A DNA stretch of 49,646 nucleotides from a virus, in IMG/VR virus record IMGVR_UViG_3300022591_000519, positions 1-49,646 of that record. The stretch is one strand, 5' to 3'. A program made the translations under genes and the position numbers. Shown here one piece after another: positions 1-49,646 of the stretch; position 1 is the stretch's first letter; the number at the start of each line of letters is the position of its first letter. The notes under the pieces are model-generated. The model searched no databases, was not told the origin of the DNA, and saw nothing but the letters and a program-made list of their open reading frames with translations.

Positions 1-1056
1 CAAATACTGAGATACAGGATACAAAACACCGAGAGCGATAACGCCACTAGCAAGTCCAACATAAGTCCACCTTGTTAAAAATAGTAAAGCAATGCCCGCT
101 ACTACCAAGGCAATAATCTCTGCGCCATCGGCCCAATCCGGACGCTGAATAGTCACACCGTTCATCATTGTGCCAATGACTGCGGCTTGTACATCTTGTG
201 GCCATACAGAGCCCTTTGATGTAGGTACTGGATTAGCAATACCTGCGGCTGTTGGTCCAACTATTACCACGGCCCCTTCTAAATCTTTTGGTAGATTAGT
301 TAGACTAAAACTACGATTCTGTTGACTCCAGTCAATCCATATACGTCCTAAGTTGTCCGTAGTGATAGGACCAAACTTTGGAATGCGCATTTTCTCAACA
401 CCACCTTCAAATAGTTTTACTTGGAAAGTAGTATCGCCTGCGGCCGCACGTAAAGCCTCCATTGCTAGGCTAGGATATAACTTACCATCAACTGATACAA
501 TTAAAGGAAGTCTACGGTTAACACCATCTACCTCAGGTAGTGTGTTTACAGTACCAACACCGTAGGCATTATTTTCTAATTGCGGTACGTTTGCTATTAA
601 GCCAGGATATTGAACAATTTGATCTAAGAACTCTGGACCTAGTACAGCACTACCTGGAACACGTGGAGTATTCTTAGTTTTCTGTGCAGGAACGTTTGGT
701 AGTATTACTGGATATTGTTTTAGAGCTTGGCCCAGGATACCATCGCCACCCGTACGGTCTGTTTCTGGCATGAGTACGTTAAGTACAACAAGCCCTGCGT
801 TCCTCTGGTATAGATCTCGTATAATTTTGGCATATTCTGCTCGGGGTAAAGGCCATTGACCATATTTGTCTAATGTGGCTTCATCGATATTTACAGTTAC
901 AATATTATTGAACGTGGGTTCTTTGGCTGTAATTAATGTGTCAAAATAACGTAGTCTTACGCTTTCAACGAATGTGGGATCTGCAACACGTATGCCCACT
1001 ACTAACGCAAGGGTTAGTAGAGCAGTCCAAGGGCTTAAAAGGATCTTTTTTAGCAT
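1..1056 (-). CDS. CHASE2-domain membrane sensor protein (C-terminus outside window)
   Basis: Reading from ATG 1056 stays open to the left edge (352 codons), so the end is missing. A hydrophobic anchor (about residues 8-24) is followed by an extracytoplasmic domain with CHASE2-like features: RYFDTL, NIDEATLDKYGQWPLPR, and a later VVIVGPTAAG. Two membrane helices begin near the visible end (about 312-350). CHASE2 is a sensor domain usually fused to an adenylate cyclase, GGDEF or kinase output; any output domain here is outside the window. It is last in the curli-like locus, 18 bp after the curlin-repeat gene. An ACTAAATA late box ends 4 nt before the ATG and there is no Shine-Dalgarno site. The CHASE2 call is fairly firm; the signal sensed is unknown. 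Confidence 0.8.
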   Translation of the reverse strand, partial: MLKKILLSPWTALLTLALVVGIRVADPTFVESVRLRYFDTLITAKEPTFNNIVTVNIDEATLDKYGQWPLPRAEYAKIIRDLYQRNAGLVVLNVLMPETDRTGGDGILGQALKQYPVILPNVPAQKTKNTPRVPGSAVLGPEFLDQIVQYPGLIANVPQLENNAYGVGTVNTLPEVDGVNRRLPLIVSVDGKLYPSLAMEALRAAAGDTTFQVKLFEGGVEKMRIPKFGPITTDNLGRIWIDWSQQNRSFSLTNLPKDLEGAVVIVGPTAAGIANPVPTSKGSVWPQDVQAAVIGTMMNGVTIQRPDWADGAEIIALVVAGIALLFLTRWTYVGLASGVIALGVLYPVSQYL

Positions 1057-1060
1057 CCAG

Positions 1061-1068
1061 TATTTAGT
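1061..1068 (-). promoter_or_regulatory. Late promoter box (ACTAAATA)
   Basis: A T4-type TAAATA core 4 nt upstream of the CHASE2 start codon. With the usual T4 start position the transcript would begin at or just before the ATG, so it would be leaderless. Confidence 0.4.
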
Positions 1069-1074
1069 TGAGTT

Positions 1075-2568
1075 TTAATAGCCTTGTCTTATCATAATAG
1101 GAGCACACCCGCCTGCTGTTGCACAAGTTGTAGTAACTCCTACGCTTTGACCGCCATTTTGTTGTATATTAACTGACGCAGGCCCGCCAGCATTGGTTAG
1201 GTTTAAGGTAGCATTGTTCGCAGTAATACCTTCTTGTAATACAGTAGCAGTATTACGGTCACCAGTTAGTGTAGCATCTAATCTATGTTGTCCAGATCCT
1301 CGTTGTGTAGCATCTACTGTGTTAAGGGCTCCGTCAACTTTAACAAACATGATTTTGTTACCATTATCAGTTTGCTTTTCAGTAACACTATTACCGTTAC
1401 CATATATTGTGGTTTCGTTATAGTGTCCACCGGCTACGCCTGCATTAGTTTGCTGTACTGTTAGGTAAGTACCCCACCCTGCTATGTCTACTGCTAGATA
1501 GTGCCCGTTGGTGCCTAGTGGATTACCTTGCGTGTCCCTTGCTTGATTTAAATTGACGGCATTATTGTTGCCTTCAAAGTTTAACTTCATTTCGTTTTGT
1601 CCAATACCCTGCACACCCTGACGTGCTGTAATTGCATTGTTGGTTCCTTGTAGCTGTAGTCTGATGAGGTTTTTATTACCCATTTGATCCATTGTAACTG
1701 TGTTGTTATCACCACCAATTTGATTGATGTAAATTTGGTTACCATCTGGAGCCGTTCTATTGACCCAGGTGTTTACATTACTCTGCTGAGTTGTAGTAAT
1801 AGTGTTGGCGGCTCCTACTGAGATATCGTTGCTAACACTTCCGCCGCCTACGGTCATATATGAAGGCCACGGTTGTGTTGAACTAGAAGTATTAGTTGTA
1901 ATAACATGCGAGCCATCAGACATCAGGGTATCAGTCCGTGTGGTCGTAGTAGTGACTATACCTGCTTGAGTGTTTTGCGAGCTAGATCCGGTTACAGTTG
2001 TTGTTGAACTTACTGCGATTGGCGCGGCAGGAGCGGCCGGCTGTACAGTTTGCCCAGCGGCCAGCGGAGTAGTGCTACCACCAGTTGCATAGTTGTCTAC
2101 TTGTGCTACAGATGGATTTAATGTGCCAGTCCATGTTACTCCTGCTGAATTTGTAAATCCTGAAGTCATACTAAACAACTGTCCAGTATTGTTATCATTG
2201 CCTACAAAGAAGAAATAGTCAGGACCCATATTAATAATATGGCCAGTGCCCATTACTGCTTTTTGTGTTCCGTTGGCCGTATACTGGATAGCATTATAGG
2301 GATTGGCGGTGTTGCCAGTCTTAACAAACGCAATATAATCACCTGCGGCCCATTGTATTTGTCCGCTGGTCCAGGGAATCTTATAAGCAGTACCTGGGTT
2401 CTTGCTATAGATTTGACAGGTGGCAGTATACATACAAGCTGACACATTCCACTGACTATCGGCAATTTGATAACGACCAAATTTTAAATCAGTTATGCCA
2501 GATGCTTGGCTGTACGCACTAACACATATGGTCAACATAAAAAAGAACTGTAGTAAACGTTTTATCAT
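1075..2568 (-). CDS. Curlin-repeat secreted protein (large, CsgA/B-like)
   Basis: 497 aa with a signal peptide (hydrophobic core about 4-16, SAYSQA cleavage region). Residues 20-170 form a domain I do not recognise, followed by a Thr/Ser/Ala/Pro-rich linker (about 170-245). The C-terminal half has curlin-type repeats with Q..G..N spacing, for example QIGGDNNTVTMDQMGNKN and LQGTNNAITARQGVQG. Such repeats stack into the cross-beta fibre of curli; E. coli CsgA and CsgB are only about 150 aa. The start overlaps the FecR-gene stop (ATGA). It is probably exported through the CsgG pore encoded upstream and may be a nucleator, minor subunit or surface adhesin. The repeat call is good; the exact role is inferred. 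Confidence 0.8.
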   Translation of the reverse strand: MIKRLLQFFFMLTICVSAYSQASGITDLKFGRYQIADSQWNVSACMYTATCQIYSKNPGTAYKIPWTSGQIQWAAGDYIAFVKTGNTANPYNAIQYTANGTQKAVMGTGHIINMGPDYFFFVGNDNNTGQLFSMTSGFTNSAGVTWTGTLNPSVAQVDNYATGGSTTPLAAGQTVQPAAPAAPIAVSSTTTVTGSSSQNTQAGIVTTTTTRTDTLMSDGSHVITTNTSSSTQPWPSYMTVGGGSVSNDISVGAANTITTTQQSNVNTWVNRTAPDGNQIYINQIGGDNNTVTMDQMGNKNLIRLQLQGTNNAITARQGVQGIGQNEMKLNFEGNNNAVNLNQARDTQGNPLGTNGHYLAVDIAGWGTYLTVQQTNAGVAGGHYNETTIYGNGNSVTEKQTDNGNKIMFVKVDGALNTVDATQRGSGQHRLDATLTGDRNTATVLQEGITANNATLNLTNAGGPASVNIQQNGGQSVGVTTTCATAGGCAPIMIRQGY

Positions 2569-3665
2569 TTTTGTGTTAGACTAATAATAGTGTTGCCACC
2601 TTGGTTAATACGGTTCTTAAACTCAATGTTATTTTGAGTTTGATAGATAGTACTATTTTGTGTTTGTGGTGTAGTTACACATTGTCGGTCAGCACCGTTG
2701 TCACGACATAGGGTAACAGTTGGATCTTCTTTGACTACTGTGATACCGCTGGCCTTTTTATAATCAGGTAACATGCTATCTACTTCTGCAAGCAATTTTT
2801 CATTTAACAAATTGCCAACCATATCAAACATATTTCCTAAGAAGTTGTTATCTAAAAAGTTTTGACTCAAACGATCTTGATAAAACTGTCTGTTGGCATC
2901 ATCTAATGCGTTAGTTAATCCTTCAGCTTTTAAGAAGTCAACATCTAAAGGGCCTTTCATTTCGCGGCGCTGTTCTTTTCCGTCTTTCTTAATTTCTTCT
3001 GGAGTTGATATTAATATGTTTTCAATTGCTTGTTCACTAAGGTTTAATGTAACTGGCTTAGTTGGCGCAGAGTTTCTGCTGTTTACTTTAGTTGCTTGGA
3101 ATGGTTGATTAAGAATTACAAATCCAGCATCAGTTTCAACACTAATCTCACCTGTTTTACAATTTGATTCAATGTCTTTTACGTTACGAGTCTTACGATC
3201 GTTAGGACAACTTGGTAGAAGAATAATAGTTGACTGACCTAACTCGTCAACTGACGCTGTAAAGTCAGTACCGCGAACTGATATAGTTGCAGTAGGTGTA
3301 TTGAGTGCTACGTTCTGAGGGGAGTTTTTAGCAATCTGTCCGCTGGCATAGCGTACAGTACCTAAGGCCATCTTAGCACTTAGTTTTCCTGATTTGCTTT
3401 TTGGATCGTAAACAAATTCGTCAATGACTAATTTTGAATTTTCGTTTACCTGTACCTTTGTATCGTCTTGGAAAGTAATACCGACCTTGCCTGCTTGAGT
3501 TTTAATAGAGTCATTCATTTCAACTCCAGTACCCTTAGATCCAGTCAGCGTTGTTTTATCCCGCTGAATACTTGCAGGAGTATTAACTTGTTCTGTTACT
3601 GTTCCTACTACAGCCCAACTTGGAGAAGTGCATAGTAGAAGCAGTATTGCTATCCACGGTTTCAT
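2565..3665 (-). CDS. Secreted FecR-domain protein
   Basis: 366 aa with a Sec signal peptide (WIAILLLLCTSPSWA). Residues about 25-150 match a FecR-type domain: VGTVTEQVNTPASI, a GTGVEMNDSIKTQAGKVGITFQD segment split by a turn, and TPTATISVRGTDFTASV. FecR domains occur in periplasmic signalling proteins and in surface-assembly loci. A Cys pair (PSCPNDRKT, SNCKTGE) and a second pair near the end (LCRDNGADRQC) may form disulfides. The C-terminus is Asn/Gln-rich (TQNSTIYQTQNNIEFKNR) and resembles a single degenerate curlin-like strand. No transmembrane anchor is seen after the signal peptide, so it is likely periplasmic or surface-exposed. It is translationally coupled to genes on both sides. Confidence 0.75.
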   Translation of the reverse strand: MKPWIAILLLLCTSPSWAVVGTVTEQVNTPASIQRDKTTLTGSKGTGVEMNDSIKTQAGKVGITFQDDTKVQVNENSKLVIDEFVYDPKSKSGKLSAKMALGTVRYASGQIAKNSPQNVALNTPTATISVRGTDFTASVDELGQSTIILLPSCPNDRKTRNVKDIESNCKTGEISVETDAGFVILNQPFQATKVNSRNSAPTKPVTLNLSEQAIENILISTPEEIKKDGKEQRREMKGPLDVDFLKAEGLTNALDDANRQFYQDRLSQNFLDNNFLGNMFDMVGNLLNEKLLAEVDSMLPDYKKASGITVVKEDPTVTLCRDNGADRQCVTTPQTQNSTIYQTQNNIEFKNRINQGGNTIISLTQK

Positions 3666-3838
3666 TCATGCCCTTTTTTAAACCAATAATATTTTTGTAG
3701 CTCGCGCATTACGAGATCGCCAGTCGTATTACATTGACGAGCCGCAAACTCTACAAAGTTGTACCAATCACGGGCGTAGTCTTCTTGACCTTGCATCCAT
3801 GCTTGGTACATGTGTTGTAGAGAGCGTGGGTCTATCAT
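3662..3838 (-). CDS. Small conserved-looking phage protein (58 aa)
   Basis: An ORF from ATG 3838 to TGA 3662, starting MIDPRSLQHMYQAWMQGQ and ending YYWFKKGHE; rich in Trp, Tyr and Gln. It fills the gap between the curlin-repeat and FecR genes exactly: it starts 1 nt after the upstream stop and its stop overlaps the next ATG. That fit supports a real gene. There is no signal peptide, so it is probably cytoplasmic, unlike its neighbours. Function unknown. Confidence 0.65.
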   Translation of the reverse strand: MIDPRSLQHMYQAWMQGQEDYARDWYNFVEFAARQCNTTGDLVMRELQKYYWFKKGHE

Positions 3839-3839
3839 A

Positions 3840-4688
3840 TTAACGATGTGCGTTTTGTGTTATATTGTATGTGTTGGTGCTAGATGCGTTTCCTGCTGAA
3901 CCAACTTTTAAATTAAACACGTTAGCATCCGTTGAGCCAGATTGTGCTAAAGTTACTGAGTTGCCTGTACCGTTGATATCCATCCATGCTTGGTGTCCAG
4001 TTGAACCACCAGCACCAGACTGTGCAATATCAATAGTGTTAGTTGCACCTAGTACATTAATATACACAGTACCTTTATCGCCAGTTAGGTTAGTAGTAAC
4101 AGAGTTACCAGTACCACCTGCTGTTGTAATATCTTGTCTAGTCCCAGTAGCATTAACTGTGGAAATTAAAGTTGCACCACCACCACTTTGTGTAGCTGTT
4201 AACTGGTTGTCACTTCCTATCATGCTAACGTTGGATGTGTTTCCACCGTTCAACTGTGTGACGTTTACAATAGTATCAATAGCTTTTGCACTACTTGTTC
4301 CTAATTGGAATGTTGCAATGTTATTGCTACCGCTGATGTTACCTTGGTTAACAGTACTGTATGTAAAGTCAACGCTCTTGTTTGTGCCCATAGAAGCATC
4401 AATACCCAAGTTCATCTTGTTGTTAGAGCCTACTTGGTTAATGTTAACATTAACACCATTACCTCTAATAATAGCAGGAGACGTAGGGTCATTGCTCTGA
4501 GCCGCAGATAAACCTCGAACTTGGTTACCAGCACCGTCCTGATTTATTGTGACATTTGCAAAATCACCTGACTGATCAATATAAATGCTGTTGTCAGCCG
4601 CATAGCCCAATGTTGTCATCGCAGACAACACAAGTATTGCAGTTAATTTTCTCGACAAACTGCCAGCGCCTTTCATTCTTGTAATCAT
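3840..4688 (-). CDS. Curlin-repeat secreted protein (CsgA/B-like subunit)
   Basis: 282 aa. The N-terminus has a basic start and a signal peptide ending in TLGYAADN. Nearly all of the mature protein is curlin-type repeats, clearest at SIYIDQSGDFANVTINQDG and again at VNVNINQVGSNNKMN, VTQLNGGNTSNVSMIGSDNQ, MDINGTGNSVTLAQSGS and the final NTYNITQN. The regular Q..G..N strand-turn pattern fits an amyloid fibre subunit. Start is MITR at 4688 or an internal Met at 4676; neither has a clear ribosome site. A 6-bp hairpin (4700-4720) lies just upstream. It follows csgG by 89 bp and is the best candidate for the main exported fibre subunit. Confidence 0.82.
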   Translation of the reverse strand: MITRMKGAGSLSRKLTAILVLSAMTTLGYAADNSIYIDQSGDFANVTINQDGAGNQVRGLSAAQSNDPTSPAIIRGNGVNVNINQVGSNNKMNLGIDASMGTNKSVDFTYSTVNQGNISGSNNIATFQLGTSSAKAIDTIVNVTQLNGGNTSNVSMIGSDNQLTATQSGGGATLISTVNATGTRQDITTAGGTGNSVTTNLTGDKGTVYINVLGATNTIDIAQSGAGGSTGHQAWMDINGTGNSVTLAQSGSTDANVFNLKVGSAGNASSTNTYNITQNAHR

Positions 4689-4777
4689 TTTATTTTATTG
4701 TTGAGTTTACTATTCTCAACACTCCTCGGCCATAAGCCTTTATAGTTTTTGTAGTTTCACCTTTGTTTCAATTACGA

Positions 4778-5965
4778 TTATTGTTTGTTAACAAGTACAT
4801 CCTTCTTAACAAAACCTCTACGCTTTTCAGCGTCTCTCACTTCAATCCAATCGTCGAGACTGCCTACGATTGTTACAAGTGTGCCCTTTTTAAACTGCCA
4901 AGTTTTTTGACTCTGTTCATTTGGCTCTTTATAGATAAAGGTCGCCTCTGACAAAGTTATTTCGCTTGGTAGCTTTATAAGGGGTGCTACCTCTTTCCTT
5001 ACTTCTGCGGCGGCAGGGGGTAAGGTTTCTGTTTTCGTTTCGGATTGGGTTTGTGGTTGTACCACGACATCTTTCTTCTCCTCTACTTTAACTTCTGAAC
5101 TAATTATAGGAGCAGTTGGTGCTACAAGAGGTACAGGTCCTTTTGGTATAATAACTTCCGCTACTGGATCCTGTCTGTAATCCCATACTCCTTTACGTTG
5201 CCCTTCTTTAATTAATTCTACTACAGCCATTTCTGTTGCGGCTTTAACTGCGTAAGTACCTGGCTCATTAATTGTTAAGCCTACCTCCGCTTCAAAACTC
5301 TGTGTGCCTTGATCAAAGAACTTTAATGCTGTTGCTGAATCTGCTGTGCTTAAGATAGTCTTTTGTACTGTAACACTTGCTATTACCTTTCCTGTGTTTA
5401 CGCTAACTGCTCTCAATGCGATAGTTACTGTGTCTGTAGACCATTGTGTTTGTTTGCCAATACCAAAAATACGCATACCAGCACCGCCACTGGTAGTACT
5501 TGTGTCATAGCCAACAATACCACCTTCAATAATAATGCCCGCAAACATCATAGGCATTAAAGGTTTAGCATTTGCGCCTTCGTATGCTTCACGCATCTGA
5601 CGAATGATTAAGCGTTCTTTAGTCAAGTTGTCAATACCTACACGTTCAACAACTTCAAACCATTGTCCTTGTCCTACATCACTTAGAGCTTTGATTAGGA
5701 ATGTTTCTGCGCCCTGTGTAACTGCTGTTGATAAACTAGCCACGTTAGCTTGTGGACGGCGCTGACCTGTTTTGTCGGCAAAACTATATACTGCTACGCT
5801 AACTGGTTTGCCAGCCGCAGGAGCAGGAAGCGTGTCAAATTCTTTCTTGACATTCTTCATCTGCGTAGTTACTGATGGATCAGTTTCGCTAAGTCCGGTA
5901 CTTTGAATGATTGCGCATCCATTTAGTAGGGCTGTTACTGATAGAGCTATTAATACTTTTTTCAT
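4778..5965 (-). CDS. csgG: CsgG-family outer-membrane curli secretion channel with C-terminal SH3-like domain
   Basis: 395 aa lipoprotein (lipobox LNGC, Cys17). Residues about 50-270 align along CsgG: VSVAVYSFADKTGQ, LSTAVTQGAETFLIKAL, FEVVERVGIDNLTKERLIIRQ, a GYDTSTTSGGAGMRIFGIG loop, KTILS and NEPGTYAVKAATEMAV. CsgG forms the nonameric outer-membrane pore for curli subunits. At the E. coli eyelet (Tyr51, Asn55, Phe56) this protein appears to have Gln72, Ser77 and Leu78. Unlike E. coli CsgG it continues through a Pro/Glu/Val linker (about 275-335) into an SH3-like domain (TFIYKEPNEQSQ to RGFVKKDVLV) that could bind cell wall. It starts 4 bp after the csgF stop. Family assignment is strong. 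Confidence 0.93.
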   Translation of the reverse strand: MKKVLIALSVTALLNGCAIIQSTGLSETDPSVTTQMKNVKKEFDTLPAPAAGKPVSVAVYSFADKTGQRRPQANVASLSTAVTQGAETFLIKALSDVGQGQWFEVVERVGIDNLTKERLIIRQMREAYEGANAKPLMPMMFAGIIIEGGIVGYDTSTTSGGAGMRIFGIGKQTQWSTDTVTIALRAVSVNTGKVIASVTVQKTILSTADSATALKFFDQGTQSFEAEVGLTINEPGTYAVKAATEMAVVELIKEGQRKGVWDYRQDPVAEVIIPKGPVPLVAPTAPIISSEVKVEEKKDVVVQPQTQSETKTETLPPAAAEVRKEVAPLIKLPSEITLSEATFIYKEPNEQSQKTWQFKKGTLVTIVGSLDDWIEVRDAEKRRGFVKKDVLVNKQ

Positions 5966-5969
5966 TTAA

Positions 5970-6434
5970 TTAATTTCCAAATTGGAATTGCCCTAACGGA
6001 ACAACTACGGTAGTTTGATTGCCAACAGTATCTGTAACCTGCAGAGTAACATCTGTGCTACTCTTAGTCCAAAAGATAGTGTTGCCTTCAAAGTTTAATG
6101 TGCCTGAGCATCCAACGCTGTTAGTTCCTGAACAGTTATTATTGGCAAACATTGCCGATGCTAAGTTTTGGCTAATCTGTGCGTAGATACGTGATTCCAA
6201 GTTGTTCATAAACTTGGCAATATTTGTATTTGCTTTGTCAGCGGCCGCTTTATCTAATGCGGCCTGGATAGCATCGCGTACAGCTTTTTGGCGTGTAAAT
6301 TCTTGGTTCTCGATAGTTAGTACGTGAGAACTGTAACCAATGCCGTTAAAGGCAGGGCTTTTAAATGTGTAATCTCCCAATGGGGCCGCAGAGGCACCTG
6401 TAGATAACAATAATACTAGCAATAGCTTGCGCAC
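5970..6434 (-). CDS. csgF: CsgF-family curli assembly factor
   Basis: 154 aa from a GTG start with a strong GGAGGAG ribosome site. Signal peptide LLLVLLLSTGASA, then the CsgF N-terminal pattern YTFKSPAFNG (the segment that plugs into the CsgG pore in E. coli), a helix with NNLESRIYAQISQNL, and the C-terminal strands GTLNFEGNTIFWTK, VTLQVTDTVGNQTTVVVP. CsgF couples CsgG secretion to fibre nucleation at the surface. A short Cys-containing insert (NNCSGTNSVGCSG) could form a disulfide. First gene of the curli-like operon. Its ribosome site lies in an inverted repeat that spans a late promoter. No csgE or csgC is visible in the window. Confidence 0.88.
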   Translation of the reverse strand: MRKLLLVLLLSTGASAAPLGDYTFKSPAFNGIGYSSHVLTIENQEFTRQKAVRDAIQAALDKAAADKANTNIAKFMNNLESRIYAQISQNLASAMFANNNCSGTNSVGCSGTLNFEGNTIFWTKSSTDVTLQVTDTVGNQTTVVVPLGQFQFGN

Positions 6435-6440
6435 GAGTCG

Positions 6441-6479
6441 CTCCTCCGAGTAGTGTTATTAGTATTTACTGGGGAGGAG
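6441..6479 (-). promoter_or_regulatory. Inverted repeat sequestering the csgF ribosome binding site
   Basis: On the minus strand CTCCTCC (6479-6473) is complementary over 7 bp to the csgF Shine-Dalgarno GGAGGAG (6447-6441). The 25-nt loop holds the late box AGTAAATA (6470-6463). Read-through RNA would hide the ribosome site; RNA started at the late box would lack the left arm. T4 uses this logic for some late genes. Confidence 0.6.
6463..6470 (-). promoter_or_regulatory. Late promoter box of csgF (AGTAAATA)
   Basis: TAAATA core 28 nt upstream of the csgF GTG, with a strong ribosome site between. Differs from T4 TATAAATA at the first two bases, like many boxes in this window. Confidence 0.45.
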
Positions 6480-6515
6480 TCGTGATTAAACTAGGTGTTT
6501 ATTTCTTAATCTAGA

Positions 6516-7910
6516 TTAAACTTGCGGTGTTGGAGGTTGAGTAAACCCTTGAGGTTTTCTAAATGCCGGCGGATTTGAAGGTAATTTTTTAGCCGGTGCA
6601 GGCTGTTGGACTACTTCTGGTTTTGGAGCTCTTAGATTTAAATCTGGGAACTTTTGTTTTACTAACGCAGGAATCTTTTTATGGTTAGTATTTTGAGATG
6701 CTAGTTGCTCAATGTACTTTGCAACGTCGGCTTGCAATGCAGGCTCACGCAGGTCTAAGTTTCTAGGCCAGCGTTGTTGAGCCATCTTGATCATGTACTC
6801 AGCTGTTTGACCGTAGAACGCTTTCATAGCCGCAGGAGTTTGCTTTTTAGGAGGCTCAATACCTGCAATAGGCTCTCTTCGTAAGTTCACGCTTGGGGAA
6901 ATTAGTTTGCCACCCCAACCTGCATTAGGATGAGATAACGAGAATGTTACGGTATCGACATCATTGTACATTTCTGCAGGATCGTCGAAGTAGCGTAATT
7001 CTTGGTTATCAAAGTTGATAAGCATAATGCCATCAAATTTAGTTGATTTATCTTTCTTTTGCTTGTACGCACTATAAGCCGCAGTCAGGTAACCTTGTCT
7101 AACTGGAGCAATTGAATCATGTTTAACATTAATAGATTTTATAGCCTGCTTCAACGGAGTTGTATTCGCCCAAGGTTGGCCTTTAAAGATGTAATCTGCT
7201 AGTTCGTCAGCCATTGCAGATAAACCTTTATTGTCTATAGTACCTTGTTGTTGTGCGGCTACCACTGCTTTTACTAGTTTGTCTGCACCAACAGCTTGCG
7301 AAGTGTCTAAATTTGGCAAGAACTTCTGTAGAATAATATGTACCTTTTGGTGTTGGAACATACTAGTATCGCCAATTGTACCCGATCCTGCTTTAACTTC
7401 AACGATCTGATTTCCAATCTTTAGGTCACCTGATCCAAACACAGATACCTGCGGACTCATAATAGCTAGGGCAAACTCCCCAGGACCTTTTTTAGCCTTG
7501 CCGCCCAAGTCTTTCATTTCGTTAAACATTTCGAATAAAAACTTGAGAGGAACTTTTTTGCTAGGCTTTAATAAATCTGCAAAGTGATGACGGTTGCCGT
7601 CGATCATTTTTTGAATATCTACATAACCGGTTTTTAAACCGTTTACAAAGTTCATCTTTTCTTCAAAGGTACCCGGCGCACCGATAATCGCGTTTGCAAT
7701 TTCATCCTGGAAGGACCTAATTTCAGGATCTGATAAATTATGTAATTCACCGTGTAGTCGCTGATTTAGATCCCCACTATTAAGTGTAGTATAGATTCGG
7801 TTTAATAAGACTTCGTCATCTGTTTGATCGATGCCTGCTTTTACCTTAGTCTTTAGGTTGTCTAAACTTCTTGCAGAAGTTTTTTCAAAGATGATATCAA
7901 TTGCTCGCAT
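6516..7910 (-). CDS. Putative internal virion protein with nuclease-like motif
   Basis: 464 aa. The N-terminus MRAIDIIFEK matches a short tag shared with other virion-like proteins here (M-R/K-x-x-x-L/I-x-E). Around residue 170 the stretch GDLKIGNQIVEVKAG has the D-x(n)-E-x-K spacing of PD-(D/E)XK nucleases, inside a segment that looks beta-rich; this is suggestive only. The last 50 residues are Pro/Lys-rich and probably disordered. A late box (GCTAAATA) ends 7 nt before the ATG and there is no Shine-Dalgarno site. Probably a phage structural or injected protein; I do not recognise a named family. Confidence 0.6.
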   Translation of the reverse strand: MRAIDIIFEKTSARSLDNLKTKVKAGIDQTDDEVLLNRIYTTLNSGDLNQRLHGELHNLSDPEIRSFQDEIANAIIGAPGTFEEKMNFVNGLKTGYVDIQKMIDGNRHHFADLLKPSKKVPLKFLFEMFNEMKDLGGKAKKGPGEFALAIMSPQVSVFGSGDLKIGNQIVEVKAGSGTIGDTSMFQHQKVHIILQKFLPNLDTSQAVGADKLVKAVVAAQQQGTIDNKGLSAMADELADYIFKGQPWANTTPLKQAIKSINVKHDSIAPVRQGYLTAAYSAYKQKKDKSTKFDGIMLINFDNQELRYFDDPAEMYNDVDTVTFSLSHPNAGWGGKLISPSVNLRREPIAGIEPPKKQTPAAMKAFYGQTAEYMIKMAQQRWPRNLDLREPALQADVAKYIEQLASQNTNHKKIPALVKQKFPDLNLRAPKPEVVQQPAPAKKLPSNPPAFRKPQGFTQPPTPQV

Positions 7911-7917
7911 AGTCTAA

Positions 7918-7925
7918 TATTTAGC
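7918..7925 (-). promoter_or_regulatory. Late promoter box (GCTAAATA), leaderless type
   Basis: TAAATA core overlapping the end of the bilin reductase gene, 7 nt upstream of ATG 7910. No ribosome site is present between box and start. Confidence 0.4.
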
Positions 7926-8586
7926 CTAGTTCTGGGAACAAACTGTAGTTGACGTATGCGGCCGCTTCCTCCGCTGTAAAGCCTAAATGCTGTAAACTAG
8001 CGGGAGTGCGTGGATTTTGCTTTTGATAACGGCAATAGCGATCTTGTACCATTTCATAGGTGGCTACATCTTGTTGCCCTAATCCTACATTAGCTAGATA
8101 AAAATCCAGTGTTTCTAGCCCTAGCTTAATAAACTTGTCTAATTCTTCTTCACCCACCGCACCGATAGCTACCATAGCAGGGCTAAAGATCTGCTTGCCC
8201 CAATCGGGCAGTTCTCTAGGCTTGTTCCACTCTTCCATTGCTACCTTGGCGTTAAACCAAAGCCACATAGGACTTTCTTTATCGCCTGCTAGACTAAAGT
8301 CGTGGAATGCACCGCTTACTTTTGTTGGCCCGCAAACAATATCAAAACCGTAAATAGGGCTAGGGTCGTTAGTGTGGGGAAACACAGTAACGTGTAGTAG
8401 ATAAAGTTTTTTAGTTTCTCTCGCATCTATAATACTAATATGTGCTCTACGATATTTCATAGAGGTATATTCTTTATCAGCTAACAGCTCTGTTCTGAAT
8501 ACACTATTCAGAGCACCTGTCTGAGTAAAACGCCTAGTTATTTCTTCGGCGCAGGCAATAGTTTTATCAAACAAGCTCTGAGTCAT
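7921..8586 (-). CDS. Ferredoxin-dependent bilin reductase (PcyA/PcyX-like)
   Basis: 221 aa. Matches the FDBR family: YGFDIVCGPTKVSGAFHDFS, with Asp96 at the position of the PcyA catalytic Asp105; PMWLWFNAKVAMEEW; and the terminal pattern YCRYQKQNPRTPASL...YVNYSLFPEL. FDBRs reduce biliverdin to open-chain bilins using reduced ferredoxin. The late acidic residue of PebS (in its FGxDW segment) is not evident, so it looks nearer the PcyA/PcyX group than PebS. Phage PcyX enzymes are known to make phycoerythrobilin; the product here cannot be set from sequence. The gene overlaps the heme oxygenase gene by 20 bp, so the two are co-translated. Confidence 0.88.
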   Translation of the reverse strand: MTQSLFDKTIACAEEITRRFTQTGALNSVFRTELLADKEYTSMKYRRAHISIIDARETKKLYLLHVTVFPHTNDPSPIYGFDIVCGPTKVSGAFHDFSLAGDKESPMWLWFNAKVAMEEWNKPRELPDWGKQIFSPAMVAIGAVGEEELDKFIKLGLETLDFYLANVGLGQQDVATYEMVQDRYCRYQKQNPRTPASLQHLGFTAEEAAAYVNYSLFPELG

Positions 8587-9103
8587 AGGTGTGCATTAGT
8601 TTCATTGCCCACTCAAAGGCTACGTTAGCTTCATCACCCATACTATCATTTAATTTAGCACGGATTGCGATTTTAAGAGCATCAACATCTGCAAACTCTA
8701 AATTACGGTGTGGGGGAGGTAAAACTTTTTTAATCATTTGTCCGCCAAACAAATCGCCCATGTGCCATACATACAAGTGTGCTAGAATACGCTCAGGTTG
8801 ATCAACTAGAGTTAGCAAGTATCGAGAATACTCTCCAGTAACAGGGCGCACACGCACCTTGCTCATATCGCCTAGAATTTCTTGCGCATCAAGATATAAG
8901 TGTACGCTACGCTCAATATCTAAAATGTCTAGTGTTAGTTTATTGTAACGGCAAACGTTTTCAATAGTATTATATATTACACTCTTTTGAAATGTGTAAT
9001 CACCCCAAACAGGCACAGGCATGCGTTTTTTAAATACGGCCTGCATAAAGGGTGTTGCCTCTGCGGCTTGGTGACTGTCCCAAGTTAATTCTTTCAAGCT
9101 CAT
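8567..9103 (-). CDS. ho: Heme oxygenase
   Basis: 178 aa HO-1 type enzyme that opens heme to biliverdin, CO and iron. The proximal heme ligand is His11 in TWDSHQAAEATPFM, and the distal-helix signature HLYVWHMGDLFGGQMIKK is intact. It is somewhat shorter than bacterial HO (about 200-240 aa), as in other phage versions. It supplies biliverdin to the bilin reductase whose start lies inside its 3' end. A canonical late box TATAAATA lies 18 nt upstream, with GGAG as ribosome site. Confidence 0.92.
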   Translation of the reverse strand: MSLKELTWDSHQAAEATPFMQAVFKKRMPVPVWGDYTFQKSVIYNTIENVCRYNKLTLDILDIERSVHLYLDAQEILGDMSKVRVRPVTGEYSRYLLTLVDQPERILAHLYVWHMGDLFGGQMIKKVLPPPHRNLEFADVDALKIAIRAKLNDSMGDEANVAFEWAMKLMHTYDSELV

Positions 9104-9121
9104 TATGATCTCCTCTACGGA

Positions 9122-9129
9122 TATTTATA
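9122..9129 (-). promoter_or_regulatory. Late promoter box (TATAAATA) of heme oxygenase
   Basis: Exact match to the T4 late consensus, between the clpS stop and the heme oxygenase ATG. Confidence 0.65.
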
Positions 9130-9137
9130 GTGGGCTT

Positions 9138-9440
9138 TTATTCGGCTTCAACTTTTAGGACTAATGGGAAGTTGTTTTCACGAGCTAGATTAGTACCTTC
9201 AATGGCTTTCTGTTCGCTAACCTCAAATGTATAAACTCCGGCAATCGCAGATCCTTCGTGATGGATTTTCATCATCAACTGTTCAGCGGCAGATTGGCTG
9301 TGGTGGAACACTCTCATCAGAAGCACGATAACAAACTCCATAGGGGTTTTGTCATCATTAAGAATGAGGACTTTGTACTTACCTGGGTTAAGAATATCTA
9401 AATCTTCCACGGTTTCTTGTTTAGTAATAACTTCTGACAT
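9138..9440 (-). CDS. clpS: ClpS N-degron adaptor
   Basis: 100 aa, close to E. coli ClpS (106 aa). The core VLILNDDKTPMEFV (Asn28, Asp29) and KIHHEGSAIAGVYTFEV keep the residues that bind N-end-rule residues. ClpS brings such substrates to ClpAP and blocks ClpAP from SsrA-tagged proteins. The same phage encodes a tmRNA, so ClpS could steer tagged peptides away from ClpAP (inference). It has its own late box, TATAAATA at 9460-9467, and an AGGAA-type ribosome site. Follows hsp20. Confidence 0.93.
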   Translation of the reverse strand: MSEVITKQETVEDLDILNPGKYKVLILNDDKTPMEFVIVLLMRVFHHSQSAAEQLMMKIHHEGSAIAGVYTFEVSEQKAIEGTNLARENNFPLVLKVEAE

Positions 9441-9459
9441 TTTGTTTTCCTACTGTCTG

Positions 9460-9467
9460 TATTTATA
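9460..9467 (-). promoter_or_regulatory. Late promoter box (TATAAATA) of clpS
   Basis: Exact late consensus 19 nt upstream of the clpS ATG. Confidence 0.65.
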
Positions 9468-9499
9468 AAATGGTGGGCAGGGGTACGCCCACCGGTGTA

Positions 9500-9934
9500 T
9501 CAACGATGTGTTATTTCAATACGTTTTGGTTTTGCAGATTCTGGTACTTGGCGCTGTAACTTAATAGTTAAAACACCTTTATCAGTAGCCGCACTCATTA
9601 CTTCAATGTATTCAGCTAACGGAAATACACGTTGGAAGTCTCGAGTAGCAAGACCTCGATGTAGATAAACTGTTGAGTCTGATTGTACATCGATATGCTC
9701 TCCTTTAACGACCAAGTGACCGTTAACTACTTCTACAGTAACTTCGTCCGTATCGAAACCTGCGACAGCAATTTGAATTTCATAATTGTCATCGTCGTAT
9801 TTGATTACGTTATGTGGAGGGTAGTTTGTTGAATTTTGAATACGATTTTCAAACTCGTTGAAAATGCTATCAAATCCTATAAGTGCTCTGTTTAGTTGAT
9901 TTAGAGCGGTTGTGTCAAATTTTACAACTTGCAT
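9500..9934 (-). CDS. Small heat-shock protein (Hsp20/alpha-crystallin family)
   Basis: 144 aa ATP-independent holdase. The alpha-crystallin domain spans about residues 40-135 (YEIQIAVAGFDTDEVTVEV, LVVKGEH, FQRVFPLAEYIEV, GVLTIKLQRQVPE) and the start resembles IbpA/B (FDSIFNEFENR). Hsp20 proteins occur in several T4-like cyanophages, where a role in virion assembly has been suggested. The 5' leader has a ROSE-like hairpin over the AAGGAG site. Follows dnaK on the same strand. Confidence 0.93.
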   Translation of the reverse strand: MQVVKFDTTALNQLNRALIGFDSIFNEFENRIQNSTNYPPHNVIKYDDDNYEIQIAVAGFDTDEVTVEVVNGHLVVKGEHIDVQSDSTVYLHRGLATRDFQRVFPLAEYIEVMSAATDKGVLTIKLQRQVPESAKPKRIEITHR

Positions 9935-10026
9935 GTTTTTCTCCTTTTAATAAGCAAGAATAATATTTCGGGCCCTATGCCCTATATAAGGGACCCCTAA
10001 GGCATCCCCTATATTCTTTTGCAGAA
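9935..10026 (-). promoter_or_regulatory. ROSE-like RNA thermometer in hsp20 leader
   Basis: Minus-strand leader. The final hairpin (9960-9939) pairs UUCUUGCU with AAGGAGAA across a UAUUAA loop, leaving one bulged G. UUGCU opposite the Shine-Dalgarno with a bulged G is the hallmark of ROSE thermosensors of small heat-shock genes. Upstream G- and C-rich blocks (AUGCC pairing with GGCAU, plus a GGG/CCC hairpin) could form the extra stems typical of ROSE leaders. Seen by eye, not folded by program. Confidence 0.65.
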
Positions 10027-11928
10027 TTATTTTACTTCTTCAAACTCTGCGTCAACTACGTTCTCAGCTGGCTTCTCACCTTCTGCCGTAGCTTCTGTTG
10101 CTGGTTGCTGTTGTGCGGCCACCTCAGTTTGAATGTCACTTAGGACAGCACTGATGTTACCTACTTGGCTAACCATTTCTTCTTTATCATCACCTTTAGC
10201 GGCTTTTTCTGCGTAGGTTAAGATTTCAGCAATACGATCTACTAGTTTTTTGCTCAACTTGCCTTCGTGTTCTTTTGCTTGCTTCTTAACTTCGCTGATA
10301 CTGTTTTCCAAACCATTACGTGATTGGATTAACTCAAGTTGCTTCTTATCTGCTTCAGCATTAGCTTCTGCTTCTTGAATCATCTTTTCAATTTCAGCTT
10401 CGCTCAATCCGCTATCTGATTTGATAGTGATCTTGTTTTCTTTGCCTGTGTTCTTATCTTTGGCGCTTACGTGTAGAATACCGTTGGCGTCAATGTCAAA
10501 TGTAACTTCAATTTGTGGAACACCGCGTGGTGCTGTTGGAATACCTTCTAAATTGAACTCGCCTAACAATTTGTTGTAAGCAACTAGTTCACGTTCACCT
10601 TGGAACGCTTTAATTGTAACAGCAGGTTGATTGTCTTCAGCAGTTGAGAATACTTGTGTGTGCTTTGTTGGGATAGTTGAGTTCTTCTTAACCATCTTAG
10701 TCATAACACCGCCCATTGTTTCAATACCCAAGCTCAATGGAGTAACGTCTAACAATAGAACGTCAGTACGTCCACCGCTTAGAACTTGACCTTGAATAGC
10801 GGCACCAACTGCTACTGCTTCGTCTGGGTTAACGTCCTTGCGTGGAGCCTTGCCAAAGAATTCTTGAACTGTATCTTGAACTTTAGGCATACGTGTTTGA
10901 CCACCGACAAGGATAACTTCATCAATGTCTTCTGGTTTAAGTTGAGCATCTAGTAAACATTGTTTACATGGTTGCATAGAACGAATGATTAGTTCGCCAA
11001 CTAGTTCTTCAAACTTAGCACGTGTAAGTCTCAAGTTCAAATGCTTAGGACCATCTGCGGTTGCAGTGATGTAAGGCAAGTTAATGTCTGTTTGTTGTGA
11101 GCTGGACAATTCAATCTTGGCTTTTTCAGCGGCTTCTTTCAAACGCTGTAGTGCTAGTACGTCTTTAGTTAAGTCAAAACCTTGTTCTTTCAATGTTTCG
11201 CTTACTGTCCAATCCATAATGGCTTGGTCAAAGTCTTCACCGCCCAAGAATGTGTCGCCGTTAGTGGCTAATACTTCAATTTGTGTATCGCCATCTACGT
11301 TAGCAATTTCAATAATGGAGATATCAAATGTACCACCACCTAAGTCGTATACGGCAACTTTACGGTCTTGCTTGCTAACTTTATCTACACCATATGCTAG
11401 TGCGGCCGCTGTTGGCTCGTTGATAATACGTAGAACTTCTAGGCCTGCAATCTTACCTGCATCCTTGGTAGCTTGACGTTGGCTGTCATTGAAGTAAGCA
11501 GGAACTGTAATAACTGCTTGAGTAACTTCTTCACCTAGATAGTCTTCAGCGGTCTTTTTCATCTTGCGCAAGATTTCTGCTGAAATTTGTGGAGGTGCTA
11601 ATTTTTCATCACGTTGTTGAATCCAAGCATCACCGTTCTCTGCTTCGATGATTTTATAAGGCATCAAGTCGATGTCTTTCTGGACTTCTTTTTCTTTGAA
11701 TTTACGACCGATTAAACGCTTGCTAGCATAGATCGTGTTTTTTGCGTTAGTAACTGATTGACGCTTTGCAGTTGCGCCTACTAAAATTTCACCTGGGTCA
11801 GTGTACGCAACAATACTTGGAGTAGTGCGAGCACCTTCTGAATTTTCAATTACTTTTGGTGTTGTACCTTCGATAATAGCAACACAGCTATTTGTTGTAC
11901 CTAAGTCGATACCGATTACTTTACTCAT
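10027..11928 (-). CDS. dnaK: DnaK (Hsp70) chaperone
   Basis: 633 aa from ATG 11928, chosen because AAGGAG sits just upstream and the protein then begins [15 protein letters not shown]; the frame stays open 15 codons further but inside the leader. The full Hsp70 set is present: phosphate-1 loop [39 protein letters not shown], the [12 protein letters not shown] linker and substrate domain, and an EEVK tail lacking the final residues of E. coli DnaK. ATPase and substrate domains look intact. A bacterial-type DnaK is uncommon in phages. No dnaJ or grpE is seen here, so it would need host cochaperones. It has both a sigma70 and a late promoter and a ROSE-like hairpin. Confidence 0.96.
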
Positions 11929-12010
11929 TTTATTCTCCTTGATTAAGCGAGTATATATTTTGGCTCTTGCCACTGTAAGACCCTTACGGCGTCCTACAAT
12001 AGTATTTATA
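11929..12010 (-). promoter_or_regulatory. dnaK leader with ROSE-like hairpin
   Basis: The hairpin at 11951-11935 pairs CUCGCUU with AAGGAG across an AAUC loop with one bulged G, matching the UYGCU rule of ROSE elements. Two perfect small hairpins lie upstream in the leader (GTAAG-GGT-CTTAC and GGC-AAGA-GCC). Weaker than the hsp20 case because the loop is only 4 nt and the stem 6 bp. Confidence 0.5.
12003..12010 (-). promoter_or_regulatory. Late promoter box (TATAAATA) of dnaK
   Basis: Exact late consensus 74 nt upstream of the dnaK ATG, just downstream of the sigma70 -10 element. Confidence 0.6.
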
Positions 12011-12014
12011 CCTT

Positions 12015-12043
12015 ATTATACGCTAGTTTTAATAATAATGCAA
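12015..12043 (-). promoter_or_regulatory. Sigma70 promoter of dnaK
   Basis: TTGCAT, 17-bp spacer, TATAAT on the minus strand, immediately after the DUF454 stop. With the late box it gives dnaK two promoters, so it could be made early and late. Confidence 0.65.
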
Positions 12044-12045
12044 AT

Positions 12046-12465
12046 TTATTTGAGCCAACCTAGTTTTTTACCAGCGGCTTTACGTGCTTCTGCTTCTTCT
12101 TTTGTGCTTGGGTAACGGCTAGCCCAAATAAGCACTAGAGCAAAGAACACACTCATTCCTGCGACTGCTTTCCAGTTATGTGTAGCAAACCACATGATTA
12201 CCAAGCTAGCATCCATACAGAAAAACATAATCCATTTTACTTTGCCAGGGTATACTCTGTTCTCGCTCCAGTTCTTGATAAACGGGCCAAACAGTTTATG
12301 GTTAAGCATATAATTATGGAAACGTGTACTGCTCTTACTGAAACAGTAGGCCGCAACTAAACTAGGAGTCGACCAAGGAATTCCTGGTACAATTACTCCA
12401 ATGTAGGCAACACCTAAGAATAGTATGCCTGCTGTAAACCAAAGGTATTTTTTAATTTTATCCAT
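12046..12465 (-). CDS. DUF454 (YbaN-like) inner-membrane protein
   Basis: 139 aa with hydrophobic segments near 9-40 and 78-115. GVIVPGIPWSTPSLVAAYCFSKSS matches the DUF454 signature G.vlP.LP..PF.L.A..cF..SS. Function of the family is unknown. It overlaps the epimerase gene by 8 bp, so the two are coupled. The C-terminus is Lys/Ala-rich and cytoplasmic. Confidence 0.75.
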   Translation of the reverse strand: MDKIKKYLWFTAGILFLGVAYIGVIVPGIPWSTPSLVAAYCFSKSSTRFHNYMLNHKLFGPFIKNWSENRVYPGKVKWIMFFCMDASLVIMWFATHNWKAVAGMSVFFALVLIWASRYPSTKEEAEARKAAGKKLGWLK

Positions 12466-13501
12466 TTGCTAGTTCTGATAGTTCGCGAGCATGATCTTGA
12501 TAGAACTCAAAAATCTGCTCTAGTGCATCTTCCAATGTTGCATTTGGACTCCACCCTAATTCATCGCGAGTGTTGTCAATCTTTGGAATGCGACTTTGCA
12601 CATCTTGATAACCTTTCCCATAAAAGTCATCACTAGATTTTACTACAATATTAACTTTGTCTGCGTTACTGTATGCAGGATACTTCTTGGCCAAATCTAA
12701 CATCATCTTTGCTAGAGTAGCGATAGAATGATTTTCTAACGGGTTACCGATATTGTAGATTTTGCCTGTGGCGATACCATCCTTGTTTTCGATGATTTTC
12801 ATTAGTGCTGATATTCCATCGTCGATATAGGTAAAACATCTCTTTTGCTCTCCACCGTCTACTAATTCTAAATCTTTACCATACACAATGTTAGATAGGA
12901 ACTGTGTAATAACACGTGGACTACCTTCCTTTTGTGTGCTGATCTTATCTAACCCCGGTCCGACCCAATTGAACGGACGGAACAGAGTATAGTTAAATCC
13001 CTGCTCTTGACCATAGGCCGCAATAACACGATCCATCATCTGTTTAGCACAAGCATAGATCCAACGTTGCTTGTTGATAGGACCGTAAGTCAATTCTGAC
13101 TCGTACGGATCAAACGGAGTGTCTTTACTCATGCCATAGACTTCACTTGTACTTGGCCAAATCAAATGCTTCTTGTACTTGACCGCATCTTTAATGATTG
13201 GCAAGTTTGCTTCAAAGTCAAGTTCAAAGACACGAAGCGGGTTTTGTACATAAGTCGCGGGAGTTGCGACCGCGACTAACGGTAGAATGGTATCACATTT
13301 CTTAACATGATAAGCAATCCACTCTTTATTGATTGTAATGTCGCCTTCAACAAAATGCACACGTGGATCATTGATCATGTCGCCTAGTTTGTCTGAAGCC
13401 ATATCCATACCATAGACTTCCCAGTCTGTGGTTTCTAAAATTCGTTTGGTCAAATGATGACCAATAAAACCGTTAACACCTAAAATAAGAACTTTTTTCA
13501 T
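12458..13501 (-). CDS. NAD-dependent sugar epimerase/decarboxylase (ArnA C-terminal type)
   Basis: 347 aa extended short-chain dehydrogenase. The Rossmann motif GVNGFIG (Gly8, Gly11, Gly14) and catalytic Tyr149/Lys153 (YACAK) are intact, with the Ser/Thr of WPSTSEVYG. VATPATYVQNPLRVFELDFE and FRPFNWVGPGLD resemble the UDP-glucuronate decarboxylase half of ArnA, which makes the precursor of aminoarabinose for lipid A. Only the dehydrogenase half is present. It may modify host surface glycans or feed phage glycosylation. Ribosome site GAGAGG; a TTTAAATA late box overlaps the terminator tail upstream. Confidence 0.87.
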   Translation of the reverse strand: MKKVLILGVNGFIGHHLTKRILETTDWEVYGMDMASDKLGDMINDPRVHFVEGDITINKEWIAYHVKKCDTILPLVAVATPATYVQNPLRVFELDFEANLPIIKDAVKYKKHLIWPSTSEVYGMSKDTPFDPYESELTYGPINKQRWIYACAKQMMDRVIAAYGQEQGFNYTLFRPFNWVGPGLDKISTQKEGSPRVITQFLSNIVYGKDLELVDGGEQKRCFTYIDDGISALMKIIENKDGIATGKIYNIGNPLENHSIATLAKMMLDLAKKYPAYSNADKVNIVVKSSDDFYGKGYQDVQSRIPKIDNTRDELGWSPNATLEDALEQIFEFYQDHARELSELANG

Positions 13502-13518
13502 TTATACCTCTCTGCATG

Positions 13519-13526
13519 TATTTAAA
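13519..13526 (-). promoter_or_regulatory. Late promoter box (TTTAAATA) of the epimerase gene
   Basis: TAAATA core 17 nt upstream of ATG 13501, overlapping the U-run of the preceding terminator. A compact stop/start arrangement. Confidence 0.4.
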
Positions 13527-13552
13527 AAAATAGGGAACCGAGGTCCCCTATT
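13524..13552 (-). terminator. Rho-independent terminator after the outer-membrane protein gene
   Basis: Minus strand AATAGGG...CCCTATT stem (extended inward by GA/TT and CC/GG pairs) followed by seven T. It closes the long operon that begins near 19820. Confidence 0.8.
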
Positions 13553-13569
13553 CTTGAAGCAGTTCTAAA

Positions 13570-14160
13570 TTAGAAACCGCGTGTGTAACCGATCTCAACA
13601 CCATTAGTGCTAGAGTCGCCACGTTTCTGGAAGTACTTAACTTCAACTAAGTCGTTCTTAGTAACTGCATAACCTGCACCAACTTTCGCTGTGCGTGTTA
13701 GGTAGTTGTCGCTGTCGCTAAAACCATTACGGAAGCGATAGCTGGCTAATGCGCTTAGTTGTGGAGTAATCATGTACTCAGCCTTTGGCTCAACTGTGTA
13801 GTAACCAAAGTCAACAGTCTTACCTGCAGAGTTAGTGCCATTCAATACTTGACCAACGCCAAGTCGAGCACCTAAATGCAAGCCTGGATAAACTTCATAC
13901 AACTTTTGAGCACGAGCTTCAACTGTGTTCTCAAGAGCGTTGTTGTTACCAGATACTTGACCGTCATCACGGCTACCACCAAACTGGATGTCAGCTTTAA
14001 TGCCGTTATCAAATTTGTAGTATGGTGCTACCTTAATTGTGTTTGACATTGTGTTAGGTGATGCTGTACCACGCTCACGTTCAAACTCAAAAGATACACC
14101 TGAACCTGCGAAAGCAGATGCACTTGCGGCCAAAGCCAAGATTGCGAAGATTTTCTTCAT
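13570..14160 (-). CDS. Outer-membrane beta-barrel protein
   Basis: 196 aa. Signal peptide MKKIFAILALAASASAFAG, then alternating amphipathic strands (YYKFDNGIKADIQFGG, LHLGARLGVGQVLN, YTVEPKAEYMI, LSALASYRFRNGF, TAKVGAGYAV) and a C-terminal Phe (IGYTRGF), the signal for BAM insertion. The size fits an 8-10 strand barrel. Barrels are rare in phages; possible roles are receptor masking (superinfection exclusion) or a pore for infected cells. Last gene of the operon, 11 bp after the permease gene. Confidence 0.85.
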   Translation of the reverse strand: MKKIFAILALAASASAFAGSGVSFEFERERGTASPNTMSNTIKVAPYYKFDNGIKADIQFGGSRDDGQVSGNNNALENTVEARAQKLYEVYPGLHLGARLGVGQVLNGTNSAGKTVDFGYYTVEPKAEYMITPQLSALASYRFRNGFSDSDNYLTRTAKVGAGYAVTKNDLVEVKYFQKRGDSSTNGVEIGYTRGF

Positions 14161-14171
14161 TTTGTATTTCC

Positions 14172-15218
14172 TTAAATTAAAAAAGTTATTGTAGCAGAAA
14201 CTGCTAACAATAGCAAGGCCCAGATTCCCAGCGCCTTGTAATAAGTGGCGACTGGTGTACCAAAATAGCGATTACCAATCATAACACACTTATGCGTCGG
14301 ACTTAACAAGTAACCGGCAAAGTCGATAGCAAAGAACCAGAGGAAGTATTCTACCCCAAAGACCTGCGCCATTAAAACTGCCACGGCAATGAACTTGCCT
14401 GAACTACCCATTAAGAAACTTACAACAAATCCAATAACCGAAATTGCCAACATACCAACAAAGGTCTTTGGATCTAGTCCAATACCCTTGATCATAGCTA
14501 GGAATTCGCCGTTATAGGACTTGAAGTAATTGCCTAAGATGATAACTGCACCTACCCATACTAGAACATCCCAACGAATGTAGCCTAACAACTTCTTAGG
14601 ATTCCATTGTTGTGTGATGATCACATAGTATAAGGTCAGTAGACCAAAAATTGCAAACACATGTTCTTCTCCGCCTGCCCAAATGTATACGCCAAGGGCG
14701 ATAAACATCGGAAGCACGTTTCGTAAAACTGCTGACAATTTAAAGTTACCCGGAGTAATTACCAATTCTTCATCTTTGACTTGCGTCCAGATGTAGATGC
14801 TGATGAACAGCACACTGGCAATTAACAAGGGTGCAACCAGGCCAATGAATGCACTATAAGTCAATCCAAATGCCGCGATAGGTAGGATTACAGTTTTCTC
14901 TAGCGGGCTCCACATATAATAGTGATGCGTTGCTAGATAGTCTACAATACCTAGTTTTTCACGACCAGGACCATCTTTAGGTGCAACTGTATCCAGCAAG
15001 CCTGCTGAAACAGTAACACGGCCTTCTATTGGAAGAATACCTCCAATAGCACTTAGGAGTACTACTACGAATTTATTACTGCGGAATGTATTTCTAACAT
15101 AGGCAAACGCTGGGGCAAAAAGATAATACTCTTTTGCTAATCCAGCGGTGATCATAATGAAGAAGATCATCCACAAGTATGTAATGTCCTTTAGCAGGAC
15201 AGAAGTTATAAACTCCAT
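14172..15218 (-). CDS. Polytopic membrane transporter-like protein (resembles DUF401)
   Basis: 348 aa with about 9-10 hydrophobic segments over the whole length. Conserved-looking loops GGILPIEGRVTVSAGLLD, a HHYYMWSPLEKTVILP helix and LLSPTHKCVMIGNRYFGTP suggest a permease of the DUF401/ion-transporter type; I am not certain of the family. Strong AAGGAG ribosome site. Upstream is a CTTATGG-AAAA-CCATAAG hairpin. Probably co-transcribed with the outer-membrane barrel, giving one protein for each membrane. Confidence 0.65.
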   Translation of the reverse strand: MEFITSVLLKDITYLWMIFFIMITAGLAKEYYLFAPAFAYVRNTFRSNKFVVVLLSAIGGILPIEGRVTVSAGLLDTVAPKDGPGREKLGIVDYLATHHYYMWSPLEKTVILPIAAFGLTYSAFIGLVAPLLIASVLFISIYIWTQVKDEELVITPGNFKLSAVLRNVLPMFIALGVYIWAGGEEHVFAIFGLLTLYYVIITQQWNPKKLLGYIRWDVLVWVGAVIILGNYFKSYNGEFLAMIKGIGLDPKTFVGMLAISVIGFVVSFLMGSSGKFIAVAVLMAQVFGVEYFLWFFAIDFAGYLLSPTHKCVMIGNRYFGTPVATYYKALGIWALLLLAVSATITFLI

Positions 15219-15236
15219 TTTTTCTCCTTAAAATAA

Positions 15237-15254
15237 CTTATGGTTTTCCATAAG
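15237..15254 (-). terminator. Short hairpin between oxygenase and permease genes
   Basis: Perfect 7-bp stem CTTATGG/CCATAAG with AAAA loop, followed on the minus strand by TTATTTT. Could be a weak attenuator or an RNA-processing site. Confidence 0.35.
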
Positions 15255-15263
15255 CTGATATAC

Positions 15264-15836
15264 TTAGTCAGCGAAATATACGTCAAACACTAAATTGATG
15301 CGTTGTTTATCGCTATGATTAATTTCAACTTCGTGCGGTACCCAAGCTGGCCAAAGTATTAGGTCTCCATCTTTAGGAGTAAAATAAAAATCTCGCACAA
15401 AAGGAGCCTGTGCGTTACAGTCATTTAACATGTTGGCAGGATTAACCAACCGTAGATGTCCTGTATCTGTGCCTTGGATATAATATACAGCACTAAAAAC
15501 AGCACTACGGTGATCGTGCATAATGTTACGACTATAAGGGTTGTTTACATTACCCCAGATATTCAATCTATATTTTTTAGGTGTTTGCGGAAAAGCAATA
15601 TCCATTGGTTGATAGTGTGCCATAGCCTTATCTGCTAGATCGCATACTTGTTCAGCCACCCAATGGAAATCCCATTTGGTGCCATCGCCCATCCAACAGC
15701 CGTCATGTGGACGACCAACACTTGGAATTGTTGCCGCATCTTTTAATATTTCTGCTTTTAAACTTTCTCGTTGTTCCTGTGTACCTATATTTTGCACAGT
15801 GAACACATCAGAATGATGTAAAGGTATTGTATTCAT
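15264..15836 (-). CDS. Putative 2-oxoglutarate/Fe(II) dioxygenase
   Basis: 190 aa. Has the phage 2OG-Fe(II) oxygenase pattern: Fe-binding region IMHDHRSAVFSAVYYIQG, then GDLILWPAWVPHEVEIN with the second His, and an Arg (QRINLVFDV) for 2-oxoglutarate. The family is common in T4-like marine phages; substrates are mostly unknown, though proteins and nucleobases are candidates. Member of the early operon. Confidence 0.8.
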   Translation of the reverse strand: MNTIPLHHSDVFTVQNIGTQEQRESLKAEILKDAATIPSVGRPHDGCWMGDGTKWDFHWVAEQVCDLADKAMAHYQPMDIAFPQTPKKYRLNIWGNVNNPYSRNIMHDHRSAVFSAVYYIQGTDTGHLRLVNPANMLNDCNAQAPFVRDFYFTPKDGDLILWPAWVPHEVEINHSDKQRINLVFDVYFAD

Positions 15837-15839
15837 TTA

Positions 15840-16040
15840 TTATTCTATATTTTTTATAACGTCAAAGAATTCCCCGTACTCAGTAAAGGGCTCATCTGTA
15901 AATCCAGTATAGCGCCAAACTACTCTTTTGTAAACCGGTTTGAGCCATACCCATTTCTTACTTATAGTGCGATGTGGGAAGATGGCAAAACTTTTCCACC
16001 AGTTATGTTGTACTGATACCAACTCGCCGTTTTCAACCAT
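15840..16040 (-). CDS. Small early protein, family B paralogue
   Basis: 66 aa, aromatic-rich (NWWKSF, KKWVWLKPVYKRVVWRYTGF). Its C-terminus YGEFFDVIKNIE resembles YGDTFDAIRDFDAN of the 108-aa protein encoded at 16498-16824, so the two are probable paralogues. The stop is 3 nt before the oxygenase start. Function unknown. Confidence 0.6.
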   Translation of the reverse strand: MVENGELVSVQHNWWKSFAIFPHRTISKKWVWLKPVYKRVVWRYTGFTDEPFTEYGEFFDVIKNIE

Positions 16041-16074
16041 CCTATTACTTACAGGACCACCGTTCCATTCATCC

Positions 16075-16290
16075 TTAGGCCACCCCCATTAAAAACATGA
16101 GTGCATCGTGTTCGTTACGGAATTGGAAATCCATCCAATCTTCGTTGGAGTGTGTTTCAAAACGTTCGCCGGGGAGCCCAAAGTTTTCAATAGCATAGAT
16201 ACAGACTTTATCCCATCTGCGGTTATCGTCTTTAGTTTCCCAAGAAACTCTAACAGTATATTTGTCGTACGATTTTATTCTCATGACCAC
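16075..16290 (-). CDS. Small early protein, family A paralogue
   Basis: 71 aa ending DFQFRNEHDALMFLMG, the family A motif (F-x-F-x-N-x-x-D-A-x-x-F) shared by six small genes in this cluster. The N-terminal half is variable (YTVRVSWETKDDNRRWDKVCIYAIENFG). Function unknown; not membrane or secreted. Confidence 0.65.
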   Translation of the reverse strand: MVMRIKSYDKYTVRVSWETKDDNRRWDKVCIYAIENFGLPGERFETHSNEDWMDFQFRNEHDALMFLMGVA

Positions 16291-16511
16291 CTCAATACAA
16301 ACATAGTTAAATGTTCTTCCCGTTTAAATTCAAATCTGTTATAGGCTGTACGAGCATGATAACCTACGTGCTCAACACACCAGTTGTTTACATCAACGTA
16401 AAACTCTTCACCAAATGGTTCTTTGAATTCCCATTCAGGAGTGGGCTCGTCCCATAGCTCAACGGCATACTTTTTCTTTCCAGTTATAGTTACAAATTCA
16501 ATTAGCATCAA
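16281..16511 (-). CDS. Small early protein, family A paralogue
   Basis: 76 aa ending FEFKREEHLTMFVLRWS, a family A C-terminus. N-terminal strand VTITGKKKYAVELWD. Overlaps both neighbours by about 10-14 bp (translational coupling). Function unknown. Confidence 0.65.
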   Translation of the reverse strand: MMLIEFVTITGKKKYAVELWDEPTPEWEFKEPFGEEFYVDVNNWCVEHVGYHARTAYNRFEFKREEHLTMFVLRWS

Positions 16512-16824
16512 AATCCCTTATGGCATCAAATGTATCGCCATATTTGTAATGTACACCACCCGGGCCAAATCGTTGACTTCGGTATATAATGTCACCGCGG
16601 AAGTACCATTTACCTTTAACACGCTTGGGCATAAAGCCAACAGTATACGGCTCCCAAGAACCCCAGGTAAGTTTTTTCTTCATGTCTGCTACTTGCTCTA
16701 GCATCTCTTCTGCTTCTTTATGAAGTGCTTTCATCTGCTGACTCATGTCCGAGACTATCTGCTGATATTCAGAGTTGAGTTGTTGCTGAATTTTATCTGG
16801 ATCATAGTAAGACATTATAACCAC
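16498..16824 (-). CDS. Small early protein with N-terminal coiled coil, family B
   Basis: 108 aa. Residues 8-52 form a likely coiled coil (QQQLNSEYQQIVSDMSQQM, EAEEMLEQVADMKKKL). The second half (KRVKGKWYFRGDIIYRSQRFG to YGDTFDAIRDFD) resembles the 66-aa gene at 15840. The coiled coil suggests oligomerisation. Function unknown. Confidence 0.6.
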   Translation of the reverse strand: MVIMSYYDPDKIQQQLNSEYQQIVSDMSQQMKALHKEAEEMLEQVADMKKKLTWGSWEPYTVGFMPKRVKGKWYFRGDIIYRSQRFGPGGVHYKYGDTFDAIRDFDAN

Positions 16825-17039
16825 CTTATAGCAAATATAGTAGCATCCCTAGGATTGCTAAACCTAAAAGCAAATCCTTCCGTTGCCTTGTAACCATGCA
16901 AGTGATATGGCTCCCCAGGAGCAGAGTCTACCCACTCTAGGATATCTCTAATTGGATAGTTTGGCTCATCTAGTATCTCAGTCCACTTGATGATAACTTC
17001 AGTCCAATCTGGGGGAGGCCATGCTTCTACTTTTTGCAC
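16815..17039 (-). CDS. Small early protein, family A paralogue
   Basis: 74 aa ending FAFRFSNPRDATIFAIRWL (family A motif). Trp/Pro-rich start (EAWPPPDWTEVIIKWTEIL). Overlaps the next gene by 10 bp. Function unknown. Confidence 0.6.
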   Translation of the reverse strand: MQKVEAWPPPDWTEVIIKWTEILDEPNYPIRDILEWVDSAPGEPYHLHGYKATEGFAFRFSNPRDATIFAIRWL

Positions 17040-17040
17040 G

Positions 17041-17259
17041 TCACTTAGTCCATCTCAAGACAAACAATAATGCATCTTTTTCATTACGGAAATAAAATGT
17101 ATTATCACTGCCAGTCCACCCAAAACGCCAGCGTTGTTTACGACCTCCTGGACCAAACGACTGTTCACACCAGGTTCTAATTGCTTGGTTATCACTTGCC
17201 CAACTATTAGGCATTGTGATTTTATGCTTGTACTTGCTTTTGCGTTTTGTAGTAATCAT
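17041..17259 (-). CDS. Small early protein, family A paralogue
   Basis: 72 aa; the clearest family A member with the 107-aa protein at 17943 (NTFYFRNEKDALLFVLRW against AKFWFRNEKDLTMFLLRW). The middle has WCEQSFGPGGRKQRWRFG, also echoed by the others (W.-.-.FG....RW). Basic N-terminus. Function unknown. Confidence 0.65.
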   Translation of the reverse strand: MITTKRKSKYKHKITMPNSWASDNQAIRTWCEQSFGPGGRKQRWRFGWTGSDNTFYFRNEKDALLFVLRWTK

Positions 17260-17260
17260 A

Positions 17261-17458
17261 TTAAACCGTAGTCGAACTAAATCTCAAAACAAACATCATG
17301 TGATCGAGTTTATTAGCAAAGTAAATGTTAGGATGTCTAAAGCCCCAACGTCCATCAGTGCCATTGCCGTAGTTCTGTTTAAGCCAATCAAATACTTCTT
17401 GAGGTGGCTCAACATTGTTTAATTCAACAATGTGATATTCGTGATCAAGAACTAGCAT
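17261..17458 (-). CDS. Small early protein, family A paralogue
   Basis: 65 aa: FDWLKQNYGNGTDGRWGFRHP followed by the motif NIYFANKLDHMMFVLRF. Same layout as the neighbours: a helix with W, a Gly-rich turn with RW, then F/Y-x-F-x-N. Overlaps the nucleotidase gene by 14 bp. Confidence 0.6.
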   Translation of the reverse strand: MLVLDHEYHIVELNNVEPPQEVFDWLKQNYGNGTDGRWGFRHPNIYFANKLDHMMFVLRFSSTTV

Positions 17459-17942
17459 TTAATGTAGTTTCTAACCATTGTTTGCAGTCAAACCAATTGC
17501 GATAAATGTGTGCCCGTCCACCTGCACGGATCCATTCTTCACAGTTGCTAGTGCGATCGTCAATTAAGATATCGCCTGGCTTGCAATGCATAAACTTTTG
17601 ATGACTGTATGGTCCTAAAAACACAGGAATGTCTGGAAAGTATTCTTGTCCCCAAAACACTTTGTCCTGTACTGCCCAAGGCATATCATTACCGTGCGGA
17701 ATAGCACTTAGGAAAAACAAGCCACTGCCTGTTTCTTTACAGTAGCTACGACACCAGTCAACTAGATCATACGCACCTTCTTTAAGTTGTAACTTACTGT
17801 ACATACGTTGATCATCTTTGAGTGTACGCCACTCTTGATCAGGCAACATTTCGCCTTCTTGCCATTTTGGTCGCTTTAGATATGCACGGGCATAGCCCAT
17901 CCAATCTGCAACCACATCGTCCATATCTAAATAAATGTTCAT
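17445..17942 (-). CDS. HAD-family 5'(3')-deoxyribonucleotidase-like phosphatase
   Basis: 165 aa. Starts MNIYLDMDDVVADW: Asp7 and Asp9 of the HAD DxDxV motif. FFLSAIP is motif II, and GDILIDDRTSNCEEW is the acidic motif IV. The NT5C-like family removes 5' phosphate from deoxynucleotides and is frequent in phages, where it may balance dNMP pools. Located inside the small-gene operon. Confidence 0.82.
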   Translation of the reverse strand: MNIYLDMDDVVADWMGYARAYLKRPKWQEGEMLPDQEWRTLKDDQRMYSKLQLKEGAYDLVDWCRSYCKETGSGLFFLSAIPHGNDMPWAVQDKVFWGQEYFPDIPVFLGPYSHQKFMHCKPGDILIDDRTSNCEEWIRAGGRAHIYRNWFDCKQWLETTLNASS

Positions 17943-18266
17943 TTAACTCCACCTTAATAAAAACATTGTAAGGTCTTTTTCATTACGAAACCAAAACTTA
18001 GCGTTGTTAGCATACCAACGCATACCCGGAGTCCATACTCCATCTTCTGCACTAGGACCGAATGTTGCTACCATCCATTCCATCATTTCATTCCAATGCC
18101 AACCATTATTAGGATGCACCGTTAGGTATCTAGCACCATATACTCTGCCTTCGCTTAGTTCAATCTTGTGCCAGCCCATAGTAGACATTAACAGCTCATC
18201 GTCAATATCTTTAGCCATCTGTGCCGCGGCCTGTTGAACAATCGCATCTGTAACATCAGACATCAT
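17943..18266 (-). CDS. Small early protein, family A paralogue (107 aa)
   Basis: Largest family A member: an extra N-terminal helix (IVQQAAAQMAKDIDDELL), then WHWNEMMEWMVATFGPSAEDG and the motif NAKFWFRNEKDLTMFLLRWS. Overlaps the 98-aa gene by 11 bp. Function unknown. Confidence 0.65.
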   Translation of the reverse strand: MMSDVTDAIVQQAAAQMAKDIDDELLMSTMGWHKIELSEGRVYGARYLTVHPNNGWHWNEMMEWMVATFGPSAEDGVWTPGMRWYANNAKFWFRNEKDLTMFLLRWS

Positions 18267-18552
18267 CTACACCTGGTCTAAAACTGCGTTCATCTCCCCA
18301 ACGTCCTGTAGCAGGGCCAATCCCTTCTGCGTACATCAGAGTAGTAAACGGCCATTCGTATGGATGACTACAAAGATGCTGTAATACAATATCGTTGTAG
18401 ACCCAAACTTTAACAGGAAACTCCTTGGACATTTTGTTTACGTTAGTTTTCAGGAGTACTCCATCTTTACTTAACGGTATCCAAATTTTAGCCCCAGGAG
18501 GTTCTGTTTCACCTGTAAATATTTCCTTCTCGTACAGTCTATGATTAGTCAT
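18256..18552 (-). CDS. Hypothetical early phage protein (98 aa)
   Basis: No recognised domain. Predicted small globular protein (KIWIPLSKDGVLLKTNV, FPVKVWVYNDIVLQHLC). It has no family A motif, and sits between the phosphoesterase and the 107-aa gene with 0-11 bp spacing. Confidence 0.55.
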   Translation of the reverse strand: MTNHRLYEKEIFTGETEPPGAKIWIPLSKDGVLLKTNVNKMSKEFPVKVWVYNDIVLQHLCSHPYEWPFTTLMYAEGIGPATGRWGDERSFRPGVDDV

Positions 18553-19383
18553 TTAAACCTCAAAGTAGAAACCAGGATCAAATAGATCGGCTTGTTCTTC
18601 CCATCCTTTGTAACCACGTGGGTTACTTAGAACTCGAGTACCGTCAATCATGTAATCCACAGGATCGTGCATATGACCATGACACCACGCTTTAATCTGC
18701 GGATGATCCATAATAAACTCTGTTAAGTTACTGTGGTAACCAAAGTTCATGTGGAAGTCATCTTTGTATCGTTCGTTGATGCTCAATGGGCTAGGTGCAT
18801 GGTGGCTAACTACAACCACTTTGTCATCCTTGTGCTCATCAAGGAAGTCTTTCAACTTACCTACAGTTTCACGAAACACATCTGCAACATACGCAGGAGT
18901 AAACTTGTTGGTGTAGTAAGCATCGCCGTAACCTGTTTGTACTTTGATGCTGTCACCGTGTTTAATCACTGAGAAGTCGGCCATGCCCTGTTTTACCACA
19001 CTCATAGTAATGGGGTCACGCTTGTTCATGTCTGTCCAAAATGTGCCACCAAAGAAATGCACGTCATCAATAGTAACACCTTCTGCTTCCAAAAAGTGTA
19101 CGTTGTCTGGCAACTCACGGCGCAGGCGTGGAAACGTATCTTCGTAACCGTTGTTATAATGTTCGTGGTTACCACAAACGTAGATAACATGACGGTATTT
19201 GATCAGTTCCTCACTACAGAAACGGCGATAGCGATCAGCCAAAAACGTGTTTTGTTTAGCGTTGTCAGCTTTACGCAGATGCCCTGCTTCCATAATATCG
19301 CCAGCCATGATCAACACATCTCCGCCGGGCAAAGTAATGTCCTCGAAGTTGATGTGCATATCACTGACTAAATTAATTTTCAT
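18553..19383 (-). CDS. Calcineurin-like metallophosphoesterase
   Basis: 276 aa with the complete dimetal set: SDMHINF (Asp8, His10), AGDIM, CGNHEHY, VVSHHAPSP and HGHMHDP. Such enzymes hydrolyse phosphomono- or diesters of nucleotides or nucleic acids; substrate unknown. Its ATG overlaps the stop of the 139-aa gene. Member of the early operon. Confidence 0.88.
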   Translation of the reverse strand: MKINLVSDMHINFEDITLPGGDVLIMAGDIMEAGHLRKADNAKQNTFLADRYRRFCSEELIKYRHVIYVCGNHEHYNNGYEDTFPRLRRELPDNVHFLEAEGVTIDDVHFFGGTFWTDMNKRDPITMSVVKQGMADFSVIKHGDSIKVQTGYGDAYYTNKFTPAYVADVFRETVGKLKDFLDEHKDDKVVVVSHHAPSPLSINERYKDDFHMNFGYHSNLTEFIMDHPQIKAWCHGHMHDPVDYMIDGTRVLSNPRGYKGWEEQADLFDPGFYFEV

Positions 19384-19799
19384 TTGTATTCCTTATCCAA
19401 TGTAACACTTGTAAGGCCTGCAATAACCTGGAACTTTTCCCAAGCGGCTTTTGCGGCTGGATTTGTTTCTAACTCACTACTTGGTAGTACTGTTTCTAGC
19501 CAAATCTCTGGACGACGACTCGGGTGAGCACCAAACTTACGTGGCTGGTGCATTTTACCTGTATTGTAAAGTTCAATACTCACGTCACGGAACTTTTGTT
19601 CGTCTTCTTCCTCGTAGTCGTACCATTCTGGATTACTCCAACCTGAACGCATACGATAGCCATTCCAAATGCTAATCCATTCCTCGTCGACGTTTGGGTC
19701 AAAGTCTGTACGTGTGATTAGCACCAACACATCTTTAATGTCTACAACTCCGTCCACAATATCGCGAACGCAACGGCTATAACTAAGTCCGATTTTCAT
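19380..19799 (-). CDS. Conserved-type phage protein (139 aa), first gene of the early operon
   Basis: The start at 19799 (MKIGLSYSRCVRDIVDG) is preferred over an open in-frame ATG at 19856 because AGGAAG lies just upstream and the longer form would run through the promoter. The N-terminus resembles a protein family I associate with T4-like phages (S.sRCvRDIvdG...dVLVlItRTDFDP); function not known. Driven by a perfect sigma70 promoter, so among the earliest genes. Confidence 0.7.
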   Translation of the reverse strand: MKIGLSYSRCVRDIVDGVVDIKDVLVLITRTDFDPNVDEEWISIWNGYRMRSGWSNPEWYDYEEEDEQKFRDVSIELYNTGKMHQPRKFGAHPSRRPEIWLETVLPSSELETNPAAKAAWEKFQVIAGLTSVTLDKEYK

Positions 19800-19827
19800 T
19801 TTGATGGCTTCCTGAAGAATATAACTT

Positions 19828-19856
19828 ATTATACATTCAAATGGTAAATGTGTCAA
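19828..19856 (-). promoter_or_regulatory. Consensus sigma70 early promoter
   Basis: TTGACA, 17-bp spacer, TATAAT on the minus strand, 29 nt before the 139-aa gene. It could drive the roughly 6-kb operon down to the terminator at 13524. Confidence 0.85.
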
Positions 19857-19866
19857 TAACTACCCA

Positions 19867-19874
19867 CATAAATA
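19867..19874 (+). promoter_or_regulatory. Late promoter box (CATAAATA) of the ALAS gene
   Basis: TAAATA core 5 nt before ATG 19880, no ribosome site, so the mRNA would be leaderless. It faces away from the early promoter that ends 11 bp earlier. Confidence 0.45.
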
Positions 19875-19879
19875 TTGCT

Positions 19880-21097
19880 ATGATTAAGCCAAAAACACAA
19901 GACGCTATCGCCAAGAGTTTGGAAAAACTACGCAACGAAGGCAATTACAGAGTATTTACGGACATCCTTAGACAGCGGGGAGATTTTCCACGAGCTATTT
20001 GGTACGGACGTTACAACATTAAACAAATTACCAACTGGTGCTCAAACGACTATCTAGGTATGGGTCAGCATAAAGTAGTACTAGACGCTATGCACACCGT
20101 ATTGGATACAGCAGGTGCTGGATCGGGCGGTACACGTAACATTAGCGGAACCACTCACTATCACGTTGCCTTAGAAAACGAGTTAGCCAAACTGCACGAT
20201 AAAACGTCAGCACTTACTTTTACCAGCGGATACGTTGCTAACCAAAGTACCCTAAGTGTGCTAGGCAAAATTATTCCTAACGTGCATTATATTAGTGATG
20301 CTAACAATCACAATTCAATGATTGTAGGTATTAAGTCTAGTAAAGCACCATATACAGTTTGGCGCCATAACGATTTAGATCATTTAAAAGAAATTCTACA
20401 AAGTATGGACGAGCAAGCACAACCTATCATTGCTATGGAAGGTGTGTACAGTATGGACGGTGACAAAGGTGTTATTTCAGCAGTTTGTGAAATGGCTCGT
20501 TTATACGGTGCTATGGTTTATGTAGACGAAGTACACGCTGTAGGCCTATACGGTCCACGTGGCGCAGGTATTGCTGAAGAACAAAAGTGTGTAGATGGTG
20601 TAGACATTATACAAGGTACGCTGGCTAAAGGCTTTGGCGTACAAGGCGGATATATTGCGGCCGGCCGTGACCTAATTGATATGATCCGTAGTTACGCACA
20701 AGGGCTAATATTTTCAACATCAATGAGTCCTGTACTTTGTGCCGGAGCATTAGCCAGTGTAAAGTATGTACAGGATCATCCTGAGCTACGTGAAAAGATT
20801 ATGGCTACTGCACAAGCAACCAGAGAACATCTAAAAGCAACTGGATTAGAAATTAATCCGCTCAGCGAAGGTGGACATATTGTTCCTGTTATGGTACGTG
20901 ATGCCAAACGCTGTAAAGCAATTAGCGATTACCTATTGGACGAAAAGGGAATTTATGTACAACCTATTAACTACCCAACCGTGCCATGGGGAACTGAACG
21001 TTTACGCTTTACCCCAACCCCAAACCATACAGAAGCAGATATCTACTATCTTGCCGAAAGTCTAAAAGAAGCATTTGAAAAAACAAAAGGTGATTAA
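19880..21097 (+). CDS. hemA: 5-aminolevulinate synthase (ALAS, Shemin pathway)
   Basis: 405 aa from ATG 19880; an in-frame ATG at 19841 lies in the opposing promoter and is unlikely. PLP enzyme of the alpha-oxoamine synthase family joining glycine and succinyl-CoA to 5-aminolevulinate. ALAS-type residues are present: NWCSNDYLGM, GSGGTRNISGT (Thr85 rather than the Ser of related ligases), SDANNHNSMI, DEVHAVG, and PLP lysine Lys250 in GTLAKGFGVQGGY. Length matches bacterial ALAS (about 400-410). It feeds heme synthesis and so the heme oxygenase and bilin reductase encoded 10 kb away. Late promoter; convergent with the exonuclease gene. Confidence 0.93.
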   Translation: MIKPKTQDAIAKSLEKLRNEGNYRVFTDILRQRGDFPRAIWYGRYNIKQITNWCSNDYLGMGQHKVVLDAMHTVLDTAGAGSGGTRNISGTTHYHVALENELAKLHDKTSALTFTSGYVANQSTLSVLGKIIPNVHYISDANNHNSMIVGIKSSKAPYTVWRHNDLDHLKEILQSMDEQAQPIIAMEGVYSMDGDKGVISAVCEMARLYGAMVYVDEVHAVGLYGPRGAGIAEEQKCVDGVDIIQGTLAKGFGVQGGYIAAGRDLIDMIRSYAQGLIFSTSMSPVLCAGALASVKYVQDHPELREKIMATAQATREHLKATGLEINPLSEGGHIVPVMVRDAKRCKAISDYLLDEKGIYVQPINYPTVPWGTERLRFTPTPNHTEADIYYLAESLKEAFEKTKGD

Positions 21098-21196
21098 ATG
21101 GAAGAATTTGGATGTATAGCAATAGCCGTAATACTCTTAGGAGTATGCTACGGCGTATATCGTGTAGCTCGTTTTGCGTTTACTGACTGTGACTAA
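21098..21196 (+). CDS. Small single-span membrane protein (32 aa)
   Basis: MEEFGCIAIAVILLGVCYG then VYRVARFAFTDCD: a single hydrophobic segment (about 5-19) with a basic side. It starts 1 nt after the ALAS stop and ends overlapping the convergent exonuclease stop. Position suggests co-expression with ALAS; function unknown. Confidence 0.5.
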   Translation: MEEFGCIAIAVILLGVCYGVYRVARFAFTDCD

Positions 21197-21723
21197 CTAG
21201 TCTTGCCTAGTTTACGATAAACAGTTTGTACACCCTTAGCTTGACGAATAGCGTCAAACAATGCATTGTGTTGCTGTGTCTTGTCAACAACCATTTCTGG
21301 ATCAGCTAGGTCAAACAATGTACGAGTATCGCGACAGCGCCAAAACTCCCATGGCGGAGTGCGATTAACTTGACGATACATATCTTCCAGAATCATCAAA
21401 TCAAATACAGCACCGTGTGACCAAAACTTGTCACAGCCCCAAGCAAACTTGTGGAACTGGGTGATAGCATCTTCAAACTTAATACGACCTGTTGGGCTAA
21501 ATGCTTCTTCCATAACTTCTGGATCTTGTTTTGCCCACCAATCCAAAGTGTTAGGATCGATATCGCGACCTAGCGCATCCTGGTCGTCGATATCAATTTT
21601 GAAATAAAGCTCATCGTAGACTTTGTCACTAAATGGATCAAACGTAACTGCACCCAAAGTGAGTACTACAGTACGGGGAGTAACTGCCATTGTTTCCAAG
21701 TCAACCATTAGATGCTTTGCCAT
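21193..21723 (-). CDS. dexA: DexA-like 3'-5' exonuclease (DEDDh)
   Basis: 176 aa. Exo motifs: VDLETM (Asp, Glu), WSHGAVFDLMILEDMY (Asp), and HNALFDAIRQA (His, Asp). The layout, with LDWWAKQDPEV and FWRCRDTRTLFDLA, matches T4 DexA (227 aa) but is shorter. T4 DexA degrades DNA 3'-5'. Driven by a perfect sigma70 promoter, so early. The stop is TAG, rare in this window. Confidence 0.85.
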   Translation of the reverse strand: MAKHLMVDLETMAVTPRTVVLTLGAVTFDPFSDKVYDELYFKIDIDDQDALGRDIDPNTLDWWAKQDPEVMEEAFSPTGRIKFEDAITQFHKFAWGCDKFWSHGAVFDLMILEDMYRQVNRTPPWEFWRCRDTRTLFDLADPEMVVDKTQQHNALFDAIRQAKGVQTVYRKLGKTS

Positions 21724-21733
21724 AATATGCCTT

Positions 21734-21749
21734 TTTATACGAGTATAAA
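21734..21749. repeat. Inverted repeat at the exonuclease transcription start
   Basis: TTTATAC-GA-GTATAAA, a perfect 7-bp dyad just downstream of the -10 element. Could be a protein-binding operator or a 5' hairpin. Confidence 0.4.
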
Positions 21750-21752
21750 CAT

Positions 21753-21781
21753 ATTATACTATCATTCATCGTCTTTGTCAA
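21753..21781 (-). promoter_or_regulatory. Consensus sigma70 promoter of the exonuclease gene
   Basis: TTGACA, 17-bp spacer, TATAAT on the minus strand; the -35 lies inside the end of the 177-aa gene. Predicted start about 20 nt before the ATG. Confidence 0.85.
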
Positions 21782-22295
21782 GATCATAATACTCATCTTC
21801 TTCGATCCATTCTGCCGAACCTTCGTAGGCTTGATAGTAGCTTTCGTTTGGTTTCATAACTCTAAACTTGTTACCGTATTTGAGTGCGGCCAAAAGATAC
21901 TCGTGCTTGTCCAAAAGATCACAAACAATAAAGCCACTACTACAGGCACCTGTAATCTGTTTGATTTTGGAATGTTTATATTCTCCGTTAATCAACGCCA
22001 TATGGAAGTCCCCTCCATTGGATGCAATGATACGGGCAACAACTAACTTTGGATGCGGCAATAGTTTATCCAATATGCCAATCTTGGTTAAGGTAGCACA
22101 GTTATCTCCGTCAATAGAGAGCTTGCAATTCTTAAACTTAAGACTGCCTTTGGTATGTTCGTTGTCGGGAGTTTCTTTGGTTGTCCATGGTATTTCTGCG
22201 GTAACGTGATTTACATAAAATGTTACACCATGGCTTTTAACGACCCACATTGGGATTGTGTCGTCTTCTAGATGCTTCTTGTTGAAGTGAAACAC
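21762..22295 (-). CDS. Hypothetical phage protein (177 aa, GTG start)
   Basis: GTG start with AAGGA ribosome site. Begins MFHFNKKHLEDDTIPMWVVKSHG and contains PWTTKETPDNEHTKGSLKFK, wording I associate with conserved T4-like phage proteins; no function known. Acidic C-terminus (WIEEDEYYDLDKDDE). Follows the tRNA gene. Confidence 0.6.
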   Translation of the reverse strand: MFHFNKKHLEDDTIPMWVVKSHGVTFYVNHVTAEIPWTTKETPDNEHTKGSLKFKNCKLSIDGDNCATLTKIGILDKLLPHPKLVVARIIASNGGDFHMALINGEYKHSKIKQITGACSSGFIVCDLLDKHEYLLAALKYGNKFRVMKPNESYYQAYEGSAEWIEEDEYYDLDKDDE

Positions 22296-22353
22296 TAGGT
22301 CCTTACATTGATATTCAATCTATTTTTGCATTTTATTTTTCCTTTAAGTTAAA

Positions 22354-22427
22354 TGGTGCGCCTGACAGGACTCGAACCTGCCACCTGGAGTTTTAGAAGC
22401 TCTTGCTACCCATACAGCTTCAGGCGC
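22354..22427 (-). tRNA. tRNA with anticodon best read as CUA (candidate amber suppressor)
   Basis: 74 nt including encoded CCA. The 7-bp acceptor stem GCGCCTG/CAGGCGC is perfect, the T arm is GCAGG-TTCGAGT-CCTGT, and the D arm is short (GCT/AGC). The anticodon region GAGCTTCTAAAACTC folds best with GAG/CTC and loop TTCTAAA, giving CUA with U33 and A37; closing pairs 27-43 and 31-39 are mismatched. Reading it as Arg(UCU) would break most of the stem. Position 8 is A and 14 is U, the reverse of the usual pair, so the tRNA is divergent. It has its own sigma70 promoter 2 nt upstream. Confidence 0.7.
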
Positions 22428-22435
22428 ATGTATAT

Positions 22436-22464
22436 ATTATATATCCTTTGCAGGATAAAATCAA
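22436..22464 (-). promoter_or_regulatory. Sigma70 promoter of the tRNA gene
   Basis: TTGATT, 17-bp spacer, TATAAT; the predicted start is almost at the mature tRNA 5' end. The -35 overlaps the end of the bS21 gene. Confidence 0.75.
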
Positions 22465-22700
22465 TAGAGTTTTGGTGGAAGTGTTTGTTCGCGTAGATGA
22501 CGTGCCCAACGTGCTTTAGCCGCACCTTTTTTACGTTTACGCTTTGTGGTTGGTTTTTCAAAGGCTTGACGTTTGAGAACGTCCTGCAACAGTCCTGCTT
22601 CATCAACCTTCTTTTTGAACTTGCGCATAGCAGAGTTGAAGTTATCTCCAACTTCTACGGAGAGTCCTTTTTGTGGTTTTCGATTATAGTGATTTGCCAT
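22461..22700 (-). CDS. rpsU: Ribosomal protein bS21 homologue
   Basis: 79 aa. GLSVEVGDNFNSAMRKFKKKVDEAGLLQDVLKR with turn breaks matches the bS21 core, followed by the basic tail TKRKRKKGAAKARWARHLRE. bS21 binds the 30S platform near the Shine-Dalgarno helix and is the commonest ribosomal protein in phages, including SAR11 phages. It may replace host bS21 and shift initiation to phage mRNAs. Its own leader has no Shine-Dalgarno and is AU-rich (TTTTTTATAATG). Confidence 0.93.
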   Translation of the reverse strand: MANHYNRKPQKGLSVEVGDNFNSAMRKFKKKVDEAGLLQDVLKRQAFEKPTTKRKRKKGAAKARWARHLREQTLPPKLY

Positions 22701-22725
22701 TATAAAAAATAAAGTATTCTGTTAA

Positions 22726-23121
22726 TTACTTATCACTTTGAAAGACTTTTTGCAAAAAATCTATAACGCTGTCAACGTAGCCATTACTTAAATGCACTAA
22801 AACGTCTTTTAAATCACTATTATCTGTGTGCCAAAATACATTTGGACGGGATAAAACATAACTGGCCATTACATTGGTAATACCGTCTTCACTGTCTAAA
22901 TTAACGTATTTTGCATCACTGCGGGCAAGGGCATATAACAGCCATTGCATGTTATTTTCGCCCTGATAAGTGTACAGGTTTAGGTCTTCTGGAATTAAGT
23001 TATCCTTAAGCCAAACACTAACTTGTTCCTGCTCGTCACTGCTTAGGCTTAAAAAGAGTATGCTTAGGTTGTTGTTTTCGTAGAAATCGGGTGGTGTAAT
23101 TAAAGTAAGTTTATTTTCCAT
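22726..23121 (-). CDS. Hypothetical phage protein (131 aa)
   Basis: Acidic, no signal peptide. Contains LTLITPPDFYENNNLSILFLSL and a WLLYALARSDAKYVNLDSEDG stretch; looks like an alpha/beta fold, perhaps nucleotide-related, but I do not recognise it. Overlaps the upstream membrane gene by 11 bp. Confidence 0.6.
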   Translation of the reverse strand: MENKLTLITPPDFYENNNLSILFLSLSSDEQEQVSVWLKDNLIPEDLNLYTYQGENNMQWLLYALARSDAKYVNLDSEDGITNVMASYVLSRPNVFWHTDNSDLKDVLVHLSNGYVDSVIDFLQKVFQSDK

Positions 23122-24586
23122 TTTCCGCCTGTTTCTTTTGTTCCAATGTGCTTAGATATTCTGCTTCGCTAACTGGCTTGGTTACAGTTAACCATTTGTT
23201 AGACTCTGCTTGCTCTTCGTTTTGGACATAAGTAGGTTCTTCAACGTAGTCGCCTGGGCGTTCATCCATTGTGTTAACAACGGGCTTCTTAACTGGAAGA
23301 TTTTTTGGAATAGCACTTTCATGAAAGACTTCGCCGTTGATTGTTACATAACCGTCTGCATGGTGTTCTGCTTCAACTGCTTCTGCTAACTGTGCTTCGA
23401 GCTTTTCTTCATCAAGAGGAATAATCATTGTGCCAGCCGCATCCTGCACTACAATTTGATCAGGCTCGTGTGTAAATGTAGTTGTAGGTGTGTCAGGCCA
23501 GTCTGGTTCAATTTCTTCGTCAACTATTTTATAGTCTGGAAATAATTCTGTCTGGGTGATCACTTCACCTTGTGGAAGTTCTTTGTTTGCAATTTCCTGA
23601 ATCTGCTCAACTTGTTCAGGAGTTAACGGGCCATCATCTGGCTCATACGCATAGCCTTCATCTGGATGTACTTCATAGTCTATAATAGGACCAGTTTGAA
23701 TCCATTCTCCAGTCTTGGGATCTTTGATTCCTTCAAACTCTGGTTGTAGTTGTTCTTGTACTGGTGGTTCTACAAACTCTGAAGAGCTTAGATCGTCAAC
23801 TTGACTATCAATCCATGCTGACGATTCTTGTTCTTTAGCCCAAGCAAAGGTCATTTGTGCGGCCAGTAACATAATAACAGCTAATGGATCGAATACAAAG
23901 ATGATAAGGATAATCATCCATGTAACTGCTTTTTCAAGCATATTCTCATCTACGTTATCGCCGTAGACAAATTTGGCAATGTATTTTAACGGGCCAACTT
24001 CCGCTTCAACTTTGCGAACTTCTGCACGAATAGGTGAGGCTTCATCGTTAAGTTGACTAATGAGTTTCTGGTTGGCTTCAATGTCTTTGGAAAGACTAGC
24101 GCGATCTTTGAGTTGACTCTTACGTATAGCAACGGATTTTTCCGCACCTTTTTCGTCTTGGGATCGTGCCATAACTTGATCCACAGCTTCATCCATCTGT
24201 TTAAGTTGCTTGCGGTCACTTTCAATATTTTCTTTTGCGGTTTTAATCCTTTCATCATAAATTGCTATTTTACTTTGAACATCCCCACTAACTAAGTTTT
24301 GATCGTTGTGGGCTTTTGATAGGAATCCAAAGATGCCCATCGAAGTTAAAAACATCAGTACTATTACAGATCCAACAGCATACGGTTTAAGTATGGTAGG
24401 TACTTTACTCCAATAGGCTTTGAGCCAACTGGCAACAACTAGTTTGGCTACTTCCAAACTGGTCATCATAATTGTAATAGGAATAACAGCGGCTGAGAAT
24501 ATTGCAATCATACCCTCAACTGAATAGTAGATTGCAACTGCCGAAATTGTTAACCCTGTTAAGAGTAATAAGTATGCTAAGATCAT
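23111..24586 (-). CDS. Large membrane protein with coiled coil (491 aa)
   Basis: Hydrophobic segments at about 2-20, 24-55 and 68-90, a coiled coil (about 95-205, NIESDRKQLKQMDEAVDQV), a further membrane segment (about 222-250, MIILIIFVFDPLAVIMLLA), then a long acidic tail rich in Glu, Pro and Asp. The layout suggests an inner-membrane protein with a cytoplasmic tail; function unknown. A late box (AATAAATA) ends 7 nt before the ATG and no ribosome site is seen. Confidence 0.65.
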   Translation of the reverse strand: MILAYLLLLTGLTISAVAIYYSVEGMIAIFSAAVIPITIMMTSLEVAKLVVASWLKAYWSKVPTILKPYAVGSVIVLMFLTSMGIFGFLSKAHNDQNLVSGDVQSKIAIYDERIKTAKENIESDRKQLKQMDEAVDQVMARSQDEKGAEKSVAIRKSQLKDRASLSKDIEANQKLISQLNDEASPIRAEVRKVEAEVGPLKYIAKFVYGDNVDENMLEKAVTWMIILIIFVFDPLAVIMLLAAQMTFAWAKEQESSAWIDSQVDDLSSSEFVEPPVQEQLQPEFEGIKDPKTGEWIQTGPIIDYEVHPDEGYAYEPDDGPLTPEQVEQIQEIANKELPQGEVITQTELFPDYKIVDEEIEPDWPDTPTTTFTHEPDQIVVQDAAGTMIIPLDEEKLEAQLAEAVEAEHHADGYVTINGEVFHESAIPKNLPVKKPVVNTMDERPGDYVEEPTYVQNEEQAESNKWLTVTKPVSEAEYLSTLEQKKQAENGK

Positions 24587-24593
24587 AATAGAC

Positions 24594-24601
24594 TATTTAT
24601 T
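24594..24601 (-). promoter_or_regulatory. Late promoter box (AATAAATA), leaderless type
   Basis: TAAATA core 7 nt upstream of ATG 24586 without a Shine-Dalgarno site. Confidence 0.4.
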
Positions 24602-24956
24602 TGTAAAACTGCCACCCTTTCGCACCAATCTGTTGACAAGCACGTTCTTGATAATACTGAGAATTACCGTTTATGATAATTTCAGTTTGAAACACTCGGC
24701 AAAATCCATCACCGACTGGATAAGTGTATACTACCCGCACGTGGCCGTTTGCGGCATGGTATTTTGACCACCAATCCACTGTTTCCCCATTTTGCGTTTG
24801 ATTCAACGCAATAGCCACAGCTTGGATTAAAAGTTGTTCATCTTCAGCTTCTAACCTATTGCCCCAACTCCAAGCAAATGCCTGTGAGCTAGACAACAGT
24901 AAACTAATTATGAACAACTTCCCAGCGGCCGTCAAATTTTTGGCAAGCGATTCCAC
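24597..24956 (-). CDS. Secreted protein resembling 17-kDa surface antigen C-terminus
   Basis: 119 aa from GTG 24956, or about 106 aa from TTG 24917; the start is uncertain because no good ribosome site is seen. Signal peptide LFIISLLLSSSQAFA. The C-terminal part GDGFCRVFQTEIIINGNSQYYQERACQ resembles the end of proteobacterial 17-kDa surface antigens (CReFq.tv.i.G....ygtAC). Overlaps the preceding lipoprotein gene, whose C-terminus has a related pattern, so the two may be duplicates. Confidence 0.6.
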   Translation of the reverse strand: MESLAKNLTAAGKLFIISLLLSSSQAFAWSWGNRLEAEDEQLLIQAVAIALNQTQNGETVDWWSKYHAANGHVRVVYTYPVGDGFCRVFQTEIIINGNSQYYQERACQQIGAKGWQFYK

Positions 24957-25263
24957 GTTGAGGTACTGCCTTTCCGTTTAGGTTAATGTAATAAACATAC
25001 TCACCACAATTCTGTGCAATGCCTGCTTTTTTAATTACAAGCCGATCAACTTGATTGTCCGAGCATACCATAACTTCTTTAGTCTTTTGACTAAGGATGT
25101 TGCCACTGCTATCACGTGTAGCTACTGTTTCACTACGCAGGTCGCAAAATTGTTCACTTGGCGGACGATGCGGGGTTGAGCTACAACCTGACAGCAAGCC
25201 TATGACTATGAACATACAGATGATCAATAGCCACATGTACTCTTTTACACGATATGGATGCAT
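24904..25263 (-). CDS. Small lipoprotein (119 aa)
   Basis: N-terminal membrane segment and lipobox GLLSGCSS. The mature part CDLRSETVATRDSSGN to GEYVYYINLNGKAVPQRGIACQ echoes the next gene's C-terminus. ATG 25263 overlaps the preceding stop (TAATG), supporting that start; Met at 25236 is an alternative. Ends with a TAG stop. Probably anchored in the envelope. Confidence 0.65.
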   Translation of the reverse strand: MHPYRVKEYMWLLIICMFIVIGLLSGCSSTPHRPPSEQFCDLRSETVATRDSSGNILSQKTKEVMVCSDNQVDRLVIKKAGIAQNCGEYVYYINLNGKAVPQRGIACQKFDGRWEVVHN

Positions 25264-25793
25264 TATTGCACACTGGCGTGTTTAGCATCATACCGTTCAG
25301 CAAGCGACTGTACATCGGCTTTGCTAATCTTGAGCATGATAAAGGCACGATAGTTGTTCTGCTCTGGATTGTAAACAACCAGCTTACGATCAACACCGTA
25401 TGTACGCAATACAGTATCTGTAATTTTGTTTACGATAACATCGCTTGCGCCACCACTACCGACGGGATTGCTAGGATTGCCTGTTTCTTTGTACGTGATG
25501 TTGGTGTTGTTATTCATTTCACCTGCAACACGATCTGCAATCTTAGCCTTGGCTTTTAAGGTTGCTTTCTTTACAGCCATTTCCATGCTTGGACTAACGT
25601 CTTCTGCAACAGCGTAATACATGCCTTCGGTATCCCAAGGCTTATACCATGCTTTGGCCTGTGTACCCACATCCTCGTGATCCAAATACCAAGTAGGCAC
25701 TCGTTTCTCTGTGGTATTCTCCGTTTTAAGTGTAGTCATACCCGAACATGCAGTAAGAGCTACAACTATCGGAACTAACATAAACTTCTTCAT
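25263..25793 (-). CDS. LPP20-like lipoprotein (176 aa)
   Basis: Lipobox VALTACSG. The mature region (PTWYLDHED..., MYYAVAEDVSPSMEMAVKKATLKAKAKIADRV) matches the LPP20 family pattern of P.W........y.vG.a..s....A...A...Ar..la. Known from Helicobacter and other Gram-negatives; function unclear. Driven by a sigma70 promoter (TTGACA/TATACT), so likely early. First of three envelope-protein genes in tandem. Confidence 0.78.
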   Translation of the reverse strand: MKKFMLVPIVVALTACSGMTTLKTENTTEKRVPTWYLDHEDVGTQAKAWYKPWDTEGMYYAVAEDVSPSMEMAVKKATLKAKAKIADRVAGEMNNNTNITYKETGNPSNPVGSGGASDVIVNKITDTVLRTYGVDRKLVVYNPEQNNYRAFIMLKISKADVQSLAERYDAKHASVQ

Positions 25794-25826
25794 AACTAAC
25801 TCCTGTGTGTGTGTTAATGTGTATAT

Positions 25827-25855
25827 AGTATAACACGGTTTTACCTGTGTGTCAA
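25827..25855 (-). promoter_or_regulatory. Sigma70 promoter of the lipoprotein operon
   Basis: TTGACA, 17-bp spacer, TATACT on the minus strand, followed by a leader with TTAACACACACAGGAG that resembles those of two other genes. Confidence 0.8.
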
Positions 25856-25858
25856 CTA

Positions 25859-26257
25859 TTATCTGCGCATTTTGGAAATATCAACTGCTTCCTCGTCCGA
25901 AAAGACTGGAACAGCATTTGACTTGTGCATAGTAGCAATACCCTTGACCTTGGTTCCTGTGTAGACTTTTGGAGCGGGCAATGTTGCCGATCCGCCGCCG
26001 GTATCTCTACTAGGAATATGGGCTGTAGTATTACGGCCTTCTGGAATCTTCAAACTGTAAGAGCTACTCAAAGATGGCGCACTCATAGCACGTTTCTTCT
26101 TTTTGTCTTCAGCTTCAATTTCCCATTTCTTTTGGAGAGCTTTCCAAGCCTCATCCAATTCACGAGCCTTCTTAGCATGTTCGGCAGATGCAAACTTTCG
26201 TTTACTTTTCTTCTTGCCTGTGGTGCTGAGCCAAGGCCCTTCCAAATGCATACTCAT
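25859..26257 (-). CDS. Hypothetical basic phage protein (132 aa)
   Basis: Lys/Ala/Ser-rich, with a helical basic middle (HAKKARELDEAWKALQKKWEIEA) and a disordered Gly/Pro/Thr C-terminus. The N-terminus MSMHLEGPWLSTTGKKKSKRK suggests a nucleic-acid or virion-associated role. Starts 1 nt after the stop of the gene at 26259. Function unknown. Confidence 0.6.
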   Translation of the reverse strand: MSMHLEGPWLSTTGKKKSKRKFASAEHAKKARELDEAWKALQKKWEIEAEDKKKKRAMSAPSLSSSYSLKIPEGRNTTAHIPSRDTGGGSATLPAPKVYTGTKVKGIATMHKSNAVPVFSDEEAVDISKMRR

Positions 26258-26258
26258 T

Positions 26259-26585
26259 TTATACAGTTACAGTTTCAGTAACGGGAACATCTACGTGTAC
26301 TTCACGTAGGGCCATAACTTGCTCTACCAGTTTCTTGTTCAAACCAGTAAATCGGGCAATAGTACCATCCGGCATAATTTTGAGCGATCCTGCAACTGCC
26401 CAAATTTGTTTACCACTAACATCGATACCTGCTAACTTGCGTACTACGCCGTTAACGATACCTTGTGAGGTAATTTTACCAATATTCCAATGATACGTGC
26501 CGTTGTTGCCGGACCAAATTTGCTCATCGCTACTATTAGTCTTGCAAAACTGCTTTACTGCCTTGATCGTAAGATCTGCGTTCAT
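26259..26585 (-). CDS. Hypothetical phage protein (108 aa)
   Basis: NADLTIKAVKQFCKTN then a beta-rich part (IWSGNNGTYHWNIGKITSQG, KQIWAVAGSLKIMPDGTIARFTG). I do not recognise the family. Its leader (TTAACACACAGGAGAAG) and sigma70 promoter suggest early expression with the next gene. Confidence 0.6.
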   Translation of the reverse strand: MNADLTIKAVKQFCKTNSSDEQIWSGNNGTYHWNIGKITSQGIVNGVVRKLAGIDVSGKQIWAVAGSLKIMPDGTIARFTGLNKKLVEQVMALREVHVDVPVTETVTV

Positions 26586-26624
26586 ATACTTCTCCTGTGT
26601 GTTAAAAAAATGTACTACAGCTAT

Positions 26625-26653
26625 AGTATATGGTTTTATCTAGCAGAAGTCAA
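26625..26653 (-). promoter_or_regulatory. Sigma70 promoter of the 26259 gene
   Basis: TTGACT, 17-bp spacer, TATACT on the minus strand, 40 nt before the ATG. Confidence 0.75.
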
Positions 26654-26678
26654 TAGTCAGTTTTACCAAAATGTTTTT

Positions 26679-26686
26679 GGGTAAAT
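26679..26686 (+). promoter_or_regulatory. Late promoter box (GGTAAATA)
   Basis: TAAATA core 19 nt upstream of ATG 26706 with GGGAGGA between; the spacing fits the ribosome-site class of late genes. Confidence 0.4.
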
Positions 26687-26705
26687 ATCATGGGAGGATA
26701 TAACT

Positions 26706-27110
26706 ATGTCCAAATTACTAACAGCATTATTAACTGTAACCGCTTTATCCGGATGTGCTTGGTTAACTCCGACAGCACCGTTTGATTCAGCAGAATACAG
26801 CGCAGTAAACAGGATCTATACAGATTCCGTGTGGTATAAATCGGATTGTGGAGATCAAGCTCTTTCCAAACAGCATTTCTTTGATCTAAAGAAAGAATCG
26901 CAGTTTTTGGTAAACTATAGTAAAGATCTGCCACGCAATGATATTACTATCGGAATGACCCAAAATTTGGATAAGATTATTGACGAAGCATACAAGGCTT
27001 ACCAATCAAACGAGCCTCGCTCAAAGTTCTATTGTGGTCTTAAAATGGACGCAATTACAACTGCCGCGGGAACAATTAAATCAGCAGTAGCACAACGTAG
27101 GAGACCATAA
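26706..27110 (+). CDS. Small lipoprotein (134 aa)
   Basis: Lipobox TALSGCAW. The mature protein is 117 aa with two further Cys (KSDCGDQ, FYCGLK) likely disulfide-bonded in the periplasm. A helix-rich C-terminus ends AVAQRRRP. Good ribosome site (GGGAGGA). One of few plus-strand genes; its ATG overlaps the end of the next coding region. Could belong to an envelope or lysis function, but no Rz1-type Pro-rich sequence is present. Confidence 0.65.
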   Translation: MSKLLTALLTVTALSGCAWLTPTAPFDSAEYSAVNRIYTDSVWYKSDCGDQALSKQHFFDLKKESQFLVNYSKDLPRNDITIGMTQNLDKIIDEAYKAYQSNEPRSKFYCGLKMDAITTAAGTIKSAVAQRRRP

Positions 27111-27355
27111 TGGACCCAGTACAACAATTAATGAGCCTAATCGGCTATCCAGTAGTAGGTGGACGTAGCCAGCAAGCAGTCCAAATTGCCCAAGCAATTC
27201 AAGCAGGCCAAATTAGCAAACAAGAAGCCGCAGAATTATTAGGTGATTTAAAAACACAAAATGATATTGAATCGCAGGCTAACACACTACAAGAGCATGT
27301 AGCCTTTGATCAAGCATTAAGTGGTTTAATCACTGTAGTCAGCGGAATGGCCTAA
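27110..27355 (+). CDS. Hypothetical phage protein (81 aa)
   Basis: Helical, Gln/Ala-rich (SQQAVQIAQAIQAGQISKQEAAELLGDL). ATG overlaps the lipoprotein stop (TAATG). No signal peptide. Converges on the zinc-finger gene with a 4-bp overlap. Function unknown. Confidence 0.6.
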   Translation: MDPVQQLMSLIGYPVVGGRSQQAVQIAQAIQAGQISKQEAAELLGDLKTQNDIESQANTLQEHVAFDQALSGLITVVSGMA

Positions 27356-27615
27356 GCACCGTAGAGCTTTTTACGCTTGTCGAGTGCTTCTTGGCAATGG
27401 ATGCAACGTTTAACGCCTTTGATTGCTTCTCTTCGGGCTAACGGAATTGATTCTCCGCAGTCCTCGCATTCTTCTAAACTAGGCTCTAACGCCTGTTTTT
27501 GAAGTTTGCGCTGAACTTCGGCAACCGCGTTCATGTGCATGTGGATGGAATGAAGTTGAGCCATTTCGGCTTCTTCTTCATTGTTATATTCAAAATCGTC
27601 TGGTGTGGTGCTCAT
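27352..27615 (-). CDS. DksA/TraR-type zinc-finger protein
   Basis: 87 aa from ATG 27615 (MSTTPDDFEY); the frame runs further up through the promoter. The C4 finger ECEDCGESIPLARREAIKG...CIHCQE is complete, on a helical N-terminal arm (MAQLHSIHMHMNAVAEVQRKLQK). DksA/TraR proteins bind the RNA-polymerase secondary channel and tune promoters with or without ppGpp. A perfect sigma70 promoter places the start within 1-2 nt of the ATG, so the mRNA is probably leaderless. Stop is TAG. A candidate host-transcription modulator made early. Confidence 0.82.
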   Translation of the reverse strand: MSTTPDDFEYNNEEEAEMAQLHSIHMHMNAVAEVQRKLQKQALEPSLEECEDCGESIPLARREAIKGVKRCIHCQEALDKRKKLYGA

Positions 27616-27622
27616 AGGAAAT

Positions 27623-27651
27623 ATTATACATAAACAAAATGGGGTTGTCAA
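27623..27651 (-). promoter_or_regulatory. Consensus sigma70 promoter, leaderless gene
   Basis: TTGACA, 17-bp spacer, TATAAT; the -10 ends 7 nt before ATG 27615. The -35 lies inside the hairpin that overlaps the preceding gene stop. Confidence 0.85.
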
Positions 27652-27660
27652 CCCCATTTT
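27637..27660. terminator. Hairpin at the end of the 122-aa gene
   Basis: AAATGGGGTT-GTC-AACCCCATTT, nearly symmetrical, with T-runs on both strands. Probably terminates the 122-aa gene and also contains the -35 of the next promoter. Confidence 0.6.
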
Positions 27661-28016
27661 TCACGATATTTAAATAATGCCATTTGGCGAGCTAGGAACA
27701 ATCTCCACCGCACCTTTTCACTAATACCGTCTTCGTGTTCTATCTTATTAAGGTCACGTCTACGATATCCTGTAGCCAAATCTTCATCTTGTACAAAAAC
27801 ATCGTCATTGTCATCGATGAGTAAGAAATAAGTTTTTCTATGCGGATTAGATCTGAACAGCTTTGGTTTGGGTATCCGAGACTTTGCAAGGGCTGGACCG
27901 TTTGGTGTCGCAGTCGGGTGTTGGACATCGTAGGCTAAATCGTTCGATTTCGTATTTGCCAGGCTTGTCGTTGCGATCATAGTGATCAGTGCTGTGAACA
28001 CTACTAAGTGTCGCAT
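27648..28016 (-). CDS. Secreted hypothetical protein (122 aa)
   Basis: Signal peptide FTALITMIATTSLANT, then a charged mature domain (FLLIDDNDDVFVQDEDLATGYRR, KVRWRLFLARQ). A competing frame starting at 28035 has the stronger AAGGAGG spacing but codes an unlikely protein; this frame has its own GAGG site. Function unknown. Confidence 0.6.
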   Translation of the reverse strand: MRHLVVFTALITMIATTSLANTKSNDLAYDVQHPTATPNGPALAKSRIPKPKLFRSNPHRKTYFLLIDDNDDVFVQDEDLATGYRRRDLNKIEHEDGISEKVRWRLFLARQMALFKYREKWG

Positions 28017-28103
28017 AATTTGTCCTCATTAACATAATACACCCTCCTTGTGGGTCATACTATAATAACGCCTTTGACAGTAAGAAAGTTTACACGTTTG
28101 GAC

Positions 28104-28128
28104 AAAAAGAAACCCGCCGGAGCGGGTT
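28104..28128 (-). terminator. Terminator of the tmRNA gene
   Basis: Minus strand AACCCGC-TCCG-GCGGGTT then TCTTTTT. The stem start overlaps the CAGAAC that can pair with the acceptor piece. Confidence 0.8.
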
Positions 28129-28420
28129 CTGCTATTTTGGATGACAAGGTATAACTACCTCGCAAGAGCGGTTTCTTAGGCCGCTAGTTCGAACGCGAAG
28201 TCGTTGCTAGCAACTTCTTCTACGCTGAATGTCTTGAATTCAAATGTTTTTGCATTTGTAGTTTTTGCTTCTACGGCCGGGAAACCCCAACCCTACGGCT
28301 TCTGCTTTGCCGAGCTGTCCACTTCAATACTCTTTGCCCTGTCGAAACCAATGCACCCCCACCTAAATATACCTTATACACTTAGGTGGAGGTGGGCGGG
28401 GTCGAACCGCCGTCCAGAAC
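28126..28420 (-). ncRNA. ssrA: Circularly permuted two-piece tmRNA (ssrA)
   Basis: On the minus strand the acceptor piece comes first (28420-28387: T arm GGCGG-TTCGACC-CCGCC, then CACCTCC and discriminator A), followed by a 26-nt spacer and the 5' piece starting GGGGGTGCATTGGTTTCGACAGGG broken as usual (28360 down). GGGGGTG and CACCTCC pair over 7 bp, and ACCTAA/TTAGGT extends the stem across the spacer, forming a processing loop. CCA is not encoded. The tag reads from GCA at 28268 to TAA at 28176: begins AKTTNAKTF, ends ASNDFAFELAA, up to 30 aa, longer than the usual 8-20. The resume codon follows TAGAA, like UAGUC in E. coli. Permuted tmRNAs are known in alphaproteobacteria, some betaproteobacteria and cyanobacteria. 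Confidence 0.92.
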
Positions 28421-28454
28421 ACTTTTTTCTCTGCTTCATACAGCAATAACTTAT

Positions 28455-28483
28455 ACTATACTATCTTTTGACAAGCCCGTCAA
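28455..28483 (-). promoter_or_regulatory. Sigma70 promoter of the tmRNA gene
   Basis: TTGACG, 17-bp spacer, TATAGT on the minus strand, about 28 nt before the acceptor piece. Confidence 0.75.
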
Positions 28484-28544
28484 GATGATCCTTGCCCAAT
28501 CTCAACTAGACACGCTACGCGAGTACGCTTTCCGGGTACTGTAT

Positions 28545-29435
28545 TTAAGCGGCTGGGAACTGTCTTACACCAGGAATGGTACTTAAATCCTTCAAACCAG
28601 GAGTAAAGTTTGCATCATTGATCATATAAGCAACTTGATTAGCTGGCTTCTTGGCTACCTCTATACCGTAACCGGCATAGTAACTAACGTGTATCCAAAG
28701 TGCTCCGCTAGTGTGACATTCTAATAGTAATTGGTCAAATGGTAAGTTATCACGCATCCATTTAGCTCTGTTAATATACTCACTAGATGGCACTTTGTGA
28801 AACTGTACGTCCATTGCTTGTCCTGTTCCGTGTTGACTTTGATTTTCACCTTCGCGGAACGTGTTTGTTATAAATGCATCTGGATACTGTGCTTTGAGCG
28901 GTTCCCAAATATTAGCGGCTAGGTTAGCCATGTTTGTTACAATTTGCGGAACTGTTAAACCTTTTTGTGCCTTAACATTGTGATTAGGAAACGTAACTTT
29001 ACGAATCAATGTTGCCATTGTTGTGCCGTTTGGTGTTAACTGTAGCGTATCAGGAACTGGTGCAGTTACATTAGAAAACTGACTCAACTGAATTGTAGTA
29101 CTTGTGCCTGTAAATGCACTTGCCGCACTATCGATACCTGTGGTGTCAGAGGCCGCGGCCTTGGCACTTTCGTATTCTGCTTGTGTAATAATACCAGCCG
29201 CAACTAACCCCTGTTGTGCTTTATCTGCGGCTTCTGGTCCTTGACTAAAGAATACATCATCCAAATGTTGGTTGGCTAAACTAGCCGCGGCTTGCGCAGG
29301 GCTATCACCTGGTACATCATAAAGGACAACAGGAACACCGTTAACAATAACGTTGTCTGATTTGTACAAGTCGTTAAGACCTGCATTTCCTGTCCTAGCT
29401 TGTGAGGTTCCGGATACTATCCACGGTGTTGCCAT
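28545..29435 (-). CDS. Peptidase M15-like cell-wall hydrolase
   Basis: 296 aa. The C-terminal domain has the M15 zinc pattern: SQHGTGQAMDVQF (His, Asp) and ALWIHVSYY (His), the D-Ala-D-Ala carboxypeptidase/VanY fold. The N-terminal about 150 residues (QARTGNAGLNDLYKSDNVIVNG, then Ala/Ser/Thr-rich) look like a virion-anchoring region rather than a signal peptide. Likely a tail-associated or free endolysin that cuts the peptide stem of peptidoglycan. Confidence 0.78.
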   Translation of the reverse strand: MATPWIVSGTSQARTGNAGLNDLYKSDNVIVNGVPVVLYDVPGDSPAQAAASLANQHLDDVFFSQGPEAADKAQQGLVAAGIITQAEYESAKAAASDTTGIDSAASAFTGTSTTIQLSQFSNVTAPVPDTLQLTPNGTTMATLIRKVTFPNHNVKAQKGLTVPQIVTNMANLAANIWEPLKAQYPDAFITNTFREGENQSQHGTGQAMDVQFHKVPSSEYINRAKWMRDNLPFDQLLLECHTSGALWIHVSYYAGYGIEVAKKPANQVAYMINDANFTPGLKDLSTIPGVRQFPAA

Positions 29436-29456
29436 AATTATTCCTTAGTTAAAGTA

Positions 29457-29747
29457 TTATTTAACCAGGGCGATTCCTGTGGTGCCTTCTACATATTGAT
29501 CAGCCGCATCTTTCTTGCTAGGAACTACAAAAAACACGTGATTACGCTGTAGTGTAATCTTTTCTGAGTTACCTAAAAACACCCAAGGAATCATGCCTAA
29601 ACCGCCTTGACCCATTGTTAGTGCTAACGGACGACTAATTGTAATTGTGTCCTTATCTTCTGATTCTAAACGTGCAATAAGTTCATCACCGTTTAAAATT
29701 TTAATACTTACGACATCGCCTGTCGCCATTGGTTTGCTAATTAACAT
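29457..29747 (-). CDS. Sm-like beta-barrel protein (96 aa)
   Basis: GDVVSIKILNGDELIARLESEDKD followed by TITISRPLAL resembles the strand pattern of Sm/Lsm/Hfq folds, seen in a family I associate with T4-like phages. The rest (LGMIPWVFLGNSEKITLQ, HVFFVVPSKK) completes a small barrel. RNA binding is possible but unproven. Ribosome site GAGGGA; overlaps the DUF2452 gene by 11 bp. Confidence 0.55.
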   Translation of the reverse strand: MLISKPMATGDVVSIKILNGDELIARLESEDKDTITISRPLALTMGQGGLGMIPWVFLGNSEKITLQRNHVFFVVPSKKDAADQYVEGTTGIALVK

Positions 29748-30216
29748 AATTTCCCTCTTTGTCTATTTCTTGCCAAGTATGGTCTCCCATATACTTGACT
29801 CTTGTTATATATTCGTAGTCCTCTGGAGCACTACTGGACCAATCATCCGGCCCGTTTTGTGTTAGTAAGGTATGTTGCTTTCGCTTGTCCCATACTAACC
29901 AATACTCTTTCCCCATTACTACTTGAAACTGATAAACTGCTCCATGAACAGCATCAGTAACTTCTAACCTACGTTTAATCTGTTGTGCTTGTTTTTCTAA
30001 TACCTTAACCAGTTCCATGATACGATCATATTCCTGCTGGGCATACATCCTAGCATGATTGATCATTAGATCTTTTTGTTTAGTAACAGGTATTAGATCA
30101 AAACTTACACTTCCTGCTTCTGTAGCATAAGGAGTAACATTCCTATTTAAAAACGGAATGAGTGCTCCTGTACTAGTCGAGTCGTAGCTGTTACGCCCCT
30201 TCAGAAGGTTGGACAT
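29737..30216 (-). CDS. DUF2452-family protein
   Basis: 159 aa from ATG 30216, chosen because GGGGGA lies upstream; the frame is open further but inside thyX. IPVTKQKDLMINHARMYAQ, then LEKQAQQIKRRLEV and VVMGKEYWLVWDKRKQHTLL match the DUF2452 pattern of a helical bundle plus small beta domain. Function unknown. Stop is TAG. Overlaps thyX by 26 bp. Confidence 0.72.
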   Translation of the reverse strand: MSNLLKGRNSYDSTSTGALIPFLNRNVTPYATEAGSVSFDLIPVTKQKDLMINHARMYAQQEYDRIMELVKVLEKQAQQIKRRLEVTDAVHGAVYQFQVVMGKEYWLVWDKRKQHTLLTQNGPDDWSSSAPEDYEYITRVKYMGDHTWQEIDKEGNYVN

Positions 30217-30892
30217 ATTCCCCCACCATTGGAAAGATTTTACTAATGACTTCTGCGCAGGCACGGGCAATTTCCATGTGTTCTTTCTGTGTACCATTGC
30301 CCGAACGTAGGCTAATAAAGTGTACCCAGCTACGTAAGGTACCATTCATATACATACGACTTACTGTAAGTCCTTCTGGTAGAACAGCACGAGCTTGTTC
30401 TTTAGCAATGCCGTTCTTGATAGCCCAAGAATATTCCTGCTTGACTGCAAACAGTACACGCTTCTGCGCACGTTCCCATTCGTAGGCTAGGTTACGTTGT
30501 TCTTCGTCAGACATGTCAAAGTCTACGCTGTTCTGTCTATTTTTGGTATCCTGGAATCTTGCCTCTCGTATAACAAACGCATCATCGAGCTCTGCCGTTG
30601 GGTCAGCGTAACGTTGGGAAAACTCCTGAAAAGAAAAGCTTCTGTGTCGCAGGATTTGTCTAGCAATATCTCTTGTGGTTGTGATTTCGCAACAGACTGA
30701 GACCATCTCAAGAGGACTCCAGTGTTGGTGTTTGACAAGGTATCGTATGAGTTTTTCGGCTGTTTCTGTATTGAACTGGTTGGCTGGATTGGACACACGG
30801 GCGCAATACGCAATGAGTTCCTGCGCATCATCGATGCCCATAGAAGCAAATTCGTCTGTTGGTTTAGAGTAGGACAGTAGTTTAACATTCAT
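30191..30892 (-). CDS. thyX: Flavin-dependent thymidylate synthase ThyX
   Basis: 233 aa. ThyX motif RHRSFSFQEFSQRY at 82-95 (Gln where Asn is usual). Converts dUMP to dTMP using methylene-THF, FAD and NADPH. QHWSPLEM and YMNGTLRSWVHF bind folate and nucleotide. Works with the nearby RNR and glutaredoxin to make dNTPs. TAATG overlap with the upstream 55-aa gene. Confidence 0.95.
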   Translation of the reverse strand: MNVKLLSYSKPTDEFASMGIDDAQELIAYCARVSNPANQFNTETAEKLIRYLVKHQHWSPLEMVSVCCEITTTRDIARQILRHRSFSFQEFSQRYADPTAELDDAFVIREARFQDTKNRQNSVDFDMSDEEQRNLAYEWERAQKRVLFAVKQEYSWAIKNGIAKEQARAVLPEGLTVSRMYMNGTLRSWVHFISLRSGNGTQKEHMEIARACAEVISKIFPMVGEYVQPSEGA

Positions 30893-31059
30893 TATGATAT
30901 CTTTCTAATAGCGTTGGTAATTTGGCTTGTTTCAGTTTTGCGTCGATTGTTTTCTCTTTCTAATAGAGAAACTTTTCCATTTAATATTTTGATAACTTGT
31001 TCTAGTCTTGCTAGTCTATCTTCAAGTTGTTTCATTTTCTTTTCGTTTGGATCAATCAT
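30892..31059 (-). CDS. Small coiled-coil protein (55 aa)
   Basis: MIDPNEKKMKQLEDRLARL, then EQVIKILNGKVSLLERENN: heptad-spaced Leu/Ile/Val along almost the whole length. Starts overlapping the stop of the 136-aa gene (ATGATTGA) and ends overlapping the thyX ATG. Probably a small oligomeric phage protein; function unknown. Confidence 0.6.
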   Translation of the reverse strand: MIDPNEKKMKQLEDRLARLEQVIKILNGKVSLLERENNRRKTETSQITNAIRKIS

Positions 31060-31462
31060 CTTTTTTCTCCTCGTGGCATAAAGCTTCTAGAAGTTTGTAA
31101 TGATCGTAGGCTTTTTTAAGAGCTTCAAACTTTTCTAGTTTAGCAGGATCTGGTACAAGTATAGCAAGACGCTTGTTAATATCTTCTAATGTCTTGGCAA
31201 TACTAACACCTTTAATCTTAACATCGCCATCGAAGTTAGCTTCGCCTGTTACTTGTAGACTAGGATGAGATCCAGTAGTTCCGTTAGAAGTAGTAATGTT
31301 CCCCCAATTACTATAACCAGTGCCGCCTGCGGTAATAGAATAAGACGACGGCACGGTTAAGCTACTATATGTACTAGCAGTAGTACTAATAGTAATAGTG
31401 CTACCACCCAATCCGCCGGCATTAACTGGTGAGCTTACTTTTGAGTTCACTAAAACCGCCAA
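31052..31462 (-). CDS. Probable virion structural protein (136 aa)
   Basis: The N-terminal half is Ser/Thr/Gly-rich (ITISTTASTYSSLTVPSS), then GEANFDGDVKIKGVSIAKTLEDINKRLAILVPDPAKLEKFE, a strand-plus-helix motif broken here for length that I associate with phage virion or baseplate proteins. Helical Lys-rich end. Starts inside the glutaredoxin gene (41-bp overlap). Confidence 0.55.
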   Translation of the reverse strand: MAVLVNSKVSSPVNAGGLGGSTITISTTASTYSSLTVPSSYSITAGGTGYSNWGNITTSNGTTGSHPSLQVTGEANFDGDVKIKGVSIAKTLEDINKRLAILVPDPAKLEKFEALKKAYDHYKLLEALCHEEKKDD

Positions 31463-31646
31463 TTAGTTCTCCATCTAAAAATATTTGAGGAACTGTGCGA
31501 GCTGTCGGAACTGCTTCTAACAAATCCTCTTTGGTGTATCCGTCACCAATTTTCTTTTCTTCAAAGGCAATGCCTTTTTGTTTTAACAATGCCTTTGCCT
31601 GATCGCAATAGGGGCAGTTGTACTTACTCCATACTGTAGCTTTCAT
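31422..31646 (-). CDS. Glutaredoxin
   Basis: 74 aa with redox site CPYC (YNCPYCDQAKALL) and TVPQIFLDGELIGGF (cis-Pro and glutathione-binding Gly-Gly). It reduces the RNR disulfide during dNTP synthesis. Ribosome site AAGGAAA; lies just downstream of nrdB. Confidence 0.93.
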   Translation of the reverse strand: MKATVWSKYNCPYCDQAKALLKQKGIAFEEKKIGDGYTKEDLLEAVPTARTVPQIFLDGELIGGFSELKSKLTS

Positions 31647-31658
31647 TTCTTTTCCTTC

Positions 31659-32759
31659 TTATAATTCTGGTAGTTCGTCGTAACTAACATTGTCGCTCAT
31701 TACACCGATAACATAGTTAGTTGATTCATTTTCTTGAAGTGCTGTTTGCTTCTTATTGATATTCACATGTTTGTTAAACCACGGAATAGGACTTGATCTC
31801 GGATGTTCATCCGCATACTTGATGCCAATTTCTTTTAAACGTGTAAACGCGGTGTAGTCAACAAAGTCTTTTAGAATAGTAGCATTAAGACCAATAACAG
31901 GACCTTTGCTAAACAAGTACTCTGCCCAGGCTTTTTCTTCACGAATAACATCTAAGTACATTTGATATACTTCGTCAGCGCACTCAGTTTCTAACTTAAC
32001 AAAGTCGGGATCATCTTTCTTAACATTGTTGATCAACCAAGCGGTCCAGTCTGCGTGTAGAATTTCATCTTGTAGAATTAAACTGATAATGTTACCATTA
32101 CCAATGTAAATCTTGTTTTCAACCATTGCTAATGAGGTGGCAAATGAAACCATGAAGCGGAGTGCTTCCAATGCATAGCTCGCGTGTAGTGCCAACCAAA
32201 TCGCTTTCTTGTGATCGTGCGTAGCAATTTCTTCGCCCAATTCTTTACGGCAGTTAAGTATGTGTAAATCTTCATAGTAACGTCCTATGTTAGCGGCCAT
32301 GTCTACAATTTCGGCAGTATCATGGATTTTGTTAAACTCTTCTTTAGGTACGCCATACACGTTACGAATAATGTGACTGTATGACTTACTGTGAATGTTA
32401 GTTTCAAAGAAACTCCAGTTGCTAACAAGTGCTTCTAGTTCCGGGATTGAGATGACCGGGCTGAATACTTGATTTGGCGCACGACCTTGAATGGAATCCA
32501 AAGCAGTCTGGCGCAACAGATTAGAAGTAAAAATATGTTTAACTGCATCTGACGCATCCTTATGATCCATCTTGTCTTTGGTAAGACTAATTTCTTCTGG
32601 TACCCAAAAGAAGCCACGTGCTAGTTCTTCAAATCGTGCTATTTTAGGATACTTAACTTCTTCAAAACGTTGTACTGTGACTGGACCTGCTGGATCCAAA
32701 AACATCTTACGCTTTAGGTAGTTTGTTTGTTTTGATAAGTTATATTGTTCTTTGCTCAT
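31659..32759 (-). CDS. nrdB: Ribonucleotide reductase class Ia beta subunit
   Basis: 366 aa. R2 signatures: LDSIQGRAPNQ, ISIPELEALVSNW, ETNIHSKSYSHIIRN (radical Tyr in SYSH), and a later EILHADWTAW iron-ligand helix. Holds the diiron-tyrosyl cofactor. ATGA overlap with nrdA, so the subunits are made together. Confidence 0.96.
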   Translation of the reverse strand: MSKEQYNLSKQTNYLKRKMFLDPAGPVTVQRFEEVKYPKIARFEELARGFFWVPEEISLTKDKMDHKDASDAVKHIFTSNLLRQTALDSIQGRAPNQVFSPVISIPELEALVSNWSFFETNIHSKSYSHIIRNVYGVPKEEFNKIHDTAEIVDMAANIGRYYEDLHILNCRKELGEEIATHDHKKAIWLALHASYALEALRFMVSFATSLAMVENKIYIGNGNIISLILQDEILHADWTAWLINNVKKDDPDFVKLETECADEVYQMYLDVIREEKAWAEYLFSKGPVIGLNATILKDFVDYTAFTRLKEIGIKYADEHPRSSPIPWFNKHVNINKKQTALQENESTNYVIGVMSDNVSYDELPEL

Positions 32760-35104
32760 AGTTTACATGCCTCGCAGTCATCTTCATCAGTATATATCGT
32801 AATAGGTTCACCTGGGATAACAGGACTGGCTATAGAACCATTTACGTGGGTGCCTGTAACACTTACTTTGGCCCCTACTTTATTGATTAAACTATAGTAT
32901 ATAGTCTTTATGCCCCACTTGTAAGCCAACATTAAGTTTTTGGCTATCAGTGTACCCGGAACTTTACCTTCTGCAAAATATGCGGGGTTGTAAAACGTAT
33001 TAGTACTTAAACTTTGATCAATGTATGCGGCTAAGACGGCGGCTGTTTTTAAGTATTCAACACAGTCCTTTTGATCCCACATTAACTGATAGCGATTCTT
33101 TAACTTACGATATTCTGGTACAACCTGTACAAATGAACCTGCTTTAGATTCCTTCACAGAAATCATTTCCATCGGCATTTCAATTCCGTTGGTGGAGTTT
33201 AGAACAACAGAGCTAGATTCTACAGGCGCAACTGCCATCAATGTAGCGTTGCGAATACCATGTTCTTTCATACGACCACGTAGGCCTTCCCAATCTAAGT
33301 TAGCGCATGGGGTAAAGTCAGTTAATTCGTTTACTCCAGGACTACGGCGTTCCCATGGAAACACACCTTTACCATAATAGGTAAATTCACTACGAGCACA
33401 TGCTCCACGTTCTTGAGCAAGCTCTACACTCATCTCAGTTAGGAAGTATGCTTGGTGTTCTGCCCACTTTTTAACTTCTGCAAGTGCATCTGTTTCGCCA
33501 TATTTGAAACTACGTTTAGCATGCCAGTAGGCTAAGTTAGTAATACCAACACCTAGAGGTTCAAAGTCTTCGTTAGCCAGCTTACTTTGGATACTTAAGA
33601 AGTCTTGATAGTTTAATAAGTTTGATAGCGAGCGTACTAGCACACGGCAAGCCTTGCGCATCTGTTGAGGATTACTAAACGCACCCCAATTTATTGAGCC
33701 AAGAGTGCAAAGAGCAATGCGTCCCTCTGGATCTTCAATTCTCTGGAAAGGACGGGTGGGTAAAAGTATCTCCTGGCATAGGTTTGATTGATATATGGGA
33801 TCAAGTGTTGTATCAAACGGACCTTGGTTAATGACGTTGTCGATATTGACAAGATATATGCGCCCAGTATCAGTACGTTCTTTAAGGATTCCGTTTTTGA
33901 ATACTTCATCTGCCGATACAACTTTTTTCTTCTTTGTCTTGTCTTGTTCATACTGTGTGTACAATCTTTCAAATTCTTTACTATCTCTATAATATGCTTG
34001 ATACAAGTCCGGAACTTGGCTTGGATCAAACAATGTAATCATTTCGCCATTGCGATAACGATTCCAGAACATCTTGTTAATAACGACACTATAGTCCATT
34101 TGACGAACACGAGTTTCTTCAGTACCTTGGTTATTCTTTAGAACAATAAAGTCTTCAAACTGTGCATGCCAGATGGGAATAGTAACTGTACATGATGCAT
34201 TACGAATACCGCCTTGTGAACATGAACGCAAGTCGGCGAACCATTTCTTTAGAAACGGAATTAGTCCGGTATGTTTAATTTCTCCATTGCGGATAGGACT
34301 TCCTAGAGGACGGATTCGACCAATCTCTAAACCAATGCCAGCACGTTTACTAGCATACTTGGCCATCATCTCTCCGGCCGCAAAGATTGAGTCTAGTGTG
34401 TCGTCACTACTAATAAGAACACATGAACTAAATTGCTTAGTAGGTGTCCCAAGACCGGCCAACACAGGAGTAGCAAGAGTAAAGTGACCATCACTCGCGC
34501 ACTCGTAATATTCTTTAACATATTTTAACCTCTTATCATGTGGTTCATTGTGAAACGCTGTGGCCGCCGCAATAGCATAACGCACTTGTGGTGTTTCATA
34601 AATTTGTCCAGTAGCACGATTTTGCACTAGATACTTTTCAGCCAACTGAGCAATGGCCGCATAGGTGTATTCTTCATCTTTATGATGATCAATGAATAGA
34701 TCAATAATGTCCCATTCTTCTTTTGTGTACCAATCTAGTAGCTCTGGAGTGTACATACCTATACCAATATTTTTACATACTATGTCGTATAGTTTAGGTG
34801 GGTCATATGTTCCGTAGACGCTCTTACGTAGCATAGACACTTTTTGTCTGCCTGCTACGTATTGATAATTTACATTATTGATTTCTGGATTTTCTTCTTC
34901 ATCGATCAAGTCTACCATTGCTTTTAATAGTAACTCGTCGATTGTTTCGGTAGTCATACCGTCATGCAATTCGATCTGTGCTTTGATTTCAATCATAGAC
35001 GGACTTACACCATCTATACCTCTACAACCAAATGCTACCTGTCTCTGTATTTTGCTAATGTCTAGTGGGACTTTCTCTCCACTGCGTTTAACAACTGTGA
35101 TCAT
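32756..35104 (-). CDS. nrdA: Ribonucleotide reductase class Ia alpha subunit
   Basis: 782 aa. N-terminal ATP cone (VVKRSGEKVPLDISKIQRQV), FSSCVLI with the first redox Cys, radical site NLCQEILLPT, CTLGSINWGAF, and the C-terminal redox pair CEACKL. Reduces all NDPs to dNDPs. A 9-bp hairpin lies in the leader. Ribosome site AGGTGAAG. Confidence 0.97.
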   Translation of the reverse strand: MITVVKRSGEKVPLDISKIQRQVAFGCRGIDGVSPSMIEIKAQIELHDGMTTETIDELLLKAMVDLIDEEENPEINNVNYQYVAGRQKVSMLRKSVYGTYDPPKLYDIVCKNIGIGMYTPELLDWYTKEEWDIIDLFIDHHKDEEYTYAAIAQLAEKYLVQNRATGQIYETPQVRYAIAAATAFHNEPHDKRLKYVKEYYECASDGHFTLATPVLAGLGTPTKQFSSCVLISSDDTLDSIFAAGEMMAKYASKRAGIGLEIGRIRPLGSPIRNGEIKHTGLIPFLKKWFADLRSCSQGGIRNASCTVTIPIWHAQFEDFIVLKNNQGTEETRVRQMDYSVVINKMFWNRYRNGEMITLFDPSQVPDLYQAYYRDSKEFERLYTQYEQDKTKKKKVVSADEVFKNGILKERTDTGRIYLVNIDNVINQGPFDTTLDPIYQSNLCQEILLPTRPFQRIEDPEGRIALCTLGSINWGAFSNPQQMRKACRVLVRSLSNLLNYQDFLSIQSKLANEDFEPLGVGITNLAYWHAKRSFKYGETDALAEVKKWAEHQAYFLTEMSVELAQERGACARSEFTYYGKGVFPWERRSPGVNELTDFTPCANLDWEGLRGRMKEHGIRNATLMAVAPVESSSVVLNSTNGIEMPMEMISVKESKAGSFVQVVPEYRKLKNRYQLMWDQKDCVEYLKTAAVLAAYIDQSLSTNTFYNPAYFAEGKVPGTLIAKNLMLAYKWGIKTIYYSLINKVGAKVSVTGTHVNGSIASPVIPGEPITIYTDEDDCEACKL

Positions 35105-35133
35105 TCTTCACCTATCTTATAATTATATTGTTT

Positions 35134-35156
35134 TTTAAGGGCAAGACGCCCTTAAA
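35134..35156. repeat. Hairpin in the nrdA leader
   Basis: TTTAAGGGC-AAGAC-GCCCTTAAA, a perfect 9-bp stem. No T-run follows on the minus strand, so it is not a normal terminator; a leader-stabilising or regulatory structure is possible. Confidence 0.45.
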
Positions 35157-35182
35157 GGAATTCTGTTTGCTGGAGTTGATAT

Positions 35183-35617
35183 TTACCTTGGGCGTTCTAA
35201 GGTAACTAGATTTTCAAGCCTGTATAAACTCGGTATATTATCCGCAGTAACTACTTCGCCGTCTTTAAAATTCAAAACCATATGCTCATCTATATACACT
35301 ACATTATACAGTCTGTTGTGTTCTTGGTCAACTAGAGTTTTGATTTCTATCTTCGAATCTTTGAAACGATTTGTTAGTAATAGGGTATAGCCCATCATGA
35401 GGCTTAAGGTAAAATCATCGTACTTATTATCTACTAAGATTTCCCACGGGGTAGGCCAAGCCCGCTGATGGTAAGGATCAATTTTTGAGTTGTAGGGGAC
35501 GGTGGGTGCGTCCATCCAAAGATTAGCGACATCTTTCAAAGGATCTGTTGCAGATTCAAGGGATTGTCTAAATTCAGCCCACAGAGATAACCGGTCGTCC
35601 GGCATTAGTTTAAACAT
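35183..35617 (-). CDS. Hypothetical phage protein (144 aa)
   Basis: DDRLSLWAEFRQSLESATDPL, then PWEILVDNKYDDFTLSLMMGYTLLL and mixed beta segments; a type I associate with T4-like phages, function unknown. Follows the tail-fibre gene by 2 bp, so probably late or structural. Confidence 0.6.
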   Translation of the reverse strand: MFKLMPDDRLSLWAEFRQSLESATDPLKDVANLWMDAPTVPYNSKIDPYHQRAWPTPWEILVDNKYDDFTLSLMMGYTLLLTNRFKDSKIEIKTLVDQEHNRLYNVVYIDEHMVLNFKDGEVVTADNIPSLYRLENLVTLERPR

Positions 35618-35619
35618 GC

Positions 35620-37269
35620 TTAATAAAGCTGGTTATATTCAAATTCTAAGAATGTTGTTGTTGCAGGAACCAACGCACTGATTGTAAATGCGTTAGACGA
35701 AGTTGACACAGTTGCAGTAAACAAGATGCCGCCATCTGACGGACCTGTATAACTGAACGCATCTGTAACCACAGGAGTTGTACTGTTGGTAACAACTGAA
35801 AGATCACCTCTACGTGTAACCCCCGTAGTTACTTGTGTTGCAACATAAGACATTTTAACCAGTTGATCTGATTTAGTCTTTGCTACGGTCAACACAGGTT
35901 GATACACTACAGAATCAGGAACCAAAGTAGTTGCTTTCACAGTTCTACCTTCTAAGAAAGTTGGACCTATCACTGTAGGCAACATTACTGTTGCTGTATT
36001 TGTTGTTGTATTGTTTTCTTCAAATCTAAAAAAATAATCATTAGCACTTGTGTTGCCTGGAGTGTAGTAACCTAATACTTCATACCATTGACTTGCTTCT
36101 GTTGTTAATTTGTTACCGCAGTTAAGGAACTCGTTGTTTGCGCTGTTGATGTATGTTGCTACGTTGTTTGTATTAGTACCAACAAAGATTGCCTGTGCAT
36201 AAACGTTTTCAAATCTATTACCTTGAATCAACACGTGCTGTGGACCAATACTAGTTGGAGTAGAGTACGGAGCGGCTTGACTTGTTAGGTTATAGGCAAA
36301 GTTAACAGCAACAGTCATGTTGCGGAATTCGTTATTGCGAATATAGATATCAGTGCTATCGTAGTTTGATGCAACGCCACTACTTAAATTATCAAAGATA
36401 CAATTTTCAATTTTTAAATTCTTAGTAGTAGTCGCTCCAAGTCCTCTAATCTCAACACCAACTACGCTGTCGTTAATTGGAGTTGTGTTAGCACCTTTGA
36501 ATTTAATGTTTTTAATTTCAGCGTCAAGTACACAGTCTGCTTCAATAAGACCCTGTTGACCTTGTTCAGCTAATGGGTTATCATAGCGAATGGTCATTCC
36601 CTCTACGGAGATACTTTGAGGTTGACGTATACCGCCTTGAATTGTAAAATCGTTTTGATAGGTTAAATGTCCCTGCGCACTTAGTCCGCAGAACTGCATG
36701 ATTGCACTACCTGTATTCAATTGGCGAATGATTGTTTTATCAATACCATCACCTACGATAGTAGCGTATGGTGGAATATATAAGGTACCTGTAATCAAAT
36801 AAGTACCTGCTGGAATTCTTAAAGGCTTTCTGTTAATAACAGTTGCGGCATCTGTATTTGCATACAGTTCTAATATAGCTCGTTGTAGTGCTTTTGTGTC
36901 GTCTGCTACACCGTCGCCTACTGAACCAAAATCACGTGTAGTAACATAGTCATCTAGTTTAGCTTGTAGTGTACGGATAACAGGAAAGTTTGTTATGCCT
37001 GTTTGAATAACTGGATTATTCTTAGCATACTGATAAGATTCTAATGCAAATAGATTTCCGTCTGAAATACTATTCATTGTTAAAATTTCAGTGTTGCCTA
37101 CAGATGGTGCACCGTCACCGCTTGGAGGTGCCGCTGTGCTACCATTACCAATATATAGTTTCTGAACGTCAGTGGACCAAGCAAATTCGCCCGCAGATAG
37201 CTGGGGAACGCCTGTGATTAACTCTTGGCCACGTCTGACCTGAATTTTCGAGATTTGAAGGACCGCCAA
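35620..37269 (-). CDS. Tail fibre/tailspike with right-handed beta-helix
   Basis: 549 aa from a TTG start with AGGAG. The N-terminal domain ISKIQVRRGQEL...LSAGEFAWSTDVQKLYIGNG matches the domain found at the start of many phage fibres (tropism-determinant N-terminal type). Then DYVTTRDFGSVGDGVADDTKALQ opens a pectate-lyase-like beta-helix (about 115-400) with repeated N-rich turns (IENCIFDNL, IRNNEFRNM, IQGNRFENV). The C-terminal beta domain is probably the receptor-binding tip. Likely binds or cleaves surface polysaccharide. Late box GATAAATA 20 nt upstream. Confidence 0.85.
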   Translation of the reverse strand: MAVLQISKIQVRRGQELITGVPQLSAGEFAWSTDVQKLYIGNGSTAAPPSGDGAPSVGNTEILTMNSISDGNLFALESYQYAKNNPVIQTGITNFPVIRTLQAKLDDYVTTRDFGSVGDGVADDTKALQRAILELYANTDAATVINRKPLRIPAGTYLITGTLYIPPYATIVGDGIDKTIIRQLNTGSAIMQFCGLSAQGHLTYQNDFTIQGGIRQPQSISVEGMTIRYDNPLAEQGQQGLIEADCVLDAEIKNIKFKGANTTPINDSVVGVEIRGLGATTTKNLKIENCIFDNLSSGVASNYDSTDIYIRNNEFRNMTVAVNFAYNLTSQAAPYSTPTSIGPQHVLIQGNRFENVYAQAIFVGTNTNNVATYINSANNEFLNCGNKLTTEASQWYEVLGYYTPGNTSANDYFFRFEENNTTTNTATVMLPTVIGPTFLEGRTVKATTLVPDSVVYQPVLTVAKTKSDQLVKMSYVATQVTTGVTRRGDLSVVTNSTTPVVTDAFSYTGPSDGGILFTATVSTSSNAFTISALVPATTTFLEFEYNQLY

Positions 37270-37288
37270 TTTAATTCTCCTGTATCAG

Positions 37289-37972
37289 TTATTTATCGTA
37301 CCAAACACGTTTGCCATCTACCAATTTCCAGCTTTTTCCACTGCATCCGTTATCTACTATTACTTTTCCACGGTTATTTTCATAAGGCGGTAAAGGAGGC
37401 ATATTGGATCGTCTAATTCTCCATCCTTTTGATTGTTTTTGAAACATTGGGCTGTTAGGATTGTTAAGTGCAGTAGGAGCGGCTTTATCAACACCGTGTT
37501 CCTCGCACCATTTAGATATGTTTTGTACGTATGTTTCGGTAGGATCATCTATGCGGCTAACATACCACCCTTTAGTACGATTCTCAGCTTGTTTTGCATG
37601 CCATTTGTCTTTTTCGTGTTGGGTTAGAGATCTATACCAGTTAGTTGTACCTTCCATCTTATAGTTACTACGGTCAATCTTATCATACTGTATAAACTTA
37701 CTGCGATCGCCGCCCGTGCCACCTTCTACTAGATTGTAGCTCATAGGATCGCTAGTAGCGTTTGTTGTGCTAATCCAGTATTGTTCACGTAAATTTAGTT
37801 GTTCTTCGCTACTGCAAGTTTCGATAACTTCTTTAACAAAGTTTTCTTGACCATACTTAGCGTATGCTTGTTTGAGGATTTTACCTGATCCCATATAGTT
37901 AGGATCGCGACCGTTAGTTTTACCTATGTACCAGCGACCGTTGAGTGTGTTTGTTATCTTGTAGATGTGCAT
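37289..37972 (-). CDS. GIY-YIG homing endonuclease (Seg-like)
   Basis: 227 aa. N-terminal GIY-YIG domain: IYKITNTLNGRWYIGKT, MGSGKILKQAYAKYG, and LREQYWI with the catalytic Glu. The C-terminal region (about 140-227) has repeated DNA-binding modules (WCEEHGVDKAAPTALNNP, KQSKGWRIRR) like NUMOD-type helices. Free-standing, between a methyltransferase and the tail-fibre gene, as with T4 Seg genes. Late box AATAAATA 5 nt before the ATG, no ribosome site. Confidence 0.9.
   Translation of the reverse strand: MHIYKITNTLNGRWYIGKTNGRDPNYMGSGKILKQAYAKYGQENFVKEVIETCSSEEQLNLREQYWISTTNATSDPMSYNLVEGGTGGDRSKFIQYDKIDRSNYKMEGTTNWYRSLTQHEKDKWHAKQAENRTKGWYVSRIDDPTETYVQNISKWCEEHGVDKAAPTALNNPNSPMFQKQSKGWRIRRSNMPPLPPYENNRGKVIVDNGCSGKSWKLVDGKRVWYDK
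37290..37297 (-). promoter_or_regulatory. Late promoter box (GATAAATA) of the tail fibre gene
   Basis: TAAATA core 20 nt before the TTG start; overlaps the end of the GIY-YIG gene. Confidence 0.5.
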
Positions 37973-37977
37973 ACAGA

Positions 37978-37985
37978 TATTTATT
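37978..37985 (-). promoter_or_regulatory. Late promoter box (AATAAATA), leaderless type
   Basis: TAAATA core 5 nt upstream of ATG 37972. Confidence 0.4.
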
Positions 37986-38010
37986 AGATATCTGTAATAT
38001 AGGCATTATA

Positions 38011-38781
38011 TTACCAGCCGCGCCAGTGTGGGGTCAAATAGGGTAATGATACTGTTGATAGTTTTTCGTTAGGAGCACACACCATGTTTTGCCCGTCATC
38101 TGTAATAAACCAATGACTGTATTCTGGTGCAATTTCGTTAACTACTGCTTTAATGGTTTCGTGTATATAAGAACCAGCACAGTTATTGTACTCAACCCAT
38201 AACCAGGGACGATGTGTTCTTATTGTATTTGCCGCACCTCTAAGGGCGTTAGGCTCGTATCCTTCTACGTCCAGTTTAATAAAATCTACCTTAGGTAAAT
38301 TTAAACTGTCAATAGTAACCATTTGGGTTAGATTAGGATTAGTGTAGTCAAACTCTGCTACTTCTGAATCCACTGATACAGAACCATAGTCGTCTACTTG
38401 TTTATAGTTAACATCGGGCATACGAACAACGCCAACTGTATCGCCCAATGCTTGATTATATACATGAACGTTATATAAGTCATTGATAGCTACTGTACCA
38501 GCAAGTGCGTAGAACAGACGTTTTTGAGCCTCAAATGATAAGATTCTGGTCTGTTTACCTTCCAGTTTACGTGCTAATGGCACAGTTACAAAGCCAATAT
38601 TAGCACCGCCGTCAATTACTACAGCATCATCAGGAAGACTATCTATAATCATATACATACGATTTAGCTCATCTTCAATATGTGTGCGTTTAGTTTGTTC
38701 TAGTGCTTCACCTTGAAACTTGCAGTATTGATTTACAACAAACTGTCCGTAGTCGCTTTCGTAGATCTTAAAGTCGCTCAT
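38011..38781 (-). CDS. FkbM-family methyltransferase
   Basis: 256 aa. SAM-binding motif VIDGGANIGFVTVPLA, then FSFEAQKRLFYALAG, and DFIKLDVEGYEPNALRGA, the FkbM signature. These enzymes O-methylate sugars or small molecules. Overlaps the next methyltransferase-like gene by 4 bp (ATGA). May modify glycans near the tail-fibre target. Confidence 0.88.
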   Translation of the reverse strand: MSDFKIYESDYGQFVVNQYCKFQGEALEQTKRTHIEDELNRMYMIIDSLPDDAVVIDGGANIGFVTVPLARKLEGKQTRILSFEAQKRLFYALAGTVAINDLYNVHVYNQALGDTVGVVRMPDVNYKQVDDYGSVSVDSEVAEFDYTNPNLTQMVTIDSLNLPKVDFIKLDVEGYEPNALRGAANTIRTHRPWLWVEYNNCAGSYIHETIKAVVNEIAPEYSHWFITDDGQNMVCAPNEKLSTVSLPYLTPHWRGW

Positions 38782-39449
38782 ATTTCTAAATACTCTCCAT
38801 CCGGTCCTGGATGTCCACCATCTGCTTCTACACCATAGTTTGCGTGTACAAAAATCTTTTCAACTGAATTATCTTCAATACCTAGTTTATGGAATTCTTC
38901 TTTTACAATATAAAATGCAGTAGCACCCCATTGGTCGCAACCATACAATTCGTAGCCCTTCTCGTTAGCCATCTTTGTGATGCTTTCTAGGCTAGAACCC
39001 ATGTAGCGTGTACCGTTCCAAACATAGTCTGCGTTGTAAGGAGGTACTGCTAATGTGCCAGGGGCCTTAACACCGTTGTATTCAATAAACACAACACGTG
39101 GACGATATTCTAATGCTTTCCACAACCAATAGTCCATTCCATCAACATCGATACTTAAGAAGTCAAATTCTTTAGGGCAGTTACCTTGTGCAAATACTTG
39201 ATTGATATTTTCTGCTGTGATAAAACTTTTTACAACCTGCACAGGGTAGGTCATACAGTTAAACACTATTTGATGATACTGATGTTCATCGCATTCGATG
39301 TAGGTTGCCGACCAGCCGTCCTGTTTAACTATTTTTGATGTATGATCATCGTAAAAGTTATAGACGCCAAATTCTACACAATGCTTGTTTGTTGTGCCAA
39401 TTTTATTAAAGACATCATCGATGTTTGGAATTAGACTATATTGATTCAT
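38778..39449 (-). CDS. FkbM-like methyltransferase relative
   Basis: 223 aa. CVEFGVYNFYDD (a loose SAM motif), ATYIECDEHQYHQIV, FDFLSIDVDGMDYWLWKAL, VVFIEYNG: the order of a class I methyltransferase with FkbM-like IDVDG in place of LDVEG. Divergent; activity not certain. Overlaps the neighbours on both sides by 4 bp. Confidence 0.7.
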   Translation of the reverse strand: MNQYSLIPNIDDVFNKIGTTNKHCVEFGVYNFYDDHTSKIVKQDGWSATYIECDEHQYHQIVFNCMTYPVQVVKSFITAENINQVFAQGNCPKEFDFLSIDVDGMDYWLWKALEYRPRVVFIEYNGVKAPGTLAVPPYNADYVWNGTRYMGSSLESITKMANEKGYELYGCDQWGATAFYIVKEEFHKLGIEDNSVEKIFVHANYGVEADGGHPGPDGEYLEI

Positions 39450-40144
39450 TTTTGTAGTAAGTAGTATTCTTCGACTTTGTTAAGCCAGAGGTCTTGATAC
39501 TTATTGAAGTCTTTGGGCTCGAGTCTAAATTCTTGATATTGGAAATCTCTTGAACACATAAACACAACACCTTTTCGAATGTCTGTTCCATATACTTCGT
39601 TGTGTGCAAGGATATAGGCCATTAGTTGTAAGTAGTAATCTTCAATCCATTCTGCTTTCTTAGGCTTATTGGTTTGTTTATGATCCATTACTGCTGGCTC
39701 GCCTTCGTGTACACCTACTAAGTCTGTAGTACCCGAATACAATCCCGGAAAGTATAAGCTCTGCTCCATTGCCCACACTTCGTTTACTTTAGACAGTCCG
39801 TTAGCAATAATAACATCAGCCATTTTGTTAGCTTGTACGTGTACAGCATTATTACCGGGCTGTCTTTCTAATCCACACAAGAAACGTTCTAGGTTGCCGT
39901 GCATTGCAGTACCAACACCTGCGGCTTCTGTTGTAATTTGTTGTGCTTTTGCATGTCCTATACGATCACGCCACTCATTAAGAGCAGTCATGTCTTTAGT
40001 AGCACTTAGAATAGTTGTAACACTAGGGAGGCTTTCGCCATCTGGAGTTTGGTAAACACGTTTTCTAGTTATAGGATCGTTTACCTGTTTGCAGTTTTTG
40101 TATTGATACCGCTCTACAAATGGCGGTGCTGTTATAAGGTCCAT
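39446..40144 (-). CDS. PD-(D/E)XK exonuclease (RecB/Cas4-like)
   Basis: 232 aa. Motifs: GTAMHGNLERFL (motif I His), SGTTDLVGVHEGEPAVMDHKQT (motif II Asp, motif III D-x-K, split by loop) and YYLQLMAYILAH (motif IV Gln-x3-Tyr). This layout is common for phage recombination exonucleases. The start is preceded by a TATAAT -10 only 5 nt upstream, so the mRNA may be leaderless. Confidence 0.86.
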   Translation of the reverse strand: MDLITAPPFVERYQYKNCKQVNDPITRKRVYQTPDGESLPSVTTILSATKDMTALNEWRDRIGHAKAQQITTEAAGVGTAMHGNLERFLCGLERQPGNNAVHVQANKMADVIIANGLSKVNEVWAMEQSLYFPGLYSGTTDLVGVHEGEPAVMDHKQTNKPKKAEWIEDYYLQLMAYILAHNEVYGTDIRKGVVFMCSRDFQYQEFRLEPKDFNKYQDLWLNKVEEYYLLQK

Positions 40145-40149
40145 CCCTT

Positions 40150-40179
40150 ATTATACTTTCTTTTAATTACCTTTTGCAA
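40150..40179 (-). promoter_or_regulatory. Sigma70 promoter of the PD-(D/E)XK gene
   Basis: TTGCAA, 18-bp spacer, TATAAT; the -10 is 5 nt before the ATG, implying a leaderless transcript. Confidence 0.55.
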
Positions 40180-40522
40180 CCACGTTGTGGGCCATTTGGT
40201 CTACTGATTTACCAGAAGAGGTATTTGGTGTAAGATTTTGCTCTTGATCTTCTGAACCAACTTTAGTTTTTAATTTGATGCTTTCGCTATCCCAGCTTCT
40301 AACAAGAGTTTTTAAGTCTTTGTTTTCTGGTTTCTTTAACAAGCTATCAAGCGAATCATAGTTTAATTCGCCTAATCCTTGTGAGTGCATGAAGTTGATT
40401 AGTTCTGGATCGTTGTAGGGAATTTCGAGTGGCTGTCCTGCATTATCAGCCACTCCAATTTTGTTACGAAAGAACTCAGCAATCGTATCAGCAACATCAT
40501 TGATTGCTTCAAATAAACGCAT
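40163..40522 (-). CDS. Probable internal/virion protein (119 aa)
   Basis: Starts MRLFEAINDVADTI, a short tag like other proteins here with a possible LFE/A prohead-protease site. The rest is charged and helical, with a Ser/Asn-rich end. 3 bp after the 467-aa gene. Function unknown. Confidence 0.5.
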   Translation of the reverse strand: MRLFEAINDVADTIAEFFRNKIGVADNAGQPLEIPYNDPELINFMHSQGLGELNYDSLDSLLKKPENKDLKTLVRSWDSESIKLKTKVGSEDQEQNLTPNTSSGKSVDQMAHNVVAKGN

Positions 40523-40525
40523 TGA

Positions 40526-41929
40526 TTAACGAGTGCCTAAGATCTTCATTAGACGATCGCCACGCTGGATGCTTTCACGAATCACTGACTCGCGCATTTC
40601 ACGTGATGTAGCGGCATCAGCAGAAGCAAATTCATCTTCACCACCCATTCCTGGCTCTTCCATTCCTGGCTCTTCCATTCCTGTGTCCATGCCCATGTCG
40701 CCTGTTTCTGGAGGCATACCCATTGTTTCTGCGCCAGCTTGTTCATTAGCTAGGTTAGTAACAGCACCGCTGATTGTTTCACGTGCTTGACGTAGTGAAT
40801 CTTGTGCTTGTTGTAGAGCACCTTCAACTGTGCTCTTGAATGCTTCTGCCATTTCGGGGCCAAAGTTTGATTTAATGCTGTCTGACAATTCAATCATAGA
40901 CTTAGTTTGGTATTGACCAACACGTTGCATCCATGATGTAAAGTCGTTAACCATATCGATACCTGCTGTAACGTCTTTGGCTTTTTCTTCCTTGTCTTCG
41001 TTGATCATACGAACAACAGTTTGAACTAGACTTTCTTTGACTTTCTTTTTACCAATAGCGGCACTAACTTTAGCACGGCGATTCTTTAAGTACTTGTCGG
41101 ATTTAGTATTTGACTTACCATCGTTATCGACATCGTCATCTTCTTGACCTACTGGATCAAGAGCTTCTGTTTTTGCTTTCTTCTTGGTAAGGTCATTTTT
41201 ACCTTTACCATCGGCGGCAAATGCTGGCACGCTCTTACCATTGATTTTCTTCATTGGTAGTTTACCTTCTTGCATTTGACCTTCGAACATACCTGAACAT
41301 TCGTATGGCATACCGTTGTTTAGTTTTGCGTGAGTGTGGTGTACTCCGCCACGACCCATGTTAACAGTTCCGCCGCACTTTTCGCATTCTGCTTTGTGGT
41401 GCATAGCTACTTCTAACATACCATTGTGATATGCTTCTGCACATTTTTGTGCGTGATAGTGAGCCATGTGATGGCCTTCCATACCTTCATTTGTTTTTGT
41501 TTTTTTGTTCATTTTTTTACCCTTGGCGATGTTTGTAGCGACGGCATACATTTCTTCCTCACCGCCTTTGAATTCTTGACCTTTTAACTTTTTAACAGTT
41601 TTTTCTTTCTTAGCTTTTTCTGCAGAGCTTAGTTTACGTTCTGCAATAGCTGTTTTTAATTCGGCAATACTTTCACCTAACATTTCCTTAATCTTTTGAT
41701 TAAGCATATTAAGCATATACTTGTCACGTTGGTAAGCTTCATCATTTAACAAAGAGTTAAAGTTTGCCTGTGTTTCAGCGTGATAAGTTTTACTACGTAA
41801 TACGTTACGATAGTCTTCTAATTGCTCTCTGGTGTACTTATCAAAGTTGACTTTGACGCCAAATTTTTTGTACATTGTTTCGTTAAGCTGTGAAGCTGTA
41901 ACTGGTTTAGAAAGGTCGTTTGTGTTCAT
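40526..41929 (-). CDS. Large probable virion protein (467 aa) with His/Cys-rich and Asp-rich segments
   Basis: Helical N-terminus, then a His/Cys-rich region (about 150-205: HHMAHYHAQKCAEAYHNG, HHKAECEKCGGTVNMG) that may bind zinc, and DVDNDGKSNTKSDKYL, an EF-hand-like Asp loop. A helical C-terminal third ends in a Gly/Met/Glu/Pro repeat (EEPGMEEPGMGG). The combination is frequent in uncharacterised phage structural proteins. Late box AATAAATA upstream. Confidence 0.6.
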   Translation of the reverse strand: MNTNDLSKPVTASQLNETMYKKFGVKVNFDKYTREQLEDYRNVLRSKTYHAETQANFNSLLNDEAYQRDKYMLNMLNQKIKEMLGESIAELKTAIAERKLSSAEKAKKEKTVKKLKGQEFKGGEEEMYAVATNIAKGKKMNKKTKTNEGMEGHHMAHYHAQKCAEAYHNGMLEVAMHHKAECEKCGGTVNMGRGGVHHTHAKLNNGMPYECSGMFEGQMQEGKLPMKKINGKSVPAFAADGKGKNDLTKKKAKTEALDPVGQEDDDVDNDGKSNTKSDKYLKNRRAKVSAAIGKKKVKESLVQTVVRMINEDKEEKAKDVTAGIDMVNDFTSWMQRVGQYQTKSMIELSDSIKSNFGPEMAEAFKSTVEGALQQAQDSLRQARETISGAVTNLANEQAGAETMGMPPETGDMGMDTGMEEPGMEEPGMGGEDEFASADAATSREMRESVIRESIQRGDRLMKILGTR

Positions 41930-41955
41930 GTCAGTATTCCAAAAATCCGATAATG

Positions 41956-41963
41956 TATTTATT
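41956..41963 (-). promoter_or_regulatory. Late promoter box (AATAAATA) of the 467-aa gene
   Basis: TAAATA core 26 nt upstream of ATG 41929. Confidence 0.45.
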
Positions 41964-41976
41964 TCCGTTTATCAAT

Positions 41977-42471
41977 TTAACGAAGCCTTTTAAGTTGGTT
42001 ATACGCACTTAAAATGCTAGATTTGTATTGGTCTTTTTGATGTTTGGCTATTGCGGCCTTGTTGTACAGCAAGTCTGCACGATCAGGATCTTTGCGTTTT
42101 TCACATACTCTAGCACCGTGTAGGCTAGCTTCTTCATCAAATCGTTTAAAACCAAACCACTTGTCGTTTTCCAACAGCGCATGATCTAATTGTTTGCCCA
42201 ACGCTAGATTGTTAGCAACTATGATAGCAGACTCTGGCATGTTAATAGGGCCCAGGAATGCATTATTACCTTTGGCAATATAAAAGCCGTCATCTTTTTT
42301 AACAATACGAAATTCACCTACTGTTACAGAACCATCTTTGTTCTTAGCAGGTACGACAAAGCCCTTGCCCTTAAGATCACTGCGGACCTTAGTGGCTAGA
42401 TACTTTACATCTTCAAATAGTTTGGGAGTTAGATTTGTCATCATGGCGTAATAGTAATCGTTTACTATCAT
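41977..42471 (-). CDS. Hypothetical phage protein (154-164 aa)
   Basis: Start either 42471 or Met at 42441 (MTNLTPKLFEDVKYL). DGSVTVGEFRIVKKDDGFYIAKGNN then a helical Lys-rich C-terminus. No domain recognised. Overlaps the 73-aa gene. Confidence 0.55.
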   Translation of the reverse strand: MIVNDYYYAMMTNLTPKLFEDVKYLATKVRSDLKGKGFVVPAKNKDGSVTVGEFRIVKKDDGFYIAKGNNAFLGPINMPESAIIVANNLALGKQLDHALLENDKWFGFKRFDEEASLHGARVCEKRKDPDRADLLYNKAAIAKHQKDQYKSSILSAYNQLKRLR

Positions 42472-42634
42472 TACTTATTTCATACACGCCCTTACGTACA
42501 AGGGTCTGAGCGATAACATGGTCTCTATTGTAGAGATTGCTTATAGAAATTTCTTTAGGATGACTGTTAACAAACTTGCTTTCTTCGTTTGTTAGAATGA
42601 TTGCTGGAGAGTCAACTAAGTGATGAATACGCAT
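42413..42634 (-). CDS. Hypothetical phage protein (73 aa)
   Basis: MRIHHLVDSPAIILTNEESKF... with an N-terminus like the MRINEL tag. Basic; overlaps both neighbours (ATG shared with the previous stop). Function unknown. Confidence 0.5.
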   Translation of the reverse strand: MRIHHLVDSPAIILTNEESKFVNSHPKEISISNLYNRDHVIAQTLVRKGVYEISNDSKRLLLRHDDKSNSQTI

Positions 42635-43254
42635 TACTTAACTCCACCTGTTGCACCAGTACCGCCTGCGGCGCCTGAGCCGCCGGATGATGCTTGAATA
42701 CTTTGTCTGTCAGCGGCTTGTGCATCTTTTTCTGCATCTTGCGCTTGTTGTTGTGCTTGTGCTTTTTGTACGTTTTGTAGTACACCAATCATGCTGTTTT
42801 TATCTAACGCAATAGGAGCACCTAACTGTGGGTTGTCAAGTTCAACAGAGTCTTTGTTGTTCTGTCCATTGACTGATTTTACTGTAAAATTGCCAGGAAG
42901 TTTTCCTAGACCAAATGCATTTTTCTGATCAGGAGTTAATGCTCCTTGATTTGGAATGCCCATGGCTTTTGTTATTTGATTCATCGGCAAACTACCAATG
43001 CCTTTTGGATTGGCCAATATTTTTTGGCCTTGCGAGCCTGCCGCACTAATTGATTTTTGTATTGCACCTAGTGGAGTTTTAGCGGCTTGTCCAACAGCTT
43101 GTCCTGCTTTGGCAATACCTTGACCTGCGGCTTGTACACCTTTAACTGCGGCATTACCAACGGCGGCCGCACCTCTAGCTAGACCTCCAACAGCCGCACC
43201 GACTGCTGGTAAGAATTCATCTACACGATCTTCAACTAGTTCGTTAATGCGCAT
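42634..43254 (-). CDS. Ala/Gly/Gln-rich phage protein (206 aa)
   Basis: Tag MRINELVEDRVDEF with a possible LVE/D processing site, then a low-complexity Ala/Gly/Gln stretch (GAAAVGNAAVKGVQAAGQG) and a central ordered part (ITKAMGIPNQGALTPDQKN, FTVKSVNGQNNKDSVEL). C-terminus Gln/Ala then Gly/Thr-rich. Probably an internal head protein. Function unknown. Confidence 0.55.
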   Translation of the reverse strand: MRINELVEDRVDEFLPAVGAAVGGLARGAAAVGNAAVKGVQAAGQGIAKAGQAVGQAAKTPLGAIQKSISAAGSQGQKILANPKGIGSLPMNQITKAMGIPNQGALTPDQKNAFGLGKLPGNFTVKSVNGQNNKDSVELDNPQLGAPIALDKNSMIGVLQNVQKAQAQQQAQDAEKDAQAADRQSIQASSGGSGAAGGTGATGGVK

Positions 43255-43491
43255 TTAATGACCTTTGGTTAAAATCACAGCTAATAAACTTAACACGCCT
43301 ACGATAACTGTGCCGGCGGTGCCAATTAATACCTTAATGGTATTCAGCTGACCTTTTTCAATAATTTCTTGCAAGGTACTAATTTTACCTTCAACGCTAG
43401 TCAAGCGTTTTTCTAGAGCATCATATCGTTGTGCGCATAGCTCAACGTGTGCTTCAAGGTTCTCTTTTTCAATATCTGTTGGTTTCGACAT
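43255..43491 (-). CDS. XhlA-like coiled-coil membrane protein (78 aa)
   Basis: Residues 10-50 are a coiled coil (RYDALEKRLTSVEGKISTLQ), followed by one membrane segment (TIKVLIGTAGTVIVGVLSLL) and a short basic end. This layout matches haemolysin XhlA-type proteins that accompany phage holins. A lysis role is possible. Confidence 0.6.
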   Translation of the reverse strand: MSKPTDIEKENLEAHVELCAQRYDALEKRLTSVEGKISTLQEIIEKGQLNTIKVLIGTAGTVIVGVLSLLAVILTKGH

Positions 43492-43529
43492 TTAGGTTAT
43501 CTCCAAAATAATATGTCTTGTAACGTTGC

Positions 43530-43943
43530 CTAAATGAGCCTAACTATAGTGTTTTTGAACTTTGTGTCACTGAGATCGAAAATGGATCTATCAGTATTTA
43601 TTGTTTCTGTTAGGTTTTTTACAACTGGAACTTTGTCTATAGCATCTAATAGCAGGCCAAGTTCTTGATCTTCGGTGTCAAATGCGCCATCTCTATCTGG
43701 AAAGAATCTAAATGTCCATACTTTGTGTGTGCCTTTGTATGCAGAACCAAAACCTAGACCTTTAATATCTATTTCTTCTACTTGCGGATCGTGATCGAAC
43801 TCGACTAGACTTCGTAATTCTATACATTGTTTTAATGTTACCCAATTACGATATTGATCAACTTCAACTGCACTACCTTGATTAGGGCGTCTAGCATCTG
43901 TGTTAGTAATATCGATAAGGGTTTTTAATTCTATCTGCGCCAT
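43530..43943 (-). CDS. Hypothetical phage protein (137 aa)
   Basis: Beta-rich (IELKTLIDITNTDARRPN, KVWTFRFFPDRDGAF). Possibly a virion component. CATAAATA late box 24 nt upstream, AGTAGG ribosome site. Stop is TAG. Confidence 0.6.
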   Translation of the reverse strand: MAQIELKTLIDITNTDARRPNQGSAVEVDQYRNWVTLKQCIELRSLVEFDHDPQVEEIDIKGLGFGSAYKGTHKVWTFRFFPDRDGAFDTEDQELGLLLDAIDKVPVVKNLTETINTDRSIFDLSDTKFKNTIVRLI

Positions 43944-43967
43944 ATATACCTACTTAATTGTTACAGG

Positions 43968-43975
43968 TATTTATG
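43968..43975 (-). promoter_or_regulatory. Late promoter box (CATAAATA)
   Basis: TAAATA core 24 nt upstream of ATG 43943, directly after a terminator. Confidence 0.5.
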
Positions 43976-44007
43976 GTCAAAAAGAAAGGACGTTAAAAAA
44001 CGTCCTT
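43976..44007 (-). terminator. Terminator of the 143-aa gene
   Basis: AAGGACGTT-TTTT-AACGTCCTT then TCTTTTT on the minus strand. Confidence 0.85.
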
Positions 44008-44029
44008 CCTTACTTTGCTTAATTACGAA

Positions 44030-44461
44030 TTAAGATAAAGCGGCACCAGTGAAACCGGTGTATGTTGTGATAGTGTAGTTACCTGCATTACCTGCAACAC
44101 CTGCTAGAGCGGCTTTTAAGTTGCCAAATGTTACATCTGTTTCGCTACCTTGGCCACTTGAACCAGCGCGATTAACTGATGCACCATCAACAATAACAAC
44201 AACTGTATCTGTACCAGCTGAAGTTGCTGGGATACCGTAACCAACTACTGAACCAACTGTTTCAACAGCTTTAAGAGCTTTCTCAAAGTTGCTGTCGATT
44301 GTGTTGTAGCTAGATACTAGGTCAACTGTTGCGTGAACTGTTTGAATAGTAACGAATAGTGGTTGATATCCACTGAAAAAACTTGATTTTGTACCTGTTA
44401 AGTTTGCTGAAGCACCTGTTTCAGCTTTACCGTGTACACGTGCGATTCCTAATAATGACAT
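44030..44461 (-). CDS. Possible abundant virion protein (143 aa)
   Basis: Ser/Thr/Gly/Ala-rich, no charged clusters and no Cys: LLGIARVHGKAETGASAN, IQTVHATVDLVSSYNTIDSNF, ITTYTGFTGAALS. It stands alone between its own late box and a strong terminator, as do strongly expressed virion genes. It could be a head decoration or fibre protein. No family recognised. Confidence 0.55.
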   Translation of the reverse strand: MSLLGIARVHGKAETGASANLTGTKSSFFSGYQPLFVTIQTVHATVDLVSSYNTIDSNFEKALKAVETVGSVVGYGIPATSAGTDTVVVIVDGASVNRAGSSGQGSETDVTFGNLKAALAGVAGNAGNYTITTYTGFTGAALS

Positions 44462-44517
44462 AATAATCTCCTATATTCTCGTATGTCTAGGCCTCTACTC
44501 TGAGGCTCTGGTATACA

Positions 44518-44525
44518 TATTTACC
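44518..44525 (-). promoter_or_regulatory. Late promoter box (GGTAAATA)
   Basis: TAAATA core 56 nt upstream of ATG 44461. Confidence 0.35.
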
Positions 44526-44548
44526 AAATACGGAAAAAACCAATGGAT

Positions 44549-44845
44549 TTAGACCTCTTTTGAACTGTCTTCTAGGCTTTTTAGATTATTGTTAGGATCG
44601 CGGGCTTCGCGTAGTTTACGTATGCCGCGTGTGAATTTTGCAGGATCTGCACCTTTGATAGAGTTAACTAAACGGCGTTCTAATTCGTAGGCTGTTTCTG
44701 GTTCAAAATTTTCACGGATAAGCGTAAGAAGATTGATGGCCGAATTAATCACATGCACAGCACGGGATTCGATTACAGCTTCTGTATCTTTCTTAACTGC
44801 TATATCGTTAAGTTCTTCGAGTAGACTACGGGTATGTCGTTTCAC
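44549..44845 (-). CDS. Hypothetical phage protein (98 aa, GTG start)
   Basis: GTG 44845 follows AAAGGAG by 5 nt and gives MKRHTRSLLEELNDIAVKK; an in-frame ATG at 44908 would place the late box inside the gene. Helical, basic; resembles a family I associate with T4-like phages (TRSLLEEL..IA..rd...viESRA..vI.SAinLl). Function unknown. Confidence 0.65.
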   Translation of the reverse strand: MKRHTRSLLEELNDIAVKKDTEAVIESRAVHVINSAINLLTLIRENFEPETAYELERRLVNSIKGADPAKFTRGIRKLREARDPNNNLKSLEDSSKEV

Positions 44846-44864
44846 ATTGACTCCTTTGGTGTAA

Positions 44865-44872
44865 TATTTATT
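44865..44872 (-). promoter_or_regulatory. Late promoter box (AATAAATA)
   Basis: TAAATA core 19 nt upstream of GTG 44845. Confidence 0.45.
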
Positions 44873-44917
44873 GTCAACTAAACATAACTGTAACATAATG
44901 TTTGGCAAAACACAAGA

Positions 44918-44946
44918 TTGACTTTAATCTAGCTGTAATCTATAGT
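44918..44946 (+). promoter_or_regulatory. Sigma70 promoter of the plus-strand block
   Basis: TTGACT, 17-bp spacer, TATAGT on the plus strand; predicted start about 44953. Confidence 0.78.
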
Positions 44947-44958
44947 GTACTAAATACA

Positions 44959-44991
44959 CTCAGTAGAAACCATGATAGTGTTTTTACTGAG
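44959..44991 (+). repeat. 5' leader hairpin
   Basis: 12-bp stem CTCAGTAGAAAC/GTTTTTACTGAG (one G-U) with a 9-nt loop, beginning about 6 nt after the predicted transcript start. Likely an RNA-stabilising structure. Confidence 0.55.
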
Positions 44992-45020
44992 AATACATTT
45001 ACACATAGAGGAAATAACAA

Positions 45021-45209
45021 ATGTTAGATTTAATCAATAAATGGGCCAAAAGCCTAGAACAGTCATTTAGTAAGCCACAAACTTACGGTAGCGCATTAGA
45101 ATGCTACATCGTTGCTAACGAACCAAAAGACGCCGCTGACGTAGATCGCTTAACTCGCGAATTTGAAACCAAGCGTTCAGAAGGTCACTATTGGATGAGA
45201 GGTCTATAA
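45021..45209 (+). CDS. DUF3563-like small protein
   Basis: 62 aa: LINKWAKSLEQSFSKPQTYG then SEGHYWMRGL; the middle DAADVDRLTREFETK matches the DUF3563 pattern of short proteins with a conserved D..dle.R.re end. Known mainly in proteobacteria. Ribosome site GAGGAAA. First gene of a four-gene plus-strand block. Confidence 0.6.
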   Translation: MLDLINKWAKSLEQSFSKPQTYGSALECYIVANEPKDAADVDRLTREFETKRSEGHYWMRGL

Positions 45210-45210
45210 A

Positions 45211-45330
45211 ATGAAAAAATTCACAGAAGCATTGTGGAGCTTTTTTCATTCAGTTGGACAAGCCAAGGCCGCCGCACACTTTGCCCGTATGGGTGATTAC
45301 AAATCAGCACAGGCTGTTTATAAAAGCTGA
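45211..45330 (+). CDS. Small protein (39 aa)
   Basis: MKKFTEALWSFFHSVGQAK followed by AAAHFARMGDYKSAQAVYKS, one amphipathic helix with a conserved-looking YKSAQ end. One nt after the DUF3563-like stop. Function unknown. Confidence 0.5.
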   Translation: MKKFTEALWSFFHSVGQAKAAAHFARMGDYKSAQAVYKS

Positions 45331-45335
45331 ATAGT

Positions 45336-45890
45336 ATGCTTACAACGGTTCGCCGTGTATTGCCACATGAATATGGCAAATACCGTAAACATCTTAAGGC
45401 CTTGGATTCCGACTCTAAGATACTTAGGTTCGGTTACCCAATTAGTGATACAGTACTTGACTCACTATGTGACAAGTTTGAAGCCGATCCTGCAGGGAAT
45501 ATTCTTTTTTGTATAGAAAATAACAACCTAGAGTTTGTAGCAATAGGACATATTGCTATTCAAGACGAGCTAGAACTAGCGTTTTCTGTACTTAAAGAAT
45601 ATCAAGGACAGGGTATGGGTAGTGCGTTAATGAAACGTGTTATTCAATGGTGTCGAACACATGGTAAGTTAAAGGGCTGTATGGTATGTTTAAGTACTAA
45701 TGCCGCTATCAAACATCTATGTCTAAAGCATGGAATTCACATACATTCATCGCATGGCGAAACCCTAGCAGATATAGAGTTAGATAGCCCCAACATTACC
45801 ACGTTCATAAGTGAACAGACAGATAACAATTTAGGTGTCATGGATTACTTAGGCAAACGTTTTGCCAAACCACTTGCACTACTAAAGTGA
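45336..45890 (+). CDS. GNAT acetyltransferase
   Basis: 184 aa. Motif A ELELAFSVLKEYQGQGMGSALM contains the acetyl-CoA loop Q-G-Q-G-M-G. GKLKGCMVCLSTNAAIKHLCLKHG is motif B. Substrate unknown. Follows the 39-aa gene by 5 bp. Confidence 0.85.
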   Translation: MLTTVRRVLPHEYGKYRKHLKALDSDSKILRFGYPISDTVLDSLCDKFEADPAGNILFCIENNNLEFVAIGHIAIQDELELAFSVLKEYQGQGMGSALMKRVIQWCRTHGKLKGCMVCLSTNAAIKHLCLKHGIHIHSSHGETLADIELDSPNITTFISEQTDNNLGVMDYLGKRFAKPLALLK

Positions 45891-45902
45891 TATCTATATA
45901 AT
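45874..45902 (+). promoter_or_regulatory. Sigma70 promoter of the 45964 gene
   Basis: TTGCAC, 17-bp spacer, TATAAT, overlapping an AATAAATA late-like box at 45900-45907. Leader has an ACAGCA-ATA-TGCTGT hairpin and TTAACACACAGGAG. Confidence 0.6.
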
Positions 45903-45963
45903 AAATAGAGTAGACAGCAATATGCTGTTAACACACAAACATTAACACACAGGAGAAATTACA

Positions 45964-46182
45964 ATGTTTATTCATAATCAATTAATCGACACCGTTCAAG
46001 GTGCAAAAAAGACTTTCGTAGAAACATTCATCAAAGATGATGCTTTCAAGTCAGAACTAATCAAACTAATCGACGCACAAGCAGTTGCTACTAAAACTTC
46101 AGTAGAAGCAATGTTGGCCATCGCTACAGCATTCACTAAGAATACTACTGCATTGATGTACCCAAACAAAGGAGCAAAATAA
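45964..46182 (+). CDS. Phasin-like helical phage protein (72 aa)
   Basis: MFIHNQLIDTVQGAKKTF, then a long helix (AIATAFTKNTTALMYP) with the hydrophobic spacing of phasins. Followed by a 1-nt overlap with the next gene. Not secreted. Phasin-type annotation is tentative. Confidence 0.55.
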   Translation: MFIHNQLIDTVQGAKKTFVETFIKDDAFKSELIKLIDAQAVATKTSVEAMLAIATAFTKNTTALMYPNKGAK

Positions 46183-46448
46183 TGTCAGATCTTACTCCAA
46201 AACTACCAGAAGTTAAATTTAATAAAAACGGTTACGAAATTCGTACAGATATCTTAGCTATGGCTAAAGAAATTGTTCAACAAGATTTTCAAGTCAAATT
46301 TGCAGGTTGGGAAATGACTGCCCAGCGTGACGAAAAGACTGGACAAGTTGTTAGCACAGTTGCTATGCCAGAGTTTCCAGGACTTGACAAAGTTCTAGAG
46401 ACAGCGGAAAAAATGTATGCATTCGTAAACACAGGCGCAAAAAAATAA
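46182..46448 (+). CDS. Hypothetical phage protein (88 aa)
   Basis: SDLTPKLPEVKFNKNGYEIR, then TDILAMAKEIVQQDFQ and MPEFPGLDKVLETAEKMYAFV: a helix-strand layout I associate with small T4-like phage proteins. Last gene of the plus-strand block before the terminator. Confidence 0.6.
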   Translation: MSDLTPKLPEVKFNKNGYEIRTDILAMAKEIVQQDFQVKFAGWEMTAQRDEKTGQVVSTVAMPEFPGLDKVLETAEKMYAFVNTGAKK

Positions 46449-46500
46449 TAATATATTCGGCATAGCCATATAAGTTTACAATACTATAATCCGTAAAGCA

Positions 46501-46526
46501 GAAAGCCCCTTAATTGGGGCTTTCTC
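46501..46526. terminator. Terminator between convergent genes
   Basis: GAAAGCCCC-TTAATT-GGGGCTTTC, 9-bp stem, with T-rich sequence on both sides; probably stops transcripts from both strands. Confidence 0.8.
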
Positions 46527-46624
46527 TTGAATAGTTGCTCCACTTTGATTGTAAATGGCGTTATACAATGTGGCAGGAGCCTCCTACATACCCGTAAAGA
46601 TTAACGGTCCTAAGGGTTATGTTC

Positions 46625-47794
46625 TTAATGTTTCTTTGCGCGACCAGCTTTCATATTTGCTAACCAATGTGCCATACGAGCTTTTTCGCCTGACGAATGT
46701 TTAGCAGTCTTGCGTAAACTACTTACACTAGCTTTGGTATTAACTCCGCTACGTTTAGCTAGGCCTTTGCGTCCAGGATTCTTTCCATCAGCAAAGTTTT
46801 CTTTTAGGTTATTAATATAGCTTTCACCTAACTGAATTAATTCTTTCATCTCTTCAATACTTTCGCAATGCCATTTCCGCAATGACTTGTTGATACGACT
46901 ATTTGGATCATGTGCTGTTTTAGCACTTGTACGAGATTTCTTCATGCCCTTCATGCGAGCACAAAAACTATTGCGGCGTTTAGCGTCTTTACTACCTGCC
47001 TTGAGCTTGCTTGGTTTTTTAGTAACGGCTGTTTGCAAATGACTACCAGGATGTTCTTTACGATAACTTGCAACACCTTTAGCATTTAATCCGCCATTCT
47101 TATTTTTACCACTTGATTTTTGCCATGCCGCAGATTCTTCTACTTGCTTCTTAATCCAGTTATCTGGAATTAGTCGATTAGCTTTGACAAATTCGTCATG
47201 TAGTTTTTGTCCGGTAATATTGTGTGCTTTGCAGATCTTCTGCATCATAGCATCAATATTTTCATAATTCATTTCAGTGCCTTTTTCTTTAGCACTTAAT
47301 AAGGCACGTTCTAATGCTTCAACGGCACCTGACTTTTCTTTACCAGATGCAGTCAACGGTTCCATTGGGCCAGAGTACTTGCCTTCGTTAATGTGTATGG
47401 CAGGTTCTTTGAAATACTGTGGATGAGCTTTGTTAAAGTTACGCATGATAACTCCAGCTTTTTCATGCGCTTCGTTTTCTATTGGACTTCCAGTTTCACC
47501 GCTGGTATCATTTAATCTATCTTCTAGGCCTTGCTTGAAATGTGTTAGTTCGTGAGCTAGTGTGCGCAACACATCTAACGGATGTCTATTTTCTATACCT
47601 AAATGAATAACATTTTCTTCTGGCAAAAACTTGCCGAACGTTGGCTGTTCTGTATCAGTAATGTATAGTTCTAAAAATATCTTAGGAAGACTATCTAATT
47701 TTAGCTCTTCCATAGCAAGCGGTAAGAAATCCTGCATGATCTTCATAAAATCATGTGTGCTAGTACGTGCTTCAAATAAATCGTTAATCTTCAT
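46625..47794 (-). CDS. Probable internal virion protein with metalloprotease-like HELTH motif
   Basis: 389 aa from Met 47794 (MKINDLFEARTS). The N-terminal domain has LAHELTHFKQGLED, the HExxH zinc-peptidase motif, preceded by ENVIHLGIEN; a third ligand may be Glu in IENEAHEKAG. The C-terminal half has SAAWQKSSGKNKNGGLNAKG, KRRNSFCARMKGMKK and RINKSLRKWHC, wording of a frequent phage structural domain. The first residues match a tag with an LFE/A cleavage site. A packaged protease is possible. Confidence 0.7.
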   Translation of the reverse strand: MKINDLFEARTSTHDFMKIMQDFLPLAMEELKLDSLPKIFLELYITDTEQPTFGKFLPEENVIHLGIENRHPLDVLRTLAHELTHFKQGLEDRLNDTSGETGSPIENEAHEKAGVIMRNFNKAHPQYFKEPAIHINEGKYSGPMEPLTASGKEKSGAVEALERALLSAKEKGTEMNYENIDAMMQKICKAHNITGQKLHDEFVKANRLIPDNWIKKQVEESAAWQKSSGKNKNGGLNAKGVASYRKEHPGSHLQTAVTKKPSKLKAGSKDAKRRNSFCARMKGMKKSRTSAKTAHDPNSRINKSLRKWHCESIEEMKELIQLGESYINNLKENFADGKNPGRKGLAKRSGVNTKASVSSLRKTAKHSSGEKARMAHWLANMKAGRAKKH

Positions 47795-47909
47795 ATGGTA
47801 TTCCACCAAGCCCGCATCCGTAACGGGCTAGGCCGTCATACAGGGCTGTAAGGATTCCGAGGGCGATCAGTGCCATCGTCTTCTGGATAGACTGGATATT
47901 GATTTTCAT
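47784..47909 (-). CDS. Small possible membrane protein (41 aa)
   Basis: MKINIQSIQKTMALIALGIL, then TALYDGLARYG: one hydrophobic segment. It overlaps the metalloprotease-like gene start by 11 bp. A GGTAAATA late box lies 5 nt upstream, as for other leaderless starts here, which favours this ATG over one 4 nt earlier in another frame. Confidence 0.4.
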   Translation of the reverse strand: MKINIQSIQKTMALIALGILTALYDGLARYGCGLGGIPYED

Positions 47910-47914
47910 CCATA

Positions 47915-47922
47915 TATTTACC
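47915..47922 (-). promoter_or_regulatory. Late promoter box (GGTAAATA), leaderless type
   Basis: TAAATA core 5 nt upstream of ATG 47909, overlapping the end of the methyltransferase gene. Confidence 0.35.
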
Positions 47923-48541
47923 TAGAATTAGCTTCGTCCAGCATCTGCTGTACATAAGGATATTTAGGTATACGTTCAATTACACACTCTACTTCGTAAG
48001 TGCCTTCAGAGTGAATTTCACATGGAAGTGTGTAGTCAAACCCTAAATCGTTATCTTGACAATGACGCAGACGCCATTCTCCTAGCGGTAAGCTGTTATG
48101 TAGCTCGTTTAATAGTGTGCCTGCATGATACAAGCGTTTATGATCATCATTAAAACGGCTAGGCAAAAAGAATGTCTTTTCGTACAGTTGATAATGAGGA
48201 ACTACAATGACTAAGAATCCACCTGGTTTTAAAACTCTAAACCATTCGTGTAATGCTGTTTGAAAATCTTCAATGTGTTCTAAACAATGACTACTGTAAA
48301 CTGCATCTTGTGTCTTATCGTCAAATGGTAGATGTATTCCGTCATATCCCGGATAACCAAGATCAATGCCTTTGGCATTAGGAACAATACCTAATTCTGT
48401 TTCCCATTCGCCTGAGCCACGATGTCCTATTTCTAGGATGTTTTCGCCGCTCAGGTATCTGTCTAGGAAGCCACTATAAACTTTGGCCGCATAGGTCTTT
48501 TGACTTTCTGCGCCTACTTTACGTTTAGCGTTCCAAGCCAT
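47918..48541 (-). CDS. Class I SAM-dependent methyltransferase
   Basis: 207 aa. ENILEIGHRGSGEWE is the SAM loop, GIDLGYPGYDGIHLPFDD and AVYSSHCLEHIEDFQTAL are motifs II-IV, and FRVLKPGGFLVIVVP is motif V. Type-11-like small-molecule methyltransferase; substrate unknown. Overlaps the nuclease stop by 1 nt. Confidence 0.87.
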   Translation of the reverse strand: MAWNAKRKVGAESQKTYAAKVYSGFLDRYLSGENILEIGHRGSGEWETELGIVPNAKGIDLGYPGYDGIHLPFDDKTQDAVYSSHCLEHIEDFQTALHEWFRVLKPGGFLVIVVPHYQLYEKTFFLPSRFNDDHKRLYHAGTLLNELHNSLPLGEWRLRHCQDNDLGFDYTLPCEIHSEGTYEVECVIERIPKYPYVQQMLDEANSR

Positions 48542-49371
48542 TAGTCCGCCGATGCGTTAGCGCCACACTTAGCACGTTTGGCGTTTGTAAGAGCACCAAA
48601 GTCTACTGGCCATTCTGCGCCAGGAGCAAGTTCTTTAGCCCCTGCTGGATATGCAAACTTAACGCCTGCGGCCGCTTCAATTTGTGCAATTGGTAAACGG
48701 AACTGCACTAGGTTGTTACCTAAGTTTGGATACGGAGCAACGTGTGGGAATGCCCAACCTGCTACTTCGTTAGTTTGATTGTTGATAACAATCTTGTAGA
48801 AGCCATGTGGGACAACTACGCCATTACCAATCTTCTTGTCTTGAGCATTGTAAACACCGCCAACATAAACTGTATAGCTTTGGTTGCGTTGTACTGTCCA
48901 ACCACGTACTGAAGTTTCTAATAGTTTCCAAATACCGCGATTCAATGAACCAGCTTGTGGGCTCATGTTAGTCATTAAGAATGATTCAAATTCTACTTGA
49001 ACGTCCCATGATAGGTCGCCGTCTGGACTCATGTGTCCTTTGTCGTAACCTGTACCAGCGTAGTCAGCCGGAGTAGCACCGTTTGGTACTGACTGATCTG
49101 CGGCAAATGCGTTAGTACGGGCAACACAGCCTAATGCGTTTTGTGGCAACAGTTCATAGGTTACATACTTAGGTAGTTTAGCGGCCGCATCATATCCAAC
49201 TAGATATGCTTGACGACAAATTGGCTGTACACCTGCTGTTTGTGGGAATCCGTAAGGAGCATGTACTTTACATGTCTGTGGATCTTGTGGAGCACGTTGC
49301 GTCCATGCAAACGATTGTGTGCTGGTTAGAGCTGTTAGAGCTAAAATTAGCCCTGCAAATAATTTTTTCAT
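48541..49371 (-). CDS. Secreted DNA/RNA non-specific endonuclease (beta-beta-alpha metal)
   Basis: 276 aa. Signal peptide LILALTALTSTQSFAW. Active site DKGHMSP (His113, the DRGH motif) and TNMSPQAGSLNRGIWKLLE (metal Asn). The rest follows the Serratia-nuclease fold (VVVPHGFYKIVIN). Secreted to the periplasm, where it may degrade DNA from competing phages, or host DNA after lysis. Confidence 0.87.
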   Translation of the reverse strand: MKKLFAGLILALTALTSTQSFAWTQRAPQDPQTCKVHAPYGFPQTAGVQPICRQAYLVGYDAAAKLPKYVTYELLPQNALGCVARTNAFAADQSVPNGATPADYAGTGYDKGHMSPDGDLSWDVQVEFESFLMTNMSPQAGSLNRGIWKLLETSVRGWTVQRNQSYTVYVGGVYNAQDKKIGNGVVVPHGFYKIVINNQTNEVAGWAFPHVAPYPNLGNNLVQFRLPIAQIEAAAGVKFAYPAGAKELAPGAEWPVDFGALTNAKRAKCGANASAD

Positions 49372-49380
49372 ATATACCTT

Positions 49381-49611
49381 TTAAATGTTCTTGTCAATGC
49401 CGCGGCTTTGTGTTCCACCGCGCTTACGTTTATTACTTAGTTCTTCTATACCGTGACGGATTTGTTCTAGGTTTTGTTCTAAGCCCATCATCATTCCGCC
49501 TTTGGCATCACGGCAAATTGATTGCCATACTAGTAAGTCGTTTGATTCTGCACGTTTAGCTAGGTCTTGTAGCTGTCCGCGAGCTTGTTGAATACGACCC
49601 TGTAAATTCAT
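49381..49611 (-). CDS. Hypothetical helical phage protein (76 aa)
   Basis: MNLQGRIQQARGQLQDLAK then LEQNLEQIRHGIEELSNKRK: two helices with heptad spacing and a basic tail. No signal peptide. 9 bp before the nuclease gene. Function unknown. Confidence 0.5.
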   Translation of the reverse strand: MNLQGRIQQARGQLQDLAKRAESNDLLVWQSICRDAKGGMMMGLEQNLEQIRHGIEELSNKRKRGGTQSRGIDKNI

Positions 49612-49646
49612 AGGATTTGCTTTTTGATGTCCATGAATTAAAGGGT

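Follow-up and report, generated by a model that had tools for sequence, protein, structure and literature searches.

The window analysed here, a stretch of 49,646 nucleotides from the virus record IMGVR_UViG_3300022591_000519 (IMG/VR), begins with a block of genes that are all read leftward, from the minus strand. Profile re-reading of positions 1-6434 gave the transcription order CsgF, CsgG, CurA, a 58-aa frame, FecR, CurB, and a CHASE2 protein. CsgF (5970-6434) matched its Pfam family at 3.3e-12 and phrog_35372 at 6e-59. CsgG (4778-5965), the outer-membrane pore lipoprotein, matched Pfam CsgG at 1.7e-46 and exhibited a lipobox cysteine (Cys17), a linker, and a C-terminal SH3b domain (residues 343-390, positions 4796-4939; SH3_4, 4.6e-9, above cut-off). 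The gene of the first curlin-repeat protein, CurA (3840-4688; 282 aa), was followed by a 58-aa accessory frame (3662-3838), which is present in 8 of the 53 related phage loci described below, and by the gene of a secreted FecR-domain protein (2565-3665; Pfam FecR, 1.2e-9; phrog_37870, 8e-127). The latter gene overlaps by 4 bases with that of the second curlin-repeat protein, CurB (1075-2568; 497 aa), which was characterized by a signal peptide-like N-terminus, a conserved N-terminal part, and C-terminal curlin repeats. The last frame (1-1056) encodes the CHASE2 half of a CHASE2-adenylate/guanylate cyclase (Pfam CHASE2, 3e-40), whose 3' end is lost at the contig end.

CsgG, CsgF, FecR, and CHASE2 of the window all passed the Pfam cut-offs, whereas the two curlins, weak or absent in Pfam, were recognized by means of family profiles. 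Together, these matches confirmed the preliminary description, made from the letters alone, of csgF, csgG, two curlin-repeat genes, and the FecR and CHASE2 genes in one leftward set. The interpretation given there, of a curli-like type VIII secretion locus borne by a phage, was supported by the profile matches, the gene order, and the conservation and purifying selection reported below. The absence of csgE, csgC, and csgD was also upheld: no CsgE was found in the 29 contigs searched, and the Pfam-scanned proteins of the window included no member of the CsgC or CsgD family. An Rfam search revealed no riboswitches in the block. The first reading had overlooked that the CHASE2 frame runs off the contig, that CsgG carries an SH3b tail, and that a 58-aa frame is located at 3662-3838.

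Phage setting, lineage, and selection

A scan of IMG/VR for CsgG returned 53 related loci, in which the block is embedded in phage contigs, the longest measuring 353 kb. Nearly all loci that reached far enough showed the same arrangement, in one direction: ClpS, (heme oxygenase, bilin reductase), csgF, csgG, curlin, fecR, (curlin), CHASE2-cyclase. The exceptions were a few loci with extra genes before the cyclase, and one (L051) in which the cyclase was inverted. FecR and CHASE2 are members of the phage module, and not chance neighbours.

Three of the CsgG-bearing contigs (245-353 kb) were found to include a T4-type major capsid gene (gp23), which is absent from the window fragment itself; for the one capsid-bearing contig that was compared, the nearest matches were jumbo phages such as PA5oct, GAP32, and Sinorhizobium phage Phosso, with 65-70% identity. 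The ribonucleotide reductase (RNR) of the window shared 70-71% identity with its counterparts in five CsgG-bearing contigs, and was located 27 kb upstream of csgG, versus about 15-21 kb in those five contigs. A permuted beta-type tmRNA hints that the host may be a betaproteobacterium. The phage-genome setting was thus borne out by the 53 IMG/VR loci, by the T4-type capsid gene of three relatives, and by the collinearity of the window with related CsgG-bearing contigs; the survey of related phage genomes for the gene order, suggested in the preliminary description, showed the block to recur in these 53 loci. A contig misjoin, which had been named there as one of two refuting findings, is ruled out, as 53 contigs share the block. 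Given this shared block and the identity and placement of the RNR, sequence comparison indicates that the window is most likely a genuine piece of a jumbo T4-like phage lineage.

Where dS was measurable, the dN/dS values obtained against the nearest relatives were about 0.04-0.20 for CsgG, CsgF, CurA, FecR, CurB, and CHASE2; all six genes are under purifying selection. The fibre subunits are conserved just as tightly as the pore; this speaks against retention of the latter for lysis or uptake alone.

The CsgG pore and its SH3b tail

The CsgG-family profile aligned with E. coli CsgG over almost its full length (E=2e-68), and the lipobox cysteine was invariant. An SH3-family match was observed in 20 of the 38 phage CsgG proteins and in none of the 26 bacterial ones, the latter being 26 of the longest alphaproteobacterial proteins. 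The C-terminus of E. coli CsgG is periplasmic and SH3b domains often bind the cell wall; on this basis, the SH3b tail of the phage protein probably anchors the pore to peptidoglycan.

Curlin proteins CurA and CurB

The CurA family profile matched the solved curlin 8C50 (E=3e-17) and E. coli CsgA (8ENQ; 1.2e-4), and that of CurB matched 8C50 (E=5e-8), the match being confined to the C-terminal part of CurB. Using Pfam alone, the curlin proteins gave a weak match or none (CurB, Curlin_rpt, 0.0034, below cut-off). These profile matches, and not the counts of the QxGxxN motif, are the stronger evidence for curlin identity, since the counts, when compared with shuffles, supported curlin repeats only modestly (p 0.01-0.07). 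The AlphaFold model of CurA (pTM 0.79, mean pLDDT 76) consisted of serial short strands forming a predicted beta-strand repeat fold, and that of CurB was poor (pTM 0.44); a Foldseek search with the two models returned no significant PDB match for either.

Across the relatives, CurB is modular, with conserved ends and a middle part ranging from nothing to several hundred residues. In five relatives, Pfam detected an F5_F8_type_C domain inside CurB, an insert that the CurB of the window does not have. The F5/8 type C domain is a carbohydrate-binding fold. Another CurB insert had a PA14-like look, for which Pfam gave no confirmation.

FecR and the CHASE2-cyclase

The FecR protein showed a signal peptide-like N-terminus, and no anti-sigma/transmembrane architecture was seen. 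The CHASE2 frame of the window matched phrog_35576, over the first half of this 681-position family. Full-length homologues comprise about 680 residues, with CHASE2 and Guanylate_cyc domains; the cyclase domain lies beyond the window end and is known from these relatives only. CHASE2 is an extracytoplasmic sensor domain, and the FecR protein combines a signal peptide-like N-terminus with the lack of a cytoplasmic anti-sigma part; the periplasm is therefore the probable site of action of both. In the phage cyclases, the metal-binding motifs were kept, as judged by inspection; however, the usual transition-state Asn was replaced by Ser in 28 of the 33 sequences, which makes cyclase activity uncertain. 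The C-terminal tail of FecR was also considered as a possible curlin repeat, but the matches (9 of 42 at i-E<0.1) were suggestive only and this assignment was not retained.

A pair of small membrane proteins linked to CsgG

Two paralogs, each about 95 residues long and belonging to phrog_18771, were found to accompany the block in related phages. By inspection, they contain one hydrophobic segment followed by a charged stretch, and they exhibit a weak similarity to a holin profile (phrog_4898, E=1e-4 to 0.05). Among the 25 contigs searched whole, all 16 bearing CsgG encoded at least one of these proteins, and usually two, versus none of the 9 lacking CsgG (Fisher p=5e-7, relatedness ignored). 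In Melnitz and HTVC008M, the pair directly precedes csgF, whereas most jumbo contigs have it past the cyclase and on the opposite strand. The window does not contain the pair, as it stops within the cyclase gene, short of the expected location.

In PMC9599517, the module is listed as HK, CsgF, CsgG, CsgA/B, FecR, CsgA/B, AC. Since the phrog_18771 proteins are too short for histidine kinases and had no histidine kinase match in Pfam, this 'HK' may be the same proteins under another name.

Neighbouring genes

The genes that precede csgF are also on the minus strand. The gap before csgF is filled by the gene of a fast-evolving 464-aa protein (6516-7910), which was assigned to no family: it had no Pfam or PHROG match, and phmmer found a homologue in only a few loci. 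Next to it are the genes of a ferredoxin-dependent bilin reductase of the PcyA/PcyX family (7921-8586; Pfam Fe_bilin_red, 9e-18) and a heme oxygenase (8567-9103; Pfam, 6e-13), both of which are frequent neighbours of phage curli. Their association with curli (16 of 25 versus 1 of 21 contigs; p=3e-5, relatedness ignored) is an association only, and they were rejected as obligate curli partners; they also occur without curli (9 contigs), and curli occur without them.

Further upstream, we identified a ClpS adaptor (9138-9440), a small heat-shock protein Hsp20 (9500-9934; Pfam HSP20, 5.7e-19), and DnaK (Hsp70; 10027-11973; Pfam HSP70, 1e-251). DnaK in curli biogenesis is the subject of PMC6123696. 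A curli-specific role for these three proteins as a chaperone set was rejected; the DnaK-Hsp20-ClpS block belongs to the core of the lineage and was observed in most of its contigs, with or without curli.

Proposed function

The block is a phage type VIII secretion cassette, and we consider it fairly probable that, by means of it, the infected cell exports curlin fibres that act outside the cell. Fibre export can fairly be inferred from the gene content. During infection, the phage would make the two curlin-type subunits with their signal peptides, and the Sec system of the host would bring them into the periplasm. They would then cross the outer membrane through a CsgF-capped CsgG pore, probably tied to peptidoglycan by its periplasmic SH3b tail, and form fibres, CsgE being missing. 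CurA would constitute the fibre body, and CurB probably an adhesive or nucleating subunit within it, with an exchangeable middle part that would be carbohydrate-binding in some relatives. The FecR protein and the CHASE2-cyclase would face the periplasm, where they would probably detect export and signal it to the cytoplasm. The likeliest benefit would be extracellular, through adhesion or clumping of infected cells, or through a covering of the cell surface.

Other uses of the same genes have been proposed. For Melnitz, the CsgG-CsgF pore was suggested to be reused, in a pinholin-like manner, for lysis timing or membrane depolarisation (PMC9004378), with fibre export being incidental. The presence of the phrog_18771 pair, with its weak holin similarity, in every CsgG-bearing contig searched whole is consistent with this proposal. 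We nevertheless regard it as quite improbable here, because both curlin subunits accompany the pore under purifying selection and because it is not evident what an SH3b anchor and lectin-type inserts would do in a lysis pore. Moreover, it was based on the premise that Melnitz lacks csgA and csgB (PMC9004378), contrary to the Melnitz GenBank record, which annotates two curlin-associated repeat proteins. An ungated CsgG pore could also supply the infected cell with nutrients or cofactors from outside, as raised in PMC7029224 and PMC9599517. The absence of the CsgE gate in 29 contigs and the adjoining heme oxygenase and bilin reductase genes are in line with such uptake. It seems very improbable indeed, as it leaves CsgF and two curlin proteins under selection unexplained, and as the heme genes and curli occur without each other.

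Fibres could be exported and yet serve for protection and not for adhesion, by keeping other phages (superinfection exclusion) or grazers away from the infected cell. Superinfection protection was proposed together with aggregation in PMC9599517, and would fit surface fibres and expression in the infected cell. Since shielding alone would not explain the carbohydrate-binding inserts of CurB, we find it unlikely as the purpose of the fibres. Aggregation has been termed 'sibling capture' in the phage-curli literature (PMC7029224, PMC9004378, PMC9599517), although no clumping was observed in OM43 cells infected by Melnitz (PMC9004378). The literature found contains no demonstration of a fibre, of secretion, or of binding for any phage curli system.

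For the jumbo T4-like phages, a more elaborate form of fibre export can be put forward tentatively, although we are rather doubtful of it: a rewired, self-contained organelle with a peptidoglycan-anchored CsgG-SH3b pore, a phage-only inner-membrane pair replacing CsgE, and amyloid fibres bearing exchangeable sugar-binding domains. If this were true, the phage would choose what its infected host sticks to. Turning back to the export cassette itself, phage curli had so far been described for marine phages that infect streamlined hosts. The recurrence of the module in a distinct lineage of very large phages, conserved and under selection, points to a phage strategy of wider use. The phrog_18771 pair, the SH3b fusion, and the carbohydrate-binding CurB inserts are concrete, testable clues to an adhesive role of the fibres and to a possible substitution of CsgE by a phage component.

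Comparison with known curli systems

The curli genes of marine Pelagibacter and OM43 phages have been discussed in three studies (PMC7029224, 2020; PMC9004378, 2022; PMC9599517, 2022), and transcripts of phage curli have been found in the sea, in metatranscriptomes (PMC9599517). HTVC008M (Pelagibacter) and Melnitz (Methylophilales) exhibit the same order of csgF, csgG, curlin, fecR, curlin, and CHASE2-cyclase, the phrog_18771 pair is present in both, and their CsgG proteins are 43-44% identical to that of the window. The preliminary description therefore stands as to the type VIII locus, but the novelty that it implied does not, given this shared six-gene order and its discussion in the above studies, where the functions suggested in that description can also be read. 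These two phages are Kyanoviridae of 141-147 kb, whereas the window most likely belongs to a jumbo T4-like lineage. Moreover, their CsgG is too short for an SH3b domain, unlike that of the window, and no DnaK, heme oxygenase, or bilin reductase is annotated in the stretch seen. The HTVC023P-type pelagipodophages carry CsgF, CsgG, CsgA/B, and FecR, often with a second CsgA/B and a cyclase, in the same order (PMC9599517); they are small podophages, unlike the jumbo lineage, and their 'histidine kinase' precedes csgF. Curli genes have also been described in a Bacteroidetes-phage contig (PMC7198788), and csgGF in temperate viruses of sediments (PMC9636769).

Among cellular systems, alphaproteobacterial curli operons contain CsgF and CsgG followed by curlin-repeat genes, as in the phage block. 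They differ from it by a CsgG without SH3b and by the absence of FecR/CHASE2-cyclase in 74 of the 75 loci checked, some of which were on short contigs. CsgE is absent from the alphaproteobacterial modules (PMC9599517), and is therefore no universal requirement of type VIII secretion. The sole chromosomal exception was Hyphomonas TMED17 (L063, a 705-kb contig), in which csgF, csgG, curlin, fecR, and CHASE2-cyclase were found in the phage order; as it was the only one of 105 family members to show such a locus, Hyphomonas TMED17 may be either near the source lineage or a recipient. Small contigs with phage-like modules from MAGs named Rhodobacteraceae, Flavobacteriaceae, Pirellulales, and Pelagibacter (L058-L061, L066) were not used as cellular relatives, as they look like phage contigs binned into MAGs, and a 'Salmonella phage' match, a 1.5-kb unverified wastewater contig, was disregarded. 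In a quick CsgG tree, which contained long branches, the window was tentatively placed in a clade joining marine and jumbo phages, with moderate support (82-85 at the deep forks). With E. coli csgBAC/csgDEFG, the phage block has in common the CsgG and CsgF families and the curlin repeats; it differs by the lack of CsgE, CsgC, and CsgD, by its gene order, and by the pore-eyelet residues in the CsgG alignment.

Overall, this kind of system is already known, and what is new is that a jumbo T4-like lineage carries such a module; a literature search that left subscription journals mostly out of reach found no paper on curli in this lineage. Also new here are a CsgG carrying a linker and a C-terminal SH3b domain, the tie between the phrog_18771 pair and CsgG-bearing contigs, and the F5/8-type carbohydrate-binding domains within the second curlin protein of several relatives.

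Genes surrounding the curli block

Phage CsgG and the phrog_18771 pair, two paralogous small membrane proteins, co-occurred strictly among the contigs searched whole. The pair was located at 16963-17277 and 19157-19462 in locus L002, at 5960-6598 in L138, and at 5844-6406 in L139, these being three of the phage loci compared.

Upstream of csgF, the gap preceding this gene was filled in many loci by a fast-evolving protein of about 320 to 640 aa (window 6516-7910, minus strand), for which no family matches were found. Next to it, a heme oxygenase and bilin reductase pair (7921-9103, minus strand) was associated with the presence of curli genes (16 out of 25 contigs, versus 1 out of 21); phage cassettes of this kind have already been published (PMC11480375). 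The adjoining DnaK-Hsp20-ClpS block (9138-11973, minus strand) is a core feature of the lineage, observed in most of the 80 related contigs, regardless of the presence of curli. Within the curli block itself, a subset of phages had an additional conserved frame of 58 aa (3662-3838, minus strand), which separates fecR from the first curlin gene.

tRNA and tmRNA genes

A tRNA with anticodon CUA, called as tRNA-Pyl by ARAGORN (window 22354-22427, minus strand), is possibly an amber suppressor. Among the complete long frames of the window, 6 out of 64 ended in TAG, none of them in the curli block, and their read-through extensions were short, so that the fragment does not strongly suggest recoding. 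A two-piece (permuted) tmRNA (28085-28497, minus strand) also matched the betaproteobacterial tmRNA model, which hints at a betaproteobacterial host.

Comparison with known systems

The cultured Methylophilales phage Melnitz also carries a tmRNA, as the window does, there near its curli genes. On the Hyphomonas TMED17 chromosome (locus L063, 7474-13497), the order csgF, csgG, curlin, fecR, and CHASE2-cyclase is the same as in the phages.

Follow-up and report, generated by a model that had tools for sequence, protein, structure and literature searches.

The csgF leader of the phage DNA analysed here very probably contains a real switch, as judged by comparing it with the leaders of related phages. 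We consider it likely that this leader acts in cis as an insulator at the RNA level and as a gate on translation, with a promoter in its loop, probably a late promoter used through a gp55-like sigma factor. Computation shows the complementary arms, their covariation among relatives, their placement around the promoter box and the contrast with other genes. The T4-type mechanism is known; its use on curli genes appears to be unreported, and the papers on phage curli modules (PMC7029224, PMC9004378, PMC9599517) make no mention of a hairpin.

The curli cluster and the leader hairpin of csgF

The window, that is, the whole stretch of DNA analysed, is a virus record of 49.6 kb to which no phage isolate is closely similar in DNA. 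A curli-type cluster lies on its minus strand, comprising csgF, csgG, a 282-aa protein with a curlin-like repeat (recognised by eye and unmatched in Pfam), a protein with a FecR domain and one of 497 aa whose curlin repeat is weak. The same order (csgF, csgG, curlin repeat, FecR, curlin repeat) is found in the modules of pelagimyophages and of Melnitz (PMC7029224, PMC9004378, PMC9599517). The genes and leader elements, in window coordinates, are as follows.

4778-5965, minus strand: csgG, starting 4 nt after the csgF stop (Pfam CsgG, E 1.7e-46)
5970-6434, minus strand: csgF, GTG start, 154 aa (Pfam CsgF, E 3.3e-12)
6432-6436, minus strand: TCGTG, including the csgF GTG start codon, partner of CACGA (fold, ORF)
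6441-6447, minus strand: 3′ arm GGAGGAG, the csgF Shine-Dalgarno sequence (inverted repeat, fold)
6457, minus strand: predicted transcription start, placed by the T4 convention of a box at -13 to -6 (PMC2988020)
6463-6470, minus strand: promoter box AGTAAATA in the hairpin loop, TAAATA core at 6468-6463 (TAAATA in 37 distinct csgF leaders)
6473-6479, minus strand: 5′ blocking arm CTCCTCC, anti-Shine-Dalgarno (exact inverted repeat; replaced yet complementary in relatives)
6480-6484, minus strand: outer stem CACGA, partner of TCGTG (fold)
6485-6489, minus strand: -35-like TTAAT, 16-17 nt before TAAATA (position-locked in csgF leaders)
6506-6519, no strand assigned: operator-like palindrome TTAATCTAGATTAA (csgF leaders alone among 138 loci)
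6516-7910, minus strand: co-directional upstream gene, 464 aa, putative source of read-through (ORF; no terminator before csgF)

A sequence-only reading of this DNA had claimed that a stretch upstream of the box can pair with the csgF ribosome site, and the arms lie exactly where it had put them: on the minus strand, all seven bases of CTCCTCC (6479-6473) are complementary (7/7) to the Shine-Dalgarno sequence GGAGGAG (6447-6441), which stands 6 nt ahead of the GTG start (6434-6432). Read on the plus strand, the arms are CTCCTCC at 6441-6447 and GGAGGAG at 6473-6479, separated by 25 nt. The stem may be extended by CACGA (6484-6480) pairing with TCGTG (6436-6432), which would cover the start codon as well. 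Folding with and without the first arm bore out the same reading. The full leader reaches a minimum free energy of -22.2 kcal/mol (z -2.7; 3/200 shuffles as good) and adopts two near-equal hairpin registers, one with the exact 7 bp and, in the longer fold, another that is shifted and bulged, whereas RNA from 6462, lacking the left arm, reaches -7.9 kcal/mol (z +0.7) with the Shine-Dalgarno sequence free; the latter is thus held only when both arms are present. The cost of opening the Shine-Dalgarno sequence falls from 10.9 to 2.0 kcal/mol (a drop of 9.0) once the RNA starts after the box. With the window sequence alone, shuffled left arms equal its pairing in 1.1-2.4% of trials. On its own, therefore, the window is suggestive, the significance of its hairpin being modest. 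No Rfam family matched at E ≤ 1 within 6300-6620.

It is well established for T4 gene e that a promoter within a hairpin can bring about translational control (PMC3014915), and the leaders of T4 e, soc, 49, I-TevI and segB and of Aeh1 mobE use the same mechanism (PMC3014915, PMC2988022), so the T4 precedent invoked in the sequence-only reading is sound. As in the T4 e-type leaders, the Shine-Dalgarno sequence and start codon would be sequestered in read-through RNA fed by co-directional upstream transcription, and the promoter box lies within the structure, so that internally started RNA would be without the 5′ strand. Unlike them, the leader described here precedes csgF of a curli-secretion module, its box deviates from TATAAATA, it has a conserved TTAAT and further upstream sites, its 5′ arm takes up the space from TTAAT to the box, and its pairing is kept across many leaders that are less than 60% identical.

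Pairing kept with changed letters

A CsgF scan of viral contigs gave 157 stretches encoding a relative, of which 80 loci were kept. Removal of near-identical leaders left 36 with a TAAATA box 22-75 nt before csgF, the start codons of the relatives' csgF genes being picked by rule. Most of the 36 fold as a hairpin with the box in or beside the loop and the Shine-Dalgarno sequence in the 3′ arm. Fixed-column covariation on a MAFFT alignment of these tight hairpins was unusable because stem registers shift by one base between leaders, leaving the columns mismatched; it was replaced by a register-free swap test. Own arms paired at a mean of -12.9 kcal/mol and swapped arms at -8.9 kcal/mol (36 csgF leaders; z -8.5; 0/10,000 permutations). 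The contrast held among leaders less than 60% identical (n=17, z -7.2, 0/20,000) and among those less than 55% identical (n=12, z -5.2, 0/20,000). Because pairing is conserved while the letters change, it lies far beyond chance.

Individual leaders illustrate the replacement. The arm pair is ATTCGCTCCC/GGGAGCGAAT in L014, with letters unlike those of the window, ACTCTCGCT/AGCGAGAGT in L033, ACACACcCCTGT/ACAGGaGTGTGT in L065 and CTAGATCCT/AGGAGCTAG in the L005 type; L021 is a further example of pairing with different letters. The nearest relative, L011 (CsgF 90% identical), has both arms changed, to ATTCGCT/AGCGAAT, which are still complementary, and its GTAAATACTAATAA is identical to that of the window. 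Had close relatives lost the left arm, this would have spoken against the sequence-only reading, but L011 has re-lettered both arms and most leaders pair. Pairing is weak or absent in roughly one leader in four (L028, L031, L035, L015 and L037). Four leaders (L002, L005, L006 and L016) have a second hairpin (CTACTACC...GAGGTAG, with an AT-rich loop). It covers a new ribosome site, located some 45 nt past the box hairpin, and the simple gate model does not account for it.

Across five records, namely the window and four large related ones, TAAATA stands ahead of 185 genes on the sense strand, compared with 59 antisense boxes, and this enrichment indicates that these phages truly use the TAAATA core as a promoter signal. 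For csgF leaders the median switch value, defined as the drop in Shine-Dalgarno opening cost when the RNA starts after the box, was 4.6 kcal/mol, versus 0.4 kcal/mol at the 185 boxes, which come from these five records and include a few csgF genes, the window's among them (Mann-Whitney P 5e-8, uncorrected for kinship). A few other genes also appear to have a promoter inside a hairpin that sequesters the Shine-Dalgarno sequence (L124:13756, L117:10172 and L105:5147).

These data bear on several other explanations of the inverted repeat. Its arms flank the promoter box, as would be expected if it worked as DNA (an operator or a cruciform surrounding the promoter) and not as RNA; however, the arm letters are freely replaced while pairing is kept, whereas a protein-bound operator would retain its letters, and most leaders have their ribosome site in the 3′ arm, which makes this reading very unlikely. 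The complementarity might instead be a by-product of a purine-rich Shine-Dalgarno sequence facing a pyrimidine-rich spacer, with no regulation involved. The chance level of 1-2% for the window alone is compatible with this, as is the fact that any CU-rich stretch pairs somewhat with a Shine-Dalgarno sequence, swapped arms still averaging -8.9 kcal/mol. Nevertheless, own arms pair better than swapped arms in every identity stratum and most other TAAATA-preceded genes in the same phages have no such pairing, and we hold a by-product to be highly improbable. A stable intergenic stem could also be a transcription terminator, an attenuator or an RNase processing site, but no U-run follows this stem, it overlaps the Shine-Dalgarno sequence and start codon, and it has no Rfam match; we regard such a role as extremely unlikely, and that of a terminator was rejected since the terminator scan does not list the stem.

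A probable promoter within the loop

In T4, late promoters have the box TATAAATA at -13 to -6 and no conservation at -35, and deviations from the box almost always number one at most (PMC2988020). Like T4 gp55-dependent late promoters (PMC2988020), the boxes considered here have a TAAATA core, an AT-rich downstream region and sense-strand enrichment before genes; unlike them, the csgF boxes depart from TATAAATA in their first two bases and are accompanied by TTAAT at -35. The window box, AGTAAATA, has two mismatches to TATAAATA, both at the first two positions, where the late consensus of phage Aeh1 likewise deviates (PMC2988020). The base preceding TAAATA is T or G in 36/37 csgF leaders (T 22, G 13, A 1, other 1; hand count). 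At other boxes, A (95 sense versus 23 antisense) and C (37 versus 8) are favoured in this position, and G (29 versus 12) and T (32 versus 19) are least enriched. Counted from TAAATA, the csgF leaders also share TTAAT, or a sequence close to it, at -22 to -18, as well as AA at -33 to -31, and the blocking arm occupies the spacer between TTAAT and the box. As a position-locked element, TTAAT is absent from the other TAAATA boxes of these phages (five records), and it was therefore rejected as a general late-promoter -35 element. Among the 138 loci, the palindrome TTAATCTAGATTAA is carried by the window, L014, L035, L043 and L044; it is possibly an operator. The csgF promoter thus looks specialised while sharing the late core. 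The sequence-only reading, which spoke of a late box, holds as far as the TAAATA core in the loop and RNA begun internally, without the blocking arm, are concerned; the two mismatches to TATAAATA, the preceding T or G and the TTAAT at -35 make the label late less certain.

A scan of the five records with a csgF-promoter profile returned chiefly csgF itself among its top matches. It also pointed to G007, where another promoter of the csgF type stands before a 686-aa protein of the curli cluster; such a site is present at L098:5107-5140, where the downstream 686-aa protein is secreted and beta-barrel-like and there is no Shine-Dalgarno hairpin.

No gp55-like sigma factor is encoded in the 49.6-kb fragment. 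Such factors are present in the relatives' records G002 (E 2.5e-81), G011 (E 1.7e-77) and G017, with a weaker match in G005, and T4 Gp23 capsid proteins in G002, G005, G007 and G017. The gp55-like factors at G002:279146-279979 and G011:46-858 are 280-305 aa long, versus 185 aa in HTVC008M. Given these sigma factors in relatives, a T4-type late transcription system is likely present in this phage group.

It is also conceivable that the hairpin gates translation while the loop promoter is not a gp55 late promoter at all but one dedicated to the curli module, with another timing or trigger, in which TTAAT as a -35-like element and the upstream sites would serve some phage or host factor. We regard this as a real possibility, though somewhat on the improbable side. 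It would account for three traits of the 37 csgF leaders that the general boxes of the same phages do not have (TTAAT at -22 to -18, AA at -33 to -31 and T or G just ahead of TAAATA), for profile matches that fall mainly on csgF and on the one G007 site before the 686-aa curli-cluster protein, and for a palindrome confined to csgF leaders. On the other hand, TAAATA is the core of the late box, the Aeh1 late consensus differs at the same two positions (PMC2988020), csgF of HTVC008M is directly preceded by a canonical TATAAATA, and the TTAAT element could be inherited without being bound. More tentatively still, there may be a curli-module-specific class of promoter in T4-like phages, made of TTAAT and operator-like sites with a late-type core and a 17-bp spacer that is itself the anti-Shine-Dalgarno arm. 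If this doubtful proposal were true, phage curli pores would be made on a dedicated signal and not with the general late genes.

Read-through and the proposed gate

The co-directional upstream gene stops 47 nt short of the box; beyond it, in the same direction, lie genes for a bilin reductase, a heme oxygenase, ClpS and HSP20. The bilin reductase, heme oxygenase and ClpS genes (window 7921-9440) form an unusual auxiliary-gene mix next to a curli module. Canonical TATAAATA boxes accompany the heme oxygenase gene (ho1) and clpS (9122-9129 and 9460-9467), and a terminator scan of the minus strand from 9472 to csgF found no terminator. Most relatives, too, have a co-directional upstream gene and no terminator before csgF. 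Since canonical late boxes lie upstream and no terminator intervenes, the hairpin should block late read-through as well. The sequence-only reading had the hairpin silencing csgF until late transcription; sequestration of the Shine-Dalgarno sequence and GTG in read-through RNA agrees with the silencing, but the upstream late boxes do not suit its restriction to early times, and insulation of csgF from read-through is the better description.

Read-through seems impossible at three loci, L012 and L025 (terminator upstream) and L059 (divergent upstream gene); a hairpin is found in 0/3 of them by opening cost (P about 0.02, calculated by hand), while pairing probability shows no significant difference (P 0.68), and these loci were not counted as support. 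At L059:3542-4862, csgF and what looks by eye like a lysis cassette (a probable endolysin with two small proteins, membrane or lipoproteins) are divergently arranged, a layout relevant to the proposal that curli pores of phages have a part in lysis. In HTVC008M and Melnitz, two genes for small membrane proteins precede csgF, which, unlike in the window, has no hairpin leader; in L024, L042, L045 and L056 csgF likewise follows one or two small membrane proteins, with no leader hairpin. The protein in L045 matches phrog_18771. Apart from this, no convincing Pfam match was obtained for these small membrane proteins, and their identification as holins was rejected.

At the csgF-csgG junction of the window (5960-5975) there is no Shine-Dalgarno sequence for csgG, and in most clade-A loci 0-4 nt separate the csgF stop from the csgG start, again with no Shine-Dalgarno sequence. 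This spacing suggests that csgG is probably translationally coupled to csgF, so that both pore genes are probably gated together.

Taking the insulator and gate as the preferred reading, we infer where its RNA starts, to which class its promoter belongs and when it fires, as well as the block to translation and the coupling, and events might run as follows. Read-through RNA from the co-directional upstream genes, whether begun at early or at late promoters, would contain both arms; the 5′ arm would pair with the csgF Shine-Dalgarno sequence and start codon, so that ribosomes could not initiate csgF, and csgG would also be blocked, as it appears to depend on csgF translation. The promoter with TAAATA in the loop would start RNA at about 6457, past the blocking arm, leaving the Shine-Dalgarno sequence free, and CsgF and CsgG would be made only when this promoter fires. 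Firing would probably be late, through a phage gp55-like sigma factor; the promoter being atypical, an extra factor at TTAAT may be needed.

A conserved gate of this kind would mean that mistimed synthesis of an outer-membrane pore is costly, like premature lysozyme in T4. Why phages carry curli-secretion genes has been the subject of several proposals, namely sibling capture, superinfection exclusion and lysis control, and the gate gives a concrete timing prediction and a sequence signature for the switching on of the curli module. It would extend the logic of T4 e and soc to a large set of uncultured phages.

Follow-up and report, generated by a model that had tools for sequence, protein, structure and literature searches.

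Short ROSE-like RNA thermometers precede the small heat shock protein gene ibpA in Pseudomonas, where a stable hairpin I is followed by a Shine-Dalgarno (SD) hairpin with the motif U(U/C)GCU; thermosensing is proven there, only hairpin II is thermoresponsive, and the role of hairpin I was left open (PMC3669281). The Rfam family ROSE_3 (RF02523) likewise has two hairpins before small heat shock protein (sHsp) genes, namely a hairpin I of the form UGCC..GGG with a bulged G and an SD hairpin, CUCGCU/AGGAG, also with a bulged G. In E. coli, the IbpA protein binds its own 5'UTR and represses itself, for which Arg93 and an aromatic residue at position 34 are required, the R93K protein being inactive; the RNA feature that is recognised was left undefined (PMC10474464). 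RNA thermometers are also known at the start of phage genes, as in lambda cIII, SPbeta blyA and Caudoviricetes sigma70, of which blyA and sigma70 are described as fourU-type, and none was reported there as ROSE-type or as controlling chaperones (PMC11182007). We found no report of ROSE elements in phages in the open-access literature.

Here we describe such an element in a 49.6-kb phage record from IMG/VR (49,646 nucleotides, hereafter the window). On sequence evidence, the leader before its hsp20 gene is a genuine, widespread ROSE-type element that also precedes dnaK. Elements of this kind are apparently unreported in phages, yet they stand ahead of almost every hsp20 examined, from metagenomic jumbo phages to cultured cyanophages. 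The main surprise is a coupling between the two hairpins, across the two genes and with a single residue of Hsp20, a link that appears to be unreported.

Anatomy of the hsp20 and dnaK leaders

The 92-nt gap between dnaK and hsp20, on the minus strand, holds three hairpins, with the hsp20 ATG at 9934. The features of this leader and its gene are as follows.

9932-10012, minus strand: ROSE-like leader element of hsp20 (both hairpins up to the AUG); covariance model R1, 48.9 bits, E = 2.7e-12
9984-10014, minus strand: first hairpin (hairpin I) of the hsp20 leader, in which G10003 bulges out between U10004.G9994 and C10002-G9995, with CC/GG and a UUAG loop; from the sequence, the homologous hairpin covarying in 35 and in 105 leaders
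9970-9982, minus strand: optional middle hairpin GGGC-AUAGG-GCCC, from folding; present in some relatives only
9939-9960, minus strand: SD hairpin of hsp20, in which the anti-SD CUUGCUU faces AAGGAG (9946-9941) and G9955 bulges out; from sequence, fold and motif
9500-9934, minus strand: hsp20, 144 aa; Pfam HSP20 E = 5.7e-19, PHROG Hsp20, alignment to IbpA
9763-9761 and 9643-9641, minus strand: hsp20 codons for Ala58 (IbpA Ala54) and Arg98 (IbpA Arg93); alignment to IbpA

An earlier note, made from the bare sequence, had proposed a pairing of UUCUUGCUU and AAGGAGAA at the ribosome site of hsp20 that leaves a single bulged G. This pairing is borne out by the minus-strand sequence and by RNAfold, which gives the same helix, with U9960-A9939, U9959-A9940, C9958-G9941, U9957-A9942 and U9956.G9943 on one side of the bulged G9955 and C9954-G9944, U9953-A9945 and U9952-A9946 on the other. 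A second bulged-G hairpin (9984-10014) lies within the stretch that the note covered and had been overlooked. For the core pattern CTTGCTTAN{1,4}AAGGAGA the window gives a single match where shuffles predict 0.00, and the 111-nt hsp20 leader folds more stably than its shuffles (z -2.75). Chance pairing as the source of the element was ruled out by this expectation together with the scrambled-motif control given below.

Hairpin I is supported by covariation. In alignment A2, which comprises 35 leaders, is sequence-based, not structure-fitted, and excludes the window and its nearest relatives, seven of nine hairpin I pairs have changed on both sides, with a covariation score of 0.463 against 0.213 for shuffled and at most 0.173 for slid versions; RNAalifold recovers the hairpin unaided. 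Covariance model R1, made from A2 and hence without this phage or its nearest relatives, finds two copies in the window, the one before hsp20 and a second, missed previously, before dnaK. R1 also matched 14158-14208 (E = 0.0076), where the bulged-G motif is missing, and this third match was taken as chance. The dnaK copy and its surroundings comprise the following features.

10027-11928, minus strand: dnaK (Hsp70), immediately upstream of hsp20 on the same strand; Pfam HSP70 E = 1.2e-251
11926-11999, minus strand: ROSE-like leader element of dnaK; R1 45.7 bits, E = 2.3e-11, below gathering for Rfam ROSE
11974-11998, minus strand: first hairpin (hairpin I) of the dnaK leader, with G11990 bulged; sequence and R1 alignment
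11935-11951, minus strand: SD hairpin of dnaK, in which CUCGCUU faces AAGGAG (11940-11935) and G11948 bulges out; sequence and R1
12003-12010, minus strand: TATAAATA, -10 box of a T4-type late promoter, immediately ahead of the dnaK element; from the sequence

The genes on the minus strand run dnaK, hsp20, then clpS, heme oxygenase and bilin reductase. In 67 of 69 dnaK leaders, the window's included, the late promoter motif ATAAATA stands no more than 25 nt ahead of hairpin I, and since the box stands only a few bases from hairpin I, the latter is probably near the 5' end of the mRNA. Ahead of the window's hsp20 leader a T4-type late promoter box was looked for and none was found, which suggests that hsp20 is co-transcribed with dnaK.

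The designation as ROSE-like in the earlier note holds for motif, two-hairpin layout, position and gene: in both window copies U(U/C)GCU pairs imperfectly with the SD and leaves one bulged G, the layout is one of two to four hairpins with the SD in the last, and the element precedes a small heat shock protein gene (Pfam HSP20, PHROG Hsp20). It does not extend to Rfam membership at the curated cut-off, as the hsp20 copy scores 18.2 bits with ROSE (RF00435, gathering 45) and 14 bits with ROSE_3 (gathering 43), and the dnaK copy 17.1 and 13.6 bits, respectively. With both window copies below threshold, the Rfam search was dropped as proof of membership; the related viral-contig loci L007 and L048 exceed the ROSE_3 gathering threshold. 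Thus, judged by its sequence, the window element has the anatomy of ROSE and does not pass the formal Rfam test. It shares with ROSE_3 the two hairpins, their bulged Gs and the position before an sHsp gene; unlike ROSE_3, the window copies are AT-rich, have the optional middle hairpin and also stand before dnaK, and related phages have an A-bulge branch. The stable hairpin I followed by a U(U/C)GCU-bearing SD hairpin is likewise that of the Pseudomonas ibpA leaders (PMC3669281), whereas thermosensing, proven for those, is putative in the phage leaders. In the E. coli ibpA leader (L646), read by eye, the hairpin preceding the SD hairpin apparently also has a bulged G (GACCU-G-UCC..GGA-AGGUC), and bulges in both hairpins may be a general trait of ROSE elements.

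Occurrence of the element

When IMG/VR was scanned for exact matches to the core pattern, 75 of the 80 loci stood directly ahead of the start codon of an HSP20 or DnaK gene; in the same database a scrambled pattern (GC swapped to CG) gave chaperone starts at 0 of 80 matches and a bulged-A version at 7 of 80. When bacterial genomes were scanned with the core pattern, an hsp20 start followed at 10 of 80 matches. Leaders were also gathered from viral contigs through relatives of the Hsp20 protein, with the leader itself ignored, and 77 of these 85 have U(U/C)GCU..AGGA at the start codon, most of the others having U(U/C)ACU, that is, a bulged A. Copies before dnaK are common among relatives, and R1 matches only one or two sites in each whole phage record (118-470 kb), at hsp20, dnaK and, in two records, a small phasin-like gene. 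Carriers include named cyanophages, a pelagiphage and a rhizobial phage, the cultured phages with the element before hsp20 being S-SM2, Bellamy, Phosso, C48C1, P-HM2 and HTVC115P.

Single copies were seen in other phages before groES, rubredoxin and genes for phasin-like proteins of 76-90 aa (L048 446-501, L107 2228-2283, L139 4042-4096, L091 2801-2862 on the minus strand, L757 and L758). In Prochlorococcus phage P-HM2 (L652), the start annotated for hsp20 falls ahead of the element rather than after it, and the deposited start codon is probably wrong. Genes resembling ibpA also occur in records named Campylobacter or Salmonella phage (H1-H5); several of these are bacterial-sized contigs or unannotated fragments, and the records may be bacterial sequence.

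Coupled bulges and residue 54 of Hsp20

Among 312 distinct leaders, the bulged bases of hairpin I and SD hairpin are A/A in 60 and G/G in 194, and once the odd cases had been read by eye the only true discordances were L083 and L174, in both of which the bulged base is A in hairpin I but G in the SD hairpin. The agreement extends across genes, as the hsp20 and dnaK leaders of the same phage are of one type in 59 of 59 loci (31 G/G, 28 A/A) and again in 30 of 30 new loci (8 G/G, 22 A/A). Copying cannot explain the coupling because hairpin I and SD hairpin differ in sequence, and avoidance of TGCY at the DNA level as the cause of G-to-A bulges was ruled out, A-type loci not being depleted in TGCC/TGCT. 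The simplest reading is that one factor reads all four bulges.

The bulge type is matched within the Hsp20 protein. Of 43 A-type Hsp20s, 42 have Thr at the residue aligned to IbpA position 54, and none of 201 G-type Hsp20s does; the next-best column is far weaker, and the sole exception, L073, is a misparse without a real A bulge. In 44 leaders fetched later, largely from the same clades as the first set, Thr goes with A in 30 of 30 and Ala with G in 14 of 14 (L698 was read by hand), and proteobacterial sHsps combine Ala54 with G/G in 21 of 21 fully parsed cases. Phage Hsp20s keep Arg93 in 235 of 244, in addition to Tyr/Phe34, and the window Hsp20 has Arg and Tyr at these positions; Arg93 is replaced by Lys in 9 of the 201 G-type proteins, which, the E. 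coli R93K protein being inactive, counts against IbpA-like binding by Hsp20. An AlphaFold model of the window Hsp20 (mean pLDDT 69.7) places residue 58 directly after strand E50-56 and Arg98 directly before strand E100-106.

Given the match at residue 54, the binding of E. coli IbpA to its own leader and the retention of Arg93 in phages, we propose Hsp20 as the reader of the bulges. As in the E. coli system (PMC10474464), Arg93 and the aromatic residue are retained and the leader is of the bound kind; unlike in that system, a recognised RNA feature is proposed for the phage, namely the bulged purine read with residue 54, and dnaK is a second target. We infer Hsp20 binding, repression and heat response, and consider it fairly probable that phage Hsp20 recognises both hairpins and represses translation of hsp20 and dnaK until heat or misfolding titrates it. 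The two-hairpin ROSE-type leader would thus control translation of both chaperone genes. In the SD hairpin, the anti-SD shuts the ribosome site imperfectly, with a U.G pair and one bulged purine, and a bulged purine of this kind also stands in hairpin I. Hsp20 would bind both hairpins through their bulges and keep the leader closed, residue 54 (IbpA numbering) matching the bulged base as Ala with G and Thr with A. Heat, or Hsp20 being drawn to misfolded protein late in infection, would open the SD hairpin, which is predicted to be weak on its own, and both chaperones would then be produced on demand.

Alternative explanations

A protein-free RNA thermometer, in which the SD hairpin melts with heat and hairpin I merely aids folding or mRNA stability, seems to us rather unlikely. 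Motif and two-hairpin layout are as in the proven Pseudomonas thermometers, where hairpin II alone responds, and in nearest-neighbour folding the SD of the window leader, folded alone, opens gradually from 4 to 50 °C. Once the first 35 nt of the gene are folded along with it, the anti-SD is partly paired with AUGCAAG and the warm-opening is lost; AAGGAG at low temperature, which the earlier note would have taken as refuting when open, is open in some folded stretches and closed in others. Across 111 leaders, the SD was neither better hidden nor more heat-opened than in other genes or shuffled leaders, in folding with energy models that are poor for bulged hairpins. Thermal folding, which depends on the stretch folded and does not set the leaders apart from controls, neither establishes nor refutes a thermometer. 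The pairing of CUUGC with the AUGCAAG of the hsp20 start was ruled out as a designed switch, since that start is not kept in other phages. Melting alone also leaves unexplained both the joint changes of the bulges, between hairpin I and SD hairpin and between hsp20 and dnaK leaders, and their link to residue 54. The suggestion in the earlier note that the chaperone responds to temperature without a regulator protein is thus not supported: the folding is equivocal, the joint change of the bulges and the Hsp20 residue that goes with it speak for involvement of a protein, and a protein-free account is probably incomplete as well as unproven.

The protein could be another RNA-binding factor, of host or phage, with residue 54 varying through shared ancestry or exchange of dnaK-hsp20 cassettes. 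The A type needs four changes on the Hsp20 tree, and a single origin appears in 0% of bootstrap trees, but an AU test on this short tree does not reject a single A-type origin (p 0.144), and leader and gene can move jointly. The DnaK tree points the other way, as A and G types are interleaved on it and nine changes are needed, at least three of them forced by supported branches. In all 61 rows of this tree the residue at position 54 is the one expected from the dnaK leader type, and it follows every independent contrast, three on supported branches and eight on all branches, whereas residue correlations at other positions failed on independent contrasts. The two-sided sign test for eight of eight contrasts would give 0.008, which is not decisive alone because residue 54 was chosen post hoc among about 150 columns. 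As IbpA is, in addition, already known to bind such leaders, we regard a different factor as distinctly improbable and retain Hsp20 as the proposed reader. That hairpin I marks a transcript end or serves processing or stability, with no part in control and with the SD hairpin incidental, is hardly credible, for although the late promoter lies where hairpin I may form the mRNA 5' end and transcripts can be stabilised by a 5' hairpin, no T run follows hairpin I in the window and the bulged anti-SD persists in leaders that have diverged and occurs specifically at chaperone genes.

Implications and further observations

We are evenly divided over a wider reading of the Hsp20 model, namely that phage sHsps read a one-letter mRNA code, a bulged purine displayed twice and read as G by Ala54 and as A by Thr54, that several lineages switched wholly to A, which would insulate their control of chaperones from host IbpA, and that dnaK and, in single phages, groES, rubredoxin and small phasin-like genes belong to the same translational regulon. 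If true, this would amount to a specificity code between protein and RNA that lies in one residue and one base, and to a chaperone regulon under translational control by a small heat shock protein. The purpose of ROSE hairpin I, and the RNA feature that sHsps recognise when repressing their own mRNA, are now testable.

Further late-promoter-like TATAAATA boxes lie on the minus strand at 9460-9467 before clpS and at 9122-9129 before heme oxygenase. The genes for heme oxygenase and a ferredoxin-dependent bilin reductase (7921-9103, minus strand) adjoin clpS and the chaperones and correspond to a phage bilin pathway. The window also holds a phage tmRNA at 28108-28497 (minus strand) that matches the Rfam permuted and betaproteobacterial tmRNA models, a hint of a betaproteobacterial host.
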